Shown piece by piece: positions 1 to 64,000 of a stretch of 64,000 bases of DNA. The position numbers and the translations under genes were made by a program. The number at the start of each line of letters is the position of its first letter. Position 1 is the stretch's first letter. The notes under the pieces were generated by a model. The model did no database searches and was not told the DNA's origin. It worked only from the letters and a program-made list of their open reading frames with translations. The DNA comes from Planctomycetota bacterium (lineage in GTDB: Bacteria > Planctomycetota > Planctomycetia > Pirellulales > Thermoguttaceae). The stretch lies in assembly GCA_029550925.1 (NCBI GenBank), contig JAKPGL010000035.1, positions 1 through 64,000 of the forward strand, given 5' to 3'.

Positions 1-2
1 GC

Positions 3-1397
3 CAGATGGAATGCCTTCTCCGGGCCACTCCGGACGATGATCCCGATTTCTCTACGTATTCATCGGTCAAGTTGATCGCCGGCCAGGCCCCTTGCCAACA
101 GCCGCTCGAACTGCCCCTGGTCCTAAAACCCTATGAGCACGAGAACGAGCAGTTCGGCTATCTGCCCCCGTATCCGTTGGAGAGCCAGCCCTATGTTGAT
201 ATGGAAAATCGTCCCTGGTTTGTTTCCGGCGGCGGACTGGCTACCTGGCAGGAAGGCCGATGGCAATGGCAGGAACTCTCGAAGCTGGTTACCCGCTGCG
301 TGCCCGACTCGCCCGGCGAAGGAGTTTCTTCGACCACCAGCAAACTGGTCTTCGACCGGGACAATCACATGTATCTGGCGGGTCGGGTGGGGAGACAGCC
401 AGCCTTGCTGCATTCGACCGACGGCGGCAAGAGTTTTGCTGCTTATTTGCTGCCGCCGCCTGCTGAAGAAGCCGCCGCTGGAGGACAGGAAACCTTTGAT
501 ATAGAAGAATTCACCGGCCATAACCTGCTGGACGGCCCCCCGCCGGTGCTCCGATACCGCTTAACCGCCAAAGACCCCAAACACTTCTGGCGATGGATCC
601 ATACCTTGGAGCTTATTGTGGCCGACAAGAAAGATGGCCGTCTGGAGTTCCATCCGCCGGTACTGGTCAGTCGGCAATGCATCGGTCTGGCCGCCCATTC
701 CGGCACGCCCTCTTCGCTTGTTTCACGCCAGGGCCGGGTGCATCTGGTTTGGGCCGAGGCCACCGACCCGGCAGAAAAGGCGCCCGGTGTACCCACCTAT
801 GTGGCTACCTATGATCGGCATAGCCGGCAGCTTAGCAAGCCGGTGCTTGTCGGCTACGGCCCGCCGCCCAATGATGTGCATAATTCGCCCAGTATCACGA
901 TGGACAGCCGCGGTTTTTTGCATGTCTTGTGCGGCACGCACGGCCGGCCGTTCCCCTATGCCCGTTCTGTGCGGCCTAACGATTCCAGCGCCTGGACCGA
1001 AGCCAAGGTGGTAGGCGAAGGGCTGGAACAGACGTACATCGGCATGGTGTGCGGCCCGGACGATACCCTGTACATTGCGTATCGCCTCTGGCAGCGCGGC
1101 AAGCCTCCCCATCCCCTGGCTACCCACGCCACTTTGGCCTTCCAACGCAAACCAGCCGACGGCCCCTGGCAACCCCCAGAAATCCTGGTCGTCCCGCCCT
1201 TTTCGGAATATAGCGTCTATCGGAATCAGCTGACCATCGACCGCCGAGGCCGGTTGTTTCTCCTCTATGATTATTGGTCCACCCATTGGTTCTACCGGAA
1301 CGACCATCGAGGCCATCGTCGGGCCCTACTGTTTACCCCCGACTCCGGCCAAACCTGGCGTCTGGCCCAGGCCGAAGACCTCCTATCGGCTAAGTAG
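3..1397 (+). CDS. Sialidase-like BNR/Asp-box protein, 5' partial
   Basis: The frame is open to the left edge, so the true start and any signal peptide lie outside the window; the first ATG at 6 is probably internal. Asp-box (BNR) motifs typical of sialidase-type beta-propellers are visible, LHSTDGGKSF near residue 137 and TPDSGQTW near the C-terminus, among repeated blocks of strand-rich sequence such as DRDNHMYLAG and DSRGFLHVLCGTHG. This fits a six-bladed propeller that binds or cleaves a glycan outside the cytoplasm, but no catalytic Arg triad or Tyr could be assigned. A C9-T7-G7 hairpin follows the stop. It may work with the sialidase-like domain of the gene at 5368 and the GH89-type enzyme at 18010. 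The fold class is fairly sure; the substrate is unknown. Confidence 0.7.
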   Translation, partial: QMECLLRATPDDDPDFSTYSSVKLIAGQAPCQQPLELPLVLKPYEHENEQFGYLPPYPLESQPYVDMENRPWFVSGGGLATWQEGRWQWQELSKLVTRCVPDSPGEGVSSTTSKLVFDRDNHMYLAGRVGRQPALLHSTDGGKSFAAYLLPPPAEEAAAGGQETFDIEEFTGHNLLDGPPPVLRYRLTAKDPKHFWRWIHTLELIVADKKDGRLEFHPPVLVSRQCIGLAAHSGTPSSLVSRQGRVHLVWAEATDPAEKAPGVPTYVATYDRHSRQLSKPVLVGYGPPPNDVHNSPSITMDSRGFLHVLCGTHGRPFPYARSVRPNDSSAWTEAKVVGEGLEQTYIGMVCGPDDTLYIAYRLWQRGKPPHPLATHATLAFQRKPADGPWQPPEILVVPPFSEYSVYRNQLTIDRRGRLFLLYDYWSTHWFYRNDHRGHRRALLFTPDSGQTWRLAQAEDLLSAK

Positions 1398-1426
1398 CCC
1401 CCTACTCCCATCCGTTCTACCTGCCT

Positions 1427-1449
1427 CCCCCCCCCTTTTTTTGGGGGGG
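1427..1449 (+). terminator. C9-T7-G7 homopolymer hairpin
   Basis: Nine C, seven T and seven G follow one another 30 bases after the stop of the BNR gene. They can fold into a 7 bp GC stem with a T7 loop. There is no U-tract after the stem, so it is at best an atypical terminator. Confidence 0.35.
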
Positions 1450-1489
1450 TAAGCTTGGCAATTTCCTCACAAAATATTTTTCCAAATGC

Positions 1490-1518
1490 TTGACATCTCT
1501 AGAGTAGGTAAATATACG
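1490..1518 (+). promoter_or_regulatory. Sigma70-type promoter for the PEP-CTERM gene
   Basis: A perfect TTGACA (1490-1495) is followed after 17 bases by TATACG (1513-1518), in an AT-rich stretch. The predicted transcript would have a leader of about 160 bases before the start at 1683. Read by eye from consensus only. Confidence 0.45.
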
Positions 1519-1682
1519 TCGACAAACGTCATGAGTAGCTTTCCTTAGGTTAGTGTATCTTTATTCTATTCATGCGATGGGAGAACCTAAGCCTAGTCAA
1601 AGAAACCCAAAAACGGCAATCTCTTCGTTCATTTTCTGGCTCTTTCGGTTTCTCAGTTTAACTTTTTGTGGAGGAGCTTGCC

Positions 1683-3125
1683 ATGAGTCCACGCTCGGTC
1701 TGGGGAACTTTGTTACGACCTCTGCTACTGTTAGTGGTGGGAGCGGCTCTTTTCGCAGCGGCGCCTGCACAAGCAGGGATCACCTACAACTTCGAAAACC
1801 TATCGACCGGCGCGTTGGTCGGCCAGGACAATTGGATTCACTTCGCCGGCGGAACCGGGCATCAGGTGATCCTGGATACGCCGTCGCACTTAGGCGGCCA
1901 GCAGACGAAAGTAGTAACCGGTTTTGAGCAGTCGGCCCGCACCAACAACGCCAATTTCTCCTTTAACACCTACGGACCGTACGATTCCCTGGTGGTGATG
2001 GAATTTGATGTGCTGCCAAGCACCGACGACACGGCCACGTTTGCCCTGGGCAAGGATCTGGCGGCTGGGACTACCGGACGGCTCGGCCCCCAACTGGGCA
2101 TTTGGGTCTATTCTGGATACGGATTCATCATTCGCGGGGCAAAACAGGGGACGATTTATCCCGCCTCTTTGGGTCCCAACGACGAATCGACCGATTGGTA
2201 TCGGGTCCGCTTGGTGGCCAATGTAGCGGCCAACGGCGGCAACGGCGCCGGCACCCTGCTGGTAAAAAACCTCACCGACGGGGAAACCACGTGGCGCCAA
2301 GTGCTTACCGATAAAAACCTCGAGCTTCTCACTATGGACAGCGGCGCCCAACATCCCAGCACCTGGAACTCGCTTTATATCCGTTCCGGCGGGGCCGGTA
2401 CCAAGTTCGATAATCTGGTGGCCAACACCATCACCGGCACCACGATCTATGCCGAGTTCTTCCCGAATAATACGGGCACCTCACAGCCTTTGTCCACCGT
2501 CGCTTGGCGCCAGCACATGGGAAACGATGGGAGTGAAACTCCAGTAGGTAACATGGCGCACGTTGCCGCATGGGCAAGTATTCCCAATGTAACGGCGGTC
2601 AATTCTAACCCGGCAAATAGCTCCCAAAATGGATACACATACGGGGAAGGGATTTCGGGCCAGCCGATGATTGTTTGGACGGAGGAGTATGCGCTTCCGC
2701 CGGCCCATCGGCCCACGGCAGCCCGTTGGTACACATGGTATCCGGCGAATGATCCTCTTACGCTTAAGCTGGCGGTGCGAATCGAGGGCATGGGTTGGTA
2801 CGTTACCGAGCAGGATGCTAGTTGGGTGGCCGACGGCGCTGATCCCGGCTGGCGTCTTTTGGAATTGGATTTGACCACGGCCGCGTGGAAACAATTGAAT
2901 TTTGTGCCCGGTAGCGTGTTGGGGGTGGGGGCTTCGGTTCCCGCACTTCCGCTGGGCAGGGTTACGGCCTTCGGCGTGTTTGAGGATTCCTACGCACAGG
3001 CTGTGCGGATCGACAACTTTGTCCTGTATAGTGTGGTGCCGGAACCGACTAGCTTGGTCTTGCTGGCTGCCGGAGCGGTGGGCTTTTTGTGGCTGGCCTG
3101 GCGGCGAAAAGTTCGGGTTGGCTAA
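1683..3125 (+). CDS. PEP-CTERM sorting domain exported protein
   Basis: This 480-residue exported protein has an N-terminal signal peptide (LLRPLLLLVVGAALFAAA, then APAQAG) and a C-terminal PEP-CTERM anchor: VPEPTSLVLLAAGAVGF followed by WLAWRRK. The PEP-CTERM tail is the sorting signal recognised by exosortase, with a hydrophobic helix and a basic end. The body looks beta-rich and has a lectin/laminin-like feel (SLYIRSGGAGTKFDNL, VRIDNFVLYSVVPEP), but no enzyme motif was recognised. The ATG at 1683 is chosen over an upstream GTG at 1668 because GGAGG lies 8 bases before it and the signal peptide then begins properly. Genes for DUF1559 and a small lipoprotein follow on the same strand. The function is unknown beyond surface location. 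Confidence 0.85.
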   Translation: MSPRSVWGTLLRPLLLLVVGAALFAAAPAQAGITYNFENLSTGALVGQDNWIHFAGGTGHQVILDTPSHLGGQQTKVVTGFEQSARTNNANFSFNTYGPYDSLVVMEFDVLPSTDDTATFALGKDLAAGTTGRLGPQLGIWVYSGYGFIIRGAKQGTIYPASLGPNDESTDWYRVRLVANVAANGGNGAGTLLVKNLTDGETTWRQVLTDKNLELLTMDSGAQHPSTWNSLYIRSGGAGTKFDNLVANTITGTTIYAEFFPNNTGTSQPLSTVAWRQHMGNDGSETPVGNMAHVAAWASIPNVTAVNSNPANSSQNGYTYGEGISGQPMIVWTEEYALPPAHRPTAARWYTWYPANDPLTLKLAVRIEGMGWYVTEQDASWVADGADPGWRLLELDLTTAAWKQLNFVPGSVLGVGASVPALPLGRVTAFGVFEDSYAQAVRIDNFVLYSVVPEPTSLVLLAAGAVGFLWLAWRRKVRVG

Positions 3126-3241
3126 CGGCCAGAGCCGTTCCGCCTTCGGCAAGGCAGCAGACTGCTCAAAAGTATATATTAAAGTGTTGGTTTCCCCGAG
3201 GCCGCTTTCCTAAAGAGGGTCTCTGGACCAAAGGAGGTGTT

Positions 3242-4417
3242 ATGGGCAGTCACGGAACCGAAAAGACCAGCGGAACCTGGCGGCGGCGATTGGCCTTCGA
3301 CACCGGCAACTACGTCGGTCTCCGCCAAGGACAACACAAGTTCACTTTTTCTGCCCCTGGGCGGAAGTATAACACCTTCCGCCCGGCGCTACATGGTTTC
3401 ACGCTAGTGGAACTTTTGGTGGTCATTGCCATTATTGGCATCTTGATAGCGCTGCTACTACCGGCCGTGCAGGCGGCCCGGGAGGCGGCCCGCCGGATGC
3501 AATGCACCAATAACCTCAAGCAGATCGGCTTGGCCTTGCACAACTACTTGTCCGCCCATCGGGTCTTTCCCTACGGCGGCAGCTACGATTCCTCCAACGG
3601 ACTTCCCGGCAGCACCGGGCCTGGGGCCTTCAACTGGCGCAGCTTTATCCTCCCCTTTATGGAGCAGCAGGCGGTCTATGACGAGATTAATCGGCAGATG
3701 GTCCCTTGTTTTTTGAATCAGAGCGGGCCGCCGCCTGCTTCCTGGATTAGCCAGTTTAAGTCGCTTGCGGCCCAGCGGACCATTATCGCCACGTTCAACT
3801 GCCCCAGCGACCCGATGGCTGGCCGACTGCAAAGAATCGTTAGCCCTCATTGGGCCTATACCTATGATGCCAACGGGTTTGAAGCCGCGGTAGCGAATTA
3901 CTTCGGCAGCGGCGGCCCTACCTCGGTGGGCCAAACAGAGCCATACTGCTGCGGCCTGTGCTCCGGCGGCGTCTGCCCTTGCATCAAAGATAATCAAAAC
4001 GGCCGAGGTTCCTGGATCGGCAGCGACCTGCTGGGTGCCGGCGTCGGCATGTTTGCCCACCGGGCCACCTGCGCCCGAATCGGCGATGTAACCGACGGCA
4101 CCTCGAACACCCTGTTAGTCGGCGAACAGCGAATCGAGAAATCCAAGACCGCCGGCGGCATCCCCCGGAGCACCTTCTACTTCTGGATGGACCCCTACAG
4201 CCTGGGGACCACCGTCTATGGGATCAACGGCCCCGGACGAGACCTGGATACTTATGGATACTACCACCAAGGCTGGAGCAGCGCCCATCCGGGCGGGGCG
4301 ACGTTCGCCTTTGCAGACGGCTCGGTCCATTTTTTAAGCGACATGATCGATCTGAAAACCCTGGCCTACCTGGGCACCCGCAGCGGCGGCGAACCGGTGA
4401 CCAGCGGCACATGGTGA
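3242..4417 (+). CDS. DUF1559 type IV pilin-like (pseudopilin) protein
   Basis: The product has 391 residues. The prepilin motif GFTLVELLVVIAIIGILIAL is followed by LPAVQAAREAARRMQC and NNLKQIGLALHNY, the hallmark of planctomycete DUF1559 proteins. The C-terminal H-x9-DG signature appears as HPGGATFAFADGSVHF. The ATG at 3242 has a near-perfect ribosome binding site (AAAGGAGGTG) and gives an N-terminal leader of about 52 residues before the cleavage Gly, longer than usual. A PilD-type peptidase would be expected to cleave before FTLVE. Cysteine-rich CCGLCSGGVCPC lies near the middle. DUF1559 proteins are hugely expanded in planctomycetes and their role in the pilus/secretion apparatus is not established. 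It sits between the PEP-CTERM gene and a lipoprotein gene. Confidence 0.93.
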   Translation: MGSHGTEKTSGTWRRRLAFDTGNYVGLRQGQHKFTFSAPGRKYNTFRPALHGFTLVELLVVIAIIGILIALLLPAVQAAREAARRMQCTNNLKQIGLALHNYLSAHRVFPYGGSYDSSNGLPGSTGPGAFNWRSFILPFMEQQAVYDEINRQMVPCFLNQSGPPPASWISQFKSLAAQRTIIATFNCPSDPMAGRLQRIVSPHWAYTYDANGFEAAVANYFGSGGPTSVGQTEPYCCGLCSGGVCPCIKDNQNGRGSWIGSDLLGAGVGMFAHRATCARIGDVTDGTSNTLLVGEQRIEKSKTAGGIPRSTFYFWMDPYSLGTTVYGINGPGRDLDTYGYYHQGWSSAHPGGATFAFADGSVHFLSDMIDLKTLAYLGTRSGGEPVTSGTW

Positions 4418-4549
4418 ACTTCTGTATATATCAAGCCGATCCTGCCATGTGCCCCTCCAGCACAAAAACGTCTTCCCAAAACACTTGCTTTCCCGACGTT
4501 GGTTCCCTCCGTAGAATCTCGAAAAGGACGTTTTGAGAAAGGTCCTGCT

Positions 4550-5050
4550 ATGATGCTACGTTTTCCTAATTTCAACCCGATCCGCCTATGCCGTGTTGAA
4601 GGAATCCGGTGGGCAAAAGCCTTAGGCGCTCTGCTGTTGGTAGTCCTGGGGGTGAGCGGAGGGCTTGCCGGCTGCGGCAAATCGGGGCCACAGACCGTGT
4701 ACGTTTCCGGTACGGTTACCTACCAAGGCAAACCGCTCACCAGCGGGACGGTTACTTTCCTGCCGGTGGACTCGCAAAAAGGCCGATCCGGGATGGGAAA
4801 AATCGACTCAAACGGCCGATACGTGGCCATGACGTCCGAGACAATCCAAGGACTCCTGCCGGGCGACTATGTGGTCACGGTCAGTGCGTTCAAGGCGCCG
4901 ATTGCCGACCTTTCGCCCGCCAAATCGGCTGCCGCCGACAATCTTGCCGTGCCTGCCCGTTACACCAATCCTACTACCTCCCCGTTGAAACTCAGCCTCA
5001 GCGCCGGCGAACGTTCCAAAACTTTCGACATCACATTGGAAGAGAAGTAA
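4550..5050 (+). CDS. Small lipoprotein with carboxypeptidase-regulatory-like domain
   Basis: The product has 166 residues. A hydrophobic signal ending in the lipobox-like LAGC (GGLAGCGKSG) marks a lipoprotein; the rest is a beta-sandwich of the carboxypeptidase-regulatory/transthyretin type (VSGTVTYQGKPLTSGTVTF, LPGDYVVTVSAF). Small lipoproteins of this kind regularly follow DUF1559 genes in planctomycetes, so a surface-adhesion or pilus-associated role is plausible but not shown. The ATG at 4550 follows GAGAAAGG at good spacing; an upstream TTG start at 4499 has no ribosome binding site. Confidence 0.8.
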   Translation: MMLRFPNFNPIRLCRVEGIRWAKALGALLLVVLGVSGGLAGCGKSGPQTVYVSGTVTYQGKPLTSGTVTFLPVDSQKGRSGMGKIDSNGRYVAMTSETIQGLLPGDYVVTVSAFKAPIADLSPAKSAAADNLAVPARYTNPTTSPLKLSLSAGERSKTFDITLEEK

Positions 5051-5367
5051 AACTTTTTGGAGAATGCCATGGCGTGCGGCCAGTAGTGGGGGCTGGCTGC
5101 CTCCGGCGGACCGGGCGCCGGTCTGGGGGTGGCACTGCGGCGCACCGCCAGCTTGCCCGGTGGTCGAAGCCGGGCGGAATCCGGCGTCCCGACTGTTGCA
5201 CCTTTTGATCGAGCGAGTATCCTTTTATTCTCAGAGAGTCTTAACAAAACGGCCTTTCCTGCCCAGTTCCTCCACGGTAGGGGAATAGTCGAATCTTTTG
5301 GGGCTTCGTTTTCTTAGAGTCTCTTATATGTTTTCCCTCATGTCTTCCGCCAGAGGAGAAGCTTGAA
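5051..5367. other. Intergenic spacer, 317 bases
   Basis: A short ORF from 5064 has an acceptable ribosome binding site but no recognisable product and a composition unlike its neighbours. The segment 5127-5165 (TGGCACTGCGGCGCACC followed by GCCAGCTTGCCC) resembles the decayed arms of a dispersed repeat. The ribosome binding site of the next gene (GAGGAGAAG) is at its end. No convincing gene. Confidence 0.4.
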
Positions 5368-8151
5368 ATGAAGTTTTGTTTCCGCATGTTCCTGGCCGGG
5401 GCGGTGATGGCCGTATGGGGTGTGTTTTGCACGTCGGAGAGGATCGCTCGGACGGCCGATTCCCCTCAGGGCGGCGGCGCCGAATCGGGTCAGTGGGTTT
5501 GGGAAGTTTGCACCTTTGAGGCCGAGATTACCATTCCGATCGGTCATGCCTGTATGGGCGGCGGAGTGGCCGACGCGAAGGAAATCGTCGATCCCCTGTG
5601 GGCCAAGGGGTTTGTGCTCCGGCCAGTCGGGGTAAAAGGGAATCCTTCCGCACAAAAGCAACCGCAGCAAACCGGCACGGAACAAGCAGTTTCGAAGCAA
5701 CCGGCCCTGGGGCAGCCCGGCTCGAAACAAGCGGGCCAGGCCGAAGGGTCGGCCGAGCCATTGCAACCGTTGCCTCGGGGAAAAGCCGCCGCATTTCCCA
5801 TCGTGGTGGTCGCTCTGGATTGGTGCCAGTGCAACAACAACTCGTATGATCGGTGGCGGGAGGTATTGGCCGAGGCCGCCGGCACTACCCGGCAACGGGT
5901 CTTTTTGGCCACGGTGCATCAGCACGACGCCCCGATCTGCGATCTGCGGGCGCAGGAGCTTTTGGACGGGATAGGCAAAAAAGGCTGGAATTGCGATCCC
6001 CAGTTTCACGAAGAGGCGATCCAGCGGACGGCCAAAGCCTTGAAAGAATCTCTTAAGAAACCTCGCCGGGTTACCCACCTGGGTCTGGGACAGGCCAAGG
6101 TGGAAAAAATCGCCTCCAACCGCCGGATTGTAACCCCGGAAGGCCGGGTGCACTGGGGACGCAGTAGTGCTAGCGGCGATCAGTACGGCAAAGAGCCGGA
6201 AGGCGAAATCGACCCCTGGCTGAAAACCCTGAGTCTTTGGGACGGCGACAAGGCAGTGCTGGCCTGGAGTTGTTATGCCGTGCATCCGATGAGCTACTAT
6301 GGTCGGGGGCAGGTGTCGGCGGATTTTCCGGGCATGGCCCGCGCCCGACGCCAAAAAGACGATCCGGAAGCGTTTCAGATTTATTTTACCGGTTGTGCGG
6401 GCGACACGACGGCCGGTAAATACAATAACGGGGACCCGGCCAATCGGCCCGTGTTGGCCGATCGGCTCTACCAGGCCATGCTGGCCGCCTGGAAAGACAC
6501 TAAGCGGTATCCTTTGGAGAAGGTGGACTTTCGTTCTTCGCCGCTCTATTTGGCCCCGAGGGACGAAGGTAAGTTTACCATCCCGAAGATGAAGGAAATC
6601 CTGGCCGATGAGAAGGCCAGCCGATGGGAGCGGATTTCGGCGGCTTTGGGGCTAAGCTGGCGGGAGCGGGTCGCAGCAGGCCGACCGATCGACGTGCCCT
6701 GCCTGGATTTCAACGGGGGGCAGGCGATGTTTGTCATCTTGCCGGCGGAAAGTTTTGTGGGCTATCAATTGGCCGCCCAGCGGCTTCGGCCCGATTCGTT
6801 CGTCATGGTAGCCGGTTTCGGCGACGGAGCGCCCGGCTACATCCCGACCGACCAATGTTGGAAAGAAGGCTACCAAGACGACTACTGCTGGGCGGCGCCG
6901 ATGACCGACCTGCCCATCCTGGAAGTACTCCGGCAGGTGCTGGCGGCGCCGGACTCAGAAATGGAAAAGGTACCGCCGCCCCTGCGGGCGGAGAAAACAG
7001 CGTGGAACAGTCGGCCGCCGCTGGTCCGAATGGAAACCATCTATCAGGAGTTAAGCCCGGAGTATCTGTGGTTTCATCCTCGGGCGGCGGCAGTGCCGGG
7101 CGCCGGCCAAAACGGCCTGCCGGCCGTCATCCTCACCCTGCAAAAACACCTCGTGGCCGACGATCACTACTCCGGACTTTATTTCATGCGGACCGACGAC
7201 CTGGGCAAAACCTGGAAAGGCCCGGTGGAAATACCGGAACTGGCCTGGGTCCGGCAGCCGGATGGCAGCAATTTTGCTGTATGCGATGTAACGCCCGGCT
7301 ACCATCCGCAGACTGGTAAACTTTTGGCCATTGGGGCGTCGATCTATTACGATCGGCAAGGCCGGCAACTTTGGGATCGCCCCACCGGCACCGCCTACGC
7401 CATCTACGATCCCAAGACGGATCGCTGGCTCAGCCGCTGGCAAAGCTTGGAGGCGCCGGAAAAATTCAAATTCTTCGCTCGCTGCGCCTGCTCTCAGCGG
7501 CTGGTGGAACCGGACGGAAGCCTGCTGCTGCCCATCTATTTTGGCCCCCGAGCGGATGCGCCTTCTTCGGTTACGGTGTTCCGATGTCGATTTGACGGAC
7601 AAAAGATCATCTACCAAGAGCACGGCGATGAACTCCACCTGAACGAGGTGCGCGGCCTGTGCGAACCGTCGATCATCCAATGCGGGCCGTGGTATTATCT
7701 TACGATCCGCCACGACCTGCGCGGCTATGTAACCCGGAGCAAAGACGGACTGCACTGGGAACCGATCCGGCCGTGGACCTTTGACGACGGCACAGACCTG
7801 GGCAGCTACAACACCCAGCAGCACTGGGTTTCGTGCGGCGACCAGTTGTATCTGGTCTATACCCGCCGAGGGGCGCAGAACGACCATATTATGCGGCATC
7901 GGGCGCCGCTGTTTATCGGGCGGGTGGATCCGGAAAAGCTGTGCGTGCTGCGGGCCACGGAAAAAGTGGTCCTGCCCGAACGAGGCGCCCAGATGGGCAA
8001 CTTCGGCGCCGCCCAGATCACGGAGCGGGAGTGGTGGATTACCGTCGGCGAATACATCTATGAGCACCGGACCAGCAACCGCACCCGCCCGGATCCACGC
8101 GGCGGCGACGGCAGCGTGCTTTTAGGCCGACTCCGCTGGCCGGAAAAATAG
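5368..8151 (+). CDS. Exported ceramidase-like/sialidase-like fusion protein
   Basis: The product has 927 residues and an N-terminal signal peptide (MKFCFRMFLAGAVMAVWGVF). The N-terminal half, residues about 40-540, looks like the neutral/alkaline non-lysosomal ceramidase family: a metal-type His motif TVHQHDAP near residue 183, VHPMSYYGRG near 305 and the family-like TGCAGDTTAGKYNNGD near 342. A Gln/Pro-rich low-complexity insert sits near residues 90-130. From about residue 555 a sialidase-type propeller follows, with Asp-box motifs RTDDLGKTW and RSKDGLHW. Ceramidase hydrolyses the N-acyl bond of ceramide; the propeller could bind or cleave a glycan headgroup, so a glycosphingolipid-like substrate is attractive but inferred. 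GAGGAGAAG precedes the ATG. Confidence 0.8.
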   Translation: MKFCFRMFLAGAVMAVWGVFCTSERIARTADSPQGGGAESGQWVWEVCTFEAEITIPIGHACMGGGVADAKEIVDPLWAKGFVLRPVGVKGNPSAQKQPQQTGTEQAVSKQPALGQPGSKQAGQAEGSAEPLQPLPRGKAAAFPIVVVALDWCQCNNNSYDRWREVLAEAAGTTRQRVFLATVHQHDAPICDLRAQELLDGIGKKGWNCDPQFHEEAIQRTAKALKESLKKPRRVTHLGLGQAKVEKIASNRRIVTPEGRVHWGRSSASGDQYGKEPEGEIDPWLKTLSLWDGDKAVLAWSCYAVHPMSYYGRGQVSADFPGMARARRQKDDPEAFQIYFTGCAGDTTAGKYNNGDPANRPVLADRLYQAMLAAWKDTKRYPLEKVDFRSSPLYLAPRDEGKFTIPKMKEILADEKASRWERISAALGLSWRERVAAGRPIDVPCLDFNGGQAMFVILPAESFVGYQLAAQRLRPDSFVMVAGFGDGAPGYIPTDQCWKEGYQDDYCWAAPMTDLPILEVLRQVLAAPDSEMEKVPPPLRAEKTAWNSRPPLVRMETIYQELSPEYLWFHPRAAAVPGAGQNGLPAVILTLQKHLVADDHYSGLYFMRTDDLGKTWKGPVEIPELAWVRQPDGSNFAVCDVTPGYHPQTGKLLAIGASIYYDRQGRQLWDRPTGTAYAIYDPKTDRWLSRWQSLEAPEKFKFFARCACSQRLVEPDGSLLLPIYFGPRADAPSSVTVFRCRFDGQKIIYQEHGDELHLNEVRGLCEPSIIQCGPWYYLTIRHDLRGYVTRSKDGLHWEPIRPWTFDDGTDLGSYNTQQHWVSCGDQLYLVYTRRGAQNDHIMRHRAPLFIGRVDPEKLCVLRATEKVVLPERGAQMGNFGAAQITEREWWITVGEYIYEHRTSNRTRPDPRGGDGSVLLGRLRWPEK

Positions 8152-8204
8152 ACACTCTCTGGGGCCGTGAGGTGGATAGTGCTTGGAGGCGAACAAGCCC
8201 TCCC

Positions 8205-8313
8205 TGCTGGTCATCTCCGCGAAAGCAGGGATAGAAGCCGGTCCCGGTCCTATGCCAGAGGGCTACGCGGAGGGATCTCTCGGGGGTCTAGCTTCCCGGT
8301 TACGCGGGAATGA
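8205..8313. repeat. GTCATTCCCGC-type inverted repeat, diverged
   Basis: TGGTCATCTCCGCGAAAGC at 8208-8226 faces TTACGCGGGAATGAGGC near 8300-8316, between the convergent ceramidase-like and VWA genes. It belongs with similar elements at 10669-10857, 20471-20583, 26779-26799 and 30308-30394. Confidence 0.5.
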
Positions 8314-8323
8314 GGCGAGAGGT

Positions 8324-10612
8324 TTACACCAATCCCCAGCGTTTGCGTAGGTACCATTCTGCGCCTAAGAGGCCGACAAATAGGAGCAAGAAGGGCCAGG
8401 TGTCCCAGAGGGTTTGTTTGCGGACCTGTTCGACCTGCAAGGAGCTGGTTTCGCGTAAAAGTTTCTCTAGCAGGTTGGGCAATTGTTCCGGCGCAAGCGA
8501 TTCGCCGCCGGTCATGGCCGCGATGGTTTCCATGGTTCCGATGTCGGCGGCGGCCAGGTCCAATTCCAGGTCCTGCTCGAAGACCAGAAAGCGGGCGGTG
8601 CTGACGATCTCTTGGCCGTCGGGCAATTTGGCGGCGGCCCGCAGGGTGTAATCGCCCGGTTGTTCGGTCTGCAAGAAGGCCCCTTGCCAGCCATCCTGGC
8701 CGGCGACAAGGGGGACCTGTTCGGTGCGGCCATTGGGCAACTGAACTTCGGCCTGGAATTGGGCTTGGCGGATTGGCTGTCCTCCGGGGTCATTGACGCC
8801 CAATTGGAATTCCACCCGGTCGCCGGGGGCAAAGCGGCGTTGGGCCAACTTGATCCAGAGATCCGATTGCGTCGCTTCGTCGGCCTGAGCTAGCCAGAGG
8901 ATCATCTGTCGCCAGAATCGGCGATGTTGGTCTTGAAAGCCGTGCATCGGCCATCGCCAGGTGCTATCGGCGGCAAAGGCCAGCACTCGACCGCCGCCAA
9001 AGGCGTGTGCCGCCAGCACCGGATGGTTTGCCTCATCAGTCGCCCAGACCAGGGCGCCGGGGGCGGGAGTACCCAGGCGATTGATTCCTTCCAAGGGCGG
9101 CAACTGGTTCCAGGCTTTGAGATTTTCCTGCGGGTCGGCGACCAGTCGCATGGGCGAGGCCCGTTGGCCCACCGGCGTAGGCAACAAGCGGATCGGCCCT
9201 GGGATGTGCATATCTTCCCGTATTTTTTCCTCAAACCCCTGCCGGCCGAACCGATCCATTTGTACAGGCAGCACCTTGGCAAGCGGCGTTTGTCCGTAGC
9301 CGCCCGGTGCAAAAGTATGAAAACCGCCCAGCATCAACAGACCTGCCCGCTGGGAGACGGCCTCGGTCAATTGAGCCAACTCTTCCGGACGAAAGGCCGC
9401 CGAATCCAGATCGCCCAGGATATAGACGTCGTATTTGCCGGGTCGGAAGGCCTCGGCCAGGTCCAGATTGCCCGGGCGGACGAAGGCGGCGGTAGGGCCT
9501 CGGTCGATCGGTACACTGGGGTCCCGCCGAATTCGATAAAAATCGACCTGCACGTTCGGCGCCGCCTGAAGGGCATGGAGGATGAATCGGCTTTCGACCC
9601 GCACCTGGCCCTCCAGATACAAGACGTTGATCCCGCCTTTAAGCACCCGTACAAAGGTGCTCATTTCATTATTGGTAGTAATCAGTTCTCCAGATTGCGG
9701 CGCCGCCCGAAGCACCACCTTATAATCGCCGGGCGTTTCCGGGACATAGAGGAAGTCGATCGGAATCCGGTCGCCCGCCGCTTGGATTTCGACTTCTTTT
9801 CGGGCCACTTCTTCCAGTTGGCCGGGCCGGGTCTCAAAAAGCATCTGCACCACCAGCGTCCGGTGGACATAACCGTAGGCTTCCAGGTCGGCCGAGACGC
9901 TCAGTTCGTTTTTAACAAAGACGGTCGGGTTGCAGCGTAGGGAAGAAAGACGCACATCTTGGGCCTGGCCCAGGCCGCGAGACTGGCCGATCGGAAACGT
10001 ATAAAGCGGGATGCCCTGGGCCTTTAGTCGGGCGGCGGCTGTCTGGACCGGCAGGTCCCTGGGCGGACGGGCCTGCTGGACGCCGTCGCTTAGAAGCAGG
10101 ACGCCTAAGAGGCGTTTGCCCGCCTCTTGTTGCAGTAGGTCGTCCAACACCGCGCCCAGGGCGGTTTGATTGCCGTCGGGCGTTTCCGGCAGGAAAACCT
10201 GGCCGTCAGCCGCCTGGAGGGGCTGCAACTGAGCGTCGAAGGCGTAGGCTTTCAGTTCAAACTGCTCGGCCAAGGTGCGAAGGGGAGCCTTGGATTCCTC
10301 GAGCGTCTGACGGAGGAGTTCGTAACGGGTTTGGCCGCCAATGCCGTCGGGGATCGACATGCTGCGGGATTTGTCGGCCAATAGCGCCACGGTGGCTGGC
10401 TGCTGTTTCCATTGGGTATAAACTAACGTGGGCCGAAGCCAGGCCAAAAGCAACAGCACGAACGTTGCCAATCGGAGGGCGAGGAGGATGAAGCGGCGTC
10501 GGCCGGCTGTTTTGCTTCGGGGCGGTCCCCAAGGCAATAGGGCCAACAGCCCCACCACCAGGGCCGCCAACCCCCACCAACCACCGACTGGATCCCAGGT
10601 TAAACTGACCAT
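8324..10612 (-). CDS. VWA domain membrane protein (BatA/glutamine-amidotransferase-like)
   Basis: The product has 762 residues. Two membrane helices at the N-terminus (WWGLAALVVGLLALLPWG and FILLALRLATFVLLLLAWL) are followed by a von Willebrand A domain with an intact MIDAS, ADKSRSMS near residue 84 (D-x-S-x-S), plus a second metal-site segment LLLSDGVQQARPP. Further on comes a class I glutamine-amidotransferase-like region with GGFHTFAPGGYG, and the C-terminus has another helix (FLLLFVGLLGAEWYL). This architecture is common next to MoxR/DUF58/BatA sets, where it is thought to act in metal-dependent assembly at the membrane. It lies downstream of the BatA-type gene in the same direction, with 284 bases between. 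No MoxR gene is visible in the window. Confidence 0.85.
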   Translation of the reverse strand: MVSLTWDPVGGWWGLAALVVGLLALLPWGPPRSKTAGRRRFILLALRLATFVLLLLAWLRPTLVYTQWKQQPATVALLADKSRSMSIPDGIGGQTRYELLRQTLEESKAPLRTLAEQFELKAYAFDAQLQPLQAADGQVFLPETPDGNQTALGAVLDDLLQQEAGKRLLGVLLLSDGVQQARPPRDLPVQTAAARLKAQGIPLYTFPIGQSRGLGQAQDVRLSSLRCNPTVFVKNELSVSADLEAYGYVHRTLVVQMLFETRPGQLEEVARKEVEIQAAGDRIPIDFLYVPETPGDYKVVLRAAPQSGELITTNNEMSTFVRVLKGGINVLYLEGQVRVESRFILHALQAAPNVQVDFYRIRRDPSVPIDRGPTAAFVRPGNLDLAEAFRPGKYDVYILGDLDSAAFRPEELAQLTEAVSQRAGLLMLGGFHTFAPGGYGQTPLAKVLPVQMDRFGRQGFEEKIREDMHIPGPIRLLPTPVGQRASPMRLVADPQENLKAWNQLPPLEGINRLGTPAPGALVWATDEANHPVLAAHAFGGGRVLAFAADSTWRWPMHGFQDQHRRFWRQMILWLAQADEATQSDLWIKLAQRRFAPGDRVEFQLGVNDPGGQPIRQAQFQAEVQLPNGRTEQVPLVAGQDGWQGAFLQTEQPGDYTLRAAAKLPDGQEIVSTARFLVFEQDLELDLAAADIGTMETIAAMTGGESLAPEQLPNLLEKLLRETSSLQVEQVRKQTLWDTWPFLLLFVGLLGAEWYLRKRWGLV

Positions 10613-10668
10613 ACTCGTAACAGGTTAGTCGAATAGATACCTCTTCCGCCGAATAGAGAATTCCTCTT

Positions 10669-10857
10669 TCTTGTCATCCCCACACAAGCTAGGCCCCAGC
10701 CGTGAACCTGCTACTCTGTAATCCCTGAAAAGGCAAAAGGGACGTTAGAAAGCAGACACAAAGGCCCCTGGACTGCCGCTAGAGCGGGAATGACATTGTT
10801 GGGAGCGCCCTTTCGGGAATGACATTGTTGGGGATTCCTGCTTTCGGGAATGACAGG
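10669..10857. repeat. Clustered GTCATTCCCG-type repeats between the two VWA genes
   Basis: The 19-base CGGGAATGACATTGTTGGG occurs at 10785-10803 and again at 10814-10832, and CGGGAATGACA at 10845-10855; an opposing arm, TTGTCATCCCCACAC, is at 10671-10685. They fill most of the 284-base gap, so local duplication of one dispersed element is likely. Confidence 0.75.
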
Positions 10858-10896
10858 TTCCTCCATGCGGGGGAAATGTTCCTTTCTTTCCTTTGG

Positions 10897-13044
10897 TTAA
10901 TCTTTATAAAACCGATTGGCTGCCAACAGTTCGGCGCCCCACAGGCAGGCAACCAGGCCGATGAGCAGGGGAAACAGTTCCTGGCCGACCCGGCCCAGGC
11001 TCACATGCCGGTTGATTTCCTGCCGACTGCGGGCCAGGCGGAGGTTTTTCGCTCCTAATAGTTCGTTCAACTCTTCTGGGCTGATCCGGTCCAGACGGGT
11101 TTGTTCCGGCGCCAGATTCAGGCTGAAGCCGGTATCTGGGCTATCCTGGCCGCTGCCGGCCTGCACGCGGTAATTTCCCGGCAGTGTGGGAGCGCTAATC
11201 ACCAGTTGGTTTTGGGGGCCTTCGGTTTGGACGGTAAATGTCATGCCGTCTGGGGCGGTAACGACGTAGCTGCGACGTGCGCCGTCCTTCTCGACTTTAA
11301 GGACTACCGTTTGGCCGACGGTGTAGTTGAGCTGTTGTTCGCTGGCGCCGACGAGGTAGGCGGCCATTTCGTTTACTAGGATCAGATAGGGCCAGGCATC
11401 GCCTACTGGCAGGAGATTCCACGGGTCGTGGTTGGTATCGTCGGTAAGCGGGGTAGTGAGGGTGAGAACCCGGCCTTTGCCCACCGTCCGTTCCAGCACG
11501 GCGGGCCGACCGTCGCTATAGGGGATGATCACGTTGACCCCCTTGGCCAACTCCCCCAGTTGCCAATAACAGAGCACCGGGAAGGCGTCCCAGGGCGTGG
11601 CGCCCGACATGCGGCGGAACTCGGCCAGCAGCGGATGTTGTCGATCCGCCGGGGCAAGAAAAACGTCGAAATCGGGCCGACGCACCTGCATCCGGAGTGC
11701 GGCGGGCAGGAGGGTTTGGGCCGAGGGGGTTTGGAAACTGTCGATCGGTTCCGCGTTTCGTCCCAAACAGACGGCCAGTCCGCGGCCGTCGGCCGTATAA
11801 CCGGCCAACTTCTGCCACAGGGCCTCCTCCAACGGTTTCGGGTCCAAAAGCAGGATGGCCGCATACGGGGCCAGGTCCGTCTCGGCCAACTGGTCCTGTC
11901 GGATCAACCGGCACTCATAGCGGGCCTGGCCCGTGAGGCGAAACTCCCGGGGGGCCAACGCCTCAGCGACAAAGGCCGGCGCCAAATGCGCCGCCTCTGG
12001 CGCCGCCAGGAGCAATTGCCACGGCGGTTTTACTTCAAAGGTAAAATAACGTATATCATTGGCCGGCAAAGCGTCGCCGCCGACGATCCGCACTTGCCCC
12101 TGATGCACCCCGGTGGAAAGTCCACGGAGCCGAAAGACCACTTCCTGCGCCTGATCTGCTTGCAGTTGGCAAAGTTTCTCTTCGCGTTTTTGCAAGCTGC
12201 GTCGGCCGGTCGCCGGGTCTGGGGTCAGCAGGTCCAGTTGTACGGTGCAATCGCCGTTGATGCCAATCGCCCGGACATGGGTTTGAACGACTAGTTCGCC
12301 CCGACTGGAAAGGATTTGGCGAGGCAGTCGGAGCGCATCGAGGGCGAAATCCTTCGGCTCTTGCACGCCGACATCAAGCACATAAACGCTTAATCCAAGG
12401 GCGGTTTCCAATTGGGGGCGGAGTTGGGCGAAACCTTCTACGGGCCAAGCGGAGCGAGCAAGATCGGTAAAAATGTATATCTCCCGGAGCCGCTTGTCGC
12501 TCGTTTGCAAGAGTTCCCAAGCTCGACGGATGACGGCCGGTAGGGCGAGACTGTCGGCGCCGCTCTCCAACCGACGAATGCGATCCCGCGCCGAAGCCCG
12601 ATCCACCTCGAACGCCGCCGGGCCGCCGCGGCTGGAAAGCACGGCCACTTCGCTCTGCTGGGGCAGCTCGGCCAAAAGCCAGGCGGCCAGCTCCTTGGCC
12701 AACTCCAAACGAGTCTGGTTCTCATGCCGATAGTCCATCCGCACCGAGGTATCGAAGATCAAGACGGCGGCCACCGGCTCTTCTTGCAACGCCCAATCGC
12801 CGGAAAAGATCACGCTCGGCCTGGCCAGCGCCAACGACAACACCCCAATCACCCCGATCCGCAGCGCCAAAAGCAACCAATGACGAATCCGGAGCCGACG
12901 CTTTTGCGGCAATTGCCGCTGACGCACAAACTGAATGGCCGGAAACTCCACCCGCCGAGGCCGACGCCGCAGAAGCAAATGCAGCAAAATCGGCACGGCA
13001 ATAAGTCCCAACCCAGCCAATAGACTCCCATTTAAAAACGTCAT
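10897..13044 (-). CDS. BatA N-terminal domain membrane protein with degenerate VWA
   Basis: The product has 715 residues. It begins with the BatA N-terminal domain MTFLNGSLLAGLGLIAVPIL and LHLLLRRRPRRVEFPA, followed by a second helix (WLLLALRIGVIGVLSLAL). A VWA fold follows, but its MIDAS reads FDTSVRM instead of D-x-S-x-S, so metal binding may be weak. C-terminal region contains a further gatase-like stretch and ends in a hydrophobic segment (LLIGLVACLWGAELL). The ATG at 13044 is preferred over the upstream frame because GAGG precedes it and the family start matches. It is likely cotranscribed with the gene at 8324, as paralogous membrane partners. Confidence 0.85.
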   Translation of the reverse strand: MTFLNGSLLAGLGLIAVPILLHLLLRRRPRRVEFPAIQFVRQRQLPQKRRLRIRHWLLLALRIGVIGVLSLALARPSVIFSGDWALQEEPVAAVLIFDTSVRMDYRHENQTRLELAKELAAWLLAELPQQSEVAVLSSRGGPAAFEVDRASARDRIRRLESGADSLALPAVIRRAWELLQTSDKRLREIYIFTDLARSAWPVEGFAQLRPQLETALGLSVYVLDVGVQEPKDFALDALRLPRQILSSRGELVVQTHVRAIGINGDCTVQLDLLTPDPATGRRSLQKREEKLCQLQADQAQEVVFRLRGLSTGVHQGQVRIVGGDALPANDIRYFTFEVKPPWQLLLAAPEAAHLAPAFVAEALAPREFRLTGQARYECRLIRQDQLAETDLAPYAAILLLDPKPLEEALWQKLAGYTADGRGLAVCLGRNAEPIDSFQTPSAQTLLPAALRMQVRRPDFDVFLAPADRQHPLLAEFRRMSGATPWDAFPVLCYWQLGELAKGVNVIIPYSDGRPAVLERTVGKGRVLTLTTPLTDDTNHDPWNLLPVGDAWPYLILVNEMAAYLVGASEQQLNYTVGQTVVLKVEKDGARRSYVVTAPDGMTFTVQTEGPQNQLVISAPTLPGNYRVQAGSGQDSPDTGFSLNLAPEQTRLDRISPEELNELLGAKNLRLARSRQEINRHVSLGRVGQELFPLLIGLVACLWGAELLAANRFYKD

Positions 13045-13545
13045 CGCCTCTTTACCGCCATACTTTTGAGGTATTCTCTCATTCCCCTTTGTTGCGGTCA
13101 AGAAAGGGTTGTGGCCCCCTTTCCAGGGATCATAACATCCTAATGCCCCGGAGACGGCCTATTTTCGTACTTTCTGGAGGCCAAGATACATTATTGCTTC
13201 GTCTAGGTATTGTTTGGCAAGAGAACACTTTCGGCAATTGCCAGGTACAAGTCAAACATACAGCCAAAAGGATGCTTTGGGCAATAAGTGCCTGAAAACG
13301 GAATAGGTGTAACATGTTAACGGAAGAGGGGGTGATCCTGTACAGCGTCGGCCCGAACAGCCGGGACGACGGCGGCCGATCTCAGACGTGTCCGGCGTCG
13401 GAAGGCCAGCCCCAGGGCGACGACCTGGTCGTCCGAATGAACCGCCCCCCAGTTCACCGAATCCGAAACCAAAATAAAAAAGCCGGATGGCCCATATTCT
13501 GCCATCCGGCCCTTTTCGTTTCCATTCCGTCCAGGAGTGGGATGT
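13045..13545. other. Divergent/convergent spacer before rpsI, 501 bases
   Basis: The 5' end probably contains the promoter of the BatA-type gene, though no consensus stands out. The right end carries the rplM-rpsI terminator. ORFs here are short and one on the plus strand runs into rpsI in antisense; none is supported. Confidence 0.5.
13470..13510 (-). terminator. Rho-independent terminator of the rplM-rpsI operon
   Basis: A perfect 9 bp stem, GCCGGATGG (13482-13490) with CCATCCGGC (13502-13510), has an 11-base loop. Read on the minus strand it is followed by TTTTTTATTTT. It lies 36 bases after the rpsI stop. Confidence 0.9.
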
Positions 13546-13953
13546 TTATCGCTTCGAGAACTGGGTGCCGCGACGAGCGCCGTGCAGACCGTATTTCTTT
13601 CGTTCCTTCTTGCGGGGGTCGCGGGTCAGGAGCCCTGCTTCTCGCAAAATCGGATAGAAGTCGTGGTTGTAGAGTTTTAACGCGCGGGCGATGCCAAGTC
13701 GGAGGGCGTCGGCCTGACCGGTCATTCCGCCCCCAATGGCCCGGGCTCGCACGTCGAACTGCCCCACCGTGCCGGTAACTTCAAACGGGCTAATAACCGC
13801 CTTATGATGGTGGTCCCCGGGGAAATACTCCTGGTAGGCTTGGCCGTTGATCAAAATCTGGCCTTGCCCCGGACGCATTCGGACCCGCACAATGGCCGTC
13901 TTCCGGCGTCCCGTGGCTACATATTCATTGGTGCTCACAGGCGTCTCTGTCAT
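13546..13953 (-). CDS. rpsI: 30S ribosomal protein S9
   Basis: The 135-residue product has the S9 signature GRRKTAIVRVRM near the start, GGGMTGQADALRLGIARAL in the middle and the conserved C-terminal tail KYGLHGARRGTQFSKR, whose end reaches the P-site tRNA. The tail differs from E. coli GTR..FSKR only mildly. The ATG at 13953 gives the usual length; the longer frame start at 13983 adds residues without homology. It follows rplM by 81 bases in the classical rplM-rpsI pair and ends at a strong terminator. Confidence 0.97.
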   Translation of the reverse strand: MTETPVSTNEYVATGRRKTAIVRVRMRPGQGQILINGQAYQEYFPGDHHHKAVISPFEVTGTVGQFDVRARAIGGGMTGQADALRLGIARALKLYNHDFYPILREAGLLTRDPRKKERKKYGLHGARRGTQFSKR

Positions 13954-14034
13954 GTTCTTGGACCCTAACTCTATGGAAATCAATCTCTAAATCACGTAGG
14001 AAAAACTTTCTAAACCGGCGTTTTCTCTTGTCCT

Positions 14035-14514
14035 TCAGGAAGCAGGCGAAGCGACCGGCTTCAGCGTCAGCACGCCACGCCGCTTGCTCAGCTCGATCAA
14101 CTCCGGTTGCTGGGCCTGATGGGGATGTTCTGGCCCCGCATACACTTTGAGTTTTTGAAGCATTTTATAGGCCAGCTTGTTTTTCGGCAGCATCCGGCGC
14201 ACCGCCTCGGTGAGTATCTTCGTCGGATGCCGTTCTCGCCGCTTGGCCGCCGTCTCCCGATGTTGCCTTGGATGGCCGGTGTACCAGGCGTATTCTTTCT
14301 GCTCCCACTTCTTGCCGGTAAACACCACCTTCTCCGCGTTAATCACTACCACATAATCCCCAGTATCCACATGGGGGGTATATTCAGGGCGGTGTTTGCC
14401 CATCAAAATCATGGCAAGATCGCTGGCCAATCGGCCGACGATCTTCCCTTGGGCATCCACCAGCCACCAACGGGTTTTGAGTTCCCCAGGTTGGGCCATA
14501 TAGGTCTTTTCCAT
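14035..14514 (-). CDS. rplM: 50S ribosomal protein L13
   Basis: The product has 159 residues, a little longer than the E. coli protein (142). Landmarks are RWWLVDAQGKIVGRLAS, the GKHRPEYTPHVDTGDYVVVI segment, TGKKWEQKEY and AVRRMLPKNKLAYKML, then YAGPEHPHQAQQPE. L13 is an early-assembling large-subunit protein, and in some bacteria represses its own operon. rpsI follows. The start at 14514 matches the family's MKTY-type opening. Confidence 0.97.
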   Translation of the reverse strand: MEKTYMAQPGELKTRWWLVDAQGKIVGRLASDLAMILMGKHRPEYTPHVDTGDYVVVINAEKVVFTGKKWEQKEYAWYTGHPRQHRETAAKRRERHPTKILTEAVRRMLPKNKLAYKMLQKLKVYAGPEHPHQAQQPELIELSKRRGVLTLKPVASPAS

Positions 14515-14564
14515 GTTTTATCCATCCATCCTATTGGCAGGAAGTGTGCAGGAAGGAAAATTAC

Positions 14565-14593
14565 AGTGTAATGCAAGAAAATCGGATCGACAA
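14565..14593 (-). promoter_or_regulatory. Possible rplM promoter
   Basis: On the minus strand TTGTCG is followed after 17 bases by TACACT, about 50 bases before the rplM start. Each box matches 4 of 6 consensus bases, so this is only a candidate. Confidence 0.3.
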
Positions 14594-14772
14594 GGGGCCT
14601 TCCTCATAAAAACAAAAGGTTTTGCTCTCCAAAGCGATTGGCACGGAGAAACTCGATCTTGAACCCCCCTTATTGTGGGGATGTGTTCTAGCTCCAAATG
14701 AGAAACAAAAGGTTCTCCTATCCATGAGGGGCATCTTCCGATCACTCATTAGAGGGAGAAAACAAGCCGAAA

Positions 14773-15573
14773 ATGCCAGAGATTACCAGTCCCCACAATC
14801 CCCGCATTAAAGCCGCCCTTCGCCTTCGATCCGGCCATCATCGCCGAAAACAGGGGCGAATGCTGATCGACGGCCTCCGGGAAATAAGCCGGGCGATCCG
14901 GTCCAGCATCCACCTAGTTGAGGGGTTTTTCTGCCCTCAGAAGGCGGATTCTGGCCAACTCCAACAGGTTTTAGAGCTTTGGGCGGCTACCGGCACCCCC
15001 CTTTGGCAGGTTAGCCCAGCGGTGATGGAAAAGCTGGCCTACGGCCAGCGACAGGAGGGCCTGGTGGCAGTGGCCGAGATACCCTCCCGCCGCCTGGAAG
15101 ACCTGGTTTTGCCCGACCGACCGGTGGTGGCCGTCTTGGAGGGGGTGGAAAAACCGGGCAATATCGGAGCAGTGCTCCGCAGTGCGGACGCCGCCGGAAT
15201 ATCAGCGGTCCTTTTGGCCGACTGCCCGGTCGATCTTTGGAACCCCAATACGATCCGGGCCAGCCTGGGCTGTGTGTTTACCATGCCGATTGCCATCGGC
15301 ACCAGTCAGCAGGTGCTCGGTTGGCTCCGGCGGCAGGAAATCCGGATGTATGCGGCCCGGGTGGAGGGGACTATTTTGTACACCGAAGCCGAACTTCGTC
15401 CTCCATCGGCCATTGTACTGGGCAGCGAGGCGCAAGGTCTCTCGGCGGTCTGGACCGGGCCAGATATACAGGCGATCCGTTTGCCCATGTGCGGACAGGC
15501 GGACAGCCTGAATATCTCTGTAGCCGCCGCCGTTTTGTTCTACGAATCCCTCCGTCAACGCGGCCTCGGTTAA
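14773..15573 (+). CDS. TrmH/SpoU-family RNA 2'-O-methyltransferase
   Basis: The product has 266 residues. An N-terminal RNA-binding domain (residues 1-105, L30e-like fold, HRRKQGRMLIDGLREI) is followed by the SPOUT catalytic domain with the trefoil-knot motifs: VLEGVEKPGNIGAVLRSAD (motif 1, catalytic Asn and Arg), VLGSEAQGLSAVW (motif 2) and MCGQADSLNISVAAAVLFYE (motif 3). It would transfer a methyl group from S-adenosylmethionine to a ribose 2'-O in rRNA or tRNA. The exact target (for example 23S rRNA as in TsnR/RlmB types) cannot be read from sequence. It is divergent from rplM. Confidence 0.9.
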   Translation: MPEITSPHNPRIKAALRLRSGHHRRKQGRMLIDGLREISRAIRSSIHLVEGFFCPQKADSGQLQQVLELWAATGTPLWQVSPAVMEKLAYGQRQEGLVAVAEIPSRRLEDLVLPDRPVVAVLEGVEKPGNIGAVLRSADAAGISAVLLADCPVDLWNPNTIRASLGCVFTMPIAIGTSQQVLGWLRRQEIRMYAARVEGTILYTEAELRPPSAIVLGSEAQGLSAVWTGPDIQAIRLPMCGQADSLNISVAAAVLFYESLRQRGLG

Positions 15574-15702
15574 ATTGGGCGGTAATTCTGCCGCCCAAAC
15601 CATCTCTTCGAGAGACAGCGAAGATTGTTTTCCCCGCCGGGTTGACATATCCTATGAATATCCTAGGCGTCAGATTCCTTTTTCCAATAAGGAGACTTTT
15701 TC

Positions 15703-17907
15703 ATGCGATGGGAAGTTACCGGAACGATAATGGGGTGGAAACGTCTTCTGGGGTGTCTTTTCGTGTTCACTGGACTGGTCAGCGGTGATGCGGCAGAGCC
15801 TGCCAAACCGTCGGCAGCACCGGCGAAACCGGCGGCCTCCTCGCCCAAACCGGCGGCCCAGGGACCAAGCAAACCGGCCAAGCCGGATGAGCTGGCTGTG
15901 TTGGCCGGCCTGGCCGAGCTGGAAAAACCGGGCGAAATGATGACCCAGTACCTGCTGGCCCAAGTCGCCGAGGCGGAGAAGAAATGGCTGCAAGACTACG
16001 AGGCCAGAAAAACGCCCGAACAGATCGCCGCCTATCAGGAACATCTCAAAAAGGAATTCATCCGGCGGATCGGCGGCCTGCCGGAACAGCGTCCGCCGCT
16101 GAATGCCAAGATAGTGGGCCAGCAGAAGCGTCGGGGCTATCGGCTGGAAAAGGTCATCTTTGAAAGCCAGCCGAACCATTATGTAACCGCCGCCCTGTTT
16201 TTACCCGATCCGGAGCGGTTCAAACCGCCGTATCCGGGCGTGGTGCTTTCCTGTGGGCATTCCAACGAGGCAAAAGCCTACTCGGCCTATGCGGGGGCGT
16301 CGGCCCTGATGGCGCTGAACGGCGTGGCCTGTTTGGCCTTCGATCCGATCGACCAGGGCGAACGCCACCAATGGCGGGACCCGGATGGCAAGTTCACCCT
16401 GTGGGGCACTGCCGCGCATACAATGATCGGCAAAGGTAGCATCCTATTGGGCCGAAATACCGCCCAGTTTGAAATCTGGGATGCCATGCGGGCGGTCGAT
16501 TACCTGCAATCCCGGCCCGATGTGGATCCGAAGCGGATTGGGGCCACTGGCATTAGCGGCGGCGGTACGCAGACGGCGTATCTGATGGCCCTGGACAGCC
16601 GGGTGTGGGCGGCCGCTCCCGGGTGCTATCTATGCAGTCTGTACGGACGTTTATTGAAAACCAACGGCCCCCAAGACGCCGAGCAGAACATCTTCGGCCA
16701 ATTGGCCATCGGCATGGACCATGCAGACTATTGCATGATGCGGGCGCCGCAGCCGACGCTGATCCTGGCCGCCACCCAGGATTATTTCAACGTCGAAGAC
16801 GCCTGGATGAGTTTTCGGATGGCCAAACGCCTCTACGGCCGCCTGGGCTATCCGGAACGCATGGAATTGGCCGAGACGGATGAAAAACACGGCTTTTCGG
16901 TGCAATTGCGAGAGGCAGCAGTCCGGTGGATGCTCCGATGGTTGGCTGGCCGGGAAGAGGCGGTCTTTGAGCCAAAGGACATGGATGTGCCCACCAAACA
17001 AGACCTGCAATGCACGCCGGAGGGCGAAGTGATGCTGCTGCCGGGTGCACGGTCGGTCTATGACCTGAACCGGGACTACGCCCGGCAATTGGCCGAACAG
17101 AGGAAAAAACTCTGGGCCGAAACGCCCCGACCGGAACTGTTGCAACGGGTTCGCCAAATTGCCGGCGTCCGACCATTGGCGGAACTGCCTGCTCCCCAGG
17201 TGCTCCAGCGGGACGTGGTGAAACGGGACGGCTACCAGATCGAAAAGATTTTGTTCCAGCCGGAAAAGGGCATCTATCTGCCGGCTCTTCTGTTTGTTCC
17301 GGCGGGCGAGGGGCCGAAAGCTGCCGTCGTGTACGTCCATGAAGATGGCAAGCAGGCGCACGCCCAACCCGGCGGCCCCATCGAAACCCTGGTCCGGGCT
17401 GGTACGATGGTCTTGGCCGTCGATCTGCGGGGCATAGGCGAAACTCAGTCCGGCGTCCAACGATATTTTTCCAAGGAATTGTACGGACCGGACGGCCAGG
17501 ATTTCTATCTGGCCTATCTCTTGGGCCGATCCTATGTGGGCATGCGCACGGAGGATATTTTGATTTGCGCCCGGTGGCTGCAAGGTCGGCTGGGTGCTGC
17601 TCCAGGCGGCCAGCAACCGGCCAAGGCGGTCGAACTGGCGGCTGTTGGGTATCTGGGCGCTAGCGCCCTTCATGCGGCCGCCCTGGAGCCGGAGCTATTT
17701 TCGGCGGTCAAACTGGTTCGGCCGCTGGTTTCCTGGACCAACGGCGTGGAACTGGGCTACAACAAAATCCCACTGGTCAACCTGGTGCACGGGGCGTTGG
17801 AGGTATATGACCTGCCGGAATTGGCCGACCTGGTGCGCGAAAAACTGGCAGACCATTTTGTCCTGGAAGATCCCCGGGACGCCTTGAACCAGCCGATACA
17901 AAAGTAA
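15703..17907 (+). CDS. Exported tandem alpha/beta-hydrolase (esterase-like)
   Basis: The product has 734 residues. A signal-like N-terminus (WKRLLGCLFVFTGLVSGDAA) precedes an Ala/Pro-rich linker. The first hydrolase domain, residues about 140-430, has a complete triad: Ser285 in TGISGGGTQ, Asp360 in TQDYF and His396 in EKHGF, as in acetylxylan-esterase-like enzymes. A second, related domain begins near residue 510 (GYQIEKILF resembles the first domain's GYRLEKVIF), but its elbow reads VGYLGAS and lacks a clear nucleophile, so it is probably non-catalytic. AAGGAGA precedes the chosen ATG; an in-frame ATG at 15730 would also leave a signal peptide. It may deacetylate glycans for the GH89-type enzyme 102 bases downstream, in the same direction. 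Confidence 0.85.
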   Translation: MRWEVTGTIMGWKRLLGCLFVFTGLVSGDAAEPAKPSAAPAKPAASSPKPAAQGPSKPAKPDELAVLAGLAELEKPGEMMTQYLLAQVAEAEKKWLQDYEARKTPEQIAAYQEHLKKEFIRRIGGLPEQRPPLNAKIVGQQKRRGYRLEKVIFESQPNHYVTAALFLPDPERFKPPYPGVVLSCGHSNEAKAYSAYAGASALMALNGVACLAFDPIDQGERHQWRDPDGKFTLWGTAAHTMIGKGSILLGRNTAQFEIWDAMRAVDYLQSRPDVDPKRIGATGISGGGTQTAYLMALDSRVWAAAPGCYLCSLYGRLLKTNGPQDAEQNIFGQLAIGMDHADYCMMRAPQPTLILAATQDYFNVEDAWMSFRMAKRLYGRLGYPERMELAETDEKHGFSVQLREAAVRWMLRWLAGREEAVFEPKDMDVPTKQDLQCTPEGEVMLLPGARSVYDLNRDYARQLAEQRKKLWAETPRPELLQRVRQIAGVRPLAELPAPQVLQRDVVKRDGYQIEKILFQPEKGIYLPALLFVPAGEGPKAAVVYVHEDGKQAHAQPGGPIETLVRAGTMVLAVDLRGIGETQSGVQRYFSKELYGPDGQDFYLAYLLGRSYVGMRTEDILICARWLQGRLGAAPGGQQPAKAVELAAVGYLGASALHAAALEPELFSAVKLVRPLVSWTNGVELGYNKIPLVNLVHGALEVYDLPELADLVREKLADHFVLEDPRDALNQPIQK

Positions 17908-18009
17908 CCACCGGTCAAAGAGAACCTGTGTTTTCCCGGCCGAGCTGCTTCTCCTTGAAGCCAGCCATATGGCGCGGGACGTTCCGTTTTTCGAGGGAGA
18001 AATGTACTT

Positions 18010-20427
18010 ATGAATACGAATGTTCTTTTGATTACTTTTCTGCTGGGGATAGCTCCTTCGCCGCTAGAGTCGGCGATTACCGTTCTGACGCCGCCGGATG
18101 GCGAAAAGGCTTACCAAATTGCCGCCCAGGAGTTTGCCAACTTTTGGCAAAAGGTAACCGATCAGCCGCTGAAGGTGCTCGTCTGGCAGGGGAAGAAAGA
18201 AGACCGGCTCCCGGAGGGCGATCTGGTGCTGATCGGCTCCGACGCCGTCCATCCGCTGGTCCACCGGTTGATTCTGGACGGGGCCATAGAATCCCTGGGT
18301 ATCGCCTATGGGACGGACGCTTATCGGATCGTGGGCGTGAGGGGCCAAGACCGGCGCTACCTTGTCCTTGCGGGCGGCAGCGGCCGATCCACCTTGTATG
18401 CCGTATATGATTTCTTCCGTCGGCAAGCCGGGGTGGAGTATTTCTGGGACGGCGATGTGATTCCTAAAAAGCCTACCATTCCCTTCGACCAGATCGACAT
18501 CACGGAAAAACCCCATTTCTCCTACCGAGGCCTCCGCTATTTCGCCCATCGGGGGCTGCACCGTTTCCAGGCCGAGCACTGGGACCTGGAAGACTGGAAA
18601 CGGGAGATCGACTGGCTGGTGAAAAAACGCTTTAACCTCTTTATGCTTCGGATCGGGATGGACGATCTTTTCCAGCGGGCGTTTCCCGATACGCCCTATC
18701 CGCCGACCGACGGCAAAGACCCCGACGGCGTGGATCGCTCCTACGACGACCGGACTTCGTTTTGGCCGCTCCGCTATCGAGGTCAACTCCGCAAAGCCGT
18801 CCTCCAATACGCCTTCGATCGGGGCCTTTTCCACCCGGAAGACACCGGCACGATGACCCACTGGTATTCGCATACGCCGAGCGCTTTTTTGCGGAATCGA
18901 CCTGATTTTCCTGTTACCCGTGATCAAAAGAGCGGATACTCGCTTCTGACCCACCAGGTTTGGGACATCGAAGACCCTCGGGCTTGGGAGGCGTACTGGC
19001 AACTGACGGCAACGCACATTCGGGAGTTCGGTTCGCCCCGGCTTTTCCACACCATTGGCCTGGCCGAGCGAACCTTCGGCGCCACTCAGCGAGAAAACCT
19101 TCAACGGAAACTGTACGCCTATCGAAAAATCCAGCAAATTCTTCGGCAACATTATCCTGATGCGCCGCTGATTCTGGCCGGCTGGGATTTTATCAGTTGG
19201 TGGAAGGATGAAGAGGTGCATCGGCTTTTGGCGGAACTAGACCCGACCAAGACGATCGTCTTCGACTACACGGCCGACACGGCCGACAAGGTAACGTTTC
19301 GGGACTGGCAGTTGTTGGGGCGGTTTCCGTGGATGTTCGGCATTTTTCATTCGTATGCGCGGAACAGTGATATTCATGGAGATTACGAGATTTTGGCGGA
19401 GCGGTTGCGCATGGCCGCCGCGGATGAAAAATGCCTGGGCATGGCCGTCTGGTCGGAGATTTCGCACAGCGATACCTTTTTGCTGGAGTATTTGGCGGCC
19501 AACAGTTGGCGGCCGGTGGAAGAACTGCCGCAGGCAACAGCCCGGTATTGCCGGAACCGATATCCGGCCCAGTTGGCCGAGCCGATGCAGGCCGTTTGGA
19601 AGGACTTCCTGCGAATTTCTCAAACGGTCCATTGGAGCCATACCGGGCACCGATGGATTTCCATTGGCGAACCGCAGTTTCGGATTCTTGAAGGGAGTAC
19701 TTTTTCGACGCTTTCTCCAGCCCGGCTGGAAGCGATTCGGAAAGAATATGAGCGGATCGGCCCTGCATTGGAATCGGCGCCGGTGGTGCTGGAGCGGTTG
19801 GCGGATCTGTCGGGCCAGTGGCAGGAAAACCCGTTTTGGCGGCGGGATGCCCTGGATATGGGCCGAACCATCGCCAACCGGGCTATTCTGGTAAGCCTGA
19901 TGAAAGCGGCCCTGGAGATGGAAGCCTGGCGCCAGGGAAAAGCTGGGCCGGAACGGATCGGACAATTGGCCGAGCTGAACAAAGGGCTGATGGCCGCCTT
20001 GGCCGACCTGCTGGCCCAGTCGGAAGATTTTTCCATGTACCGGAGCTTGGAGCGGCTTCGGCGGGCGCAGCCGCTGGATGGGATCCAGCCGACCATTAAC
20101 CCACACAGGGAACAAACTCTCAAATCGAACGCCGAAAACGACTACTGCCGAAGCCATCACTACGAACTGGTCCGACATGTGTATCAGGCGGAATTGGATG
20201 CCTACTGGGCGTGGGTGTTGGGCCGAATCCGCTCCGGCGACAAATCCCCCTGGCAGCGTCCGAAGGAATTCACCGCCCAGGCCAAGGCCATCGAAGACCG
20301 CTTCTACCAGACGCCGCTGGCCCAGATGGCCTCCGGACCGGCCAGCCCGGATGGAAAAACATTCGTCGAGGTGTTCCGCCGGCTGAGGAACTTGGTGAGC
20401 GAAGTATGGCAAAAGGTAACATTTTAG
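18010..20427 (+). CDS. GH89-type alpha-N-acetylglucosaminidase
   Basis: The product has 805 residues with an N-terminal signal peptide (VLLITFLLGIAPSPLESA). Layout matches the NAGLU family: an N-terminal alpha/beta domain with GRSTLYAVYDFFRRQAGVEY, a TIM barrel from about residue 170 (WKREIDWLVKKRFNLFML, FLAGW-like ILAGWDF) and a helical C-terminal domain. Glu353 in GLAERTF and Glu483 in VWSEISHSD align by context with the catalytic acid and nucleophile of human NAGLU. GH89 enzymes release terminal alpha-linked N-acetylglucosamine, as on heparan sulfate or mucin-type glycans. Local differences around the active site mean the natural substrate is uncertain. It follows the esterase-like gene by 102 bases and is probably cotranscribed. 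Confidence 0.85.
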   Translation: MNTNVLLITFLLGIAPSPLESAITVLTPPDGEKAYQIAAQEFANFWQKVTDQPLKVLVWQGKKEDRLPEGDLVLIGSDAVHPLVHRLILDGAIESLGIAYGTDAYRIVGVRGQDRRYLVLAGGSGRSTLYAVYDFFRRQAGVEYFWDGDVIPKKPTIPFDQIDITEKPHFSYRGLRYFAHRGLHRFQAEHWDLEDWKREIDWLVKKRFNLFMLRIGMDDLFQRAFPDTPYPPTDGKDPDGVDRSYDDRTSFWPLRYRGQLRKAVLQYAFDRGLFHPEDTGTMTHWYSHTPSAFLRNRPDFPVTRDQKSGYSLLTHQVWDIEDPRAWEAYWQLTATHIREFGSPRLFHTIGLAERTFGATQRENLQRKLYAYRKIQQILRQHYPDAPLILAGWDFISWWKDEEVHRLLAELDPTKTIVFDYTADTADKVTFRDWQLLGRFPWMFGIFHSYARNSDIHGDYEILAERLRMAAADEKCLGMAVWSEISHSDTFLLEYLAANSWRPVEELPQATARYCRNRYPAQLAEPMQAVWKDFLRISQTVHWSHTGHRWISIGEPQFRILEGSTFSTLSPARLEAIRKEYERIGPALESAPVVLERLADLSGQWQENPFWRRDALDMGRTIANRAILVSLMKAALEMEAWRQGKAGPERIGQLAELNKGLMAALADLLAQSEDFSMYRSLERLRRAQPLDGIQPTINPHREQTLKSNAENDYCRSHHYELVRHVYQAELDAYWAWVLGRIRSGDKSPWQRPKEFTAQAKAIEDRFYQTPLAQMASGPASPDGKTFVEVFRRLRNLVSEVWQKVTF

Positions 20428-20755
20428 CCGAATGCAACGGTGGCTTATTTTAGGCGAATTTTCCCGGCACAGTCATTCCCGCGCAAGCTCTCAATCCAGC
20501 GTCCTAGGACGCGGCTACGTTGTTATTTCTCCCAAGTAGAGGCCGCAAGAAGCCTAGATTGGGTGCTTACGCGGCAGTGACAAGGTACTGCATTCGGCTG
20601 AAATGTTACTTTTTTCTTCCAGGGGGCAAGATTTTTCTGCGTCGAGCGAACAATAAGATGGACTGGGGGTGGAACTAGGCGGAGATGCCCTACTTTTAGG
20701 TGGCTTTAACTTCCCGTTAGGTTGTATTTACTTCCCTCATGGAAAGGAGCAAAAG
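20428..20755. other. Intergenic spacer with dispersed repeat, 328 bases
   Basis: The spacer holds the inverted repeat described separately and the AAAGGAG ribosome binding site of the next gene. No further gene or consensus promoter is evident. Confidence 0.6.
20471..20583. repeat. GTCATTCCCGC-type inverted repeat
   Basis: AGTCATTCCCGCGCAAGC at the left faces GCTTACGCGGCAGTGACA near 20566-20583, with CTCAATCCAG/CTAGATTGGG inner arms. The ends pair over about 30 bases, giving a long imperfect hairpin. It is another copy of the family at 8205, 10669 and 30308. Confidence 0.7.
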
Positions 20756-22903
20756 ATGAACTCCTGGGGTTGGTTTCGATGCAGGTGGATGGTGTGGTTG
20801 GTGGTGGGGTTGTTGGGAGTATGGGGAGGAAGTGTTTTAGCCACCTTAGGGGGGGAAGATTGCCCTCAAAAAGACTTGGCTTTTTCCCCTGTTCCTTCTG
20901 AATCTTCTTTCCTGGGAAAAGCCGAGGCTCAGAGAATCCCCGGGGGTAGTTCCCAAGATGTTTCTTTTCCTCCTTTTTTGGGTGATCATGCGGTCCTCTC
21001 AGCCTTATTGCCTTCGCCAGGAGGGGCCTGGAGCCTGGGGCACCTGGTGAGTGCAGAAGCAGCCGAGGGGGCAGGTGCTCGGCGGCCTTCGGCGGTTAAA
21101 CTTCTCCCGCCCAATACGGTGTTGCTGCTATGGGTTCCCAACGCCCCGGAATTGGCCAAGCGGTTCATGAATACGGCCATGGGCCGAATGAGCCAAGACC
21201 CACAAATGAAACCCCTGATCCAAGACGTATATGGATCGGTGGTGGATGCGGTAGCTTCGGTGAAGGATCAGATCGGCCTGTCGCTTCCGGAACTGTTGGA
21301 GATTCCCCAGGGGGAGGTTGTGGTGGCGGTGGTAGCGCCGGAGCAAGGGCCGTTGGGTGCGGTGCTTCTGTTGGAGGCCGGTGAGCAGATGGACCGAGTG
21401 CGGCAGTTATTGGCCAAGGGGACAGAGGCGGTCGAAAAGCAACCGAACGTGCAAAAGTCGGAGCAGACTGTGGAAGATACCAAAGTGGTGATTTACGACG
21501 GTCTTGGACCGGAGCGGCGGCGGGCCATGTATTGCGAAAAAGATGGTTGCCTGCTGCTCAGTACGGAACTGGAGATATTGAAAGGGGTTCTGACGGCCTG
21601 GAAAGGCGGGGCCGAGAAAACCCTGGCGGACAACGAACATTTTGCGGCCGTTTTGAAGCATTGTCGGGGCGGCAAAGATCAGCCGGCGCAGGCGTTCTGG
21701 TATTTCGATCCGATTGGACTGCTGCGCAAACTCGGCCAGGACAACATTCAGGTTCGACTTTTTACGGCTTCGCTGCCGGCGTTGGGATTGGACGGCGTTT
21801 TGGGCATGGGGGGCAGTTTGACGTATGATGTGGGGCAGTTCGATCAAGTAACGCATTTTCATCTTCTATTGGACAATCCCCGGAGCGGCATTGTAGAGAT
21901 GATCGCTTTGGAGCCGGGAGAAGTGCGGCCCGAAGCGTGGGTGCCGGTGGATGCGGCGACTTATACCACCTTTCATTGGCGGTTCCAAACCACGTTGTCG
22001 AACTTGACCAAACTGTATGACAGTTTTCGGGGCGAAGGGGCGTTCTCTACGGAGTTGCGTCGTCGGGTGCTGGACCAGACGGGCATTGATCTGGAAAAAG
22101 AAATTCTGCCGGCCCTAGACGGTCGGATTACCTATGTTACTCGCATCAACCGCGACGAGCCGCTCAGTTTGCAAAGCAGTAGTTGGTGCTGGGCGCTGCG
22201 TCTGAACGATAACAAACCGATCGAAGAAGCCCTGGAAAAATTAGCAAAGAAATACGAGAAGGTCATCCGAACGGAATCGTTCCGGATGGCCAAATACTAT
22301 CATGTGATCCCGCCGCAACCGCCTGAGCCGAAGGTCAAACCGCCGGCTTCCGAGGGGGCGACTTCAGAGACCCCGGCCGGGAAGGAGTCTCCCCGTCCAA
22401 AACGTCCTCGGCGTCCCCGACTACAAATTGGGCTAGGCCCCCAGGAGCCGCCTCGTCCGCCGGAACCCTGTCTGGGGATCGTGCAAAACTATCTGGTGAT
22501 TACGGATCGGCCTAGCATGTATGAGAAAATCATCGCCCAGGCGGACAATCCGCAGGAGACGTTGGCCGACGCCTTGGACTTCAAACTCATTGCCGCCAAG
22601 ATCGCCCGGACTGCGGCGGGCAATCAACCGGTGATGATCAGTTTCAATCGGCCCGAAGAGGGAATGCGATGGCTGTACGATCTGGTGCAGTCGGACGGGA
22701 CCAAAGAGCGGCTTCGCCAGGCGGCCCAGGAAAATCCCTTCTGGAAAAACATGCAAGCCGCCTTGGAGAAAAACCCCCTGCCGCCTTTTGAGGTCTTGCA
22801 GCAATATCTGGCGCCAGGAGGGGCGATGATCCTGGACGACCAAACCGGCCTGCACTATACGGCCTTTACGCTCCGGCGAGGCCAGCCAAAGGAGAAGCAG
22901 TAA
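20756..22903 (+). CDS. Exported protein of unknown function (DUF3352-like)
   Basis: The product has 715 residues. The start at 20756 follows AAAGGAG and yields a signal peptide (VWLVVGLLGVWGGSVLA), while the longer frame at 20669 does not. The body has the pattern LLPPNTVLLLWVPNAPELA, GEVVVAVVAPEQGPLGAVLL and YCEKDGCLLLSTE, resembling DUF3352-type planctomycete proteins of unknown role, and a Pro/Arg-rich linker near residue 550 (KPPASEGATSETPAGK, RPKRPRRPR). No catalytic motif was recognised. Part of the 1307-residue chimera at 54107 has a similar N-terminal module. It stands alone between a repeat and rplQ. Confidence 0.7.
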   Translation: MNSWGWFRCRWMVWLVVGLLGVWGGSVLATLGGEDCPQKDLAFSPVPSESSFLGKAEAQRIPGGSSQDVSFPPFLGDHAVLSALLPSPGGAWSLGHLVSAEAAEGAGARRPSAVKLLPPNTVLLLWVPNAPELAKRFMNTAMGRMSQDPQMKPLIQDVYGSVVDAVASVKDQIGLSLPELLEIPQGEVVVAVVAPEQGPLGAVLLLEAGEQMDRVRQLLAKGTEAVEKQPNVQKSEQTVEDTKVVIYDGLGPERRRAMYCEKDGCLLLSTELEILKGVLTAWKGGAEKTLADNEHFAAVLKHCRGGKDQPAQAFWYFDPIGLLRKLGQDNIQVRLFTASLPALGLDGVLGMGGSLTYDVGQFDQVTHFHLLLDNPRSGIVEMIALEPGEVRPEAWVPVDAATYTTFHWRFQTTLSNLTKLYDSFRGEGAFSTELRRRVLDQTGIDLEKEILPALDGRITYVTRINRDEPLSLQSSSWCWALRLNDNKPIEEALEKLAKKYEKVIRTESFRMAKYYHVIPPQPPEPKVKPPASEGATSETPAGKESPRPKRPRRPRLQIGLGPQEPPRPPEPCLGIVQNYLVITDRPSMYEKIIAQADNPQETLADALDFKLIAAKIARTAAGNQPVMISFNRPEEGMRWLYDLVQSDGTKERLRQAAQENPFWKNMQAALEKNPLPPFEVLQQYLAPGGAMILDDQTGLHYTAFTLRRGQPKEKQ

Positions 22904-23136
22904 GCCGACTGCCCATCATCCTAAACCCCGCAACAGCGCCGCCGGCGCCATTCCATCGAATGGAGGGGGCTAGGATGTATTGCCCCCGGTCCGGATAAAG
23001 TGAGCGGGAAAATAGACGGCGACAAGGTTGGGGCCTGTCTGGATAAAGCCGCTTGCTTGCGGGCGCGGCTCTGAAGGCGTCCCACTTACCCAGCCGACTC
23101 CCCCTTCCGCCCTTGCCGACGCCTCTCACCCCTCTC
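22904..23136. other. Spacer between convergent genes, 233 bases
   Basis: GC-rich spacer holding the small hairpin CCATTC-CATC-GAATGG near 22951-22966. No T-tract follows, so no confident terminator for rplQ. No gene. Confidence 0.4.
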
Positions 23137-23802
23137 TTAGGATGAGGCGGAGGGGCCTTCGGACGCTGTCTGCTCCGAAGTGGGCGGAACGGCGGAAGAC
23201 GATGGAGTTGCCGGAGCGGAGCTTTTGGCTTCCGCAGCCACAGGTTCAAAAGAGGGCTTCACGGTCTTTTTGCGTTTTCGGTCGTGTTTGCCGACAAACT
23301 CTAAAATGGCCCGCGTTCCGGCGTCGCCCACTCGAGGTTTGGCCAGTCGAAGGATTCGGGTATATCCGCCGGGTCGATCGGCCATCCGGGGAGCAATGGT
23401 GTCGAAAAGGATTCGGACGGCCTGTTTATTGCCGAGGAGTTTGAGGATTCGACGGCGAGCGGCCACGACGGGGGCCATGGCCTGATTCCATTCGCGCCAC
23501 TGGGGGCTGTTGCGCCAGGACCGCCAGGCTTCGGTATGGCGTGGGGCCGGAGCTTCCAGTTTTTGGGCTGCCTCCAGATGAGGCAAGGCCCGACAGGCGA
23601 TCGTGATGCACCGCTCGACCAGAGGGCGGACCTCTTTGGCCTTCTGCAAGGTGGTGATGATCCGGCCTGGATGATCCGGTTTATTGGGTTCGTCGGCGGC
23701 GTCGCGTTCGGTCAAAATCAGCGCCGTCGCCAGAGAGCGCAACAAGGCCCGTTGATGCTTTGGGTTTCGTCCGAGCTTTCGACCGCGTTTTCGGTGTCGC
23801 AT
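23137..23802 (-). CDS. rplQ: 50S ribosomal protein L17 with internal insertion
   Basis: The product has 221 residues against about 120-130 in most bacteria. The conserved core is MRHRKRGRKLGRNPKHQRAL, LATALILTERD and GGYTRILRLAKPRVGDAGT. An insertion of roughly 45 residues near positions 78-122 contains Trp-rich WRSWRNSPQWREWNQ, and the C-terminus after about 180 is a disordered Ser/Ala/Pro tail. L17 lines the exit tunnel region of the large subunit. It follows rpoA by 60 bases as in the alpha operon and is the last gene of the supercluster. Confidence 0.95.
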   Translation of the reverse strand: MRHRKRGRKLGRNPKHQRALLRSLATALILTERDAADEPNKPDHPGRIITTLQKAKEVRPLVERCITIACRALPHLEAAQKLEAPAPRHTEAWRSWRNSPQWREWNQAMAPVVAARRRILKLLGNKQAVRILFDTIAPRMADRPGGYTRILRLAKPRVGDAGTRAILEFVGKHDRKRKKTVKPSFEPVAAEAKSSAPATPSSSAVPPTSEQTASEGPSASS

Positions 23803-23862
23803 AGGATTGTCTCAGTCTATCGAGAAACGGAGATAACTATCTTGGCCAAAGGATTCTTTATA

Positions 23863-24858
23863 TTACATCGGAGAAACCGGGGCGGGCGGAAGCCGCATCC
23901 CCAGCCGTAATCCTAACTCCTGCAAATTCTCCAATACCTCTTTTAAGGAAGTTTCCCCGAAGTTTCGGACTTCGAGGAGTTGGTCTTCGGTGCGGGAAAC
24001 CAGATCGCGAACGGTGCGGATATTTTCGGCTTCGAGGCAATTGCGGGCGCGCACCGATAAGTTCAACTCGGCAATGCTCATGGCCAACTTCTTTTCCAAA
24101 GAGGGATCAAAGCTGGCCAGCACCGATCGAGACTCGGCATAGACCTTCGGCCCCAACTCCTGATATTGGATAAAGGGATTGAGATGTTTGCGTAGGATTT
24201 TGGCCGCCTCGACCAGGGCCATCTCGGGCGAGACGGCGCCGTTGGTTAGGATTTCCAGGGTGAGTTTATCGTAGTTGGTTTTTTGGCCGACGCGGGTTTC
24301 TTCCACTTCGTAGCGGACCTTGACCACCGGACTGAACGCTGCGTCCACCGGAATGACGCCGATTTCCTGAACGGCGCCGATCCGTTCGGAAGCGGGCACA
24401 TAGCCTCGGCCGTTTTCCACGACCATTTCCATCTGCAACGGGACATCGTCGGTCAGCGTGGCGATCAGATGATCTTTATTGATGACTTCGACTTGTCCGT
24501 CGGTGATCACGTCGGCGCCGGTTACCACCCCGCGAGTATTTCGGTCGATGCGAATGATACGGGGTTGATCGCTATAGTTTTTCACGACCAAGGATTTGAT
24601 ATTGAGGATGATATCCGCAACATCCTCCACAACTCCCGGCAACGTGGTAAATTCGTGCTGCGCCCCGCGAATTTTGACTTGGGTCACGGCGCTGCCTTCC
24701 AGACTGGACAAGAGAATCCGCCGGAGGCTGTTGCCGATGGTAATGCCAAACCCTCGCTCGAAGGGCTCGGCAATGAATTTACCGTAGGTATTGGTAAGCG
24801 TGGCCCGGTCGCAGACCACCTGGCTGGGCAGCTCCAGTCCGCGCCATCGAATACGCAT
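23863..24858 (-). CDS. rpoA: RNA polymerase subunit alpha
   Basis: The product has 331 residues. The N-terminal dimerisation/assembly domain includes [20 protein letters not shown] (the alpha-NTD hallmark), and the C-terminal domain has helix-hairpin-helix [17 protein letters not shown] and [16 protein letters not shown], used for UP-element and activator contacts. GGGAGG lies 6 bases before the ATG. It is flanked by rpsD and rplQ in normal order. Confidence 0.98.
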
Positions 24859-24909
24859 AAGAACCTCCCGGAAAAAGAAAGCTGGGGTAGCTCACCAACC
24901 AACCGAAGT

Positions 24910-25539
24910 TTATCGCGAACAAAACTCAATGATCAATTGGGTTTGGACGGGGATAGAGACATCCGCCAGTTCCGGCAAACGAACTACCTGCCCTTCGGGG
25001 ACAGGGTCTTCGATTCGGGCTAAAAAGTCTGGCACAGGCCGATTGGATTCCTGCAAAGCGGCCCGCACCCGCTCCATGCTCTTGGGACGGTCTTTCGGTC
25101 GAATCCGATCCCCAACGCGCGTCAAATAACTGGAAACATCCACTTTCCGGCCATTGACCATAATATGACCATGACTGATCAGTTGACGGGCCTGCCGACG
25201 ACTGCTCGCAAAACCTAACCGATACACCACATTGTCCAGTCGCCGTTCCAACAGACTCATCAACGCCTCTCCGGTGTTCTTTTTAGAACGAGAGGCCATT
25301 TGGAAATAGCGCCGAAACTGCCGTTCCAACGCCCCATAATACACCTTCACCTTCTGCTTTTCCCGAAGATGCAGGGCGTAGTCGGTCAATTTGCCCCGGC
25401 GAATCCCGTGCATCCCCGGCGGCGACTCCCGCCGCTCAAAGGCGCATTTGGGCGTATCGCATCGGGGACCTTTCAAAAACAACTTTATTCCTTCACGTCG
25501 GCAACGCCGACATACCGCTCCAAGAAGCACACGTCCCAT
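24910..25539 (-). CDS. rpsD: 30S ribosomal protein S4, zinc-type
   Basis: The product has 209 residues. It carries four cysteines (C10, C13, C27, C32 within CRRCRREG and CDTPKCAF) of the zinc-bound S4 form, then the S4 RNA-binding motif RLDNVVYRLGFASSRRQARQ, with LISHGHIMVNGRKVDVSSYL. S4 nucleates the 30S body and in many bacteria represses the alpha operon. GAGGAT precedes the ATG. It ends 52 bases before rpoA starts. Confidence 0.97.
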   Translation of the reverse strand: MGRVLLGAVCRRCRREGIKLFLKGPRCDTPKCAFERRESPPGMHGIRRGKLTDYALHLREKQKVKVYYGALERQFRRYFQMASRSKKNTGEALMSLLERRLDNVVYRLGFASSRRQARQLISHGHIMVNGRKVDVSSYLTRVGDRIRPKDRPKSMERVRAALQESNRPVPDFLARIEDPVPEGQVVRLPELADVSIPVQTQLIIEFCSR

Positions 25540-25739
25540 AACCGATCTATCCTCCCCAAAATTGTTTCAAACTCTCTGTTAGGAAATGGTTTCTTTCTTC
25601 TCGCCGGCGCAGCCGAACGCCCCTGCTCCACAATGAACAGAACGACGGCGAAAAAACTATCTATTTCGCCATGCGAACCTGCATCACGCTCCTTCTTCCA
25701 AAAGGCTCCGCAGGATTTCCTCTCGACGCTGATGGGAAA

Positions 25740-26120
25740 TTAGACTCGTCGGCGTTTTTTAGGTCGGCATCCGTTGTGGGGCAGCGGAGTAACGTCTTCA
25801 ATGGATTTAATCGTCAACCCGGCAGTCTGCAACGCGGTGATCGCACTTTCTCGACCGCTGCCCGGGCCTTTGACCTTCACATCCACTTCTTTCAGCCCAA
25901 ACTTCATGGCCTTGTCGGCGGCCTGTTGGGCGGCCATCTGACCGGCAAAAGGCGTACTTTTTCGGCTTCCTTTGAAGCCGCAGGTTCCGGCGCTCGACCA
26001 ACACAACGTATCGCCTTTCATGTCGGTAATCGTAACGATGGTGTTATTGAACGTGGTTTGAATATACACAATCCCCACCGTCACATTCCGACGAATTTTC
26101 CGTTTCTTCTGTTTCGCCAC
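25740..26120 (-). CDS. rpsK: 30S ribosomal protein S11
   Basis: The product has 126 residues and begins with a GTG. Family motifs are [38 protein letters not shown] and the C-terminal [19 protein letters not shown]11 forms part of the 30S platform and contacts the Shine-Dalgarno region. GGAGGAGGTG precedes the start. Confidence 0.98.
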
Positions 26121-26264
26121 GGTGGACCCACCTCCTCCGATGGAATGGCTTCGGTTTTCTACTGCTTGGAAAGTCTAAATAAAAAGTTGCTCTATCCGAA
26201 ATATATTCGCTGCTTCTCGTCGGGACCGCCCCTGCTGGTTCTTCCAGCACGCGCAGGCGACCGG

Positions 26265-26648
26265 CTATCGGAGGTCTTTCACCCCTTTCTTGCCGGCGAC
26301 CGTCTTCTTGGGGCCTTTGCGGGTTCGTGCATTGGTGCGGGTGCGTTGGCCTCGCACCGGCAACCCTCGCCGATGCCGCAAGCCCCGATAACACCCAATA
26401 TCTTTCAACCGGGCGATATGTTGCGCCACCTGCCGACGCAATTGCCCTTCGATGACATATTCTTTGTCCAAAATGGTCGCCATCCGGGCCAGTTCGTCCT
26501 CCCGAAGTTCTTTTGCCCGCCGCTGGGGATCCACCCCCGCACTATGACACAACTCCCGAGCAATCTTCGGGCCAACCCCATACAAATAGGTCAGGGCAAT
26601 CACCGTAGGTTTGTCGCCGGGTATATCCACCCCTAATAAACGTGGCAT
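26265..26648 (-). CDS. rpsM: 30S ribosomal protein S13
   Basis: The product has 127 residues. It has the helix-two-turn-helix core YLYGVGPKIARELCHSAG, the central helix and the basic C-terminal tail GLRHRRGLPVRGQRTRTNAR plus TRKGPKKTVAGKKG. S13 joins the small-subunit head and contacts tRNA and L5. It sits between rpmJ and rpsK as usual. Confidence 0.98.
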   Translation of the reverse strand: MPRLLGVDIPGDKPTVIALTYLYGVGPKIARELCHSAGVDPQRRAKELREDELARMATILDKEYVIEGQLRRQVAQHIARLKDIGCYRGLRHRRGLPVRGQRTRTNARTRKGPKKTVAGKKGVKDLR

Positions 26649-26778
26649 AGTTCTCCTTTCCCCATCAGGCGTTTAGCCAGAAAATTATCCCTCTGCTTTA
26701 TCCCCAAAAGGCTAATCCATCCGAAGAAAACCCCTCCTGCTTGGCCGTTGAGAGTCGGCCAAGAGAGAATTCCTCGTT

Positions 26779-26799
26779 GGCGGGAATGATTGTTGTTCC
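26779..26799. repeat. Single arm of GTCATTCCCGC-type repeat
   Basis: GGCGGGAATGATTGTTGTTCC lies in the 228-base rpmJ-rpsM spacer. It resembles the ends of the other copies, with no clear partner arm here. Confidence 0.45.
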
Positions 26800-26876
26800 G
26801 GACTTGGCCCCACCTTTTCTCTAGCGGCGTCTTTGGTCAGCCCGCTTACCTCATAAAATCCAAGGGGGCCGTCCTT

Positions 26877-26990
26877 TTAGCCTTGGCGCTGTTTATGCCG
26901 GGGGTTGCTGCACACGACATAAACCACACCCTTCCGGCGCACGATTTTGCAGTGATTACATATCCGTTTAATGCTCGCACGCACTTTCAT
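26877..26990 (-). CDS. rpmJ: 50S ribosomal protein L36
   Basis: This 37-residue gene is read directly from the minus strand. The protein starts [20 protein letters not shown] and goes on with [17 protein letters not shown]. Three Cys and a His (C11, C14, C27, H32) fit the zinc-type L36. It lies between map and rpsM, the usual place, with its own candidate promoter 30 bases upstream. infA, which often precedes it, is absent. Confidence 0.97.
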
Positions 26991-27025
26991 AGTCGCTGCC
27001 TTAGCCTTAAGGGGATAAAGTACTT

Positions 27026-27055
27026 AGTATAAAAAACAAAAGGAAGCTTAATCAA
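27026..27055 (-). promoter_or_regulatory. Candidate promoter for rpmJ and the alpha operon
   Basis: On the minus strand TTGATT is followed after 18 bases by TATACT in a T-rich stretch, about 35 bases ahead of the rpmJ start. It would separate the alpha group from the spc group. Confidence 0.45.
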
Positions 27056-27153
27056 GCCCCCCTTCGGGAGAAAACCTTGTTTCTTCCGGGGTTTATCTGT
27101 CCGATTGCTCCAATCCGGAAGGAAAGAGGCTCGAACAGAAAGGGAAATCCCTA

Positions 27154-27176
27154 AAAATACCACTTGTTGGTGGTTT
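27154..27176 (-). terminator. Weak hairpin after map
   Basis: ACCAC-CAACAA-GTGGT is followed on the minus strand by ATTTTTAGG, right after the map stop. The 5 bp stem is short, so termination is possible but uncertain. Confidence 0.35.
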
Positions 27177-27183
27177 TGTGTTC

Positions 27184-28107
27184 CTATTTTGTGGGGGCCG
27201 GAGGGCCTTTTGGTTCCATCTGGGGAGATAAAAATAACTCATCCAGGGGTTGCCCCGGCGGCCCGGTCAATACATAAGGCCCCCACTCGGTGATCGCCAC
27301 CGTGTGCTCAAAATGGGCGCTTGGTTTACCATCGGCGGTTACCTGGGTCCAATGATCCGGCATGAGCCGAACTCTTTTGGTCCCCATGTTGACCATTGGT
27401 TCAATGGCAATGACCAATCCTGGGCGGATTGGAAAATCGTTGTTCCGCAACCACTTGGGACTGACAAAGTTCGGCACTTGAGGTTCTTCGTGCATTTCCC
27501 GTCCGATCCCGTGGCCGACAAAATCTTCCACGACCGAGAAGCCATGGCTTCGGACAAAATCGGCCATATCGGCGGCGATTTGGCTCCAAAATTTCTTTTT
27601 TGCCAGCAAGGAGATGGCTAAATCCAGGGCTGCTTTGGTAACGTCGATCAGACGTTGAAGTTCGGGTTGGATTGGCCCGGCTGGGTAGGTGGCGGCGGCG
27701 TCGCCGCACCAGCCGTCCAGTTTGCAACCGGTGTCCAGGCTCAGGATATCGCCCTCGGCCAGGCGTCGGGGACCAGGAATACCATGAACGACTTCTTCGT
27801 TGATGGAGGTACAGCAGACCGCCGGGAAAGGCACTTTGCCTGGCACCCCCTTGAAAAGAGGGATGGCCTTCCGGTGCTGGAAAAATTGTTCGATAACGGT
27901 ATCCAGCTCTCCGGTGCTTACGCCAGGCTGAATCCTGCTGGCGGCCAACTGGAGGGCTTCCCAAACGACCAGCCCTGCCCGACGCATCAGGGCTATTTCC
28001 CGGTTCGAGCGTAAAATGATTCTTGATCTCTCCACCGTCCGGTATTCCCAGCCCAGCCAGGGATTCTCAGGAGGGCTTGCCGTCCTGGAGACTTTTTCCA
28101 CCTGCAA
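27184..28107 (-). CDS. map: Methionine aminopeptidase, type I
   Basis: The product removes the N-terminal Met from new proteins. The five metal ligands are visible: two Asp in SLDTGCKLDGWCGDAAATY, the His in FVGHGIGREMHEEP, and Glu in VIAIEPM and AHFEHTVAI. The chosen frame start is a TTG (307 residues), longer than the usual 250-285. An in-frame GTG at 28035 would begin MERSRIILRSNREIALMRR, which matches the family opening better and gives 283 residues, so the start is uncertain. It follows adk by 29 bases. Confidence 0.96.
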   Translation of the reverse strand: MQVEKVSRTASPPENPWLGWEYRTVERSRIILRSNREIALMRRAGLVVWEALQLAASRIQPGVSTGELDTVIEQFFQHRKAIPLFKGVPGKVPFPAVCCTSINEEVVHGIPGPRRLAEGDILSLDTGCKLDGWCGDAAATYPAGPIQPELQRLIDVTKAALDLAISLLAKKKFWSQIAADMADFVRSHGFSVVEDFVGHGIGREMHEEPQVPNFVSPKWLRNNDFPIRPGLVIAIEPMVNMGTKRVRLMPDHWTQVTADGKPSAHFEHTVAITEWGPYVLTGPPGQPLDELFLSPQMEPKGPPAPTK

Positions 28108-28136
28108 GGGAGTCCTTCGCCAAATCGCCGAAGGGG

Positions 28137-28718
28137 CTATTTCCGATGCCGGCCGGCCCGGTCTCCAAGAGAATCCACCACCTGTTGAATCCGCTGGAAG
28201 ATTTCTTCGACGGTTCCCATACCGTCGATGGTCTTCAATAACCGGCGCTGTTGATAGTAGTCCAATAGGGGTTCTGTCTGTTGGCGATAGGCGACCAAGC
28301 GTTGGCGGATGACTTCGGGTTTGTCGTCGGAGCGTCCCCTGCCTGACAATCGGCGGAACAGCTCCTCATCAGGAACCCGAAGTTCCAAGACCACGTCCAG
28401 AGGTTCGCCGGTCTCGGCCAACATGCGATCCAGGGCTTCCGCCTGGGCCAAGGTCCTGGGGAAACCATCCAGCAGGTAGCCCGTTCGGCAATCGGCGGCG
28501 GCCAAACGCTCCTTGACAATTGCCAGGATGATGTCATCCGGGACCAATTGTCCGGCGGACATATACCGGTCGGCCAATTTGCCGATCTCTGTTTGCGCAT
28601 CCCGAGCCGCCCGGAGCATATCGCCCGTAGAAAGATGAACCAATCCATACCGTTGGATTAACAGGGCTGCTTGGGTCCCTTTACCGGCCCCCGGCGGCCC
28701 AATAAATACCATGCGCAT
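28137..28718 (-). CDS. adk: Adenylate kinase, short-lid type
   Basis: The product has 193 residues. It catalyses 2 ADP to ATP plus AMP. The P-loop is FIGPPGAGKGTQ at residues 5-16; LSTGDMLRAA, GYLLDGFPRT and SGRGRSDDKPEVIRQRL are the AMP-binding, Walker B-like and short-lid segments. The lid lacks the zinc cysteines of long-lid forms. It is in the usual secY-adk-map order. Confidence 0.97.
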   Translation of the reverse strand: MRMVFIGPPGAGKGTQAALLIQRYGLVHLSTGDMLRAARDAQTEIGKLADRYMSAGQLVPDDIILAIVKERLAAADCRTGYLLDGFPRTLAQAEALDRMLAETGEPLDVVLELRVPDEELFRRLSGRGRSDDKPEVIRQRLVAYRQQTEPLLDYYQQRRLLKTIDGMGTVEEIFQRIQQVVDSLGDRAGRHRK

Positions 28719-28825
28719 CGTTGCCGTCCCTTAGGAAAAAGGTTTTTTGGAATACTTTTGGCGCCCTTCGGGAAACCTCTCTCCCGGTGGTCTCTTCCCG
28801 ACAATCCCTCAACGCTATGAGAAGG

Positions 28826-30178
28826 CTACTGCAATAAGCCTTTGTAATTGCGCATGACCAGATGGCTGTCGATCTTCTGCACCAGATCGAAAGCCACACT
28901 GACGGCAATCAGCAGGCTGGTGCCGCCGTAGAAACTGGCGATATCATAGCCCACATGGAGCCAACTGGAAATCAGTGTAGGTACAATGGCGACAAAAGCC
29001 AAAAAGCCGGCGCCCACATACGTAATGCGGACCATCACTTTTTCGAGGTATTCGGCGGTGCGTCGGCCCGGACGATACCCCGGGATGAACGTACCGTAGT
29101 TTTTCAGGTTATCGGCCATGTCTTTGGGGTTAAAGGTGATGGCGGTCCAGAAATAGCAGAAGAAGTAAATCAGGGCGATATAGAGGATGTTATAGGTGTA
29201 GCCGTCCCCTCGATGAAAAGCCCCCTCTACTTCTTTCAGCCAAGCCGCGGTCGGATAAAGATGCGACAGGTAACTAAACAGCACCGAAGGGAAAAGTAGT
29301 AAACTGGAGGCAAAGACGATCGGCATGACGCCGGACTGATTGACCCGCAGAGGCAAGTATTGCCGGGTCCCGCCATAGACCCGCCGACCTCGAACATGCT
29401 TGGCGCTTTGGGTCGGGATGCGACGTTGACCGAGCGTGATAAACACTACCCCAAACACCACCCCGATAAACAGCCCCATCAGGACCACCACCTTGTCGAT
29501 GCCGGCTTGGCCGCCCAGTTGGATCATCCCCTGCTCGAACATCGGCTCAAACAGACGAATGCCCGCCGCCGGCATCCGTGCCAGGATACCGGCCATGATC
29601 AGCAGGCTGATACCGTTGCCTATGCCGTATTCGTCGATCTGTTCCCCAAGCCACATCAGGAAGGTGGCCCCGGCGGTCATGGTCAACACCGCCGTCAGTT
29701 GCCACCAAAACGACAACGTCTGCCCTTCCGTGAGAAAATGATCATAGATCAACCCGTTCCGCACCAAGAAATTCACATAGAACCAGCTTTGTCCCAGGCA
29801 GAGCAGTACGGTGGCGTATCGAGTGTATTCGTTGATTTTCTTCCGACCCGCTTCGCCCTCTTTCTGAAGCTGTTCCAACGGCGGATACACGCTGGCCAAC
29901 AACTGAAAGATAATCGAGGCCGAGATATAGGGCATAATGCCCAAACCGAAGATGGTCGCCTGGTTCAATTGGCTGGCGCTGAAGATGGCGGCGTATTCAA
30001 AAATTTGTCCTAATCCTGTTTTGGCCTGCTCTTTGAACCACTCGGTCATGTGTTGGCGGTTGACGATCGGCAGCGGAATCTGCCAACCGATCCGATAGAT
30101 CGCCAGCATCACCAACGTCAGCAGGATTTTCCGCCGGAGTTCCGGGATCGTGAAGACGATACGGATTTTTTCCCACAT
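28826..30178 (-). CDS. secY: Preprotein translocase subunit SecY
   Basis: The product has 450 residues with about ten membrane helices, the core of the SecYEG channel. Seen are the first helix ILLTLVMLAIYRIGWQIPLP, the plug-region TIFGLGIMPYISASIIFQLL, the GQRRIPTQSAKHVRGRRVYG cytoplasmic loop and the late helices GAGFLAFVAIVPTLI and GGTSLLIAVSVAFDLVQKID. It lies between rplO and adk, but 420 bases separate it from rplO. Confidence 0.98.
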   Translation of the reverse strand: MWEKIRIVFTIPELRRKILLTLVMLAIYRIGWQIPLPIVNRQHMTEWFKEQAKTGLGQIFEYAAIFSASQLNQATIFGLGIMPYISASIIFQLLASVYPPLEQLQKEGEAGRKKINEYTRYATVLLCLGQSWFYVNFLVRNGLIYDHFLTEGQTLSFWWQLTAVLTMTAGATFLMWLGEQIDEYGIGNGISLLIMAGILARMPAAGIRLFEPMFEQGMIQLGGQAGIDKVVVLMGLFIGVVFGVVFITLGQRRIPTQSAKHVRGRRVYGGTRQYLPLRVNQSGVMPIVFASSLLLFPSVLFSYLSHLYPTAAWLKEVEGAFHRGDGYTYNILYIALIYFFCYFWTAITFNPKDMADNLKNYGTFIPGYRPGRRTAEYLEKVMVRITYVGAGFLAFVAIVPTLISSWLHVGYDIASFYGGTSLLIAVSVAFDLVQKIDSHLVMRNYKGLLQ

Positions 30179-30598
30179 GGCGGATACTTCCGTAAAAAAG
30201 CCAATGAACTTCCGTATTACCTCAGCCGAGCGACGCTCACCCTATAAGGCGCCTTTAAGGACACCCTATTGGGAAAAGGACACCCCATTAGGAAGATGCC
30301 CCATCCCGTGTCATTCCCGCACCACCAGGAATCCATGCGTGTTTTTTTCGTCCGTTTATTTGCCGCTGGATACCCGCTTTCGCAGGGATGACACCAAGGG
30401 ATTCCTCCCTTCGGCCGAACTGTTACGAACTCCCTAGACCAATCTACTCCCTTCCACGGGCCGAATCTTTACTCCCCCGTTAGGACGATCAAACGTCCCC
30501 ACGGAAACCGTCCCCTTCCTCCCCACCGAGGGATCGAGGAAAGGACAATTCGGATTTTGATTGTTTCAGGCCCTTCCGAATACGGTCTAATTCCCTTT
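30179..30598. other. Spacer between rplO and secY, 420 bases
   Basis: It holds the dispersed repeat at 30308-30394 and otherwise nothing recognised. rplO and secY are normally close, so the insertion of a repeat explains part of the gap. The nearest reading frame here is not supported. Confidence 0.6.
30308..30394. repeat. GTCATTCCCGC-type inverted repeat inside the spc operon
   Basis: GTGTCATTCCCGC at 30308-30320 faces GCAGGGATGACAC at 30382-30394, with one mismatched pair over 13 bases and AGGAATCCA/TGGATACC inner arms. Confidence 0.75.
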
Positions 30599-31099
30599 TC
30601 AGGACGTTTTCGAAGTTTTCGGTTTCATTTTATTTTTAGGAACGGGTTTTGGGCCGGGCAGGATGTGGACTTGGCCGCCGGCCTGTTGGATTTTTTCTCT
30701 GGCCGATTGGGTAAATCGGTGGGCGGCGACGTGCAGCGGCTTGGTCAATGGACCGTCGCCGAGGATTTTCAGCATGTCAAAGGCGCCTTTCACGAGGCCC
30801 TTTTCCCGCAAGGTTTCGGGAGTAACCTCTTGATTGGGCTGGAATGCCTTGTCCAGGACGCCCACATTGATCTCGGCCACGACGGGGGCAAACCGGTTGT
30901 GGAATCCCCGTTTGGGAATGCGGCGGGCCAAGGGCATCCGACCGCCCTCGAAGGCGGGGGAACAAGACCAACCGGAACGGGAAGCCTGTCCTTTGTGTCC
31001 TCGGCCGGCAGTCTTGCCGTGCCCCGATCCTGGCCCCCGGCCAATACGTTTGCGTTTTCGGTGTTTGGTAACTGCTTGGTGAACATCGGCTAGGTTCAT
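30599..31099 (-). CDS. rplO: 50S ribosomal protein L15
   Basis: The product has 166 residues. It starts with the basic [20 protein letters not shown] and [11 protein letters not shown], then [17 protein letters not shown], typical of L15. A basic tail ([16 protein letters not shown]) follows the usual C-terminus. Its ATG overlaps the rpsE stop by 4 bases, leaving no room for rpmD (L30). Confidence 0.97.
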
Positions 31100-31593
31100 G
31101 ACAGTGCAACTCCCCGTAATCGTTCCACTTCGCTGCGCGACCGAAGACTTTGCAAGGCTTGCAGGGTGGCTTTCACGACATTATGCGGATTGGTCGATCC
31201 ATAGCATTTGGTCAAAATGTTTCGGATGCCGCAGGCGTCGCAGACGGCCTTGACCGCCATTCCGGCGATCACCCCCGTGCCTTCGCCGGCGGGAATCAAG
31301 ACCACCCGAGACGTACCAAAATGTCCCCATACTTTATGGGGAATCGTATCGCCTTCCAGAGGGATCGTCGTCATACTACGTTGGGCGTGTTTGATGGCCT
31401 TTTCGACCGCGGGGGGCACTTCGTTGGCTTTTCCGTACCCCAAGCCCACACGCCCTTGTCCATCGCCGACCACCACCAGGGCGGTAAAACTGAACCGGCG
31501 TCCCCCTTTGACCACCGCGGCACAGCGACGGATTTTCAGCACCTTTTCGATCAGTTGACCTTGAATCGCAGCGGATTCGTGTTCAGCTTCCAT
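31096..31593 (-). CDS. rpsE: 30S ribosomal protein S5
   Basis: The product has 165 residues. The double-stranded RNA-binding fold appears as [19 protein letters not shown] and [19 protein letters not shown], and the C-terminal domain as [18 protein letters not shown] and [16 protein letters not shown]5 acts in decoding accuracy at the mRNA entry. It overlaps rplO by 4 bases. Confidence 0.98.
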
Positions 31594-31654
31594 AGGAAGT
31601 TCTTTCGTTCAGCCCAAAAGGATAGAGGGAAAGGGACGATCTATCAGGAATCCT

Positions 31655-32155
31655 TTACTGGTCGGAATCTGTCTTTTTGGGGGCTTTGGGGGCCGATTTC
31701 TGTTTTCCTCCTGCGCCTGCCTTGGAGGACTTTTTGGGGGCTTTTTCGGGCTTGGCCTCTGCGGGCTCTTCCGAAACCTTTTTGGCGCCGAGGTCCAATC
31801 CGGCGTCTCGAGCGGCGTCGGCCAGAGCGGCGACCCGGCCGTGATATTTATACGCACCGCGATCCAGCGTCGCCTTGGTAATCCCCGCCGCCAAGGCCCG
31901 TTGGGCGATCAACTGGCCCACCCATTTGGCCGCCTCGATATTGCCCCCGTGTTTTAACTTTTCTCGGAGTTCTTTTTCCAGGGTGCTGGCAGCCGCCAGG
32001 GTCCGCCCTTCGTTCTGGTCGATGACCTGGGCATAAATATGGCGATGACTGCGGAACACACTCAGCCGAGGCCGATTCAAGCCCCTTCGGAGCCGATTCC
32101 GCACCCGAAACTTCCGACGCACTCGTCGTAGGGTAATCCGTTTTTGCTGTTTCAC
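31655..32155 (-). CDS. rplR: 50S ribosomal protein L18 with basic tail
   Basis: The product has 166 residues from the GTG at 32155, which gives the family-like opening [20 protein letters not shown]; the open frame runs 19 codons further to 32212. The core contains [19 protein letters not shown] and [20 protein letters not shown]. Beyond about residue 120 the C-terminus is a Lys/Ala/Pro-rich disordered tail ([17 protein letters not shown]), absent from standard L18. L18 binds 5S rRNA. Confidence 0.95.
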
Positions 32156-32230
32156 GACGCCGACTCTCTTGCAAAATCGTGGATACTCGAAATGGCCCCA
32201 ACCCAAAACCAAGTAGGAATGGGAAGGTGC

Positions 32231-32776
32231 TTACTTGACGACCGCTTTGCCTTCTTTGCGGCGGATTTGTTCGCCTTCGTAGCGGATTCCTTTCCCTTTG
32301 TAGGGTTCCGGTTTGCGTTTGGCGCGGACTTCGGCGGCGAACTCGCCGACCAGTTGCTTGTCGATCCCCTTGATCGAAATATGCTGTTGATCGGGACAGG
32401 TAACCTTCAAACCCGGGGGAATCGGCACTTGCAGTTCGTTCGCGTAGCCCACGCGGAGTTGCAACACATTGCCCTGCACCGCCGCCAGATACCCCACCCC
32501 AACGATTTCCAAACGTTTCTCATATCCCTGGGTGACGCCGACGACCATATTTTGGAGGACGGCGCGGGTCAACCCATGAAAAGCCTTCGCCTGGCGGGTT
32601 TCGGCCGCCTGGGTGACTTTGATTTGCCGGGCGACCGGATCATACTCCACCGCCACTTCGGGACGAAGGGACCATTGGAGTTTTCCCAAAGGACCTTCAA
32701 TGGTGACGGTCCGATCGGAAATCTCTACCTTGACGTTCTCTGGAATCGGAAGCGGTTTTTTACCGATTCGGGACAT
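32231..32776 (-). CDS. rplF: 50S ribosomal protein L6
   Basis: The product has 181 residues. It opens MSRIGKKPLPIPENVKVEIS and ends with the conserved PEPYKGKGIRYEGEQIRRKEG plus KAVVK. The two L6 repeat domains sit near the factor-binding site beside the sarcin-ricin loop. It lies between rpsH and rplR. Confidence 0.98.
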   Translation of the reverse strand: MSRIGKKPLPIPENVKVEISDRTVTIEGPLGKLQWSLRPEVAVEYDPVARQIKVTQAAETRQAKAFHGLTRAVLQNMVVGVTQGYEKRLEIVGVGYLAAVQGNVLQLRVGYANELQVPIPPGLKVTCPDQQHISIKGIDKQLVGEFAAEVRAKRKPEPYKGKGIRYEGEQIRRKEGKAVVK

Positions 32777-32931
32777 GGCGGTTTCTTTCTTCTACCGATC
32801 TATTTTGTCTTTCGTCGGCCAATTGGATTGGTGCGGCATGGAAAACACCTCTGCCGGAGTCCTTCGGGACGCCGGGAAAACAGTTGCCCGACCGCATCGA
32901 GCTGGTTGGCCGACTCCTACATCCAACGCTC

Positions 32932-33327
32932 TTACCAAACCTCACACAGGACTTCGCCGCCGAGGCGCCGCTGCCGGGCTTCCCGGTCGCTGATAATACC
33001 TCGGCTGGTGCTGAGGATCGTGATGCCCAAGCCGTTGAGCACCGGTTTCAGTTTCGACACAGGGCTGTAAATCCGACGTCCTGGTTTGCTGACGCGGCGA
33101 ATATGCCGAATGACCCGTTCTCCGTTAGGGCCGTATTTCAAATAGACCCGTAGTTGCCGAACTGGTTGGGCCTCGATCTCTTCCCAATCCCAGATGTATC
33201 CTTCCCGTTTGAGGACTTCGGCCAGGCCCCGTTTGAGGCCGGAGGCGGGTATGTCCACAAAAGGACGTTCCACACGAACCGCGTTTCGGATACGGGTCAA
33301 CATGTCAGCAATCGGATCGGTCATCAT
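32932..33327 (-). CDS. rpsH: 30S ribosomal protein S8
   Basis: The product has 131 residues from the Met at 33327 (MMTDPIADMLTRIRNA); the longer frame to 33348 adds seven basic residues without homology. The C-terminal signature STSRGIISDREARQRRLGGE is intact. S8 binds 16S helix 21 and can repress the spc operon. Confidence 0.97.
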   Translation of the reverse strand: MMTDPIADMLTRIRNAVRVERPFVDIPASGLKRGLAEVLKREGYIWDWEEIEAQPVRQLRVYLKYGPNGERVIRHIRRVSKPGRRIYSPVSKLKPVLNGLGITILSTSRGIISDREARQRRLGGEVLCEVW

Positions 33328-33402
33328 AGGTTTTTGCCTGCCTCGCAAACCATCCCCTTGATGGAAGTTGGCTCGACCGGGCTTCCTGCTCGGTCGGGCG
33401 CC

Positions 33403-33588
33403 CTACCAACTGGCCTTTCGGACGCCAGGAATCATTCCCTGATCCGCTAGATTCCGCAAACAGATACGACAAATCCCAAATTTTCGGAAAAATCCACGAG
33501 GGCGACCGCACAGTCGGCACCGATTTCGATGCCGGGTTGAAAACTTCGGCGGCCTCATCGCTTTGATAATCTTCGCTTTACAGGCCAT
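33403..33588 (-). CDS. rpsZ: 30S ribosomal protein S14, zinc-type (short)
   Basis: The product has 61 residues from the ATG at 33588. It is the short zinc form: CRLC and CRIC in [20 protein letters not shown] and [17 protein letters not shown]. The ORF extends 20 codons upstream without homology. It lies between rplE and rpsH. Confidence 0.97.
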
Positions 33589-33738
33589 AAAAAACCATTC
33601 CTCCACCAGCGTTCGGCTCAGGACCGGACGGTTCCTGGAATGTTCCAACAGGTATCGAGTTCCTTACGTTCCCAACAACTCCTTTGTTTCTCTTCCGCCG
33701 ACGCCCAGTGCGACGGCCATCGAATGGGCGAAGAAGGG

Positions 33739-34338
33739 TCATTTTTTCTTCTTCGGCGCCGTTGTTTTTGGGGCGGCCGTTTCCGTCCCTCGAAACGGCA
33801 AACCCAACTCCCGGAGCAACTGCCGGGCCTCGTCGTCGTTGCGGGCCGACGTGCATATCGTAATGTTCAATCCTTGCGTCCGAGTGTATCGGTCCGGGTT
33901 CAGTTCAGGAAAGACCCACTGCTCGGAAAGTCCTAGGCTATAGTTTCCGCGCCCATCAAACCCATGGGGATTCAGGCCACGGAAGTCCCGGACCCGCGGC
34001 AACGCAATGGAAATCAACCGATCTAGGAACTCATACATGCGTCGGCCGCGCAACGTTACCTTACATCCAATGGCCATTCCCTTGCGAAGTCGGAAATTGG
34101 CCACGGATTTCCGTGCTCGGGTCATCACCGGCTTTTGACCGGAAATGTGGGTAAGGGCGTCCATGGCCTCTTCGAGATGTTTCTTCTCGCTCGTGGCGCT
34201 GCCAACGCCCATGTTGACCACGATCTTTTTCAACTTCGGCAGGCTGAGGACATTGCTCCGCCCCAACCGCTGGGCCAACGCCGGCAGCACTTCCTGTTGA
34301 TACCGTTGCTGGAGTCTTGGGAGGGTCTGTGTCGTCAT
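33739..34338 (-). CDS. rplE: 50S ribosomal protein L5
   Basis: The product has 199 residues. Signature LKKIVVNMGVGSATSEKKHL is followed by TRARKSVANFRLRKGMAIGC and GRGNYSLGLSEQWVFPEL. The C-terminus adds a short Lys/Pro tail (ETAAPKTTAPKKKK). L5 joins the 5S rRNA and contacts P-site tRNA. Confidence 0.98.
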   Translation of the reverse strand: MTTQTLPRLQQRYQQEVLPALAQRLGRSNVLSLPKLKKIVVNMGVGSATSEKKHLEEAMDALTHISGQKPVMTRARKSVANFRLRKGMAIGCKVTLRGRRMYEFLDRLISIALPRVRDFRGLNPHGFDGRGNYSLGLSEQWVFPELNPDRYTRTQGLNITICTSARNDDEARQLLRELGLPFRGTETAAPKTTAPKKKK

Positions 34339-34344
34339 CGTCGT

Positions 34345-34713
34345 TTATCCCTCCGAAGTTGTGGAAGGTTTGGGAGCACTTTTGACGCGCGGAGCGCCAA
34401 TCAGCCCTAAGCTAGCGCTACATTTTCGGCAGAACCGTTCTTTGGCGCCGTCCGGCAATGTTCGGGCGCCTATGCGAGTAGGCTTATTGCACTTGGGGCA
34501 GACAATCATCACTTTGGAAACCCCCAGGGGCATCTCCCGGGTCAGGACTCCTCCTTGAGGGGTCTTCCGGGTTCGGTGCATGTGCTTTTTCACCTGGTTG
34601 ACCCCTTCGATAACGAGTTTCCCCGTCTTTCGGTCCACCCGGAGGATCTTTCCGCGAACGCCCTTGTCGTCGCCGGAAATCACCTCCACTATATCACCCG
34701 TTCGCAGTCGCAT
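34345..34713 (-). CDS. rplX: 50S ribosomal protein L24
   Basis: The product has 122 residues. The KOW motif TGDIVEVISGDDKGVRGKIL starts the protein, and a C-terminal zinc ribbon has CPKC and CRKC (VCPKCNKPTRIGAR, RFCRKCSA), followed by a short tail. L24 starts 50S assembly. Its start overlaps the rplN stop by one base. Confidence 0.98.
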   Translation of the reverse strand: MRLRTGDIVEVISGDDKGVRGKILRVDRKTGKLVIEGVNQVKKHMHRTRKTPQGGVLTREMPLGVSKVMIVCPKCNKPTRIGARTLPDGAKERFCRKCSASLGLIGAPRVKSAPKPSTTSEG

Positions 34714-35081
34714 CAGACCACCTCGCTGGCAAGGCTGACGATTTTCATGAAGTTCTTTTCCCGCAATTCCCGGGCCACCGCTCCAAAAATCCGGGTCCCT
34801 TTCGGGTTCTTCTCATTGTCGATGATCACCGCCGCGTTGCTGTCGAATCGGACGTAGGAGCCGTCTTCCCGGCGGGTCGATTTTTTGCAGCGAACAATCA
34901 CGGCCCGGACAACCATGCCCTTTTTAAAGTCGCTTGTAGGCAGCACGCTTTTGATACTACAGACCACAATATCCCCTAAGCCGGCGTACCGGCGTCGGGA
35001 GCCGCCTAATACCTTGATACACATCAATTCCTTGGCGCCGGTGTTATCCGCCACGTTTAAGCGGGTCTGCATCTGAATCAT
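34713..35081 (-). CDS. rplN: 50S ribosomal protein L14
   Basis: The product has 122 residues, the standard length. Seen are [33 protein letters not shown] and [20 protein letters not shown], then [20 protein letters not shown]14 lies at the subunit interface and receives RsfS and factor contacts. Confidence 0.98.
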
Positions 35082-35187
35082 GGTCGCACCTCACAACTCG
35101 CACGATAGTCTCTGTTGAGATCGGCTAACCTTTTACCCTCCTGCGGGCAACCCCAGGTTGCCGTCCAAACATTTCATGGTTGCTTTT

Positions 35188-35580
35188 TTATTCTCCGGAC
35201 TCAGAGGATTCGGGCAATGGCTTGGTCGATTCCCCCTGATCCCCGCCGCCGGCCCCAGCCGGACGTTGGGTGATGGCTTGCACGTGCTCTTCGACCACCT
35301 GTTCATACCGGGCCGCCTCCTGGATGGCTTCCCGTTGCTGGCTTGTGCGGACAATCCGCAACAACTTCCAGCGTTTCTGTCGCGACAAAGGCCGGGATTC
35401 CATGATCTCCACCCAGTCGCCCACATGGGACTGATTGGTCTCATCATGGACATAACAAATCGTCCGGCGTCGCATGTATTTGCCGTATTGCCGGTGCGGA
35501 ACCAAACGCGGTATCTCTACCCGTCGGGTCTTGTTCATCTTGTCGGAAGTAACAATTCCAATGGCAACTTTCCGCGGCAT
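35188..35580 (-). CDS. rpsQ: 30S ribosomal protein S17, extended
   Basis: The product has 130 residues versus about 85 normally. The core matches S17: GIVTSDKMNKTRRVEI, HRQYGKYMRRRT and DWVEIMESRPLSRQKRW. The C-terminal extension from about residue 85 has a helix (REAIQEAARYEQVVEEHVQA) and a Gly/Ser/Glu tail. It lies between rpmC and rplN. Confidence 0.95.
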   Translation of the reverse strand: MPRKVAIGIVTSDKMNKTRRVEIPRLVPHRQYGKYMRRRTICYVHDETNQSHVGDWVEIMESRPLSRQKRWKLLRIVRTSQQREAIQEAARYEQVVEEHVQAITQRPAGAGGGDQGESTKPLPESSESGE

Positions 35581-35628
35581 TGCTGAGTTCCTCGATTGAC
35601 CCGCCCAAAAGGAAGTCCCAAGGCTTCC

Positions 35629-35916
35629 TTAGGCGCTGGCTTGGTGTTTCCTTCTTGTTTTTTTCGTCTTATTTTTGCCGGTGGCGACGGCTTCGGAGCC
35701 TGTTTCGGCCAAAGCCCGCTGCCGCTGCCGCTCGGCAAGAACGGTTTTGATCTGAGCAATGAGCCGACGGTGCCGACGCAGCTCGCTCGGAGCATCGAGT
35801 CGTTCGGTGGCGGCCTGAATCCGAAGCCGAAACAGACTCTCAGAGGTCTCCTTGAGCGTCAACAAAAGCTGCTCCTCGCTCATCTCCCGTAATTCAGACG
35901 CCTTTGTTCTGGCCAT
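35629..35916 (-). CDS. rpmC: 50S ribosomal protein L29
   Basis: The product has 95 residues. Long helix pair with ELREMSEEQLLLTLKETSES and RHRRLIAQIKTVLAERQRQR; a basic C-terminal tail (KNKTKKTRRKHQASA) makes it longer than the usual 65. L29 sits at the tunnel exit with trigger factor and SRP. Confidence 0.95.
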   Translation of the reverse strand: MARTKASELREMSEEQLLLTLKETSESLFRLRIQAATERLDAPSELRRHRRLIAQIKTVLAERQRQRALAETGSEAVATGKNKTKKTRRKHQASA

Positions 35917-36042
35917 CGTTTGTTCTCATCTGAGGGTAAACACGTTCCTGTTTCGGTACTCGTTTCGCCGTCGGAAGAAACTGCTTCTCCCCACAGGGAG
36001 GGAAGAGGCCAGTTGCATCACTCGGCGGAAATGTTCCGGGTT

Positions 36043-36462
36043 TTATATCGTGGGTCGTCGTCGGACGAATCGTACCTTCACGGGCATTTTATGGGCCAAT
36101 CGGGCGAAGCAAAGTCGGGCGGCTTCTTCGCTCACGCCGGAGATTTCGTACAGGATCGTTCCGGGCTTGACCACCGCCGCCCAGTATTCCGGTTCCCCTT
36201 TGCCTTTGCCCATGCGGGTTTCCAACGGAATGGAGGTAATCGGTTTATGGGGAAAAACCCGGACATACAGTCGGCCTTCCGTGCGAAGGTACTGCTGGGC
36301 GGCGATTCGGCCCGCCTCGATCACCTGCGCACTGATCCAACCGCCCTGCATCGCCTGCAGGCCGTAATCGCCAAAGACCACGCGGTTGCCCCGGGTGGCG
36401 TTACCTCTTATACGTCCTCTTTGGCTTTTTCGATGCTTGACCCGTTTGGGCATCATCGCCAT
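36043..36462 (-). CDS. rplP: 50S ribosomal protein L16
   Basis: The product has 139 residues from the ATG at 36462, which has GAGGAGCC upstream and gives MAMMPKRVKHRKSQRGRIRG. The frame is open further to 36510, but those codons lie inside rpsC. Landmarks: FGDYGLQAMQGGWISAQVIE, VFPHKPITSIPLETRMGKGK and LFARLAHKMP-like LCFARLAHKMPVKVRFV. L16 shapes the A-site. The first 62 bases overlap the end of rpsC in another frame. Confidence 0.97.
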   Translation of the reverse strand: MAMMPKRVKHRKSQRGRIRGNATRGNRVVFGDYGLQAMQGGWISAQVIEAGRIAAQQYLRTEGRLYVRVFPHKPITSIPLETRMGKGKGEPEYWAAVVKPGTILYEISGVSEEAARLCFARLAHKMPVKVRFVRRRPTI

Positions 36463-37123
36463 TGCCAGGCTCCTCATACATGCCTTGGTTGATCCAAACT
36501 TGTACGCCAATCACGCCCTGGGGGATTTTGGCGATGGCAAAACCGTAGTCGATCTTCGCCCTTAAAGTGGAGAGCGGCAACGAACCGGCGATCGCCTTTT
36601 CCCGTCGGGACATTTCGGCCCCGCCCAATCGACCCGAAAGTTGAATCTTGATCCCTTTGGCCCCTGCTTCCATCGCCATATCCATCGCCCGTTTCATGGT
36701 CCGCCGGAAACCGGCACGTTTACTGAGTTGTTCGGCGATGTCTTCGGCCACCAATTGGGCCACCAATTCCGGTCGGGTGTTCTTTTGAATATCGACAATC
36801 TCGATGTTGATCCGTCGGCCTGTCAACGTTTGCAACTCGTTCTGCAATTCTTCGACCCGTTCTCCTTTTCGGCCAGCGATCACCCCAGGCCGGGCCGTAT
36901 ATAAAATCACCCGCACCTCGTCTCGCGTCCGTTCGATCTCAATGTTCGGGATCGCCGGGTACATCGGCTTGCCGTATCTGTCTTTCCGCTCCTTGATGTA
37001 CCGCCGAATCTTATAGTCTTCCACCAACAGGTCGGAGAATTCCTTCTTCGGAGCATACCATCGGCTCCGCCAGCCGATCATGACCCCCGTGCGGAATGCG
37101 ATGGGATTGACTTTTTGACCCAT
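36401..37123 (-). CDS. rpsC: 30S ribosomal protein S3
   Basis: The product has 240 residues. It opens MGQKVNPIAFRTGVMIGWRS and has the KH domain YTARPGVIAGRKGERVEEL, with the C-terminal domain KGIKIQLSGRLGGAEMSRRE. The C-terminal tail GNGDDAQTGQASKKPKRTYK is translated from DNA that also encodes the L16 start. S3 is part of the mRNA entry helicase surface. Confidence 0.98.
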   Translation of the reverse strand: MGQKVNPIAFRTGVMIGWRSRWYAPKKEFSDLLVEDYKIRRYIKERKDRYGKPMYPAIPNIEIERTRDEVRVILYTARPGVIAGRKGERVEELQNELQTLTGRRINIEIVDIQKNTRPELVAQLVAEDIAEQLSKRAGFRRTMKRAMDMAMEAGAKGIKIQLSGRLGGAEMSRREKAIAGSLPLSTLRAKIDYGFAIAKIPQGVIGVQVWINQGMYEEPGNGDDAQTGQASKKPKRTYKR

Positions 37124-37164
37124 AGCCTGCTGCTTTCCTCTGCGGAATGAGCCTCCGAAAATTC

Positions 37165-37494
37165 CTAATAATCTAACTCCACGTAAATATGAGAGAACCG
37201 CCTTTGGATGACCGTGGCCATCCCGCGAAACAACGGGCGTAGCCGCTTCATTCGCGGCCCCTCATCGACTCGCACTTCCGACACCCGAAGCGACCGCAAA
37301 TCCTGCGCCCGGAGGTCTTCGGCGTTGGCCAGGGCGCTTTTGAGCACCTTTTCTAACATCCGAGCGCCCCGATGCGGCTGCATACGCAGGATGTCCAAGG
37401 CGTCGTCGGCGTAATGACCCCGAATCAGGTCCGCCACCAGACGCACTTTGCGGGGACTGATTCTGGCGTAACGATACAAGGCTTGGTAAGGCAT
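37165..37494 (-). CDS. rplV: 50S ribosomal protein L22
   Basis: The product has 109 residues. Conserved segments are YARISPRKVRLVADLIRGHY, EKVLKSALANAEDLRAQDLR and GPRMKRLRPLFRGMATVIQR, whose hairpin reaches into the exit tunnel. It lies 2 bases from the rpsS stop. Confidence 0.98.
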   Translation of the reverse strand: MPYQALYRYARISPRKVRLVADLIRGHYADDALDILRMQPHRGARMLEKVLKSALANAEDLRAQDLRSLRVSEVRVDEGPRMKRLRPLFRGMATVIQRRFSHIYVELDY

Positions 37495-37496
37495 GG

Positions 37497-37766
37497 TTAT
37501 TTCTTCCCCTTACTGCCATGACCACGAAAGGTGCGGGTTGGGGCGAATTCCCCCAGCCGGTGGCCAACCATCTCCTCAGTGACAAACACCTTGACGTGTT
37601 GCCGACCGTTGTGCACCAAAAAAGTGTGCCCCACGAATTCGGGAATAACGGTACACGCTCTGGCCCACGTCTTGATCGGTTCCTTGATCCCCAATTGCGT
37701 CTGCTTTTCCACCTTTCGGAAAAGCTTCGGATCGACGTAGGGACCTTTCTTTTTGGACCGGCTCAT
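37497..37766 (-). CDS. rpsS: 30S ribosomal protein S19
   Basis: The product has 89 residues from the ATG at 37766. Signature [20 protein letters not shown] is followed by [20 protein letters not shown] and [18 protein letters not shown]19 pairs with S13 in the head. The longer frame at 37781 adds five residues with no homology. Confidence 0.97.
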
Positions 37767-37852
37767 AGTAAACCTTCTCATTCTCCAAACAGAACCACAC
37801 CCTCATCCCTCAATGGGGCAGGGCTTGTTTTTCGGAAATTGCCGAGGACCCT

Positions 37853-38713
37853 TTATCCTTTCAATTTCAATTGCCCGTACCGGACGGAACGACGTCGGCG
37901 GATAATGGCTTTGTTGGAGGGTTTTCGACGTTTTCGGGTGGCGCCGCCTTTGGCGGGTTTGCCCGTGGGGCTGACGGGGTGTCCGCCGCCTTTGCTTCGG
38001 CCCTCGCCGCCGCCGTGAGGATGGTCGATGGGGTTCATGGCTGTGCCGCGCACAAACGGCCGCCAACCCAACCATCGGTTCCGTCCCGCTTTGCCCATCT
38101 GGATGTTCATGTGATCGGCGTTGCTCAGTTTGCCGACGGTCGCGCGACAATTGATATGGACCCGCCGGATTTCGCCGCTGGGCAAGTTGATCTGCGCCCA
38201 GGTCGCTTCCTTGGCCGCCAACACCGCATAACTGCCGGCCGCCCGACACAAAGCCCCCCCAGCGCCCGGCTGGAGTTCTATATTGTGAATTTCCAACCCC
38301 AACGGGATTTTCGCCAACGGCAGACAATTGCCCAACGTCGGCGGAGCGTCCGAACCGCTCAAAACTCGCATCCCTTTTTTCAATCCCTCCGGGGCCAAAA
38401 TGTATCGCTTCTCCCCGTCCGCATACTTCAACAAGGCAATCCGCGCACTGCGATTCGGATCATACTGAATCGAATCCACAGTCGCCGGTACGCCGTCTTT
38501 ATTTCGCCGAAAATCGATGATCCGGATCTTCCGCTTATGGCCGCCCCCCCGATGCCGAGCGGTGATGATCCCCTGGTTGTTGCGTCCGCCCGTTTTGCGT
38601 TTGGGGAGCAGCAGCGATTTTTCCGGCTTAGCGCCGGGCGTCAGTTCGGAAAAATCGCTCACACTGGCCCCGCGACGTCCCGGCGAAGTCGGTTTGTACA
38701 ATCGGATTCCCAT
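37853..38713 (-). CDS. rplB: 50S ribosomal protein L2
   Basis: The product has 286 residues. It has [20 protein letters not shown], the RNA-binding domains, and the peptidyl-transferase-near [16 protein letters not shown] with the key His. The C-terminus is strongly basic ([20 protein letters not shown]). L2 is needed for subunit association. Confidence 0.98.
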
Positions 38714-38777
38714 CAGACTGACCTCCGTCGCCCTCGTCGGCTTGCACGCCGAGGTGGGCGGTGTTCTCCTCTAGCTA

Positions 38778-39089
38778 TTAGAAGAAGCTGATCTTATCAT
38801 TCTCGTTCAAAGTAACAATCGCCTTTTTCCAGGCTTTCGTATGGCTCCGAATGAATCGCGAACGTCGTGGTTTGCCGCGCCGGCTCTGCGTCCGCACTTT
38901 CACTACCTTCACATTAAATAGCTCTTCCACCGCCCGTCGGATCTGCTCCTTACCGGCCAACGGATGCACTTCAAACGCATATTGGTTATACCGCTCCGCC
39001 TTATGGAGCCCTTTTTCCGTGACCAAAGGGCGGAAAATGATCTGATGCGGTTCCAATTCCAAACCAGTATCCGTTATGTCCCGACCCAT
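38778..39089 (-). CDS. rplW: 50S ribosomal protein L23
   Basis: The product has 103 residues from the ATG at 39089, which has GGGAG 8 bases upstream; a TTG at 39104 would add five residues. Motifs are IIFRPLVTEKGLHKAERYNQ, YAFEVHPLAGKEQIRRAVEE and NVKVVKVRTQSRRGKPRR. L23 is the main docking site for SRP and trigger factor. Confidence 0.95.
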   Translation of the reverse strand: MGRDITDTGLELEPHQIIFRPLVTEKGLHKAERYNQYAFEVHPLAGKEQIRRAVEELFNVKVVKVRTQSRRGKPRRSRFIRSHTKAWKKAIVTLNENDKISFF

Positions 39090-39232
39090 TGCCGCTGCTC
39101 CCAACCTTTAACCAATCACCTGTTCGATCAACCCTTTGGCCGCTGTGTCCTTCGTTTCTTCTGTCTTCTCGCCGTCTTCCTGCGTCGCTACGCCGCCGGA
39201 GGAACCAAAATCGCCGCGTCTGCTCGCCCCAA

Positions 39233-40096
39233 TTATCCTACCGAAACCGTTTCGCCAACTGCCTCCTTTTTCTGTTGGGCTGCTTTCTGCCGGAAGGCGT
39301 CCAGGGCGGCCCGGGTCATCAGGAGCCGACGCGGTCGCAAAATTTCCAACGCATTCAATTGATCGACCGGCAAGACCGAAACCCCCGGGAGATTCCGGAT
39401 ACTTCTGTAGATGTTTTCGTCATACTGCGCCGCCACGACCAAAAGGGCGTTTGGATAATGTTTCAAAGCGTCCAACACCGGGATGCGAATTTCTTCCGGG
39501 GAAGGGGTAGGCTCAACCGGCGGGGTTTGGGTTTTGTCGCCGACCGACGCTTGCCGGGCCGCCCGCCGCAAGGCCGCTCGCCGTCGGGCTTCCGCTCGCC
39601 GACGAGCCAACCGAGCCGTCAAACTGCTAAACTCTTTCGTATTGCTCCCCAACGCCTTCAAAATCTTCATCATCTCCGCGGTCCGAGGCCGATCGACCGC
39701 CAATTGATCAATCAGCGTAACCTCCTGATCCATGATTCGGGCGGCCAGGGCCATCCGAGCGGCCAACCGCAACGCCTTCTTCGGAAGCCGATAGGACCAG
39801 TCTCTCGGTCGCTTGGCAAAGGCGTGTCCGCCGCCCCGCCGGATGTTGGTCCGCCGGGTCCCGGCGCGTGCCCGCCCCCCTGTGCCCTTTTGGCGATACA
39901 TCTTCCGCGTCGTTCCCGCCACGTCCCCCCGGCCGCGAGTTTGCACCGTCCCTTGACGCTGGTTCCGCTGGTACATGACCACCGCATCATGGAGCAGTTG
40001 TTTATTTATCCGAGGGGCCAGCTCGGCGGGATCAATCTCATACGTCCCCACCTGAGACCCGCTTCGGTCATAAATTGGCAACCTGATCATCGTCAT
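39233..40096 (-). CDS. rplD: 50S ribosomal protein L4 with insertion
   Basis: The product has 287 residues versus about 205 in E. coli. The core has GTVQTRGRGDVAGTTRKMYR, QKGTGGRARAGTRRTN and GGGHAFAKRPRDWSYRLP. An insertion near residues 165-210, SLTARLARRRAEARRRAALR and RAARQASVGDKTQTPP, splits the globular domain before NALLVVAAQYDENIYRSIRN. L4 often represses the S10 operon by binding its leader. The start may be this ATG or the second ATG two codons later. Confidence 0.95.
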   Translation of the reverse strand: MTMIRLPIYDRSGSQVGTYEIDPAELAPRINKQLLHDAVVMYQRNQRQGTVQTRGRGDVAGTTRKMYRQKGTGGRARAGTRRTNIRRGGGHAFAKRPRDWSYRLPKKALRLAARMALAARIMDQEVTLIDQLAVDRPRTAEMMKILKALGSNTKEFSSLTARLARRRAEARRRAALRRAARQASVGDKTQTPPVEPTPSPEEIRIPVLDALKHYPNALLVVAAQYDENIYRSIRNLPGVSVLPVDQLNALEILRPRRLLMTRAALDAFRQKAAQQKKEAVGETVSVG

Positions 40097-40139
40097 CGCT
40101 TTTTCCTCTGGGCAGGAAGTTCCACCGCTCAGGGGCCGG

Positions 40140-40868
40140 TTATCCCTGGTTGGCCAGCGCCGGCCTGTTCAGTGCCGGCCGGGGCAACTTGTTCGTCTCT
40201 CGAATGAGTAAAAAACCTCCATTCGGCCCCGGAACAGCCCCCTTAACAATCAACAGATTATTTTCCGGCAGTATCTGGACAACTTGCAGGTTCCGCACCG
40301 TGCGTCGGGCGTTGCCAAAATGCCCCGCCATCCGCTTGCCCTTAAACGTATGATGTGGGTCGGTGTTCATACCGGTAGAACCGATATGCCGATGCACCTT
40401 CTTGACGCCGTGCGAAGCCCCTTGACCATGAAACCCATGACGTTTCATGGCGCCGGCAAAACCCCGCCCCTTGGTAATACCGGTTACATCCACGGCCGGG
40501 ACGTTTTCAAAGATATCCACCCGCACCATCTGCCCCACCTGGAGTCCTTCCACCGGACCACGCAGTTCGCGGATGAACCGTTTGGGTTCGCAGTCGGCCT
40601 TCGCAAGAGGTTCTAAACCGGCCGCTTGAAGAGCTTTCTGCCGTTTGGAATCCAACCGGGCAACGTGGCCTCGTTCCGAACGCCTGGCAAGCCGACGGGG
40701 TTTATCCAGAAACCCCAGTTGGACCGCTTCATACCCGTCCCGATCCAATGTTTTGATTTGCAAGATATGGCACGGCCCCGCTTCGATCACGGTAACCGGA
40801 ATCACATGACCATCTTGGTCAAAAAGCTGGGTCATGCCGATCTTTCGGCCCAAAAGTCCCATGGACAT
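40140..40868 (-). CDS. rplC: 50S ribosomal protein L3
   Basis: The product has 242 residues. Seen are LLGRKIGMTQLFDQDGHVIP, TVIEAGPCHILQIKTLD and GRGFAGAMKRHGFHGQGASH with GVKKVHRHIGSTGMNTDPHH. A family-typical N-terminal start MSMGLLGRK is used. L3 nucleates 23S folding. Upstream, 308 bases separate it from rpsJ. Confidence 0.97.
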   Translation of the reverse strand: MSMGLLGRKIGMTQLFDQDGHVIPVTVIEAGPCHILQIKTLDRDGYEAVQLGFLDKPRRLARRSERGHVARLDSKRQKALQAAGLEPLAKADCEPKRFIRELRGPVEGLQVGQMVRVDIFENVPAVDVTGITKGRGFAGAMKRHGFHGQGASHGVKKVHRHIGSTGMNTDPHHTFKGKRMAGHFGNARRTVRNLQVVQILPENNLLIVKGAVPGPNGGFLLIRETNKLPRPALNRPALANQG

Positions 40869-41176
40869 AGCGTTGGCCTTTCTCCGATGGCTTGCCTCAG
40901 TTCCACCACGTCGCCTGCGGGACCGACCGAGTCCTGCCCGGGGTTACCCGCTCGGCTTCCATCCCATAGGGGGCTGCTCCCAAAATGGGGTGTAATCGCC
41001 GAAAATCTCTAAATTACCATAATTCTTCTGTTCCGAAAAGGTGGAGTGGACCTCCTTGGCCTTTTTTACTTCCAGATGCCGGAACCCCATTTTCAGGGGG
41101 AGTGGGGTTCCCTTCGGCTTCGGACGATCTCTACTTCCCGATCTAGCCTTTTCGGAATCCGGTCCCTTCTGCCTCC
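40869..41176 (-). promoter_or_regulatory. 308-base spacer between rpsJ and rplC with hairpin
   Basis: rpsJ and rplC are normally nearly adjacent. Here the minus-strand transcript between them can form GGAACCCC/GGGGTTCC (41081-41088 with 41104-41111), an 8 bp perfect stem with a 15-base loop. A T-tract-like CTTTTTTAC lies near 41061. The region could be a leader regulated by a ribosomal protein, or carry an internal promoter; no gene is present. Confidence 0.45.
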
Positions 41177-41506
41177 TTAATGCCGAGGGGTGGCCTTAAT
41201 TTTAATGTCCACCCCAGCCGGTAACGTCAGCTTATTAAGGGCTTCGATCGTCTTGGCATTGGCCTGCATAATGTCGATCAGGCGCAAATGGGTGCGGATC
41301 TCGTATTGCTGCCGGGCCTTTTTGTCAATGTTCGGCCCAGAGAGCACCGTATAGCGTTCTATTCGGGTCGGCAGCGGGATCGGCCCATGCACCATCGCCC
41401 CTGTCCGCTTGGCCGTATCCACGATCTCGGAGGCCGACTGGTCTAAAATCGCATGATCGTATGCCTCCATCCGGATGCGAATCACTTCATTGGTTACACC
41501 AGCCAT
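41177..41506 (-). CDS. rpsJ: 30S ribosomal protein S10
   Basis: The product has 109 residues from the ATG at 41506, preceded by GGAGGAG. It has [40 protein letters not shown] and [21 protein letters not shown]10/NusE works in 30S assembly and antitermination. It is the first gene of this cluster; the str operon (rpsL, rpsG, fusA, tuf) does not precede it. Confidence 0.97.
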
Positions 41507-41963
41507 ATACTCCTCCGATTCCAAAACCCATGTATTGCCAAAGACGATCGGCCTATCTAGTGGACCGGAAATATTACATCCTAAAAACTCTCCAAAAGTC
41601 TGTCAACCGTGGGGACCAAAATTTTTCGGCTAGTCTGGGGTGGTCCTGGACTTTTCGAGTCCTTAGGATACCTTCTGGCAGCCGGTATTCCTTGCGATTC
41701 GGTCGGTCAGCCCGGCTTTAGATCGCCTCAGCCCAGAGGGGGATCCAAGGAATTCCCCAAAAAGTCCACAGACTTTTCTGCCTTTTCTGCAAAAGGAGTT
41801 TTCCCGGCAATAGGTGCGGACCCCCCCGGAAAACCCCGCGGAAAATGCCCTTGTGTTCCTAAGTCCCTTTAGTTACAAGGGTAGTCCCTGGGGTTTTTCC
41901 TATTTGGATCGGCCTTTTTCGGAAAATGTTTCTAAGCCGATCTTTATAAATGAAGGATGGGTT
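41507..41963. other. Divergent spacer between rpsJ and the plus-strand gene, 457 bases
   Basis: It contains the S10 promoter described below and possible plus-strand start signals for the gene at 41964. A small hairpin AAAAGTC-CACA-GACTTTT lies at 41760-41777. The longest frame here (from 41814) is an extension of the downstream gene, not a separate gene. Confidence 0.6.
41578..41606 (-). promoter_or_regulatory. Sigma70-type promoter of the S10 operon
   Basis: On the minus strand a perfect TTGACA (41601-41606) is followed after exactly 17 bases by TAGGAT (41578-41583). Transcription would start near 41570 and the leader to rpsJ would be about 65 bases. Confidence 0.6.
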
Positions 41964-42563
41964 ATGGCAAAATGGAGATTTTGGGAAATATGGGCGATTT
42001 GCGTACTGGGCCTTTCGGTTGTTTTTCCGTCAAAGGTACTGGCCGATTCCCCCCTTAATGGGGACAAGTTGATTACCGCTCTCCGGCCCCAACATCCTGT
42101 GGATAGGGATTTTCTGACCTACACCGGGGCTTTACTGGAGGCTGGGTACTTACCTCGATCTCTGGTAGAAAGCACCTTTTTATGGGCCAGGGATAAACCT
42201 CGATACCAAGCCCGCTACTTTCGAGAAGGACTGATTCGGCGTGCTAGGGACCAAGGGATCGACTTGCCCACCGGGCAGCCTCCTATGACGGGGATTGTGG
42301 AAGGTCAGGTCGTCTATGAAATCCACATCGGCCTTCTGAAAATCTCCATTCCGGTCCCCAATGCCTCGGTCCGATTGGCCGATCGACGCACTACCGCAGA
42401 CAACTCAGGAAGGTTTTCCTTCGAGGAGGTCCCGTTGGGCGAATATGTGGTTCGGGCGGAAGGATACCTGTTGGGTACGACTCGAAAGGGGAGCGGTCAG
42501 GTGCGACTTCCTACCTCTCCCCCTTCGACAGACCCTGCTAGAATTACGATCTATGTCCAATGA
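41964..42563 (+). CDS. Small exported protein with carboxypeptidase-regulatory-like domain
   Basis: The product has 199 residues from the ATG at 41964. The N-terminus WEIWAICVLGLSVVFPSKVL then ADS is a signal peptide. After a helical segment (residues 30-95, YQARYFREGLIRRARDQG), a beta-sandwich of carboxypeptidase-regulatory type follows (GIVEGQVVYEI, VPNASVRLADRRTTADNSG, VPLGEYVVRAEGYL). The in-frame extension to 41814 has no homology. Its role is unknown; it is followed by a 347-base spacer and glgP. Confidence 0.65.
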   Translation: MAKWRFWEIWAICVLGLSVVFPSKVLADSPLNGDKLITALRPQHPVDRDFLTYTGALLEAGYLPRSLVESTFLWARDKPRYQARYFREGLIRRARDQGIDLPTGQPPMTGIVEGQVVYEIHIGLLKISIPVPNASVRLADRRTTADNSGRFSFEEVPLGEYVVRAEGYLLGTTRKGSGQVRLPTSPPSTDPARITIYVQ

Positions 42564-42910
42564 GGCAAAGACCTAGATTTTTTGGGGAAGTATCACCGCG
42601 GAGGACGCGGAGGAAATGCAGAGAACGGGAGGGCAAGACCTATTTTTTTCTTTCTCCGGAAGTATCCTCCGATGGTTGGAAAGGGGGGTGCCCCCTGTCC
42701 GTTGGAACTCCCGCAAGGGCCGATGGTTTTCTCCGAGACTCCCTACCTATTGGCCGCCCAGAGTGTCCATTGGGATGGGGGAAATGCTTAGGAAGGCGAT
42801 GAAAAGTCAGTCTTTCTGGGGGAGGCTTATAACCCAGGAAAACAAAAAGCGGATAATGCCCAAGTTTTTCAAAACCTTGGACATTTACCGACGGTGAAAG
42901 GATTCCCCTA
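42564..42910. other. Spacer before glgP, 347 bases
   Basis: It begins with a short piece resembling a dispersed repeat (TCACCGCGGAGGACGCGGAG, 42593-42612). No supported gene or clear terminator. GAAAGGA near 42897 is the ribosome binding site of glgP. Confidence 0.45.
42593..42625. repeat. Decayed copy of an ACCGCGGAGG-type dispersed repeat
   Basis: TCACCGCGGAGGACGCGGAG, then GAAATGCAGAGAA, resembles the well-known environmental repeat family built on CCGCGGAGGACGCAGAGG. Only one degenerate copy was seen here. Confidence 0.35.
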
Positions 42911-45115
42911 ATGAAGGCAGAAATGATGCTCGCAAGTCCTAAAAAGGATAACAATTCTACCGAGATCGTCAGTTCGGAGGCCGAGGCCTTTTATGAGAAA
43001 TGTTTGGCCTTGGCCCGCAATCTCTGGTGGAGTTGGCATCCGGAAGTCATCAATCTGTTTCGGGATTTGGACCCGATCCGTTGGCGTCAGTTGGACCATA
43101 ATCCGATTGCCCTGTTGGCGGAGTTTACCCCCCAACGTCTGGAGGAACGGGCCTCGGAACTGGTGTTGCACAGTCGGATTAACCATGCCTATCGTCGGTT
43201 GAAAGAATATGTCTCCACCACGCCTTTATGGGCGCGGACCCATACGGGAGTTTTGGGTTCTCAACCGGTGGCCTATTTTTCTCTGGAATTCGGCATCCAC
43301 GAGTCGATCCCCATTTATTCGGGCGGGTTAGGGGTTTTGTCCGGGGACCATATTAAAAGCGCTAGCGGCCTGGGCGTACCTCTGGTGGCAATCGGTTTAT
43401 TCTATGACCAGGGGTATTTCAAACAGCACTTGGATTCGAACGGTTGGCAACAGGAGGAGTATTTACATACGAAAGTGGAGATGTTGCCGATGGAGCCGGC
43501 CCGATCGGCCAATGGGGAGCCGATCACTGTAGAAATTCCCACCCGGACCGGTCAACTGAGAGCCAAAGTCTGGCTGATGCAGGTGGGGCGGATCTCGTTG
43601 TATCTATTGGATTGTGATGTCGAGGGGAATAGCCCCCAGGACAGAGAGCTGACAGCCCGCCTTTACGGGGGGGATCAGCGGACCCGTATCCGACAGGAAT
43701 TGGTTGCTGGGGTGGGAGGGGTGCGCGCTCTTCGGGCTTTGGGCATTAAGCCCGGGGTGTATCATCTGAACGAAGGCCACTGTACTTTTGCCGCCTTAGA
43801 AGCCATTCGGGAAGAGATGAAACAAAACGGCCGATCGTTCGACGACGCCCTTCGGGAGGTGGCCCAACGCACCGTCTTTACCACCCATACGCCGGTTCCG
43901 GCCGGGCATGACCGTTTTGACGGCGGTTTGGTCGAGGAACACTTGGGGCCGCTGCGGGACGAACTGGGCATTTCGTTCGAACAACTCATGGGCCTGGGCC
44001 GGGTCGAACCCCAAAACCCCTACGAACCCTTCTGCATGACGGTCCTGGGATTGAAGCTCTCCCGGCACGCCAATGCGGTCAGCAGTTTGCACGGGCATGT
44101 AACCCGCCGGATGTGGGCCCATCTGTGGCCTTGGCGGGTGGAAGAAGAAATCCCGATCGGCCATATCACTAACGGCGTTCATATTCCCAGTTGGCTTTCC
44201 TGGCAGATGCGATTACTTTACGACCGCTATTTCCCTGTGGATTGGGTGGCCCGGATGGGGGAACCGGAGGTCTGGCAGGCCATCTACAACGTGGACCCTG
44301 GGGAATTGTGGGAAACGCATCATGCACTGAAAAACCAGCTTTTGGCCTTTGTGCGGCGTCGGGTAAGTCGGCAGTGCCGCCGCCGCGGGGAAAGCGACGA
44401 AGCGGTCGATGCCGCCCGAAACATGTTCGATCCGAACATATTGACGATCGGCTTCGGTCGCCGGTTTGCTACCTACAAACGGGCTGACCTTATCCTGCGT
44501 GACCTGGATCGGCTCAACGCCCTGATGAACCATCCGGAACGACCATTTCAGATCATTTTTGCCGGCAAAGCGCACCCGGCCGACGACGAAGGCAAACGCA
44601 TCATCCAGAAGATTGCCAACCTGCGGCATGATCCCCGGTTTGCCAACCGAATTGCCTTTATCGAAGACTACGACATCAATGTCTGTCGGCACATGATTCA
44701 GGGGGTGGATGTTTGGCTGAATACTCCCCGTCGGCCCTTGGAGGCCTCCGGTACCAGCGGCCAGAAGGCCGTCCTCAACGGCGTGTTGAACCTTTCGATC
44801 CTGGACGGCTGGTGGGCCGAAGCCTATGACGGAACCAACGGGTTTGCCATCGGAGGAGGGGCAAGCCATGTCGATGAGCATATCACCGACCAGCGAGATG
44901 CGGAAAGCCTTTACCAAGTGCTGGAAAAACAGGTCATTCCGCTCTATTACGACCGGGACGTGGACGGGCTGCCCCGCGCCTGGATACGGATGATGATGAA
45001 CTCCATCAGCTCCCTGGCGTGGCGGTTTAGCGCCCATCGCATGGTGGCCGACTACGTCCGACATGCCTATCTGCCCGCAGCCGGCGGCCTGAGCTGTCAG
45101 ATGAATCTCCGATAA
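42911..45115 (+). CDS. glgP: Alpha-glucan phosphorylase, GT35
   Basis: The product has 734 residues. The family splits alpha-1,4-glucan with phosphate to glucose-1-phosphate. The N-terminal DUF3417-like part (LALARNLWWSWHPEVINLFR) and the core YFSLEFGIHESIPIYSGGLG are clear. The pyridoxal-phosphate lysine lies in EASGTSGQKAVLNGVLNLS and ends GWWAEAYDGTNGFAIG. A KYAD/RFATYKRADLIL segment marks the C-terminal phosphate/cofactor side. AAAGGA precedes the ATG. The gene is alone among translation genes; glycogen use in this cell is implied. Confidence 0.93.
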   Translation: MKAEMMLASPKKDNNSTEIVSSEAEAFYEKCLALARNLWWSWHPEVINLFRDLDPIRWRQLDHNPIALLAEFTPQRLEERASELVLHSRINHAYRRLKEYVSTTPLWARTHTGVLGSQPVAYFSLEFGIHESIPIYSGGLGVLSGDHIKSASGLGVPLVAIGLFYDQGYFKQHLDSNGWQQEEYLHTKVEMLPMEPARSANGEPITVEIPTRTGQLRAKVWLMQVGRISLYLLDCDVEGNSPQDRELTARLYGGDQRTRIRQELVAGVGGVRALRALGIKPGVYHLNEGHCTFAALEAIREEMKQNGRSFDDALREVAQRTVFTTHTPVPAGHDRFDGGLVEEHLGPLRDELGISFEQLMGLGRVEPQNPYEPFCMTVLGLKLSRHANAVSSLHGHVTRRMWAHLWPWRVEEEIPIGHITNGVHIPSWLSWQMRLLYDRYFPVDWVARMGEPEVWQAIYNVDPGELWETHHALKNQLLAFVRRRVSRQCRRRGESDEAVDAARNMFDPNILTIGFGRRFATYKRADLILRDLDRLNALMNHPERPFQIIFAGKAHPADDEGKRIIQKIANLRHDPRFANRIAFIEDYDINVCRHMIQGVDVWLNTPRRPLEASGTSGQKAVLNGVLNLSILDGWWAEAYDGTNGFAIGGGASHVDEHITDQRDAESLYQVLEKQVIPLYYDRDVDGLPRAWIRMMMNSISSLAWRFSAHRMVADYVRHAYLPAAGGLSCQMNLR

Positions 45116-45425
45116 AGTCTTCGTGGGCTATCCACTCGGCTTTTGTCCGGTTCAACGGAGGGTTGGCGTTTCTGCTGATTTGTGGGGTGTATCCCCTAAA
45201 GCTGGTGGTTTCCGGAGTACTGCTAGGTGGGTATTTCTTAAGCCGGGCATGGGAAAAGCGGGCCCTCTTTGCCTCCCCACCATTGCCATAGTCGGGTGGA
45301 AAGCGATATGATATAGGTTTACCCTGCCCAATCCGCCGGTTTGCCCAGAGAGCGGCGTCTGGGTGGGGGATGTGTGTTGGGGAAGTGGGTTCTCCCCAGA
45401 CTTGGTGGATTAAAGGCCCCATCGT
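45116..45425. other. Spacer before ffh, 310 bases
   Basis: It holds the ffh promoter at 45283-45312. No SRP RNA-like fold, tRNA or gene was recognised. The left part is GC-rich and without clear terminator. Confidence 0.5.
45283..45312 (+). promoter_or_regulatory. Sigma70-type promoter for ffh
   Basis: TTGCCA (45283-45288) and TATGAT (45307-45312) are 18 bases apart, each one base from consensus. The leader would be about 105 bases. Confidence 0.55.
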
Positions 45426-46919
45426 ATGTTTGAATCCCTTCAACAAGGTTTGCTATCGGCCATTCGGACCCTTCGGGGTCGGGGGAAGTTGAGCGAAGCC
45501 AATATGCGCGAAGGGCTTCGGTTGGTCGAACAGGCCTTGCTGGAGGCCGACGTCAGTTATTCGGTCGTCAAGGAGTTTATCCAGCGGGTCAGCCAAGCCG
45601 CCTTGGGCGAAAAGGTGCTCAAGTCCCTGGACCCCAGCCAACAGGTCATTGGCATTGTGCATCAGGAGTTGATTCGGCTGATGGGGCCGGTGGATCATTC
45701 GTTGCACTTGACGCCGGGGGTTTCGGTGCTGATGCTGTGCGGCCTTCAGGGGTCGGGCAAAACGACGACCTGTGCGAAGTTAGGTCGTCTGGTGCGTCAG
45801 CAGGGCCGACAACCTCTCTTGGTAGGGGCCGACCTACAGCGTCCGGCGGCCATCGAACAGTTGCAAATTCTGGGCAACCAATTGGGCATCCCCGTCTATG
45901 TGGAGCCGGGCGCTACCGATGCGGTGGGCGTGTCGGCCCGCGCCGTCCAACACGCCCAAAGCATTGGGGCCAATGTGGTGATCTTGGACACGGCGGGTCG
46001 GCTCCACGTCGATCAAGAGCTGATGGAAGAGCTGAAACGGATCGACCATCGGATCCACCCGCAGCAGGTGTATTTGGTGGTCGATGCCATGACCGGCCAA
46101 GACGCCGTTTTAAGCGCCAAGGCGTTCAACGAAGCCTTGGAGCTGGACGGCGTGATTATGACGAAACTGGACGGCGATGCTCGGGGCGGGGCTGCCTTAT
46201 CCGTAAAAGCTGTTACCGGCGTGCCGATCAAGTTCATCGGCGTCGGCGAACACCTGGAAGACTTGGAAGAGTTCCATCCGGAGCGGATGGCAGGCCGAAT
46301 CCTCGGCATGGGCGACATCGTCAGCCTATTCGAGCAGGCCCGTCAAAAGTTTGACCAGGAAGAACTGCAAAAACAACAGGAACGACTTCGCCAGGGAGAG
46401 TTCACCCTGGACGATTTCAAGAAGATGTTGTTGCAGACGACCCGGCTGGGACCGTTGCAGAAAGTGCTCAGTCTTATCCCCGGCATGGGCGCGATGCAAC
46501 AGATGATGGAAGCGATGGGACAGACGGACTTGGAGGGCGATCTCCGTCGCGTGGTCGGCATTATCGACTCCATGACGCTGGAAGAACGTCGGGACCCGTC
46601 GCTGATTGATCAGAGTCGGCGACGCCGCATCGCCGCCGGCGCAGGGGTCCAACCCCATGAGGTCAACGAAGTCGTCAAACAGTTTGAGCCGATCGCCCGG
46701 ATCATGCGACAGCTTTCCGGCATGGGGATGATTGCCCGAATGCGAAAGATGCAAGAATTGACCCGCTCCGGTCTGTTCGACCCCACCGGGCGAATCCGCA
46801 AAGAGAAGATCGGCACCGGCAAACGGCTGACCACCGAAGAGAAGAAACGTCTCAAAAAACTCCGGGAAAAAGAAGCTAAACGCCGTAAATGGGAAGCCAA
46901 ACATAAAAAAGAAGAATAA
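45426..46919 (+). CDS. ffh: Signal recognition particle protein Ffh
   Basis: The product has 497 residues. It is the SRP54 GTPase that pairs with 4.5S RNA and FtsY. The N domain, G domain and M domain are in order: G1 GLQGSGKTTTCAKL, G3 DTAGRLHVDQEL, G4 TKLDGDARGGAALS and a Met-rich M domain with IPGMGAMQQMMEAMG. The C-terminus has an extra Lys-rich stretch (KKRLKKLREKEAKRRKWEAK). It is followed by rpsP, trmD, rplS, yraN. Confidence 0.98.
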   Translation: MFESLQQGLLSAIRTLRGRGKLSEANMREGLRLVEQALLEADVSYSVVKEFIQRVSQAALGEKVLKSLDPSQQVIGIVHQELIRLMGPVDHSLHLTPGVSVLMLCGLQGSGKTTTCAKLGRLVRQQGRQPLLVGADLQRPAAIEQLQILGNQLGIPVYVEPGATDAVGVSARAVQHAQSIGANVVILDTAGRLHVDQELMEELKRIDHRIHPQQVYLVVDAMTGQDAVLSAKAFNEALELDGVIMTKLDGDARGGAALSVKAVTGVPIKFIGVGEHLEDLEEFHPERMAGRILGMGDIVSLFEQARQKFDQEELQKQQERLRQGEFTLDDFKKMLLQTTRLGPLQKVLSLIPGMGAMQQMMEAMGQTDLEGDLRRVVGIIDSMTLEERRDPSLIDQSRRRRIAAGAGVQPHEVNEVVKQFEPIARIMRQLSGMGMIARMRKMQELTRSGLFDPTGRIRKEKIGTGKRLTTEEKKRLKKLREKEAKRRKWEAKHKKEE

Positions 46920-47026
46920 GAAGAATAGACGAATAAACACCGGGAACAAATTTCAGAAAACGATTCCCTTCGAATATTTCGTGTATTCCGTTTTTGTGAG
47001 TAGAAACGTAGAAAGGAGGAGGTTGC

Positions 47027-47419
47027 GTGGCGGTACGTATTCGAATGAAAATGATGGGCCGACGGCATCGGCCTTTTTATCGCATCTGCGCCGCGGATGT
47101 CCGGCGGCCTCGCGATGGTCGGGTCCTGGAGGTCATCGGCGTGTATGATCCGATGATCCCGGAGACGGACGCTCGGGTCGTATGGAATGTAGATCGGCTT
47201 CAATACTGGCTCAGCGTCGGCGCCCAGCCAACCGAAAAAGTAAAGGTGCTGATCAAAAAATACGGTCCGAACGGGACCCACTTGGAACAACAGAAAGAGG
47301 CCCTGGAGCGGTGGGCGGAACGCCGACGTCGGCAGCCCGTGGAGATCCTGCCTCAAGCGAAACCCGCCGCCTCCGAATCTTCCGCCGAGGAAACGACCGA
47401 AACGGCGGAAGAAGAGTGA
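47027..47419 (+). CDS. rpsP: 30S ribosomal protein S16 with acidic tail
   Basis: The product has 130 residues with a GTG start preceded by AAAGGAGGAGG. It has MAVRIRMKMMGRRHRPFYRI, DGRVLEVIGVYDPM and a Lys-rich middle; the tail SESSAEETTETAEEE is acidic and disordered. The body of S16 is normal. It is 107 bases after ffh; rimM, which often comes next, is absent. Confidence 0.97.
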   Translation: MAVRIRMKMMGRRHRPFYRICAADVRRPRDGRVLEVIGVYDPMIPETDARVVWNVDRLQYWLSVGAQPTEKVKVLIKKYGPNGTHLEQQKEALERWAERRRRQPVEILPQAKPAASESSAEETTETAEEE

Positions 47420-47737
47420 GGCCCCTTTTTGCGGTCGCCGGGCGGAAAATCCCCAAATGCAAAGAAGGGGACCTCTTCTGCCGGATGAATAAAGTCGCCT
47501 CTGGCCGCCGTGGGAGAGGCCGGCTAGAGGCTCGCCCGCTAGGGCGAGGGTGAGGTGAGATACTTCTGTTAGACTGATTGGATTACTGTCGAACAGGCGG
47601 GCTTGCCGTCTGCCAGATGGCGATCCTTCCACGGACGGCGTGAAGCGGGAAAATCGGCGGCAGATTTGGCGGCAGACTTCCTACCCCGCCCCTAAGGGGC
47701 GGGGCGGTTTCTGTGTGGAAAGGTCGAGCACAAAACA
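47420..47737. other. rpsP-trmD spacer with two GC hairpins, 318 bases
   Basis: CTCGCCC-GCTA-GGGCGAG lies at 47531-47548 and CCCCGCCCC-TAA-GGGGCGGGG at 47684-47704, the second only 34 bases before trmD. There is no reading frame for rimM, which often occupies this place. The second hairpin could affect transcription or translation of trmD. Confidence 0.55.
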
Positions 47738-48496
47738 ATGCGGTTCGATGTCTTGACCCTGTTTCCCGAGATGTTTTCGGGCTATGTGGGTCAGAGCCTG
47801 CTTCGGCGGGCAATCGATTCGGGATTGGTGGAGGTGCATATCCATAATATCCGGGATTGGTCCCCAGACAAAAAACACAAAAAAGTGGATGATCGGCCCT
47901 ACGGCGGCGGACCGGGGATGGTGTTGCGGGTCGATTGTGTGGTCCCGTGCGTCGAGGCCGTCCAGGCCATGACCGACCAGCCAGGCCATTTGGTCATGCT
48001 CACCCCCCAAGGACGCCGTCTCACTCAGACGGTCGTCCGCCAATTGGCCGGGTATCCTCGACTGCTTTTACTCTGCGGTCGATATGAAGGCTTCGACGAG
48101 CGAATCCGCCTGCTGCTGGCGCCGGACGAAATTTCCATCGGCGATTATGTCCTCAGCGGCGGGGAGACGGCGGCCATGGTGATCATGGATGCGGTCAGTC
48201 GCCTGGTGCCCGGCGTGGTGGGCGATCCGGAAGGCCCCCAATGGGATTCCTTTTCCGAGCAGATGCCCGGTTTGGAATTTGCCCAATACACTCGGCCCAG
48301 GGAGTATCGAGGTCTTACCGTACCTTCGGTCCTGCTGAGCGGCGATCACGCAAGAATCGCCCAATGGCGGCAGGAGAATAGCGTGGAGCGAACCCGGATG
48401 CGCCGCGCCGACTTATTCACCCCAAGCGGTCCTCCGCCGACGGATTCGCCTCCGGAACGCCAACCTCCGGAGCAGCCCGGCCAAGCCACGCCGTAG
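47738..48496 (+). CDS. trmD: tRNA (guanine37-N1)-methyltransferase
   Basis: The product has 252 residues. TrmD methylates G37 of tRNA to prevent frameshifting. SPOUT signature motifs are DVLTLFPEMFSGYV at the start, DDRPYGGGPGMVLRV, LCGRYEGFDERIR and DEISIGDYVLSGGE. The C-terminus is Pro-rich (SPPERQPPEQPGQATP) and longer than usual. It sits between rpsP and rplS. Confidence 0.98.
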   Translation: MRFDVLTLFPEMFSGYVGQSLLRRAIDSGLVEVHIHNIRDWSPDKKHKKVDDRPYGGGPGMVLRVDCVVPCVEAVQAMTDQPGHLVMLTPQGRRLTQTVVRQLAGYPRLLLLCGRYEGFDERIRLLLAPDEISIGDYVLSGGETAAMVIMDAVSRLVPGVVGDPEGPQWDSFSEQMPGLEFAQYTRPREYRGLTVPSVLLSGDHARIAQWRQENSVERTRMRRADLFTPSGPPPTDSPPERQPPEQPGQATP

Positions 48497-48608
48497 GAGA
48501 AAACATTCCCCACATTCTTGGAACGCCTGAAAAAAACAAAAACGTTCCGTTTTTCGAGAAATTATTCTTCGCAAAATCAAACCCGTAGGTCCATAGAAAG
48601 GCAAACAC

Positions 48609-49004
48609 ATGACGCAGAAGATCATGGCATTGGTGGAAAAGACCTGCACGAAAAAGAAGCCGCCCCAATTCTCGATTGGGGATACGGTGGATGTGCATTG
48701 CCGGATTCTCGAAGGCGACAAAGAACGCATTCAGATTTTCTCCGGCACGGTGATCGCCCGGAGCGGGGCCGGCACGCGGGAGATGTTCACCGTCCGGCGG
48801 ATCGTGGCTGGCGAAGGCGTCGAACGCAAATTCCCTGTGCATTCGCCTCGAATCGCCAAGATCGTCGTGAAACGTTCTGGCCGAGTTCGACGGGCCAAGC
48901 TCTACTACCTGCGCCAGCGCGTCGGCAAAGCCACCCGCTTACGGGAACGCCACGGCGTGGTCCTTCCTGGCGCAGAAACCGAAGAAACACCCCAGGGCCA
49001 ATAA
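48609..49004 (+). CDS. rplS: 50S ribosomal protein L19
   Basis: The product has 131 residues. Seen are [58 protein letters not shown] and the basic [17 protein letters not shown]19 lies at the subunit interface. AGAAAGG precedes the ATG. Confidence 0.98.
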
Positions 49005-49022
49005 ACCCCGCCCACACCAACC

Positions 49023-49087
49023 GCCTCGACCGCTAGGGTTAGCGGATAGAATGGAAACGGGCCGCCCCAAGAGCCTCGACCGTTAGG
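49023..49087. repeat. Two short direct repeats after rplS
   Basis: GCCTCGACCGCTAGG at 49023-49037 and GCCTCGACCGTTAGG at 49073-49087 differ by one base. The first adjoins a perfect hairpin CCGCTA-GGGT-TAGCGG (49030-49045). Confidence 0.55.
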
Positions 49088-49158
49088 CCAAGGGTTGAAG
49101 GAAGGGGCCGGATACATCCCCAAAACGAACCCCCCCATCGTGGATCAGGGAATCTCCC

Positions 49159-49566
49159 ATGCATCTGCCTGGTTGGCGGCGGTTGATGGGTTGGCTTTGG
49201 CCGGCCAAAAGCCTCGGCCAAAAAGGCGAAGAGGCCGCCGCACGCTTCTTACGCCGTCAGGGTTATCGCATCTTGTCCCGAAGTTCTCGCACCGGCTGGG
49301 GAGAATTGGACCTGGTGGCCCTAGACGGACGAACCCTCGTCTTTGTGGAAGTCAAAACCCGGCAGTCGTCCGAACCGGTTCCGCCCGAAGAAGGGGTGGA
49401 CTGGAGGAAACAGCGTCGCCTGATCCGGGCCGCCCAGAACTTCCTCCATCACCATCATCTGGAAGACGCTCCCTGCCGATTCGATGTGGTGGCCGTTACC
49501 TGGCCCGCCGGGCAAAGACGCCCTCGCATCGAGCACTTCCCCGCCGCCTTCCAGGCCGATGAATAA
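49159..49566 (+). CDS. yraN: YraN-family endonuclease-like protein (UPF0102)
   Basis: The product has 135 residues. The restriction-endonuclease-like core is GEEAAARFLRRQGYRI, GELDLVALDG and FVEVKTRQS, with the D-E-K cluster in ELD and EVK. The family occurs near rplS/rnhB in many bacteria; a nuclease role is suspected but not settled. It is the last gene of the ffh-rpsP-trmD-rplS group. Confidence 0.85.
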   Translation: MHLPGWRRLMGWLWPAKSLGQKGEEAAARFLRRQGYRILSRSSRTGWGELDLVALDGRTLVFVEVKTRQSSEPVPPEEGVDWRKQRRLIRAAQNFLHHHHLEDAPCRFDVVAVTWPAGQRRPRIEHFPAAFQADE

Positions 49567-49639
49567 TCCGCTCCACCTGCACCCTTTTTAAGCCGCCTAT
49601 TTCGCCGTCAAGGCAACGCCGGCGGAGCGTCGTTTTCTC

Positions 49640-52600
49640 TTACGGTTTGGCGGCGATCGCTTCGATGGCCTCGGCCAATTGGCGGCGCAGGAGGAGGAGG
49701 CGGTCTGGATCGGGCAGAATACGGCTGCTGTATCGGCCGCCGGGATTCGGGAAGCTGAGCAAACGGGCCGCCTCCTGGAGGGCTTTTTGCGCCTGCTGGG
49801 CCGCCGGACTGTGCGCGGGCAGTCCGCTCAATTTCTCCCGGAGCATGTGTAAATACTCATAATCCTCCACGCCTTCCCGGGCCTGCTCCAACCGGACGGA
49901 GCTGACGGGTCCCGGATGGCCGATCGGGCCGCCTGGATACACCAAATAACCATCTCCGTTCGGATACCGCACCCAGTAGTGTTTGCCCGGCTGGTCCGAC
50001 TGATGGATGTAGGCGTGCCAACCGTATCGATAGGGATCGTATGTCGCCCAGGCTACGCCCCAAAACTCATAGGCTTCCGCCCCGTAGTGGAAGCAGTAGT
50101 GGGGCAGGAGCCGTTCGATGGCGCAAAACGGCGTGTCCAGACACATCTGCCCATCCGTCGTAAACCACACCCGTTTTCCCGCCGCCCGAAGCCGAGCCAT
50201 CTGCTCCAGCGGCACGATGCCATAATGCCCAATGCCCCATACATCCAACGAATCGTCCCACTCGGGCACATGATGCCAGGTGCTCGAATAGATCGGAATG
50301 GCCGGATCCACTTCGTGAATCATCTGGCACAGGGCCTTCATCTGGGCCAGGATTTCCGGCTGCCGGTAGAACGGCTCGTCGGAAATATATAGCACAAACC
50401 GATCCGCCCAGCCTTTTTCTTTTACGTGGTTCCAGAAAAGCCGAAGGGCCTGCTGGTACAGATGTTTATATTCCGGCCGGAGCACCGCCCGGTCCGCATT
50501 CTCATACGGCGATTTGCCCGGATAGGGCGTCTCCGGGCCGATCTTCTTCGGCGGATGCCCCCAACCGAATAGATAAAAATGCCACGGGGTGTAACTGTGC
50601 CGAATCCCCAACCGGTCGAAATACCATGCGGCCGCCTTATCGAACTCGGTAAAGTCGGCCTCCACCCGGCCGTTCTCGTATCGGAAGATCGGTTCCGGTC
50701 GGAGGGCGTCCGGCTGCAAGCGTCGTCGGGCCATGAATTCCACCACCTCCCGGTACGCCTCCGGCTCCGGTTTGCCCCATAATCTCCCCCCATTTCCGAA
50801 CCGTACGTCATAAATCGCCTTCAGGTGCGGCTGATCCGGAAGAGTGAAGTTCCATACATGTACCTGGTATGGTAGCTCGGCCAACAGCACAGGCCCCGTA
50901 GGCTCTTTGCCGCCTTCCGTTTGGCCGATGGGGGTGTGCGTCGAGGCAACCTCCCGGTTGCTTTCGACCACCAGGCGGATTCGGCCCTGATATAGCCCCG
51001 CAGCGGCCTGTTTGGGCGTCTGGAAAGTGATCCAAACGGCCTGGGTGGTATTGGCCGGGAGGGAGAACCTGTTTTGGGGCAGGAGCGGATCCGGCCATAG
51101 CCCGGCAAATCCATCGCAGGCCGGCGGCGAGCGCGGCGCCTTCCGATGCCATCGGGGCGTGGTGCTAGTGTAATAATTGGTCGGGTAATCCACCGGCACA
51201 TATCCGACCAGGGCCGTCTCCGGCGGTGGAAGTGTTTGGCCGTCCGCATTGCGGGGCGGATCGACCTCCAGGCGGACTTTCTCCAATGCCCGCCCGCTGC
51301 GCACGGCCAGTTGGACCGCCTCTTGCTCGTTCCGGGCCAGAAACACTTCTACCGGCGGCGTCTGTTCTGCTTGTTGGGTGGAGGGCCGGTTTGGGGTTGT
51401 ACCGCCGGAAGAGCTATCCTTTGTATCCTTTATCGTTCGGCAAAATGCCGTCGGCGCCGGTTCGTCCGGGAAAATTTTCACAATGGGATTTACCGGCCAG
51501 ACGGCGATCTGGTCCGGTCCTATCGGACGGCCTTCCATCGCCACAATCCGAGCCGGCATCGCCTCGGCCATCAAAAGCCCGTCGTACCAAATCGTGCCGA
51601 ATCCATCCGTCGTCAGATGCACCTGCAACGTAGCGGCATCTTCCGGCATGAGGAAAAGGGCCGATAGCAGAGTCCAATCGGTTGTGCCCTGCAAGGGCTG
51701 GCCGGTAGATCGCATCGGATTATTCCGGGAAAGCTCGCCGCTGGCCGTCCGGATGTGGACATGCACCTGGGCGTTGCCCTGCTGGAGCTGGTCGGTGCGG
51801 ATCCAGGCCGCCACCAGATAAGTAGCCCCCGGCCGAACCGCTACCGACTGGGTCCAGCCCCGCCATGCCTTGGCGATCCCTGAGGGAACGTGCAACCGAG
51901 CACAACGCTGGCCTTGTCGCGGGCCGCCAGGCGTATCCGTAGCATACTGAACCTTTTCCTTCTGGGGCGATTGGGTAGCCTGCCAGGCAGAAAAGGGCTC
52001 TTGGGCCTCAAAACTGGGGTTTTTCAGGAGGTTCCGATTGCTGGCCGCCAGCCGGGCGTAATCCTCCGCACCGGGCCAAACCCCGGAAACCTTCTCAGAA
52101 TCGCCCGCACTTTTTTCGCTTTTTTCCGGGCTAACCGTCGGAGGCGTCGTAGCAGGGCCGATGGGCTTTTCGCTCGGCGGCGGTGGTTCGGCCGGCGCCC
52201 TGCCGATAGGAGCATAATAGAGATATCCGGTGAGCATCGTTCGGCCGGGAATCGAGGCCTCCAGAAGCATCCGGTCTCCCACCAGCACAGGCCGACCCTC
52301 CTGGCCGGGCCACACCCACCGAAGACTTTGCCGATCCAGCCGACCGCCAAGCCGATTGCTCAATGCAGAAATATCGACCGTCAGAAGCGCCTCATGCTGC
52401 CGATCGGAAAAGTTTTCCACCCGGATCAGCGCCCGGCGCTGGGCGGGTCGATTCTGGTTGCTCCCAGAAGGCCGATCAGCGGCCTCTGCCGAAGGCCAAT
52501 CACTCGGTGGAGCAAGCTGTTGCAATCGCAGCCGCTCCGGCCGGGAGACCTCCAGTTCAAACCCCGGCATGTCTAAACATTCCAGTTCCGCCAAATCGAA

Positions 52601-53479
52601 CCAGGCTGTGCCGGTGCCCCAGAGCACGGTTCCCAGACTGAGCCGGTCTGCACCGGCCGGAACCTGAAACTCCAATTCCACCTGCTTCCAATCGTAGGTC
52701 CCGCCGCCGGCGTTTAACATGGGCGCTGAGATCATCGGCTGCTGGGAGTTGCCCAGGTGCAGATACCAACCGGCATATCCTTTCACCCCTTCGGCCCGCA
52801 CCCAGGCCCGGAACCGATACCTGCCGCCCGGGTGGACTGAAATGTTGCTCTGCCGGGTGGCAATCCAGGAGGGCGGAGCGCCGTCGGCCACAACGGTTTT
52901 CAAACAGCGTCGGCCAGAACGGGGGTTTTCGGTGGTCCACTCGGTCCGATGTTGAGAATCCGGCCGGTCGTGCACCCAGCCGGTCGGCGTGTCGCCTTCG
53001 CCCTGTTCCACGTCGCCATTGACCAGGACTGGCCGATCGGGGAGAAAATCGGGCACTTCCCCAGCCAACGGATTGTCAAAATAGATCCAATAGGTGCTTT
53101 TTCCTTTGGGTGGGCAGTCGGCCGGCAGGAGCAACGTAGCACCGGCCGGGATGGGACCGGTGCGGAGTTCTTTGCCATCGGGGCCTAGCAGGGCGAACAC
53201 AAGTTCTGTGCCATCGGCCGCTGCCACCCGGATGGCCTGGGCGTTCTGGCCCACCAGGTCGGCTTCGGCCTGGTTCGGACCGATTCGGACCGGCGCCAGC
53301 AGCCCCTCCATCGGCCGGTCGGTGCGATTGGTGATGGTAAGTTGCACCCGGGCAGCCCAATACCCGCCGCCGTCCAGATACCAGCCTCCTTGCCATTCCG
53401 CCCCCGACAAGACACCCGTCCAACCGATGAAACTAATCCAACCGATACCCAGGAAGAATTCCAGAAGGCTCCATTGCAT
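49640..53479 (-). CDS. Large exported DUF4091-type glycan-related protein
   Basis: The product has 1279 residues from the ATG at 53479 (GAGG upstream); the frame is open to 53608. The N-terminus has a signal helix (LLEFFLGIGWISFIGWTGVL). Then two carbohydrate-binding-like modules follow, VNGDVEQGEGDTPTGW near residue 170 and LLKNPSFEAQEPFSAW near 510. The C-terminal half holds a TIM-barrel-like DUF4091 region with YISDEPFYRQPEILAQMKAL and PIYSSTWHHVPEWDDSLDVW near residue 1075-1125, and EFWGVAWATYDPYRYGWHAY. Glycan binding or cleavage is likely, but no CAZy family can be fixed. It is divergent from the chimera gene. Confidence 0.8.
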   Translation of the reverse strand: MQWSLLEFFLGIGWISFIGWTGVLSGAEWQGGWYLDGGGYWAARVQLTITNRTDRPMEGLLAPVRIGPNQAEADLVGQNAQAIRVAAADGTELVFALLGPDGKELRTGPIPAGATLLLPADCPPKGKSTYWIYFDNPLAGEVPDFLPDRPVLVNGDVEQGEGDTPTGWVHDRPDSQHRTEWTTENPRSGRRCLKTVVADGAPPSWIATRQSNISVHPGGRYRFRAWVRAEGVKGYAGWYLHLGNSQQPMISAPMLNAGGGTYDWKQVELEFQVPAGADRLSLGTVLWGTGTAWFDLAELECLDMPGFELEVSRPERLRLQQLAPPSDWPSAEAADRPSGSNQNRPAQRRALIRVENFSDRQHEALLTVDISALSNRLGGRLDRQSLRWVWPGQEGRPVLVGDRMLLEASIPGRTMLTGYLYYAPIGRAPAEPPPPSEKPIGPATTPPTVSPEKSEKSAGDSEKVSGVWPGAEDYARLAASNRNLLKNPSFEAQEPFSAWQATQSPQKEKVQYATDTPGGPRQGQRCARLHVPSGIAKAWRGWTQSVAVRPGATYLVAAWIRTDQLQQGNAQVHVHIRTASGELSRNNPMRSTGQPLQGTTDWTLLSALFLMPEDAATLQVHLTTDGFGTIWYDGLLMAEAMPARIVAMEGRPIGPDQIAVWPVNPIVKIFPDEPAPTAFCRTIKDTKDSSSGGTTPNRPSTQQAEQTPPVEVFLARNEQEAVQLAVRSGRALEKVRLEVDPPRNADGQTLPPPETALVGYVPVDYPTNYYTSTTPRWHRKAPRSPPACDGFAGLWPDPLLPQNRFSLPANTTQAVWITFQTPKQAAAGLYQGRIRLVVESNREVASTHTPIGQTEGGKEPTGPVLLAELPYQVHVWNFTLPDQPHLKAIYDVRFGNGGRLWGKPEPEAYREVVEFMARRRLQPDALRPEPIFRYENGRVEADFTEFDKAAAWYFDRLGIRHSYTPWHFYLFGWGHPPKKIGPETPYPGKSPYENADRAVLRPEYKHLYQQALRLFWNHVKEKGWADRFVLYISDEPFYRQPEILAQMKALCQMIHEVDPAIPIYSSTWHHVPEWDDSLDVWGIGHYGIVPLEQMARLRAAGKRVWFTTDGQMCLDTPFCAIERLLPHYCFHYGAEAYEFWGVAWATYDPYRYGWHAYIHQSDQPGKHYWVRYPNGDGYLVYPGGPIGHPGPVSSVRLEQAREGVEDYEYLHMLREKLSGLPAHSPAAQQAQKALQEAARLLSFPNPGGRYSSRILPDPDRLLLLRRQLAEAIEAIAAKP

Positions 53480-54106
53480 TGAAGAACCTCGTCCGCCCAG
53501 CCGACCTAAAAGCCTCCCTTTCCCCCCGTCGGTAGATGTTCTCCGGCGCCAAAGACGCCCTGGGCGGAGAAACCTTCGATTCCAAGCATTACTACCATAC
53601 AAAGGCATTCCACGATCCTTTCTAAAAACTGGTTGAAAACGCTTGCCTGTGCGTGGGATGAATGGACGCCCCTATGGATTTCTCCCTAGTTTACTTGCCA
53701 GCTTCTCCGAAAGCTACCGCGACGCGCAGTAACCTGCGTCGAACCGCCCCGGAGGGCGGAAAGGCCATTTCAAGGAATCGCTTTGCTGGATTGGGGCTGA
53801 GAGGTTTTGGGGAGAGGAGGATTTTGTGTCGGCCTTCTGGAAAGATGTGTTTGAGATGATTTACAATAGGAAGAGAAGTTCCTTCGCGGTCGGTCGCTTC
53901 CAGGGCCAGCAGGGGCCAAGCAGAGAAGTTTCTATCCTTTGGGCAAAAAAGGCCCCCATTAGGAGAAAGGCCCTCTTTTCGAAGAATCTTTCCTTTAGGG
54001 AAAAGAGATTTTCTTGCGGAAATAAGGTATTTTTCCTAGGGATTAGGAGAGGTTAGGGGAATTTTGTCCCTCCCCCCAAAGGATGGGATTTTCTTCCGAG
54101 GCCCGA
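53480..54106. other. Divergent spacer, 627 bases
   Basis: It lies between the DUF4091-type gene and the chimera. Two neighbouring hairpins occur: CGACGC/GCGTCG (53720-53741) and CCGCCC-CGGA-GGGCGG (53744-53759). A TACAAT -10-like box at 53862-53867 on the plus strand has no good partner. Short ORFs here are unsupported. Confidence 0.45.
53720..53759. repeat. Two adjacent GC hairpins
   Basis: CGACGC pairs with GCGTCG across a GCAGTAACCT loop, and immediately downstream CCGCCC pairs with GGGCGG across CGGA. Neither has a U-tract. Confidence 0.5.
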
Positions 54107-57100
54107 ATGGCAACGAAGGTGTTGTTTTATATTCAGTGTACGACCTGTCAGGCCCGGTTGGCGGTTCGGGATGCCGGCGCCATCGGCAATATCCTGCTCT
54201 GTCCAAAGTGCCAGAGCTTTGTGGAGGTGCTGCCGCCGCCGGACTGGAAAGGGCCGGGATCGGAAAATCCCCCTAAAGGGGTTAGTGTATCTGCACCAAA
54301 AGAACAGTCTGACCGGGCCAGCAATCTAGGTGGAGGCGGCCCCCCCTCTTTTTTGGAGCAGGATGAGCCTACTCCAGAAGGGGAAATGCCATCCCAATCT
54401 CCTCCGAAAGAGGTGAAATCGCCTCCGCTAAAAGCAGTTCCCGCCCCTTCCCCAGAAAACAGGCCGTCTCCCGTGCCGCCGCCCCTACCTTCTGCAAAGG
54501 CTTGTCCAGCGACAAAACCTCCTCCAGAGAGAGAAGGTACTTCAGGTCTGGCAGTTTCTGGAGGGGGGAAAAAGGCAGAAACCTCTCCATCAGAAGTAGT
54601 CCCACCCCCAGTGATTTGGCCTGTCGGGAAGAAACCGGCCGATTCCTCGACGGTTTTAGCGGGAGCAGTTTCCGAGTCGTCGTCCTCCTCTCTGGAGGCA
54701 AAACCGCCCATCCCGCCATTGCCTCCTGGGGACAGGGAGCCTAAGTCCCCCACACTTAAGGGGAGCCCTCCTGCGCCTCCGGTTTCGGACCAACAGATCG
54801 TGGTGGTTTCCCCGAGCCGATTTTTTCCTTTCTGGGGGATGCCTTTCTCCACCTGGATACCCCCATGGGTTGTACTGATTGTAGCCCCTTTGGGTGGGAT
54901 CTTGTTGGCAGCGGGGCTCCTCATCCTTTTCCGGCCATCCCAGCCACCATCGGAATCTGCAGAACCAGCCCCTGGCCAACAGGTCCAAACCGTTCCATTA
55001 CCGGAGACGCCGCCTCCTGCGCCTGTGGCCCCTGTTTCCTCAAAAGAACCTTCTAAAACACTGGATAAGCAGTGGATTCCGGATCCGACCGGTTTGGTGG
55101 TCGCCGTCCGGTGGAATCGGCTGGCAGCGGAGGGTCGGCTGGTAAGCGCCTTCGAATCCTTTTCTCCAGAGGCGATCCAGGTGGGCCAGCGGTTTTTGAA
55201 ACACCTGCACCTGCCGCCGGAAAAAGTGGAACATCTCGTGTGGTTGGCCGTCGATGGGGCCGATTGGCCAAACCGGAGTGTGATCCTGGCGGCGCTGGCG
55301 GAGGAGGCGCCGGGGGCGGAGCTGGCCCAACGAGGCCAATCCTGTGGGTTCCGAGTGGGCGATGCCGAGTGTCGGAAGGACCCAGCGTCGGATTGGCCGC
55401 ATCCGTTTGCTCGAGTGGCTCCCCGATGGGTGCTCACAGGTCCGGAAGTGTTGCTTCGCCATGTGTCGGAGCGGTCTAAACCCCAATTACAAAGCCGGGC
55501 CTTGGACCGGATAACGGACAATTGGCCCTGGGAGGCGGACCTGGCCGTGGCGGTCGATTCTTCTTGGATCCGTTCTCTAGCCGGTAGCGGGGTGCAGAGG
55601 TTGGGGGCGGTTTGGCCGGAAAGTCGGCGACCGCTCCAGGTTCTTTGGGAAGTGCCGAGAGGGTTTTCCAGTTTCGTGTACTTAGGGGAAGCGGTTCGGT
55701 TAGAAGCGGCTGCGTGGTGCGAGACGGCATCGGAGGCCGAGCAGGTTCGGGCCGCTCTGGAAGAGTTTTTGGGTTCAAGCGGTTCGGCATTGGGTGATCG
55801 GGTTCAACGGCTTGCCGGGGAGGTGCAGGCGGGCCAGTGGAAGGCGGATCGGGCTGCCGAGTACGAAAAACTGTTGAAGGCGGCCCAAACCGGGATTCAA
55901 TCGGCCCGTCTGGAATTGGCCGAGACTACTGTTTGGGGCCGAACCACTTGGAAAACGCCTTGGCAGGAGATGCTCGGTTCCCTCCGGTCGGCCCAAGAGG
56001 CGATGCGAACCGATTGGGATGCGGCGACGGCTGGGGTGATCCAGCAGCAGGAGGAGCGGCTTTTGCAGGCGCTGAGGGCCTACACGAAAGCAGAAGGGCA
56101 TTTTCCACCGGGGGCCGAGGGTGGGCCGTTGTGGGACCCGGCAACCCGGCTCAGTTGGATCGCCTTGGTGTTGCCTTACATGGGTCGGGCCGACTGGTAT
56201 CAGCAGTTGCAACTCCGGTATCCCTGGAACAGCCCGCAGAATAGAGCGGTGGCCCAACGGCCCTTGGAGGAGGTGCTCAATCCGGCCCTGCCGCAGCGGA
56301 CCACCGAGGCCGGGTTTCCGGTTACCCATTATGTGGGTGTGGGCGGCATGGGCGCAGACGCCGTCCAACCCCAGGCGGACCCTCGCCGGATCGGCGTGTT
56401 TGGGTTCGGCCGGACGCTAAAGCCCGAGGAGATCACCGATGGGCTGAGCCATACCATCGCCATTGCCGGGGTGGATCGTGGGTTGGGGCCGTGGGCGTCG
56501 GGCGGATCGGCGACGGTTCGGCCCTTCACCCAACCTCCCTATGTGAACGGGCCGGATGGGTTCGGTACGGGCCAGCCGGATGGCATGTTCGTCGGCATGG
56601 CGGACGGTTCGGTGCGGTTCATTTCCAAAAATGTGGATCCTCGGGTGCTGGAGATGCTGGCTACTGCCCGCGGCATGGAACGGATCGAGGGGCTGGCTTG
56701 GGAGGCCGGTCCAAAGGTGATCCGGCCTGGTAGTCCGGCCGTGGGGCCGTCGGCGAAACCGCCCGAAACCAAGCCTTCTTCCGGCCCCGGCCCTTCCGAG
56801 ACGGCCAAAAGCCAGCCTTCCGAAGGTCCGGCCCCCAAGCAAACCGAACCGAAACCGCCGGAAGGCCCTTCCGAAAAGCCGCCGGCAGTCGCCGAAAAAG
56901 AGAAATCCGGTCCTTCCGTGGCCCAATTGCAGGCGGAAACGGAAGCCCGATTGGCGGAAAAGGTGGCTTCCGTCGAACTACCTGGTCTGTCGCTGCGCAA
57001 AGCGGTGGGGGTGGTCGAAGCCCTCAGCGGGGTCCGCATCACGTATGATCTGGAGGAAATGGAAGCGGCGGGTGTATCGTTGGAAACTCCGGTCCGGTTT

Positions 57101-58030
57101 CAACAGACCGATACCAGTGTGGGCGAAATTCTGCGGGCCGTCTTGGAACCGTTGGGACTTAGCTACATGGTCGAGGGCAGAGATGTTTTGATCAGCCGAC
57201 CGAGCGCGGCCCGGCAACAGTGGCGCACGGTGCGATACGATGTGTCGGACCTGGATGCGGGTGCGGAGAGCGAGCCGGAAGACCTGGCCCGGCTGTTGCA
57301 ACAATTTGTACTGCCGGAGTCTTGGGAGCGGAGCGGCGGGGCGGGCAAAATCGAAGTCCGAGACGAAACGCTGCTGATCTATCAGACCGACCTTGGGCAT
57401 CGACGGGTAGTGGAGCTATTGGAGAAACTTCGGTTGGCCCGGCGCCTGCCGCTGCGGATCGAACCAAGCCGAAAAGACCTCACCCTGCAAACCCGGCGAC
57501 AGAAGATGCGCTCGGTGCTGGAGCGTCCGATCACGGCGAATTTCGGGACGCCGACTCCTTTGCCGGAAATCCTGGCCTATCTGGAGCAACTGGCACAAGT
57601 AGCCATCGTCGTGGATTGGGCGTCGTTGCGGGCCGAGGGACATGAACCGAGCACGACGGCTACCCTACGAGTTCACCAACAACCATTGGCCGAAGCCTTG
57701 AAAAACCTTTTGGAACCGTTGGGATTGAGCTGGCGGATCGCCGGTCCAGAACTGCTCCAGGTAACTACCCAAAGAGGAGCGGCAATGCGGTTGGAGGTGG
57801 AATTCTACCCGGCTTCCGAGGCAATTTCGAGTCTGGGAACTGCTAAAGCGTTGCTGGAGGCGATCAAAGACCAAGTAGGCCGAGGCACTTGGGAAGATCA
57901 GCAGGGACAGGGGGCTGTGTATTTTGATGCGCCCAGCAATCACCTGATCGTTCTGCAAAATCCATCGGTCCATGCGGAACTGGAACGATTCTTGGCCGGT
58001 TTCCAGACGCCTAAAGCTAGCTCTCCATAG
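54107..58030 (+). CDS. Chimeric membrane protein: zinc ribbon, DUF1559-like module, secretin-type modules
   Basis: The product has 1307 residues from the ATG at 54107 (GAGG upstream); a start at 54083 has no spaced ribosome binding site. In order: an MJ0042-like zinc ribbon (C11, C14, C32, C35), a Pro/Ser-rich disordered stretch, a membrane helix near 248-278 (WVVLIVAPLGGILLAAGLLI), a module similar to the 20756 protein, a DUF1559 C-terminal-like region around 645-860 (DGMFVGMADGSVRFISKNVD), a second Pro-rich linker, then two repeats of a secretin N0/STN-like domain (VELPGLSLRKAVGVVEALSG and FGTPTPLPEILAYLEQLAQV), each followed by an N1-like unit. It probably spans the membrane with its bulk outside. 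Its function is unknown. Confidence 0.8.
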   Translation: MATKVLFYIQCTTCQARLAVRDAGAIGNILLCPKCQSFVEVLPPPDWKGPGSENPPKGVSVSAPKEQSDRASNLGGGGPPSFLEQDEPTPEGEMPSQSPPKEVKSPPLKAVPAPSPENRPSPVPPPLPSAKACPATKPPPEREGTSGLAVSGGGKKAETSPSEVVPPPVIWPVGKKPADSSTVLAGAVSESSSSSLEAKPPIPPLPPGDREPKSPTLKGSPPAPPVSDQQIVVVSPSRFFPFWGMPFSTWIPPWVVLIVAPLGGILLAAGLLILFRPSQPPSESAEPAPGQQVQTVPLPETPPPAPVAPVSSKEPSKTLDKQWIPDPTGLVVAVRWNRLAAEGRLVSAFESFSPEAIQVGQRFLKHLHLPPEKVEHLVWLAVDGADWPNRSVILAALAEEAPGAELAQRGQSCGFRVGDAECRKDPASDWPHPFARVAPRWVLTGPEVLLRHVSERSKPQLQSRALDRITDNWPWEADLAVAVDSSWIRSLAGSGVQRLGAVWPESRRPLQVLWEVPRGFSSFVYLGEAVRLEAAAWCETASEAEQVRAALEEFLGSSGSALGDRVQRLAGEVQAGQWKADRAAEYEKLLKAAQTGIQSARLELAETTVWGRTTWKTPWQEMLGSLRSAQEAMRTDWDAATAGVIQQQEERLLQALRAYTKAEGHFPPGAEGGPLWDPATRLSWIALVLPYMGRADWYQQLQLRYPWNSPQNRAVAQRPLEEVLNPALPQRTTEAGFPVTHYVGVGGMGADAVQPQADPRRIGVFGFGRTLKPEEITDGLSHTIAIAGVDRGLGPWASGGSATVRPFTQPPYVNGPDGFGTGQPDGMFVGMADGSVRFISKNVDPRVLEMLATARGMERIEGLAWEAGPKVIRPGSPAVGPSAKPPETKPSSGPGPSETAKSQPSEGPAPKQTEPKPPEGPSEKPPAVAEKEKSGPSVAQLQAETEARLAEKVASVELPGLSLRKAVGVVEALSGVRITYDLEEMEAAGVSLETPVRFQQTDTSVGEILRAVLEPLGLSYMVEGRDVLISRPSAARQQWRTVRYDVSDLDAGAESEPEDLARLLQQFVLPESWERSGGAGKIEVRDETLLIYQTDLGHRRVVELLEKLRLARRLPLRIEPSRKDLTLQTRRQKMRSVLERPITANFGTPTPLPEILAYLEQLAQVAIVVDWASLRAEGHEPSTTATLRVHQQPLAEALKNLLEPLGLSWRIAGPELLQVTTQRGAAMRLEVEFYPASEAISSLGTAKALLEAIKDQVGRGTWEDQQGQGAVYFDAPSNHLIVLQNPSVHAELERFLAGFQTPKASSP

Positions 58031-58442
58031 GTTGGGTGTATCCCGTCGGCCAATGGTCCGCTATATATGGTAGGCGGGAATTCTTACTGCCCAATAGATT
58101 GTGGCATGTTGCCCTGCCCAATCCGGTCAACCCCATTCTAACGAACGATTTCTCCTCACGTTTTACCGTTCCTCGTCTTTCCAAGTTGGCCCCTCAACCG
58201 GGGGCCTTCCGAAGAGAAGAAGAGCCTGGTTGGGGAGAGGAAATCCTCTGCAACGGATCAGTAGAGTTTCTCTAATCCGAAAAGTTTACCATGTGTCCTC
58301 CCATATAGGGGTATTTCTAGTTGGATTTTTGAGTGTTTTTGATATGACCGGCAAGTTCGGATACCCGATACCTACCCAAAGAGAAGTCTTCGCTCAAAGA
58401 ATCTAAGAATCTCTGTCCTCCAGCAAGAAGGAGCTTGTATCC
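58031..58442. other. Spacer before porin gene, 412 bases
   Basis: A possible promoter TTGGAT (58321-58326), 16 bases, TATGAC (58343-58348) lies before the porin gene, which has AAGGAG at 58427-58432. No gene seen. Confidence 0.4.
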
Positions 58443-59807
58443 ATGAAGAGCCAAGGAGTGTTGTGGGGAGGGTTGTTAGTATGTATGATCCTGGTGGGTA
58501 CCGCCATGGGTCAACAACCCTGGGGTACAATGGGTCCGAATTGGGTCCAACAGACCGCCTATGGAGGGGGCGAATATGTGTATGCGGAACCGTCGGCCAC
58601 GCCGGTTCCCGCCCCTGGCGGAGCGGCCCCGCAAGCAGTCGCCGAGGAAAGCTCCGGGCTGAGCTGCCTGCCCCGCTGCTGCACCAGCCGACTCTGCCGA
58701 TGCGGCTGCCTGCCCGATCCCTGGACGCTGTTTCCGGAATATGAGAGCGGCCTGAAAATGGGCGGGTGGATTTCCGCCGGCGTGTACGGGAACGCCTGGG
58801 GCGCCCGCTGGAACGGCCCGATCGGCATGCGGGATGTCGGCGACGCCTTCACCTCGGACCAAAACTGGTTCTTCATCGACAAGCCCGCGGATACCTCCTG
58901 CAAAACCTTGGATTGGGGATTCCGGTTCGACATCCTCTTCGGTGCTGACGCTCCGGACACCCGGGCCCGCAACAACAGCCGATTCTCCTGGGATAACGCC
59001 TGGATCAGCTCCGACGACGGCGTCTATGGCACGGCGATCCCCCAAATGTACGCTGTGGTGGCTTGGAACAAGTTGTCCGTAAAAATGGGCCACTTCTTCA
59101 CCCCGATTGGATATGAACAGATACCGGTTACCCAAAACTTCTTCTATTCCCACAGTTATTGCCATACGTACGGCGAACCGTTTACCCATACGGGTGTGTT
59201 GGCCACCTATGAAGTCGCCGAAGGGTTGAACGTCCACGGCGGGTGGACCACCGCCTGGGAGACGGCCTTCGACAACCCGGTGGACGCCCAATTGTTCCTG
59301 GGCGGCGTCGATGTCCCGATCGGCGAGCGGCTCACCTTCTCCTGGATGGTCAGCGCCGGCCGGCTGGGCGAACGGTGGGGAATTGATTTCGGCGATCTCT
59401 ACATGAACAGCTTCGTCATAAAGTTTGCCATCAACGAACGCTGGACCTATGTGTTCCAGCATGACCTTGGCTTGATCAGCAATACCGGCCTCCAGATGTC
59501 GAACGGCCAGTGGTATGGCATCAACCAGTACCTGTTCTTCAAGATCAACGACTGCTGGAGCCTGGGCGGACGGTTCGAATGGTTCCGGGATGATGACGAG
59601 TTGCTCGTGCCGGGCGGGTTTTCGCTGGTGGGAACCGATTACTACGCCCTCACCCTGGGCCTGAACTGGAAGCCGCACGCCAACCTGACCATCCGGCCGG
59701 AAATCCGGTATGATTGGGCCAACGGGCGCTTTACCACTCGGCCCTTTAATGACTTCGCCGACCGCGAACAGCTCTCCGGTGGCGTCGATCTGATCTTCAC
59801 CTACTAA
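58443..59807 (+). CDS. Outer membrane beta-barrel porin (bbp2, OmpL-like)
   Basis: The product has 454 residues. The signal peptide (GGLLVCMILVGTAMGQQPW) is followed by a Cys-rich segment (GLSCLPRCCTSRLCRCGCLP) and then a beta-barrel with the family pattern LKMGGWISAGVYGNAWGARW, VVAWNKLSVKMGHFFTPIGY and LTIRPEIRYDWANGRF, ending LSGGVDLIFTY with the aromatic C-terminal residue favoured by the BAM complex. This matches the planctomycete porin-2 family (bbp2). The strong terminator just after the stop suggests single-gene transcription at high level. Confidence 0.9.
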   Translation: MKSQGVLWGGLLVCMILVGTAMGQQPWGTMGPNWVQQTAYGGGEYVYAEPSATPVPAPGGAAPQAVAEESSGLSCLPRCCTSRLCRCGCLPDPWTLFPEYESGLKMGGWISAGVYGNAWGARWNGPIGMRDVGDAFTSDQNWFFIDKPADTSCKTLDWGFRFDILFGADAPDTRARNNSRFSWDNAWISSDDGVYGTAIPQMYAVVAWNKLSVKMGHFFTPIGYEQIPVTQNFFYSHSYCHTYGEPFTHTGVLATYEVAEGLNVHGGWTTAWETAFDNPVDAQLFLGGVDVPIGERLTFSWMVSAGRLGERWGIDFGDLYMNSFVIKFAINERWTYVFQHDLGLISNTGLQMSNGQWYGINQYLFFKINDCWSLGGRFEWFRDDDELLVPGGFSLVGTDYYALTLGLNWKPHANLTIRPEIRYDWANGRFTTRPFNDFADREQLSGGVDLIFTY

Positions 59808-59901
59808 AGCTATAAAGACCCCGAAGAGAAACCCCAACAAAAGCCGGCTTGTGCGGCTAGATCGCCCATTCCTGATCACGCCAGCAACGAGCCCTCCGTC
59901 T

Positions 59902-59938
59902 GACCGGCCTGAGTCGCCCCCTCAGGCCGGTCTTTTTT
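59902..59938 (+). terminator. Rho-independent terminator of the porin gene
   Basis: A perfect 12 bp stem, GACCGGCCTGAG (59902-59913) and CTCAGGCCGGTC (59921-59932), has a 7-base loop and is followed by TTTTTT. It is the best terminator in the window on the plus strand. Confidence 0.93.
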
Positions 59939-60025
59939 ATTTTCCGAATCGTGGACCGGTCGGCACAAGAGAACCTCTTCTGGGCTTCGTCCCCGTCGGT
60001 CCCCAATCCCTGGAGGAACAGGGCC

Positions 60026-60973
60026 TTAATCGAAGCAGAAGCACTCCGTTTCCAGGCAGTGGTGCAACGGACAGATTTTCCCAAAGGAAGGGGGGATAGG
60101 ATCAGCAGGAACGCACTTTTCCACCGCGATAGCCTTCCGGGCCAACAGGTCTCGAAACGCCTCCGCTCCTTCTTCCCGTACCAACTGGCCTGGGGAAAAA
60201 TAAGGTCCCAACTCCTGCGGCGGAAGAAACCAGAGCCGAAACGTCCACGGGCCCCGTTCGAACGCTTCTCGCAGTTTTTGGAGCCTCTGCAGGGCGTCCG
60301 GCGTTTGGTTTAACACGAAGATAAGCCCGGAGATTCGGAGTTGGGCGAATTGCGCCAGTCGTTTGGGCGTAATCGGTTGGCCCGATTCCCCTAAAGCTAC
60401 GGTTCGCCAAAAAGCCTGCATCTGAAGCATCAGGGCTTCCAGAATATCTTCCACCACGAGAAGTCCCTTTTTACGTCCCCCGTGGGCCAGGGCGGTTGGA
60501 AGCCAAACGACCGGGACATTCGTTTTCCAATCCGGCCTCCAATAAAGATAGGAAGCAGTGTCCGAAGAGCGGGAAATGCTCCGCGCCCACAAACTGACGA
60601 TCTCTCGGGAGGCTGTCTGAATCGGTCCGACCAACCGGCCAGCCAATCGGCGGTCCGCCAAGAGTCTGCTCTGTCGAATCTGTTGCTCTGAAAAACCTTG
60701 CTGGAGTAGGCGTTGGAACATGCTCTCCGGGGCGTCGATCCACCCGACCAAAAATCTGTCGAGTCGGTCCATCCGAAGCCCTTGGCGGGCGAGAAAGTCC
60801 CCAACTTGTTTCACTTGGTCTGGTGGAAAAGGGGCCTTTTCGAGAGGGGAATCGCCGCTTGGTGGATCGGCGCCCTCTCCGCTGGGGGGGATTGTTTCTC
60901 CTACGATATGGTGAAGATTCTCCCTCCCGCAGGAGAGAAACGCCTTCGAAATATCCCTTAAAAACCCCTCCAT
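60026..60973 (-). CDS. Degenerate DnaG/Toprim-like protein
   Basis: The product has 315 residues. It resembles the DnaG catalytic core: FLARQGLRMDRLDRFLVGW (primase N-side), DRRLAGRLVGPIQTASREIV (like the DnaG RFRGR..PI segment) and WLPTALAHGGRKKGLLVVED (Toprim entry, VVED where DnaG has VVEG). The acidic D-x-D Toprim pair expected later is missing; the site reads GLIFVLNQTPDAL. The LPPQELGPYF segment resembles the DnaG LP..DP-region. A short Cys-rich end (CPLHHCLETECFCF) follows. So it is a likely catalytically dead relative, perhaps a nucleic-acid-binding or phage-derived protein. AAAGGAAG precedes the ATG. Confidence 0.6.
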   Translation of the reverse strand: MEGFLRDISKAFLSCGRENLHHIVGETIPPSGEGADPPSGDSPLEKAPFPPDQVKQVGDFLARQGLRMDRLDRFLVGWIDAPESMFQRLLQQGFSEQQIRQSRLLADRRLAGRLVGPIQTASREIVSLWARSISRSSDTASYLYWRPDWKTNVPVVWLPTALAHGGRKKGLLVVEDILEALMLQMQAFWRTVALGESGQPITPKRLAQFAQLRISGLIFVLNQTPDALQRLQKLREAFERGPWTFRLWFLPPQELGPYFSPGQLVREEGAEAFRDLLARKAIAVEKCVPADPIPPSFGKICPLHHCLETECFCFD

Positions 60974-61371
60974 GGTCTGGCTTCCTTTGGAGATTTCCTC
61001 TTTTAATCCCAGCCCACTCCCCCTATCCTAAGCCAGGGGCATCATAGCATCTGGTCCAGAGGAACCCAAGACCGATTGCTTTCCCTTCCCGCAGGAAACT
61101 TCAGGGGCCTCCCCTATCCATCCCCAATCCATTCTGGAGGATTTCCAGCTTTCGACTTCTTGTAATTGGTATTTCCAACTTTCTAAAAACCCAGTAAAAA
61201 GAGAGTTAAGCTTAGAATTCCTAAAAAATACCCATAGATTGGCCGCTGAAAAAAGGAGAAACGAGTCTTAGAAGGTCAAGGCCAGTTTGCCTATCTTGTT
61301 CTTTTTTGTTAAGACTTTCAGAATGTTCAGATTTCCTATCTTGCTTATTTTTATCAGGGAGGCGCGAAAAC
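60974..61371. other. Divergent spacer, 398 bases, AT-rich
   Basis: The region separates the DnaG-like gene and the thioredoxin gene and must hold both promoters. It is more AT-rich than its neighbours, and no good -35/-10 pair was found by eye. No gene seen. Confidence 0.5.
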
Positions 61372-63309
61372 ATGACCAAGCTAGCTTGTCGGATCGGATG
61401 GTGTGCTTTTTTGGCAGGTGGGATGTGGATATGTAGCGAAACAGGTCTTTATGCGGGGGCGCCTCCTGTAGATCAAGCCTTGAAGTTAGCCCCGGTGCAA
61501 AAGGGGATCGATTACGATCGGCCCACCCCGGAAGAAGCAGCTAAATGTGTGGTTACTCCTATTAAAGAGGGAAAACTTAGCGGCTGGACCGTCCAGGATT
61601 CCAACGGCACGCTTTTGCGCCGTTTTTTGGATACCAACGGAGACAATCTGGTCGATATTTGGGCCTATTACAAAGACGGTCTGGAAGTCTATCGGGATAT
61701 TGATGTCAATTACAATGGCAAGGCTGATCAGTATCGGTGGTTCCACACGGCCGGCACTCGCTGGGGTTTGGACCTGAACGAAGACGGCCAGATCGACGTG
61801 TGGAAGACGATTTCGCCGGAGGAGGTATCGGCGGAAGTGGTGGCGGCGATTGCCCAGCGGGACTTGGCCCGCTTTTTGCGGGTAGTGCTCAGCCCCGAAG
61901 AACTTCGCAATTTGGGTCTCGGACCCGCCCAGGAAAAAGCCTTAGCCGAGCGGCTCAATACGCTGAAAGATCGGTTTGAGAAGTTAGTCGCCCAGCAGAA
62001 GGTCTTAGACGCCTCAGCTCGTTGGGTCCAGTTTAGCGGGCATCAACCCGGCGTGGTCCCGGCCGGTACTCAGGGCAGCAGTAAAGACCTGCGGGTGTAT
62101 GAAAACGTCATTGCCGTGGCCGAAAGCGGCGGCAAGCATGTGCAAATAGTCATCGGCACGTTGGTCGAAGTAGGCCAAGGGTGGCGGGTCATCGACTTGC
62201 CGTCGTTAGGCGGCGAGGAACCGAGCGAGTTGGCCGCCGGAGGGTTCTTCTTCCGGCCTGCCGCCGCGCCGAACGCCCGAATGCCCGGCGGCGCGGGAGT
62301 CGGCCAGGAGCTTCAAAAGCTGCTCACCGAATTGGAAAAACTCGATCAGACTTTAGCGCAAACTCAACGAGCGGAGGAAAAGGCCCAGCTTCACGCCCAA
62401 CGCGCCAATCTATTGGAACAGGTCGCCCAGCAGGCGGGAAATCCGCAGGATCGGCAACTGTGGTACAAGCAGTTGGCCGACACCGTCGGCGCCGCCGTCC
62501 AGACCGGCGAATATCCCAAAGGTGCGGAGCGCCTGGCCGAGTTGTATGAAAAACTCAAAAAGGCCCAGGATGTCGATATCGCCGCCTATGTCCGTTTCCG
62601 CCAACTGACGGCTGAGTACGGCCTGGCTCTGCAAAATCCCAAAGCAGACTTCCCGAAACTCCAAGCCGAATGGCTCAAAACGCTTGAAGAGTTTATCAGT
62701 CAGTATCCCAACAGCCCCGACACCTCGGAGGCGATGCTTCAGTTAGCTATGGGGTATGAATTCGCCGGCCAAGAGACCGACGCGCTGAAATGGTACAACG
62801 ATCTGGCAAGCAAATTCCCCCAGACCCATGCGGGCAAAAAAGCCGCCGGCGCCCAGCGACGCTTGCAATCCGTCGGGAAAGTGCTCGAACTGGCGGGCAA
62901 AGGGCTTTCCGGCGACCAGGTCGATTTGGCCCAGTATCGGGGCCGAATCGTCTTGGTCCACTTCTGGACCAGTTGGTGCGAACCCTGTAAGGCCGATCTG
63001 CCTACCCTGAAAGACCTCCTGGAACGCTACGGAAAGGCCGGGTTTACCATCGTCGGCGTCAATCTGGACAACAACCCCGAAGAGGCTGTCCAGTTTGTGA
63101 AAGAGAACCGGCTCGGTTGGGCCCATATCCACGAACCGGGCGGTCTGGAAAGCCGACCGGCCAACGAATTGGGCATCCTCACCCTGCCAACCATGTTCCT
63201 GGTGGGCGCGGACGGAAAAGTCATCCAGCGGGATATCCGCGCCTCGCAGCTTGATAAAGAGCTTCGGCAACTCACTTCCGAGAAAATCCCCGCCGCCCTG
63301 AAACCATAG
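61372..63309 (+). CDS. Exported TlpA-like thioredoxin with EF-hand-like repeats
   Basis: The product has 645 residues from the ATG at 61372 (GGGAGG upstream); the frame is open to 61306. A signal-like N-terminus (IGWCAFLAGGMWICSETG) is followed by three D-x-[DN]-x-[DN]-G repeats spaced about 24 residues apart: DTNGDNLVD (87-95), DVNYNGKAD (111-119) and DLNEDGQID (134-142), which look like dockerin/EF-hand calcium loops. The middle is helical with TPR-like units. The C-terminal domain is TlpA/ResA-like, with the redox pair WCEPC (C536, C539) in VHFWTSWCEPCKADLPTL and cis-Pro LTLPTMFLVG. It likely reduces exported substrates in the periplasm. Confidence 0.85.
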   Translation: MTKLACRIGWCAFLAGGMWICSETGLYAGAPPVDQALKLAPVQKGIDYDRPTPEEAAKCVVTPIKEGKLSGWTVQDSNGTLLRRFLDTNGDNLVDIWAYYKDGLEVYRDIDVNYNGKADQYRWFHTAGTRWGLDLNEDGQIDVWKTISPEEVSAEVVAAIAQRDLARFLRVVLSPEELRNLGLGPAQEKALAERLNTLKDRFEKLVAQQKVLDASARWVQFSGHQPGVVPAGTQGSSKDLRVYENVIAVAESGGKHVQIVIGTLVEVGQGWRVIDLPSLGGEEPSELAAGGFFFRPAAAPNARMPGGAGVGQELQKLLTELEKLDQTLAQTQRAEEKAQLHAQRANLLEQVAQQAGNPQDRQLWYKQLADTVGAAVQTGEYPKGAERLAELYEKLKKAQDVDIAAYVRFRQLTAEYGLALQNPKADFPKLQAEWLKTLEEFISQYPNSPDTSEAMLQLAMGYEFAGQETDALKWYNDLASKFPQTHAGKKAAGAQRRLQSVGKVLELAGKGLSGDQVDLAQYRGRIVLVHFWTSWCEPCKADLPTLKDLLERYGKAGFTIVGVNLDNNPEEAVQFVKENRLGWAHIHEPGGLESRPANELGILTLPTMFLVGADGKVIQRDIRASQLDKELRQLTSEKIPAALKP

Positions 63310-63375
63310 CCCTTCCGCCCGACGGAGAAAAACCGAGGCGGTGGTTATTCCTGCGCGAGCAGCGGGCCACTCCTC

Positions 63376-64000
63376 TTATCCCACCGCGGTTGGTTCCAGC
63401 TCTTCGATCCGAATGGGCCGAATGGTGAATTTCGGATTTTGGCCCAGAAAGCGGGCGGGATTGTTGTGGAAAAGCTCGATCGCCTCCTGCTCGCTGTGGC
63501 CGCGCCGGCGGAACTCGAAAATACATTCGTGCAAGGTGGCCGGGTCGCTCGGCCCCCAATCCGCCGAGGAATTCACCAAAGTCCGATCCGCCCCGTACCG
63601 TTCGATCATATCGACCGCCCGGGCCGGCGAGCACTTGGTGATCGGGTATAACGTGAACCCCACCCAGTACCCCGCATCTTTACACGCCCGGATGGTGTGC
63701 TCCTCCACGTGGTCGATCCACACCCGCTCCGGCGAAATGGGCGCCCGTCGCAGGATTTCCAAAATCCGTTTGGTCCCCCGGAGTTTGTCCTGTAGGTGCG
63801 GCGTATGGACCAGCAGCAGTTGGTCGTACTTAATAGCCAGTTCGATTTGGGCCTCGAAGATTTCGCATTCGTTGCGTGTAGATTTGTGCAGTCCGGTTTC
63901 GCCAACGCCCAACACCGTGGGCTTTTGGAAAAACTCCGGCATATGGCGGAGCACCTCCCGGCTTAGGCTGGGATTTTCGGCCTCTTTGGGGTTGACGGCC
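63376..64000 (-). CDS. TatD-like metal-dependent hydrolase, 5' partial
   Basis: The frame runs to the right edge without a start (codons AVNPKEAENPSLSREVLRHM precede the internal GTG), so the 5' end is outside. The preserved part has the metal-site pattern of TatD/YcfH enzymes: VLGVGETGLHKSTRNECEIF, LLLVHTPHLQDKLRGTKRIL and WIDHVEEHTIRACKDAGYW, with C-terminal NNPARFLGQNP. The DHVEEHT and TKCSPARAVDMIERYG segments resemble EboC of the ebo/edb operons more than classic TatD, a low-certainty call. Substrate unknown. Confidence 0.75.
   Translation of the reverse strand, partial: AVNPKEAENPSLSREVLRHMPEFFQKPTVLGVGETGLHKSTRNECEIFEAQIELAIKYDQLLLVHTPHLQDKLRGTKRILEILRRAPISPERVWIDHVEEHTIRACKDAGYWVGFTLYPITKCSPARAVDMIERYGADRTLVNSSADWGPSDPATLHECIFEFRRRGHSEQEAIELFHNNPARFLGQNPKFTIRPIRIEELEPTAVG

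Follow-up and report, generated by a model that had tools for sequence, protein, structure and literature searches.

Background

The N0 and N1 domains of secretins have usually been studied as parts of a pore. The N0/STN fold of secretins is also found in TonB-dependent signal transducers and in anti-sigma regulators, and the fold of such a domain therefore does not by itself decide between a role in secretion and a role in signalling. The inner-membrane partners of secretins in T2SS and T4P machines, GspC and PilP, are single-pass proteins that carry periplasmic docking domains, as is proposed below for the product of the gene studied here ("gene B"). The membrane pseudokinases YukC and EssB of type VIIb secretion, in which a pseudokinase in the cytoplasm is joined by one helix to an extracytoplasmic part, resemble in layout the product of a second gene ("gene A") which accompanies gene B in many genomes. 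DUF1559 proteins of the pseudopilin type are numerous in planctomycetes (PMC8567305).

Gene B lies in the first 64,000 nucleotides of contig JAKPGL010000035.1, from a planctomycete of the family Thermoguttaceae (order Pirellulales); this whole stretch of DNA is referred to as the window. An initial annotation had described gene B as a single chain which joins a cytoplasmic zinc ribbon of the MJ0042 type, a membrane helix, a DUF3352-like module, a DUF1559 module and two pairs of secretin-type N0(STN)-N1 domains, and had suggested that the protein might bridge a transport or pilus machine. The interest of the gene is that N0 and N1 domains are found here on a membrane protein which has no pore and is predicted to reside in the inner membrane, and that through most of a bacterial order this protein is accompanied by a catalytically dead kinase, the two genes almost invariably standing in one order. 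Should the two proteins work together, they would offer a concrete and testable starting point for asking how the inner membrane, the periplasm and the cytoplasm are connected in planctomycetes, which have an unusual envelope.

Results

Architecture and conservation of gene B

Gene B is a real, conserved planctomycete membrane protein whose extracytoplasmic parts resemble the docking domains of secretion pores, the pore itself being absent. Its features are collected in Table 1; their order along the chain was established by alignment with relatives.

Table 1. Features of gene B, with residue numbers and positions in the window
Feature	Residues	Window position	Strand	Basis or remark
Whole gene (gene B)	1307 aa	54107..58030	+	single uninterrupted open frame
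N-terminal zinc ribbon, predicted cytoplasmic	5-46 (Cys 11, 14, 32, 35)	54119..54244	+	family alignment; weak Pfam LysW-type match; dN/dS 0.05-0.14
Pro/Ser-rich low-complexity linker	47-254	54245..54868	+	poorly conserved, 26-31% identity in congeners
Single transmembrane helix	255-273	54869..54925	+	hydropathy
Unnamed extracytoplasmic module of ~300 aa ("DUF3352-like" in the initial annotation)	318-625	55058..55981	+	
DUF1559 (SBP_bac_10) module	650-862	56054..56692	+	without N-methylation signal, pilin helix or His of H-X9-DG
Pro/Glu/Lys-rich linker	863-943	56693..56935	+	
First N0(STN)-N1 pair	945-1114	56939..57448	+	
Second N0(STN)-N1 pair	1136-1297	57512..57997	+	N0 fold matched to secretin N0, TonB-transducer STN and anti-sigma C-terminal domains

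The assigned start is plausible, with GAGG a few bases 5' of the ATG, and in most relatives, as in the window, the zinc ribbon begins only a few residues after the start. Two congeners, whose genomes are present in both of the genome sets searched and are counted once, encode the chain over its full length with 62% and 60% identity, and at least four families repeat its order of modules. Comparison of the congeners reveals purifying selection in every module, with dN/dS well below 1 throughout; the linkers drift, while those at the junctions stay in frame. The unusual combination of modules is thus genuine and conserved among planctomycetes, and the misassembled join which the initial annotation had allowed for is contradicted by the congeners and by the selection.

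The four window neighbours that were scanned are a GH123 gene, a BBP2 porin, a gene matching DnaG_N and a thioredoxin-like gene. An operon with the window neighbours was rejected on the ground that the flanking genes are conserved within the genus only.

The zinc ribbon and the single membrane helix are both borne out, the former by a CxxC-17-CPxC pattern which is kept in all family members aligned, although Pfam yields only sub-threshold matches (LysW-type, Zn_ribbon_4/5). The DUF3352 label, on the other hand, has no Pfam support: DUF3352 was not detected in the window protein at E up to 1, and scans of ten homologous modules and of nine modules of the partner gene A were equally negative; no paper naming the module was found. 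What lies between the helix and the DUF1559 module is a real, conserved module with neither a name nor a Pfam match, and it is distantly related to the extracytoplasmic module of gene A (hhalign 96.3%; profile matches to loci L102, L103 and L091). A PDB sequence search with a profile of this middle module returned nothing meaningful, and the predicted structure of the middle half of gene B has a pLDDT of 32.

The C-terminal N0-N1 pairs

Pfam places STN at residues 1183-1213 of the window protein (E 1e-5) and Secretin_N (N1) at residues 1246-1297 (E 0.004), both below the Pfam cut-off when the whole protein is scanned; STN passes the cut-off once the C-terminal part is scanned alone, and it is matched in 20 of 21 relatives. 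Aligned with one another, the two pairs prove to be homologous (hhalign 99.6%). A structure model built from three sequences has a mean pLDDT of 50 and is good over the second N0 only (about 65-80). This domain matches known structures with Z of 8-10 and, where the alignment is confined to it, rmsd of 1.6-3.3 over 71-90 residues. The matches comprise the N0 domains of EscC, PilQ, XcpQ and GspD, the STN domains of FecA, PupA and FpvA, and the C-terminal domains of anti-sigma regulators; an anti-sigma C-terminal domain (4m0h, Z 10.1, rmsd 1.6) and PupR are among the best matches overall. The initial annotation was therefore right about the pairs, including the secretin N-domain fold on which it had staked its reading. 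The match alone names no function, however, because baseplate proteins of phages and injection systems obtain similar fold scores. PDB sequence searches with the whole protein and with a profile of the C-terminal pairs gave nothing meaningful.

Gene B is not a secretin, because the Secretin pore domain (PF00263), which occurs at five other loci of the window genome, is absent from the window protein (Pfam, E up to 1). When the pair profile is run against the window genome, it picks up the N-domain of a 1299-aa protein which is a true secretin (C78), with a whole-protein E of about 5e-31 and a strongest-domain E of about 4e-21, and the pore of that protein matches PF00263 at E 1.7e-22. The profile also matches a VWA-domain protein and a secreted protein with a double pair (C18).

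The DUF1559 module

The body of DUF1559 is recognized in the window protein with an E of 7e-21 (PF07596, residues 654-845), as had been claimed, and it is the most constrained module of gene B (dN/dS about 0.06). Pfam finds no N_methyl match in the window protein, nor was the motif found, and hydropathy reveals no hydrophobic pilin helix before the module. The H-X9-DG model (TIGR04294) scores 18.8 bits, below its cut-off of 19; the His of this motif is Gln in the window protein, and none of the readable gene B modules has a His there, Gln being the usual replacement. Gene B is not a pseudopilin, because the N_methyl signal and the pilin helix are absent and the His is replaced. A classical DUF1559 protein encoded at window positions 3089-4417 has both the N_methyl match and the His. 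A PDB sequence search with the DUF1559 profile of gene B found nothing meaningful.

In the tree, the DUF1559 modules of gene B group together in a single clade (26 rows, support 99/97, present in all bootstrap trees), which includes one member from another order of the class, and their closest kin are DUF1559 proteins that are not pilins but lipoproteins or membrane-anchored proteins. When the presence of the module is mapped onto the tree of the N0-N1 region, about ten changes are needed, and branches with good support require at least four of them. This is most simply read as one ancient gain followed by repeated loss, with transfer as a possible contributor; a pilin body would then have been put to new use as an ordinary soluble module, acquired once and lost many times.

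A modular family and its operon partner

Every genome among 40 relatives yielded some match, and the orthologues differ in the middle of the chain. Short members (616-724 aa) have only the zinc ribbon, the helix and N0-N1 pairs, and the shortest of all has just the zinc ribbon, the helix and one STN-type domain; two loci (L045, L112) have DUF1559 only in the middle, one (L053) has the unnamed module only, and long members with both occur in families f1, f2, f5 and f10. The window chain is one end of this modular family. Recurring identified neighbours of gene B in relatives are DAHP synthase, Glu dehydrogenase or a MacB-type exporter. Several of the long and short forms can be taken as orthologues because a DAHP synthase gene adjoins them, in several families; since this gene is often convergent, it was used as a marker of orthology and a functional link to gene B was not adopted. 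An ABC ATPase, a MacB-type permease and an HlyD adaptor lie downstream at five loci in two genera only, which is too few to build on.

In most relatives, outside the window's own family, gene B forms an undescribed operon of two genes with gene A, which comes first and encodes a dead kinase; this association could not be seen from the window, as the window's lineage lacks the partner. In 68 of the 71 genomes that have both genes, gene A immediately precedes gene B in the same orientation, and in the remaining three the genes are on different contigs; the gap is typically about 30 bp and mostly below 100 bp. Gene A encodes a kinase-like domain followed by one helix, then an extracytoplasmic module without a Pfam match and a C-terminal STN-like domain, which aligns with the first pair of gene B (hhalign 92.7%). 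The kinase is a pseudokinase because the VAIK lysine and the DFG aspartate are absent in all 18 domains (18/18).

Gene A was found in 111 of 146 genomes of the order, in no member of f1, and, apart from three short STN-only matches, in none of 101 genomes of the window's family. It also occurs in 12 genomes from one family of another order of the class, probably the Planctomycetales. There both genes start with a zinc ribbon, which in gene A replaces the pseudokinase, followed by a membrane helix and N0; gene B is small, consisting of zinc ribbon, helix and one N0, with DUF1559 in one case. Because the two genes share this plan and their unnamed modules are distantly related, we infer from sequence that A and B are probably old tandem paralogues built as zinc ribbon, helix, module and N0. 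It was also considered whether the unnamed module of gene B replaces a lost gene A, and this was rejected: f2, f5 and f10 have gene A together with a long gene B, and many Thermoguttaceae have neither.

A literature search which covered few subscription papers found no published description of the gene B family. The individual domains are already known; it is the architecture, the pseudokinase operon and its distribution for which no description was found, and the suggestion that gene B is a candidate for an undescribed system holds to the extent that it belongs to such a planctomycete envelope module.

Discussion

Proposed role and its alternatives

With a confidence that falls a little short of even, we propose that gene B is a single-pass inner-membrane docking or adaptor protein of a planctomycete envelope module, acting through its N0 domains. 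With a topology predicted from hydropathy, the zinc ribbon would form the cytoplasmic end and the remainder would lie between the membranes, where the two C-terminal pairs may engage other envelope proteins that carry N0. Between the membrane and these docking domains, the unnamed module together with the headless DUF1559 could serve as a rigid spacer or as a ligand-binding part. In most relatives the target would be the N0/STN domain of gene A, and other possible targets in the cell are its secreted N0-N1 proteins or one of its secretins. As gene A is missing from the window genome, the partner there must be something else, for which the secreted double-pair protein and the N0-bearing secretin described above are candidates. 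Docking to a secretin is not implied, because N0 folds also serve in signalling and in the baseplates of phages and injection systems. A wider proposal, which we advance tentatively, is that the class Planctomycetia has an undescribed trans-envelope system with A and B as its two cores, in which a cytoplasmic pseudokinase and zinc ribbon would be coupled through single helices to N0 docking outside the membrane, and that the window's family has dispensed with the pseudokinase gene and runs on gene B alone.

A rather unlikely alternative is trans-envelope signalling of the FecR type, in which the STN/N0 domains would sense an outer-membrane or periplasmic partner and transmit its state through the helix to the zinc ribbon and, in relatives, to the pseudokinase. 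This account is in keeping with the anti-sigma and transducer domains that rank high in the fold comparison of the second N0 (4m0h, PupR, the STN of FecA and PupA), with the minimal form of the shortest gene B (L091), with the kinase-like cytoplasmic domain of gene A, and with weak matches to FecR_C in L091, in the paralogue of the window's own genome and in a secreted paralogue. But the kinase is degenerate, the window protein has no FecR domain (Pfam), the N1 domains are foreign to FecR/TonB signalling, and no sigma factor was found among the four window neighbours scanned or in the conserved neighbour clusters of relatives, which are annotated in part.

We think it quite improbable that gene B is an inner-membrane component of a machine for export or piliation built around a secretin, with its pairs stacked on a secretin ring and its DUF1559 module in contact with pseudopilins, which is how the initial annotation had read it. 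The N0-N1 order is that of secretins, the pair profile reaches a true secretin of the same genome, DUF1559 pseudopilins are plentiful in the phylum, and the window genome has five secretins and eight T2SSE-type ATPase matches. The bridge to such a machine is nevertheless not supported: gene B has no pore, pilin signal or pilin helix; no secretin, pseudopilin-assembly or secretion ATPase gene adjoins it in the window or is found among the conserved neighbours of relatives; and the DUF1559 module cannot be required, because it is missing from many orthologues.

That the protein is a structural spacer or anchor with no moving role, whose repeats do no more than fasten periplasmic or cell-wall proteins to the inner membrane, is very doubtful, since the long disordered linkers and the frequent gain and loss of central modules would suit it but the conserved cytoplasmic zinc ribbon and the conserved pseudokinase partner would be left unexplained. 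An assembly artefact or frame-joined chimera, conceivable in a fragmented draft of 233 contigs, can be dismissed as next to impossible given the shared architecture and the constraint on every module.

Comparison with known systems

Gene B resembles the secretins (GspD, PilQ, EscC/InvG) in the N0 fold, in the N0-N1 order and in sequence homology to a secretin of the window genome, but it differs from them in having no pore, a helix anchor at the other end, two full N0-N1 pairs and a cytoplasmic zinc ribbon. With TonB-dependent transducers and the FecR/PupR anti-sigma regulators it shares the STN-type fold and the form of a single-pass protein with a small cytoplasmic domain; unlike these systems, it has no FecR domain and no sigma factor found beside it, it carries N1 domains, and a zinc ribbon takes the place of the anti-sigma domain. 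The DUF1559 body is held in common with the planctomycete SBP_bac_10 pseudopilin-like proteins of the H-X9-DG family, from which gene B is set apart by the missing N_methyl signal and pilin helix, by the mostly Gln residue at the His position and by a clade of its own. Compared with GspC and PilP, gene B has no homology-region or PilP Pfam match and does not lie in a secretion or pilus gene cluster, and its docking domains are of the secretin side and not of the GspC side. Finally, the extracytoplasmic part of gene A, unlike that of YukC and EssB, ends in an N0/STN domain.

Neighbours and variants of gene B

The glycoside hydrolase gene beside gene B, which encodes the 1307-aa window protein, falls within a flanking segment that is common to the congener only. 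The ABC transporter genes that follow gene B at L091 are also found after it at L092, L096, L099 and L100 (two genera of the other order of class Planctomycetia), and at L053 about 720 codons stand open ahead of the zinc ribbon in the gene B frame, which may be either a fusion or an open stretch that does not code for protein.

In one genus, secreted proteins of ~580 aa that consist almost entirely of N0-N1-type repeats occur in arrays of up to six, which lie ~5-17 kb from the operon of gene B and its partner gene A in several genomes; Pfam scarcely detects them, giving STN or FecR_C matches below cut-off.

Features in the window and at loci (L) of other genomes or of other contigs (C) of the same genome
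Feature	Location	Strand
Family 123 glycoside hydrolase carrying CBM_4_9; oriented divergently from gene B	window 49640-53608	-
315-aa protein; weak DnaG N-terminal domain match, nothing else	window 60026-60973	-
Open stretch ahead of zinc ribbon	L053:6141-8306	+
ABC ATPase, MacB/FtsX-type permease, HlyD-type adaptor, directly 3' of gene B	L091:9921-14421	+
N0-N1 repeat arrays	L127:6883-18552	+
	L128:1-5470	
	L129:16861-19501	
	L130:5107-8810	
Open frames with DUF1559 module	L066:5706-11654	-
	L119:2-6592	+
	L120:4102-12000	+
Zinc ribbon, membrane helix, DUF1559; 330 aa	L124:1719-2711	-
Signal-peptide protein, two N0-N1 pairs, 523 aa (C18)	L061:1250-2821	-
Secretin, 1299 aa (C78)	L062:7283-11182	-
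von Willebrand A domain, TPR match, C-terminal N0/STN (C158)	L063:1-2343	-

Related modules in other proteins

The DUF1559 module also occurs in open frames of 1982 to >2600 aa, and a Pfam scan of the L066 frame, the sole one of the three scanned, found no other domain. The 330-aa protein shares the front half of gene B, lacks N0-N1, and falls outside the clade of gene B DUF1559 modules.

No pilus or T2SS genes were identified near the C78 secretin, whose N-domain is matched by the N0-N1 pairs of the window protein. The C18 double-pair protein, which has no zinc ribbon, may be a binding partner for the window protein.
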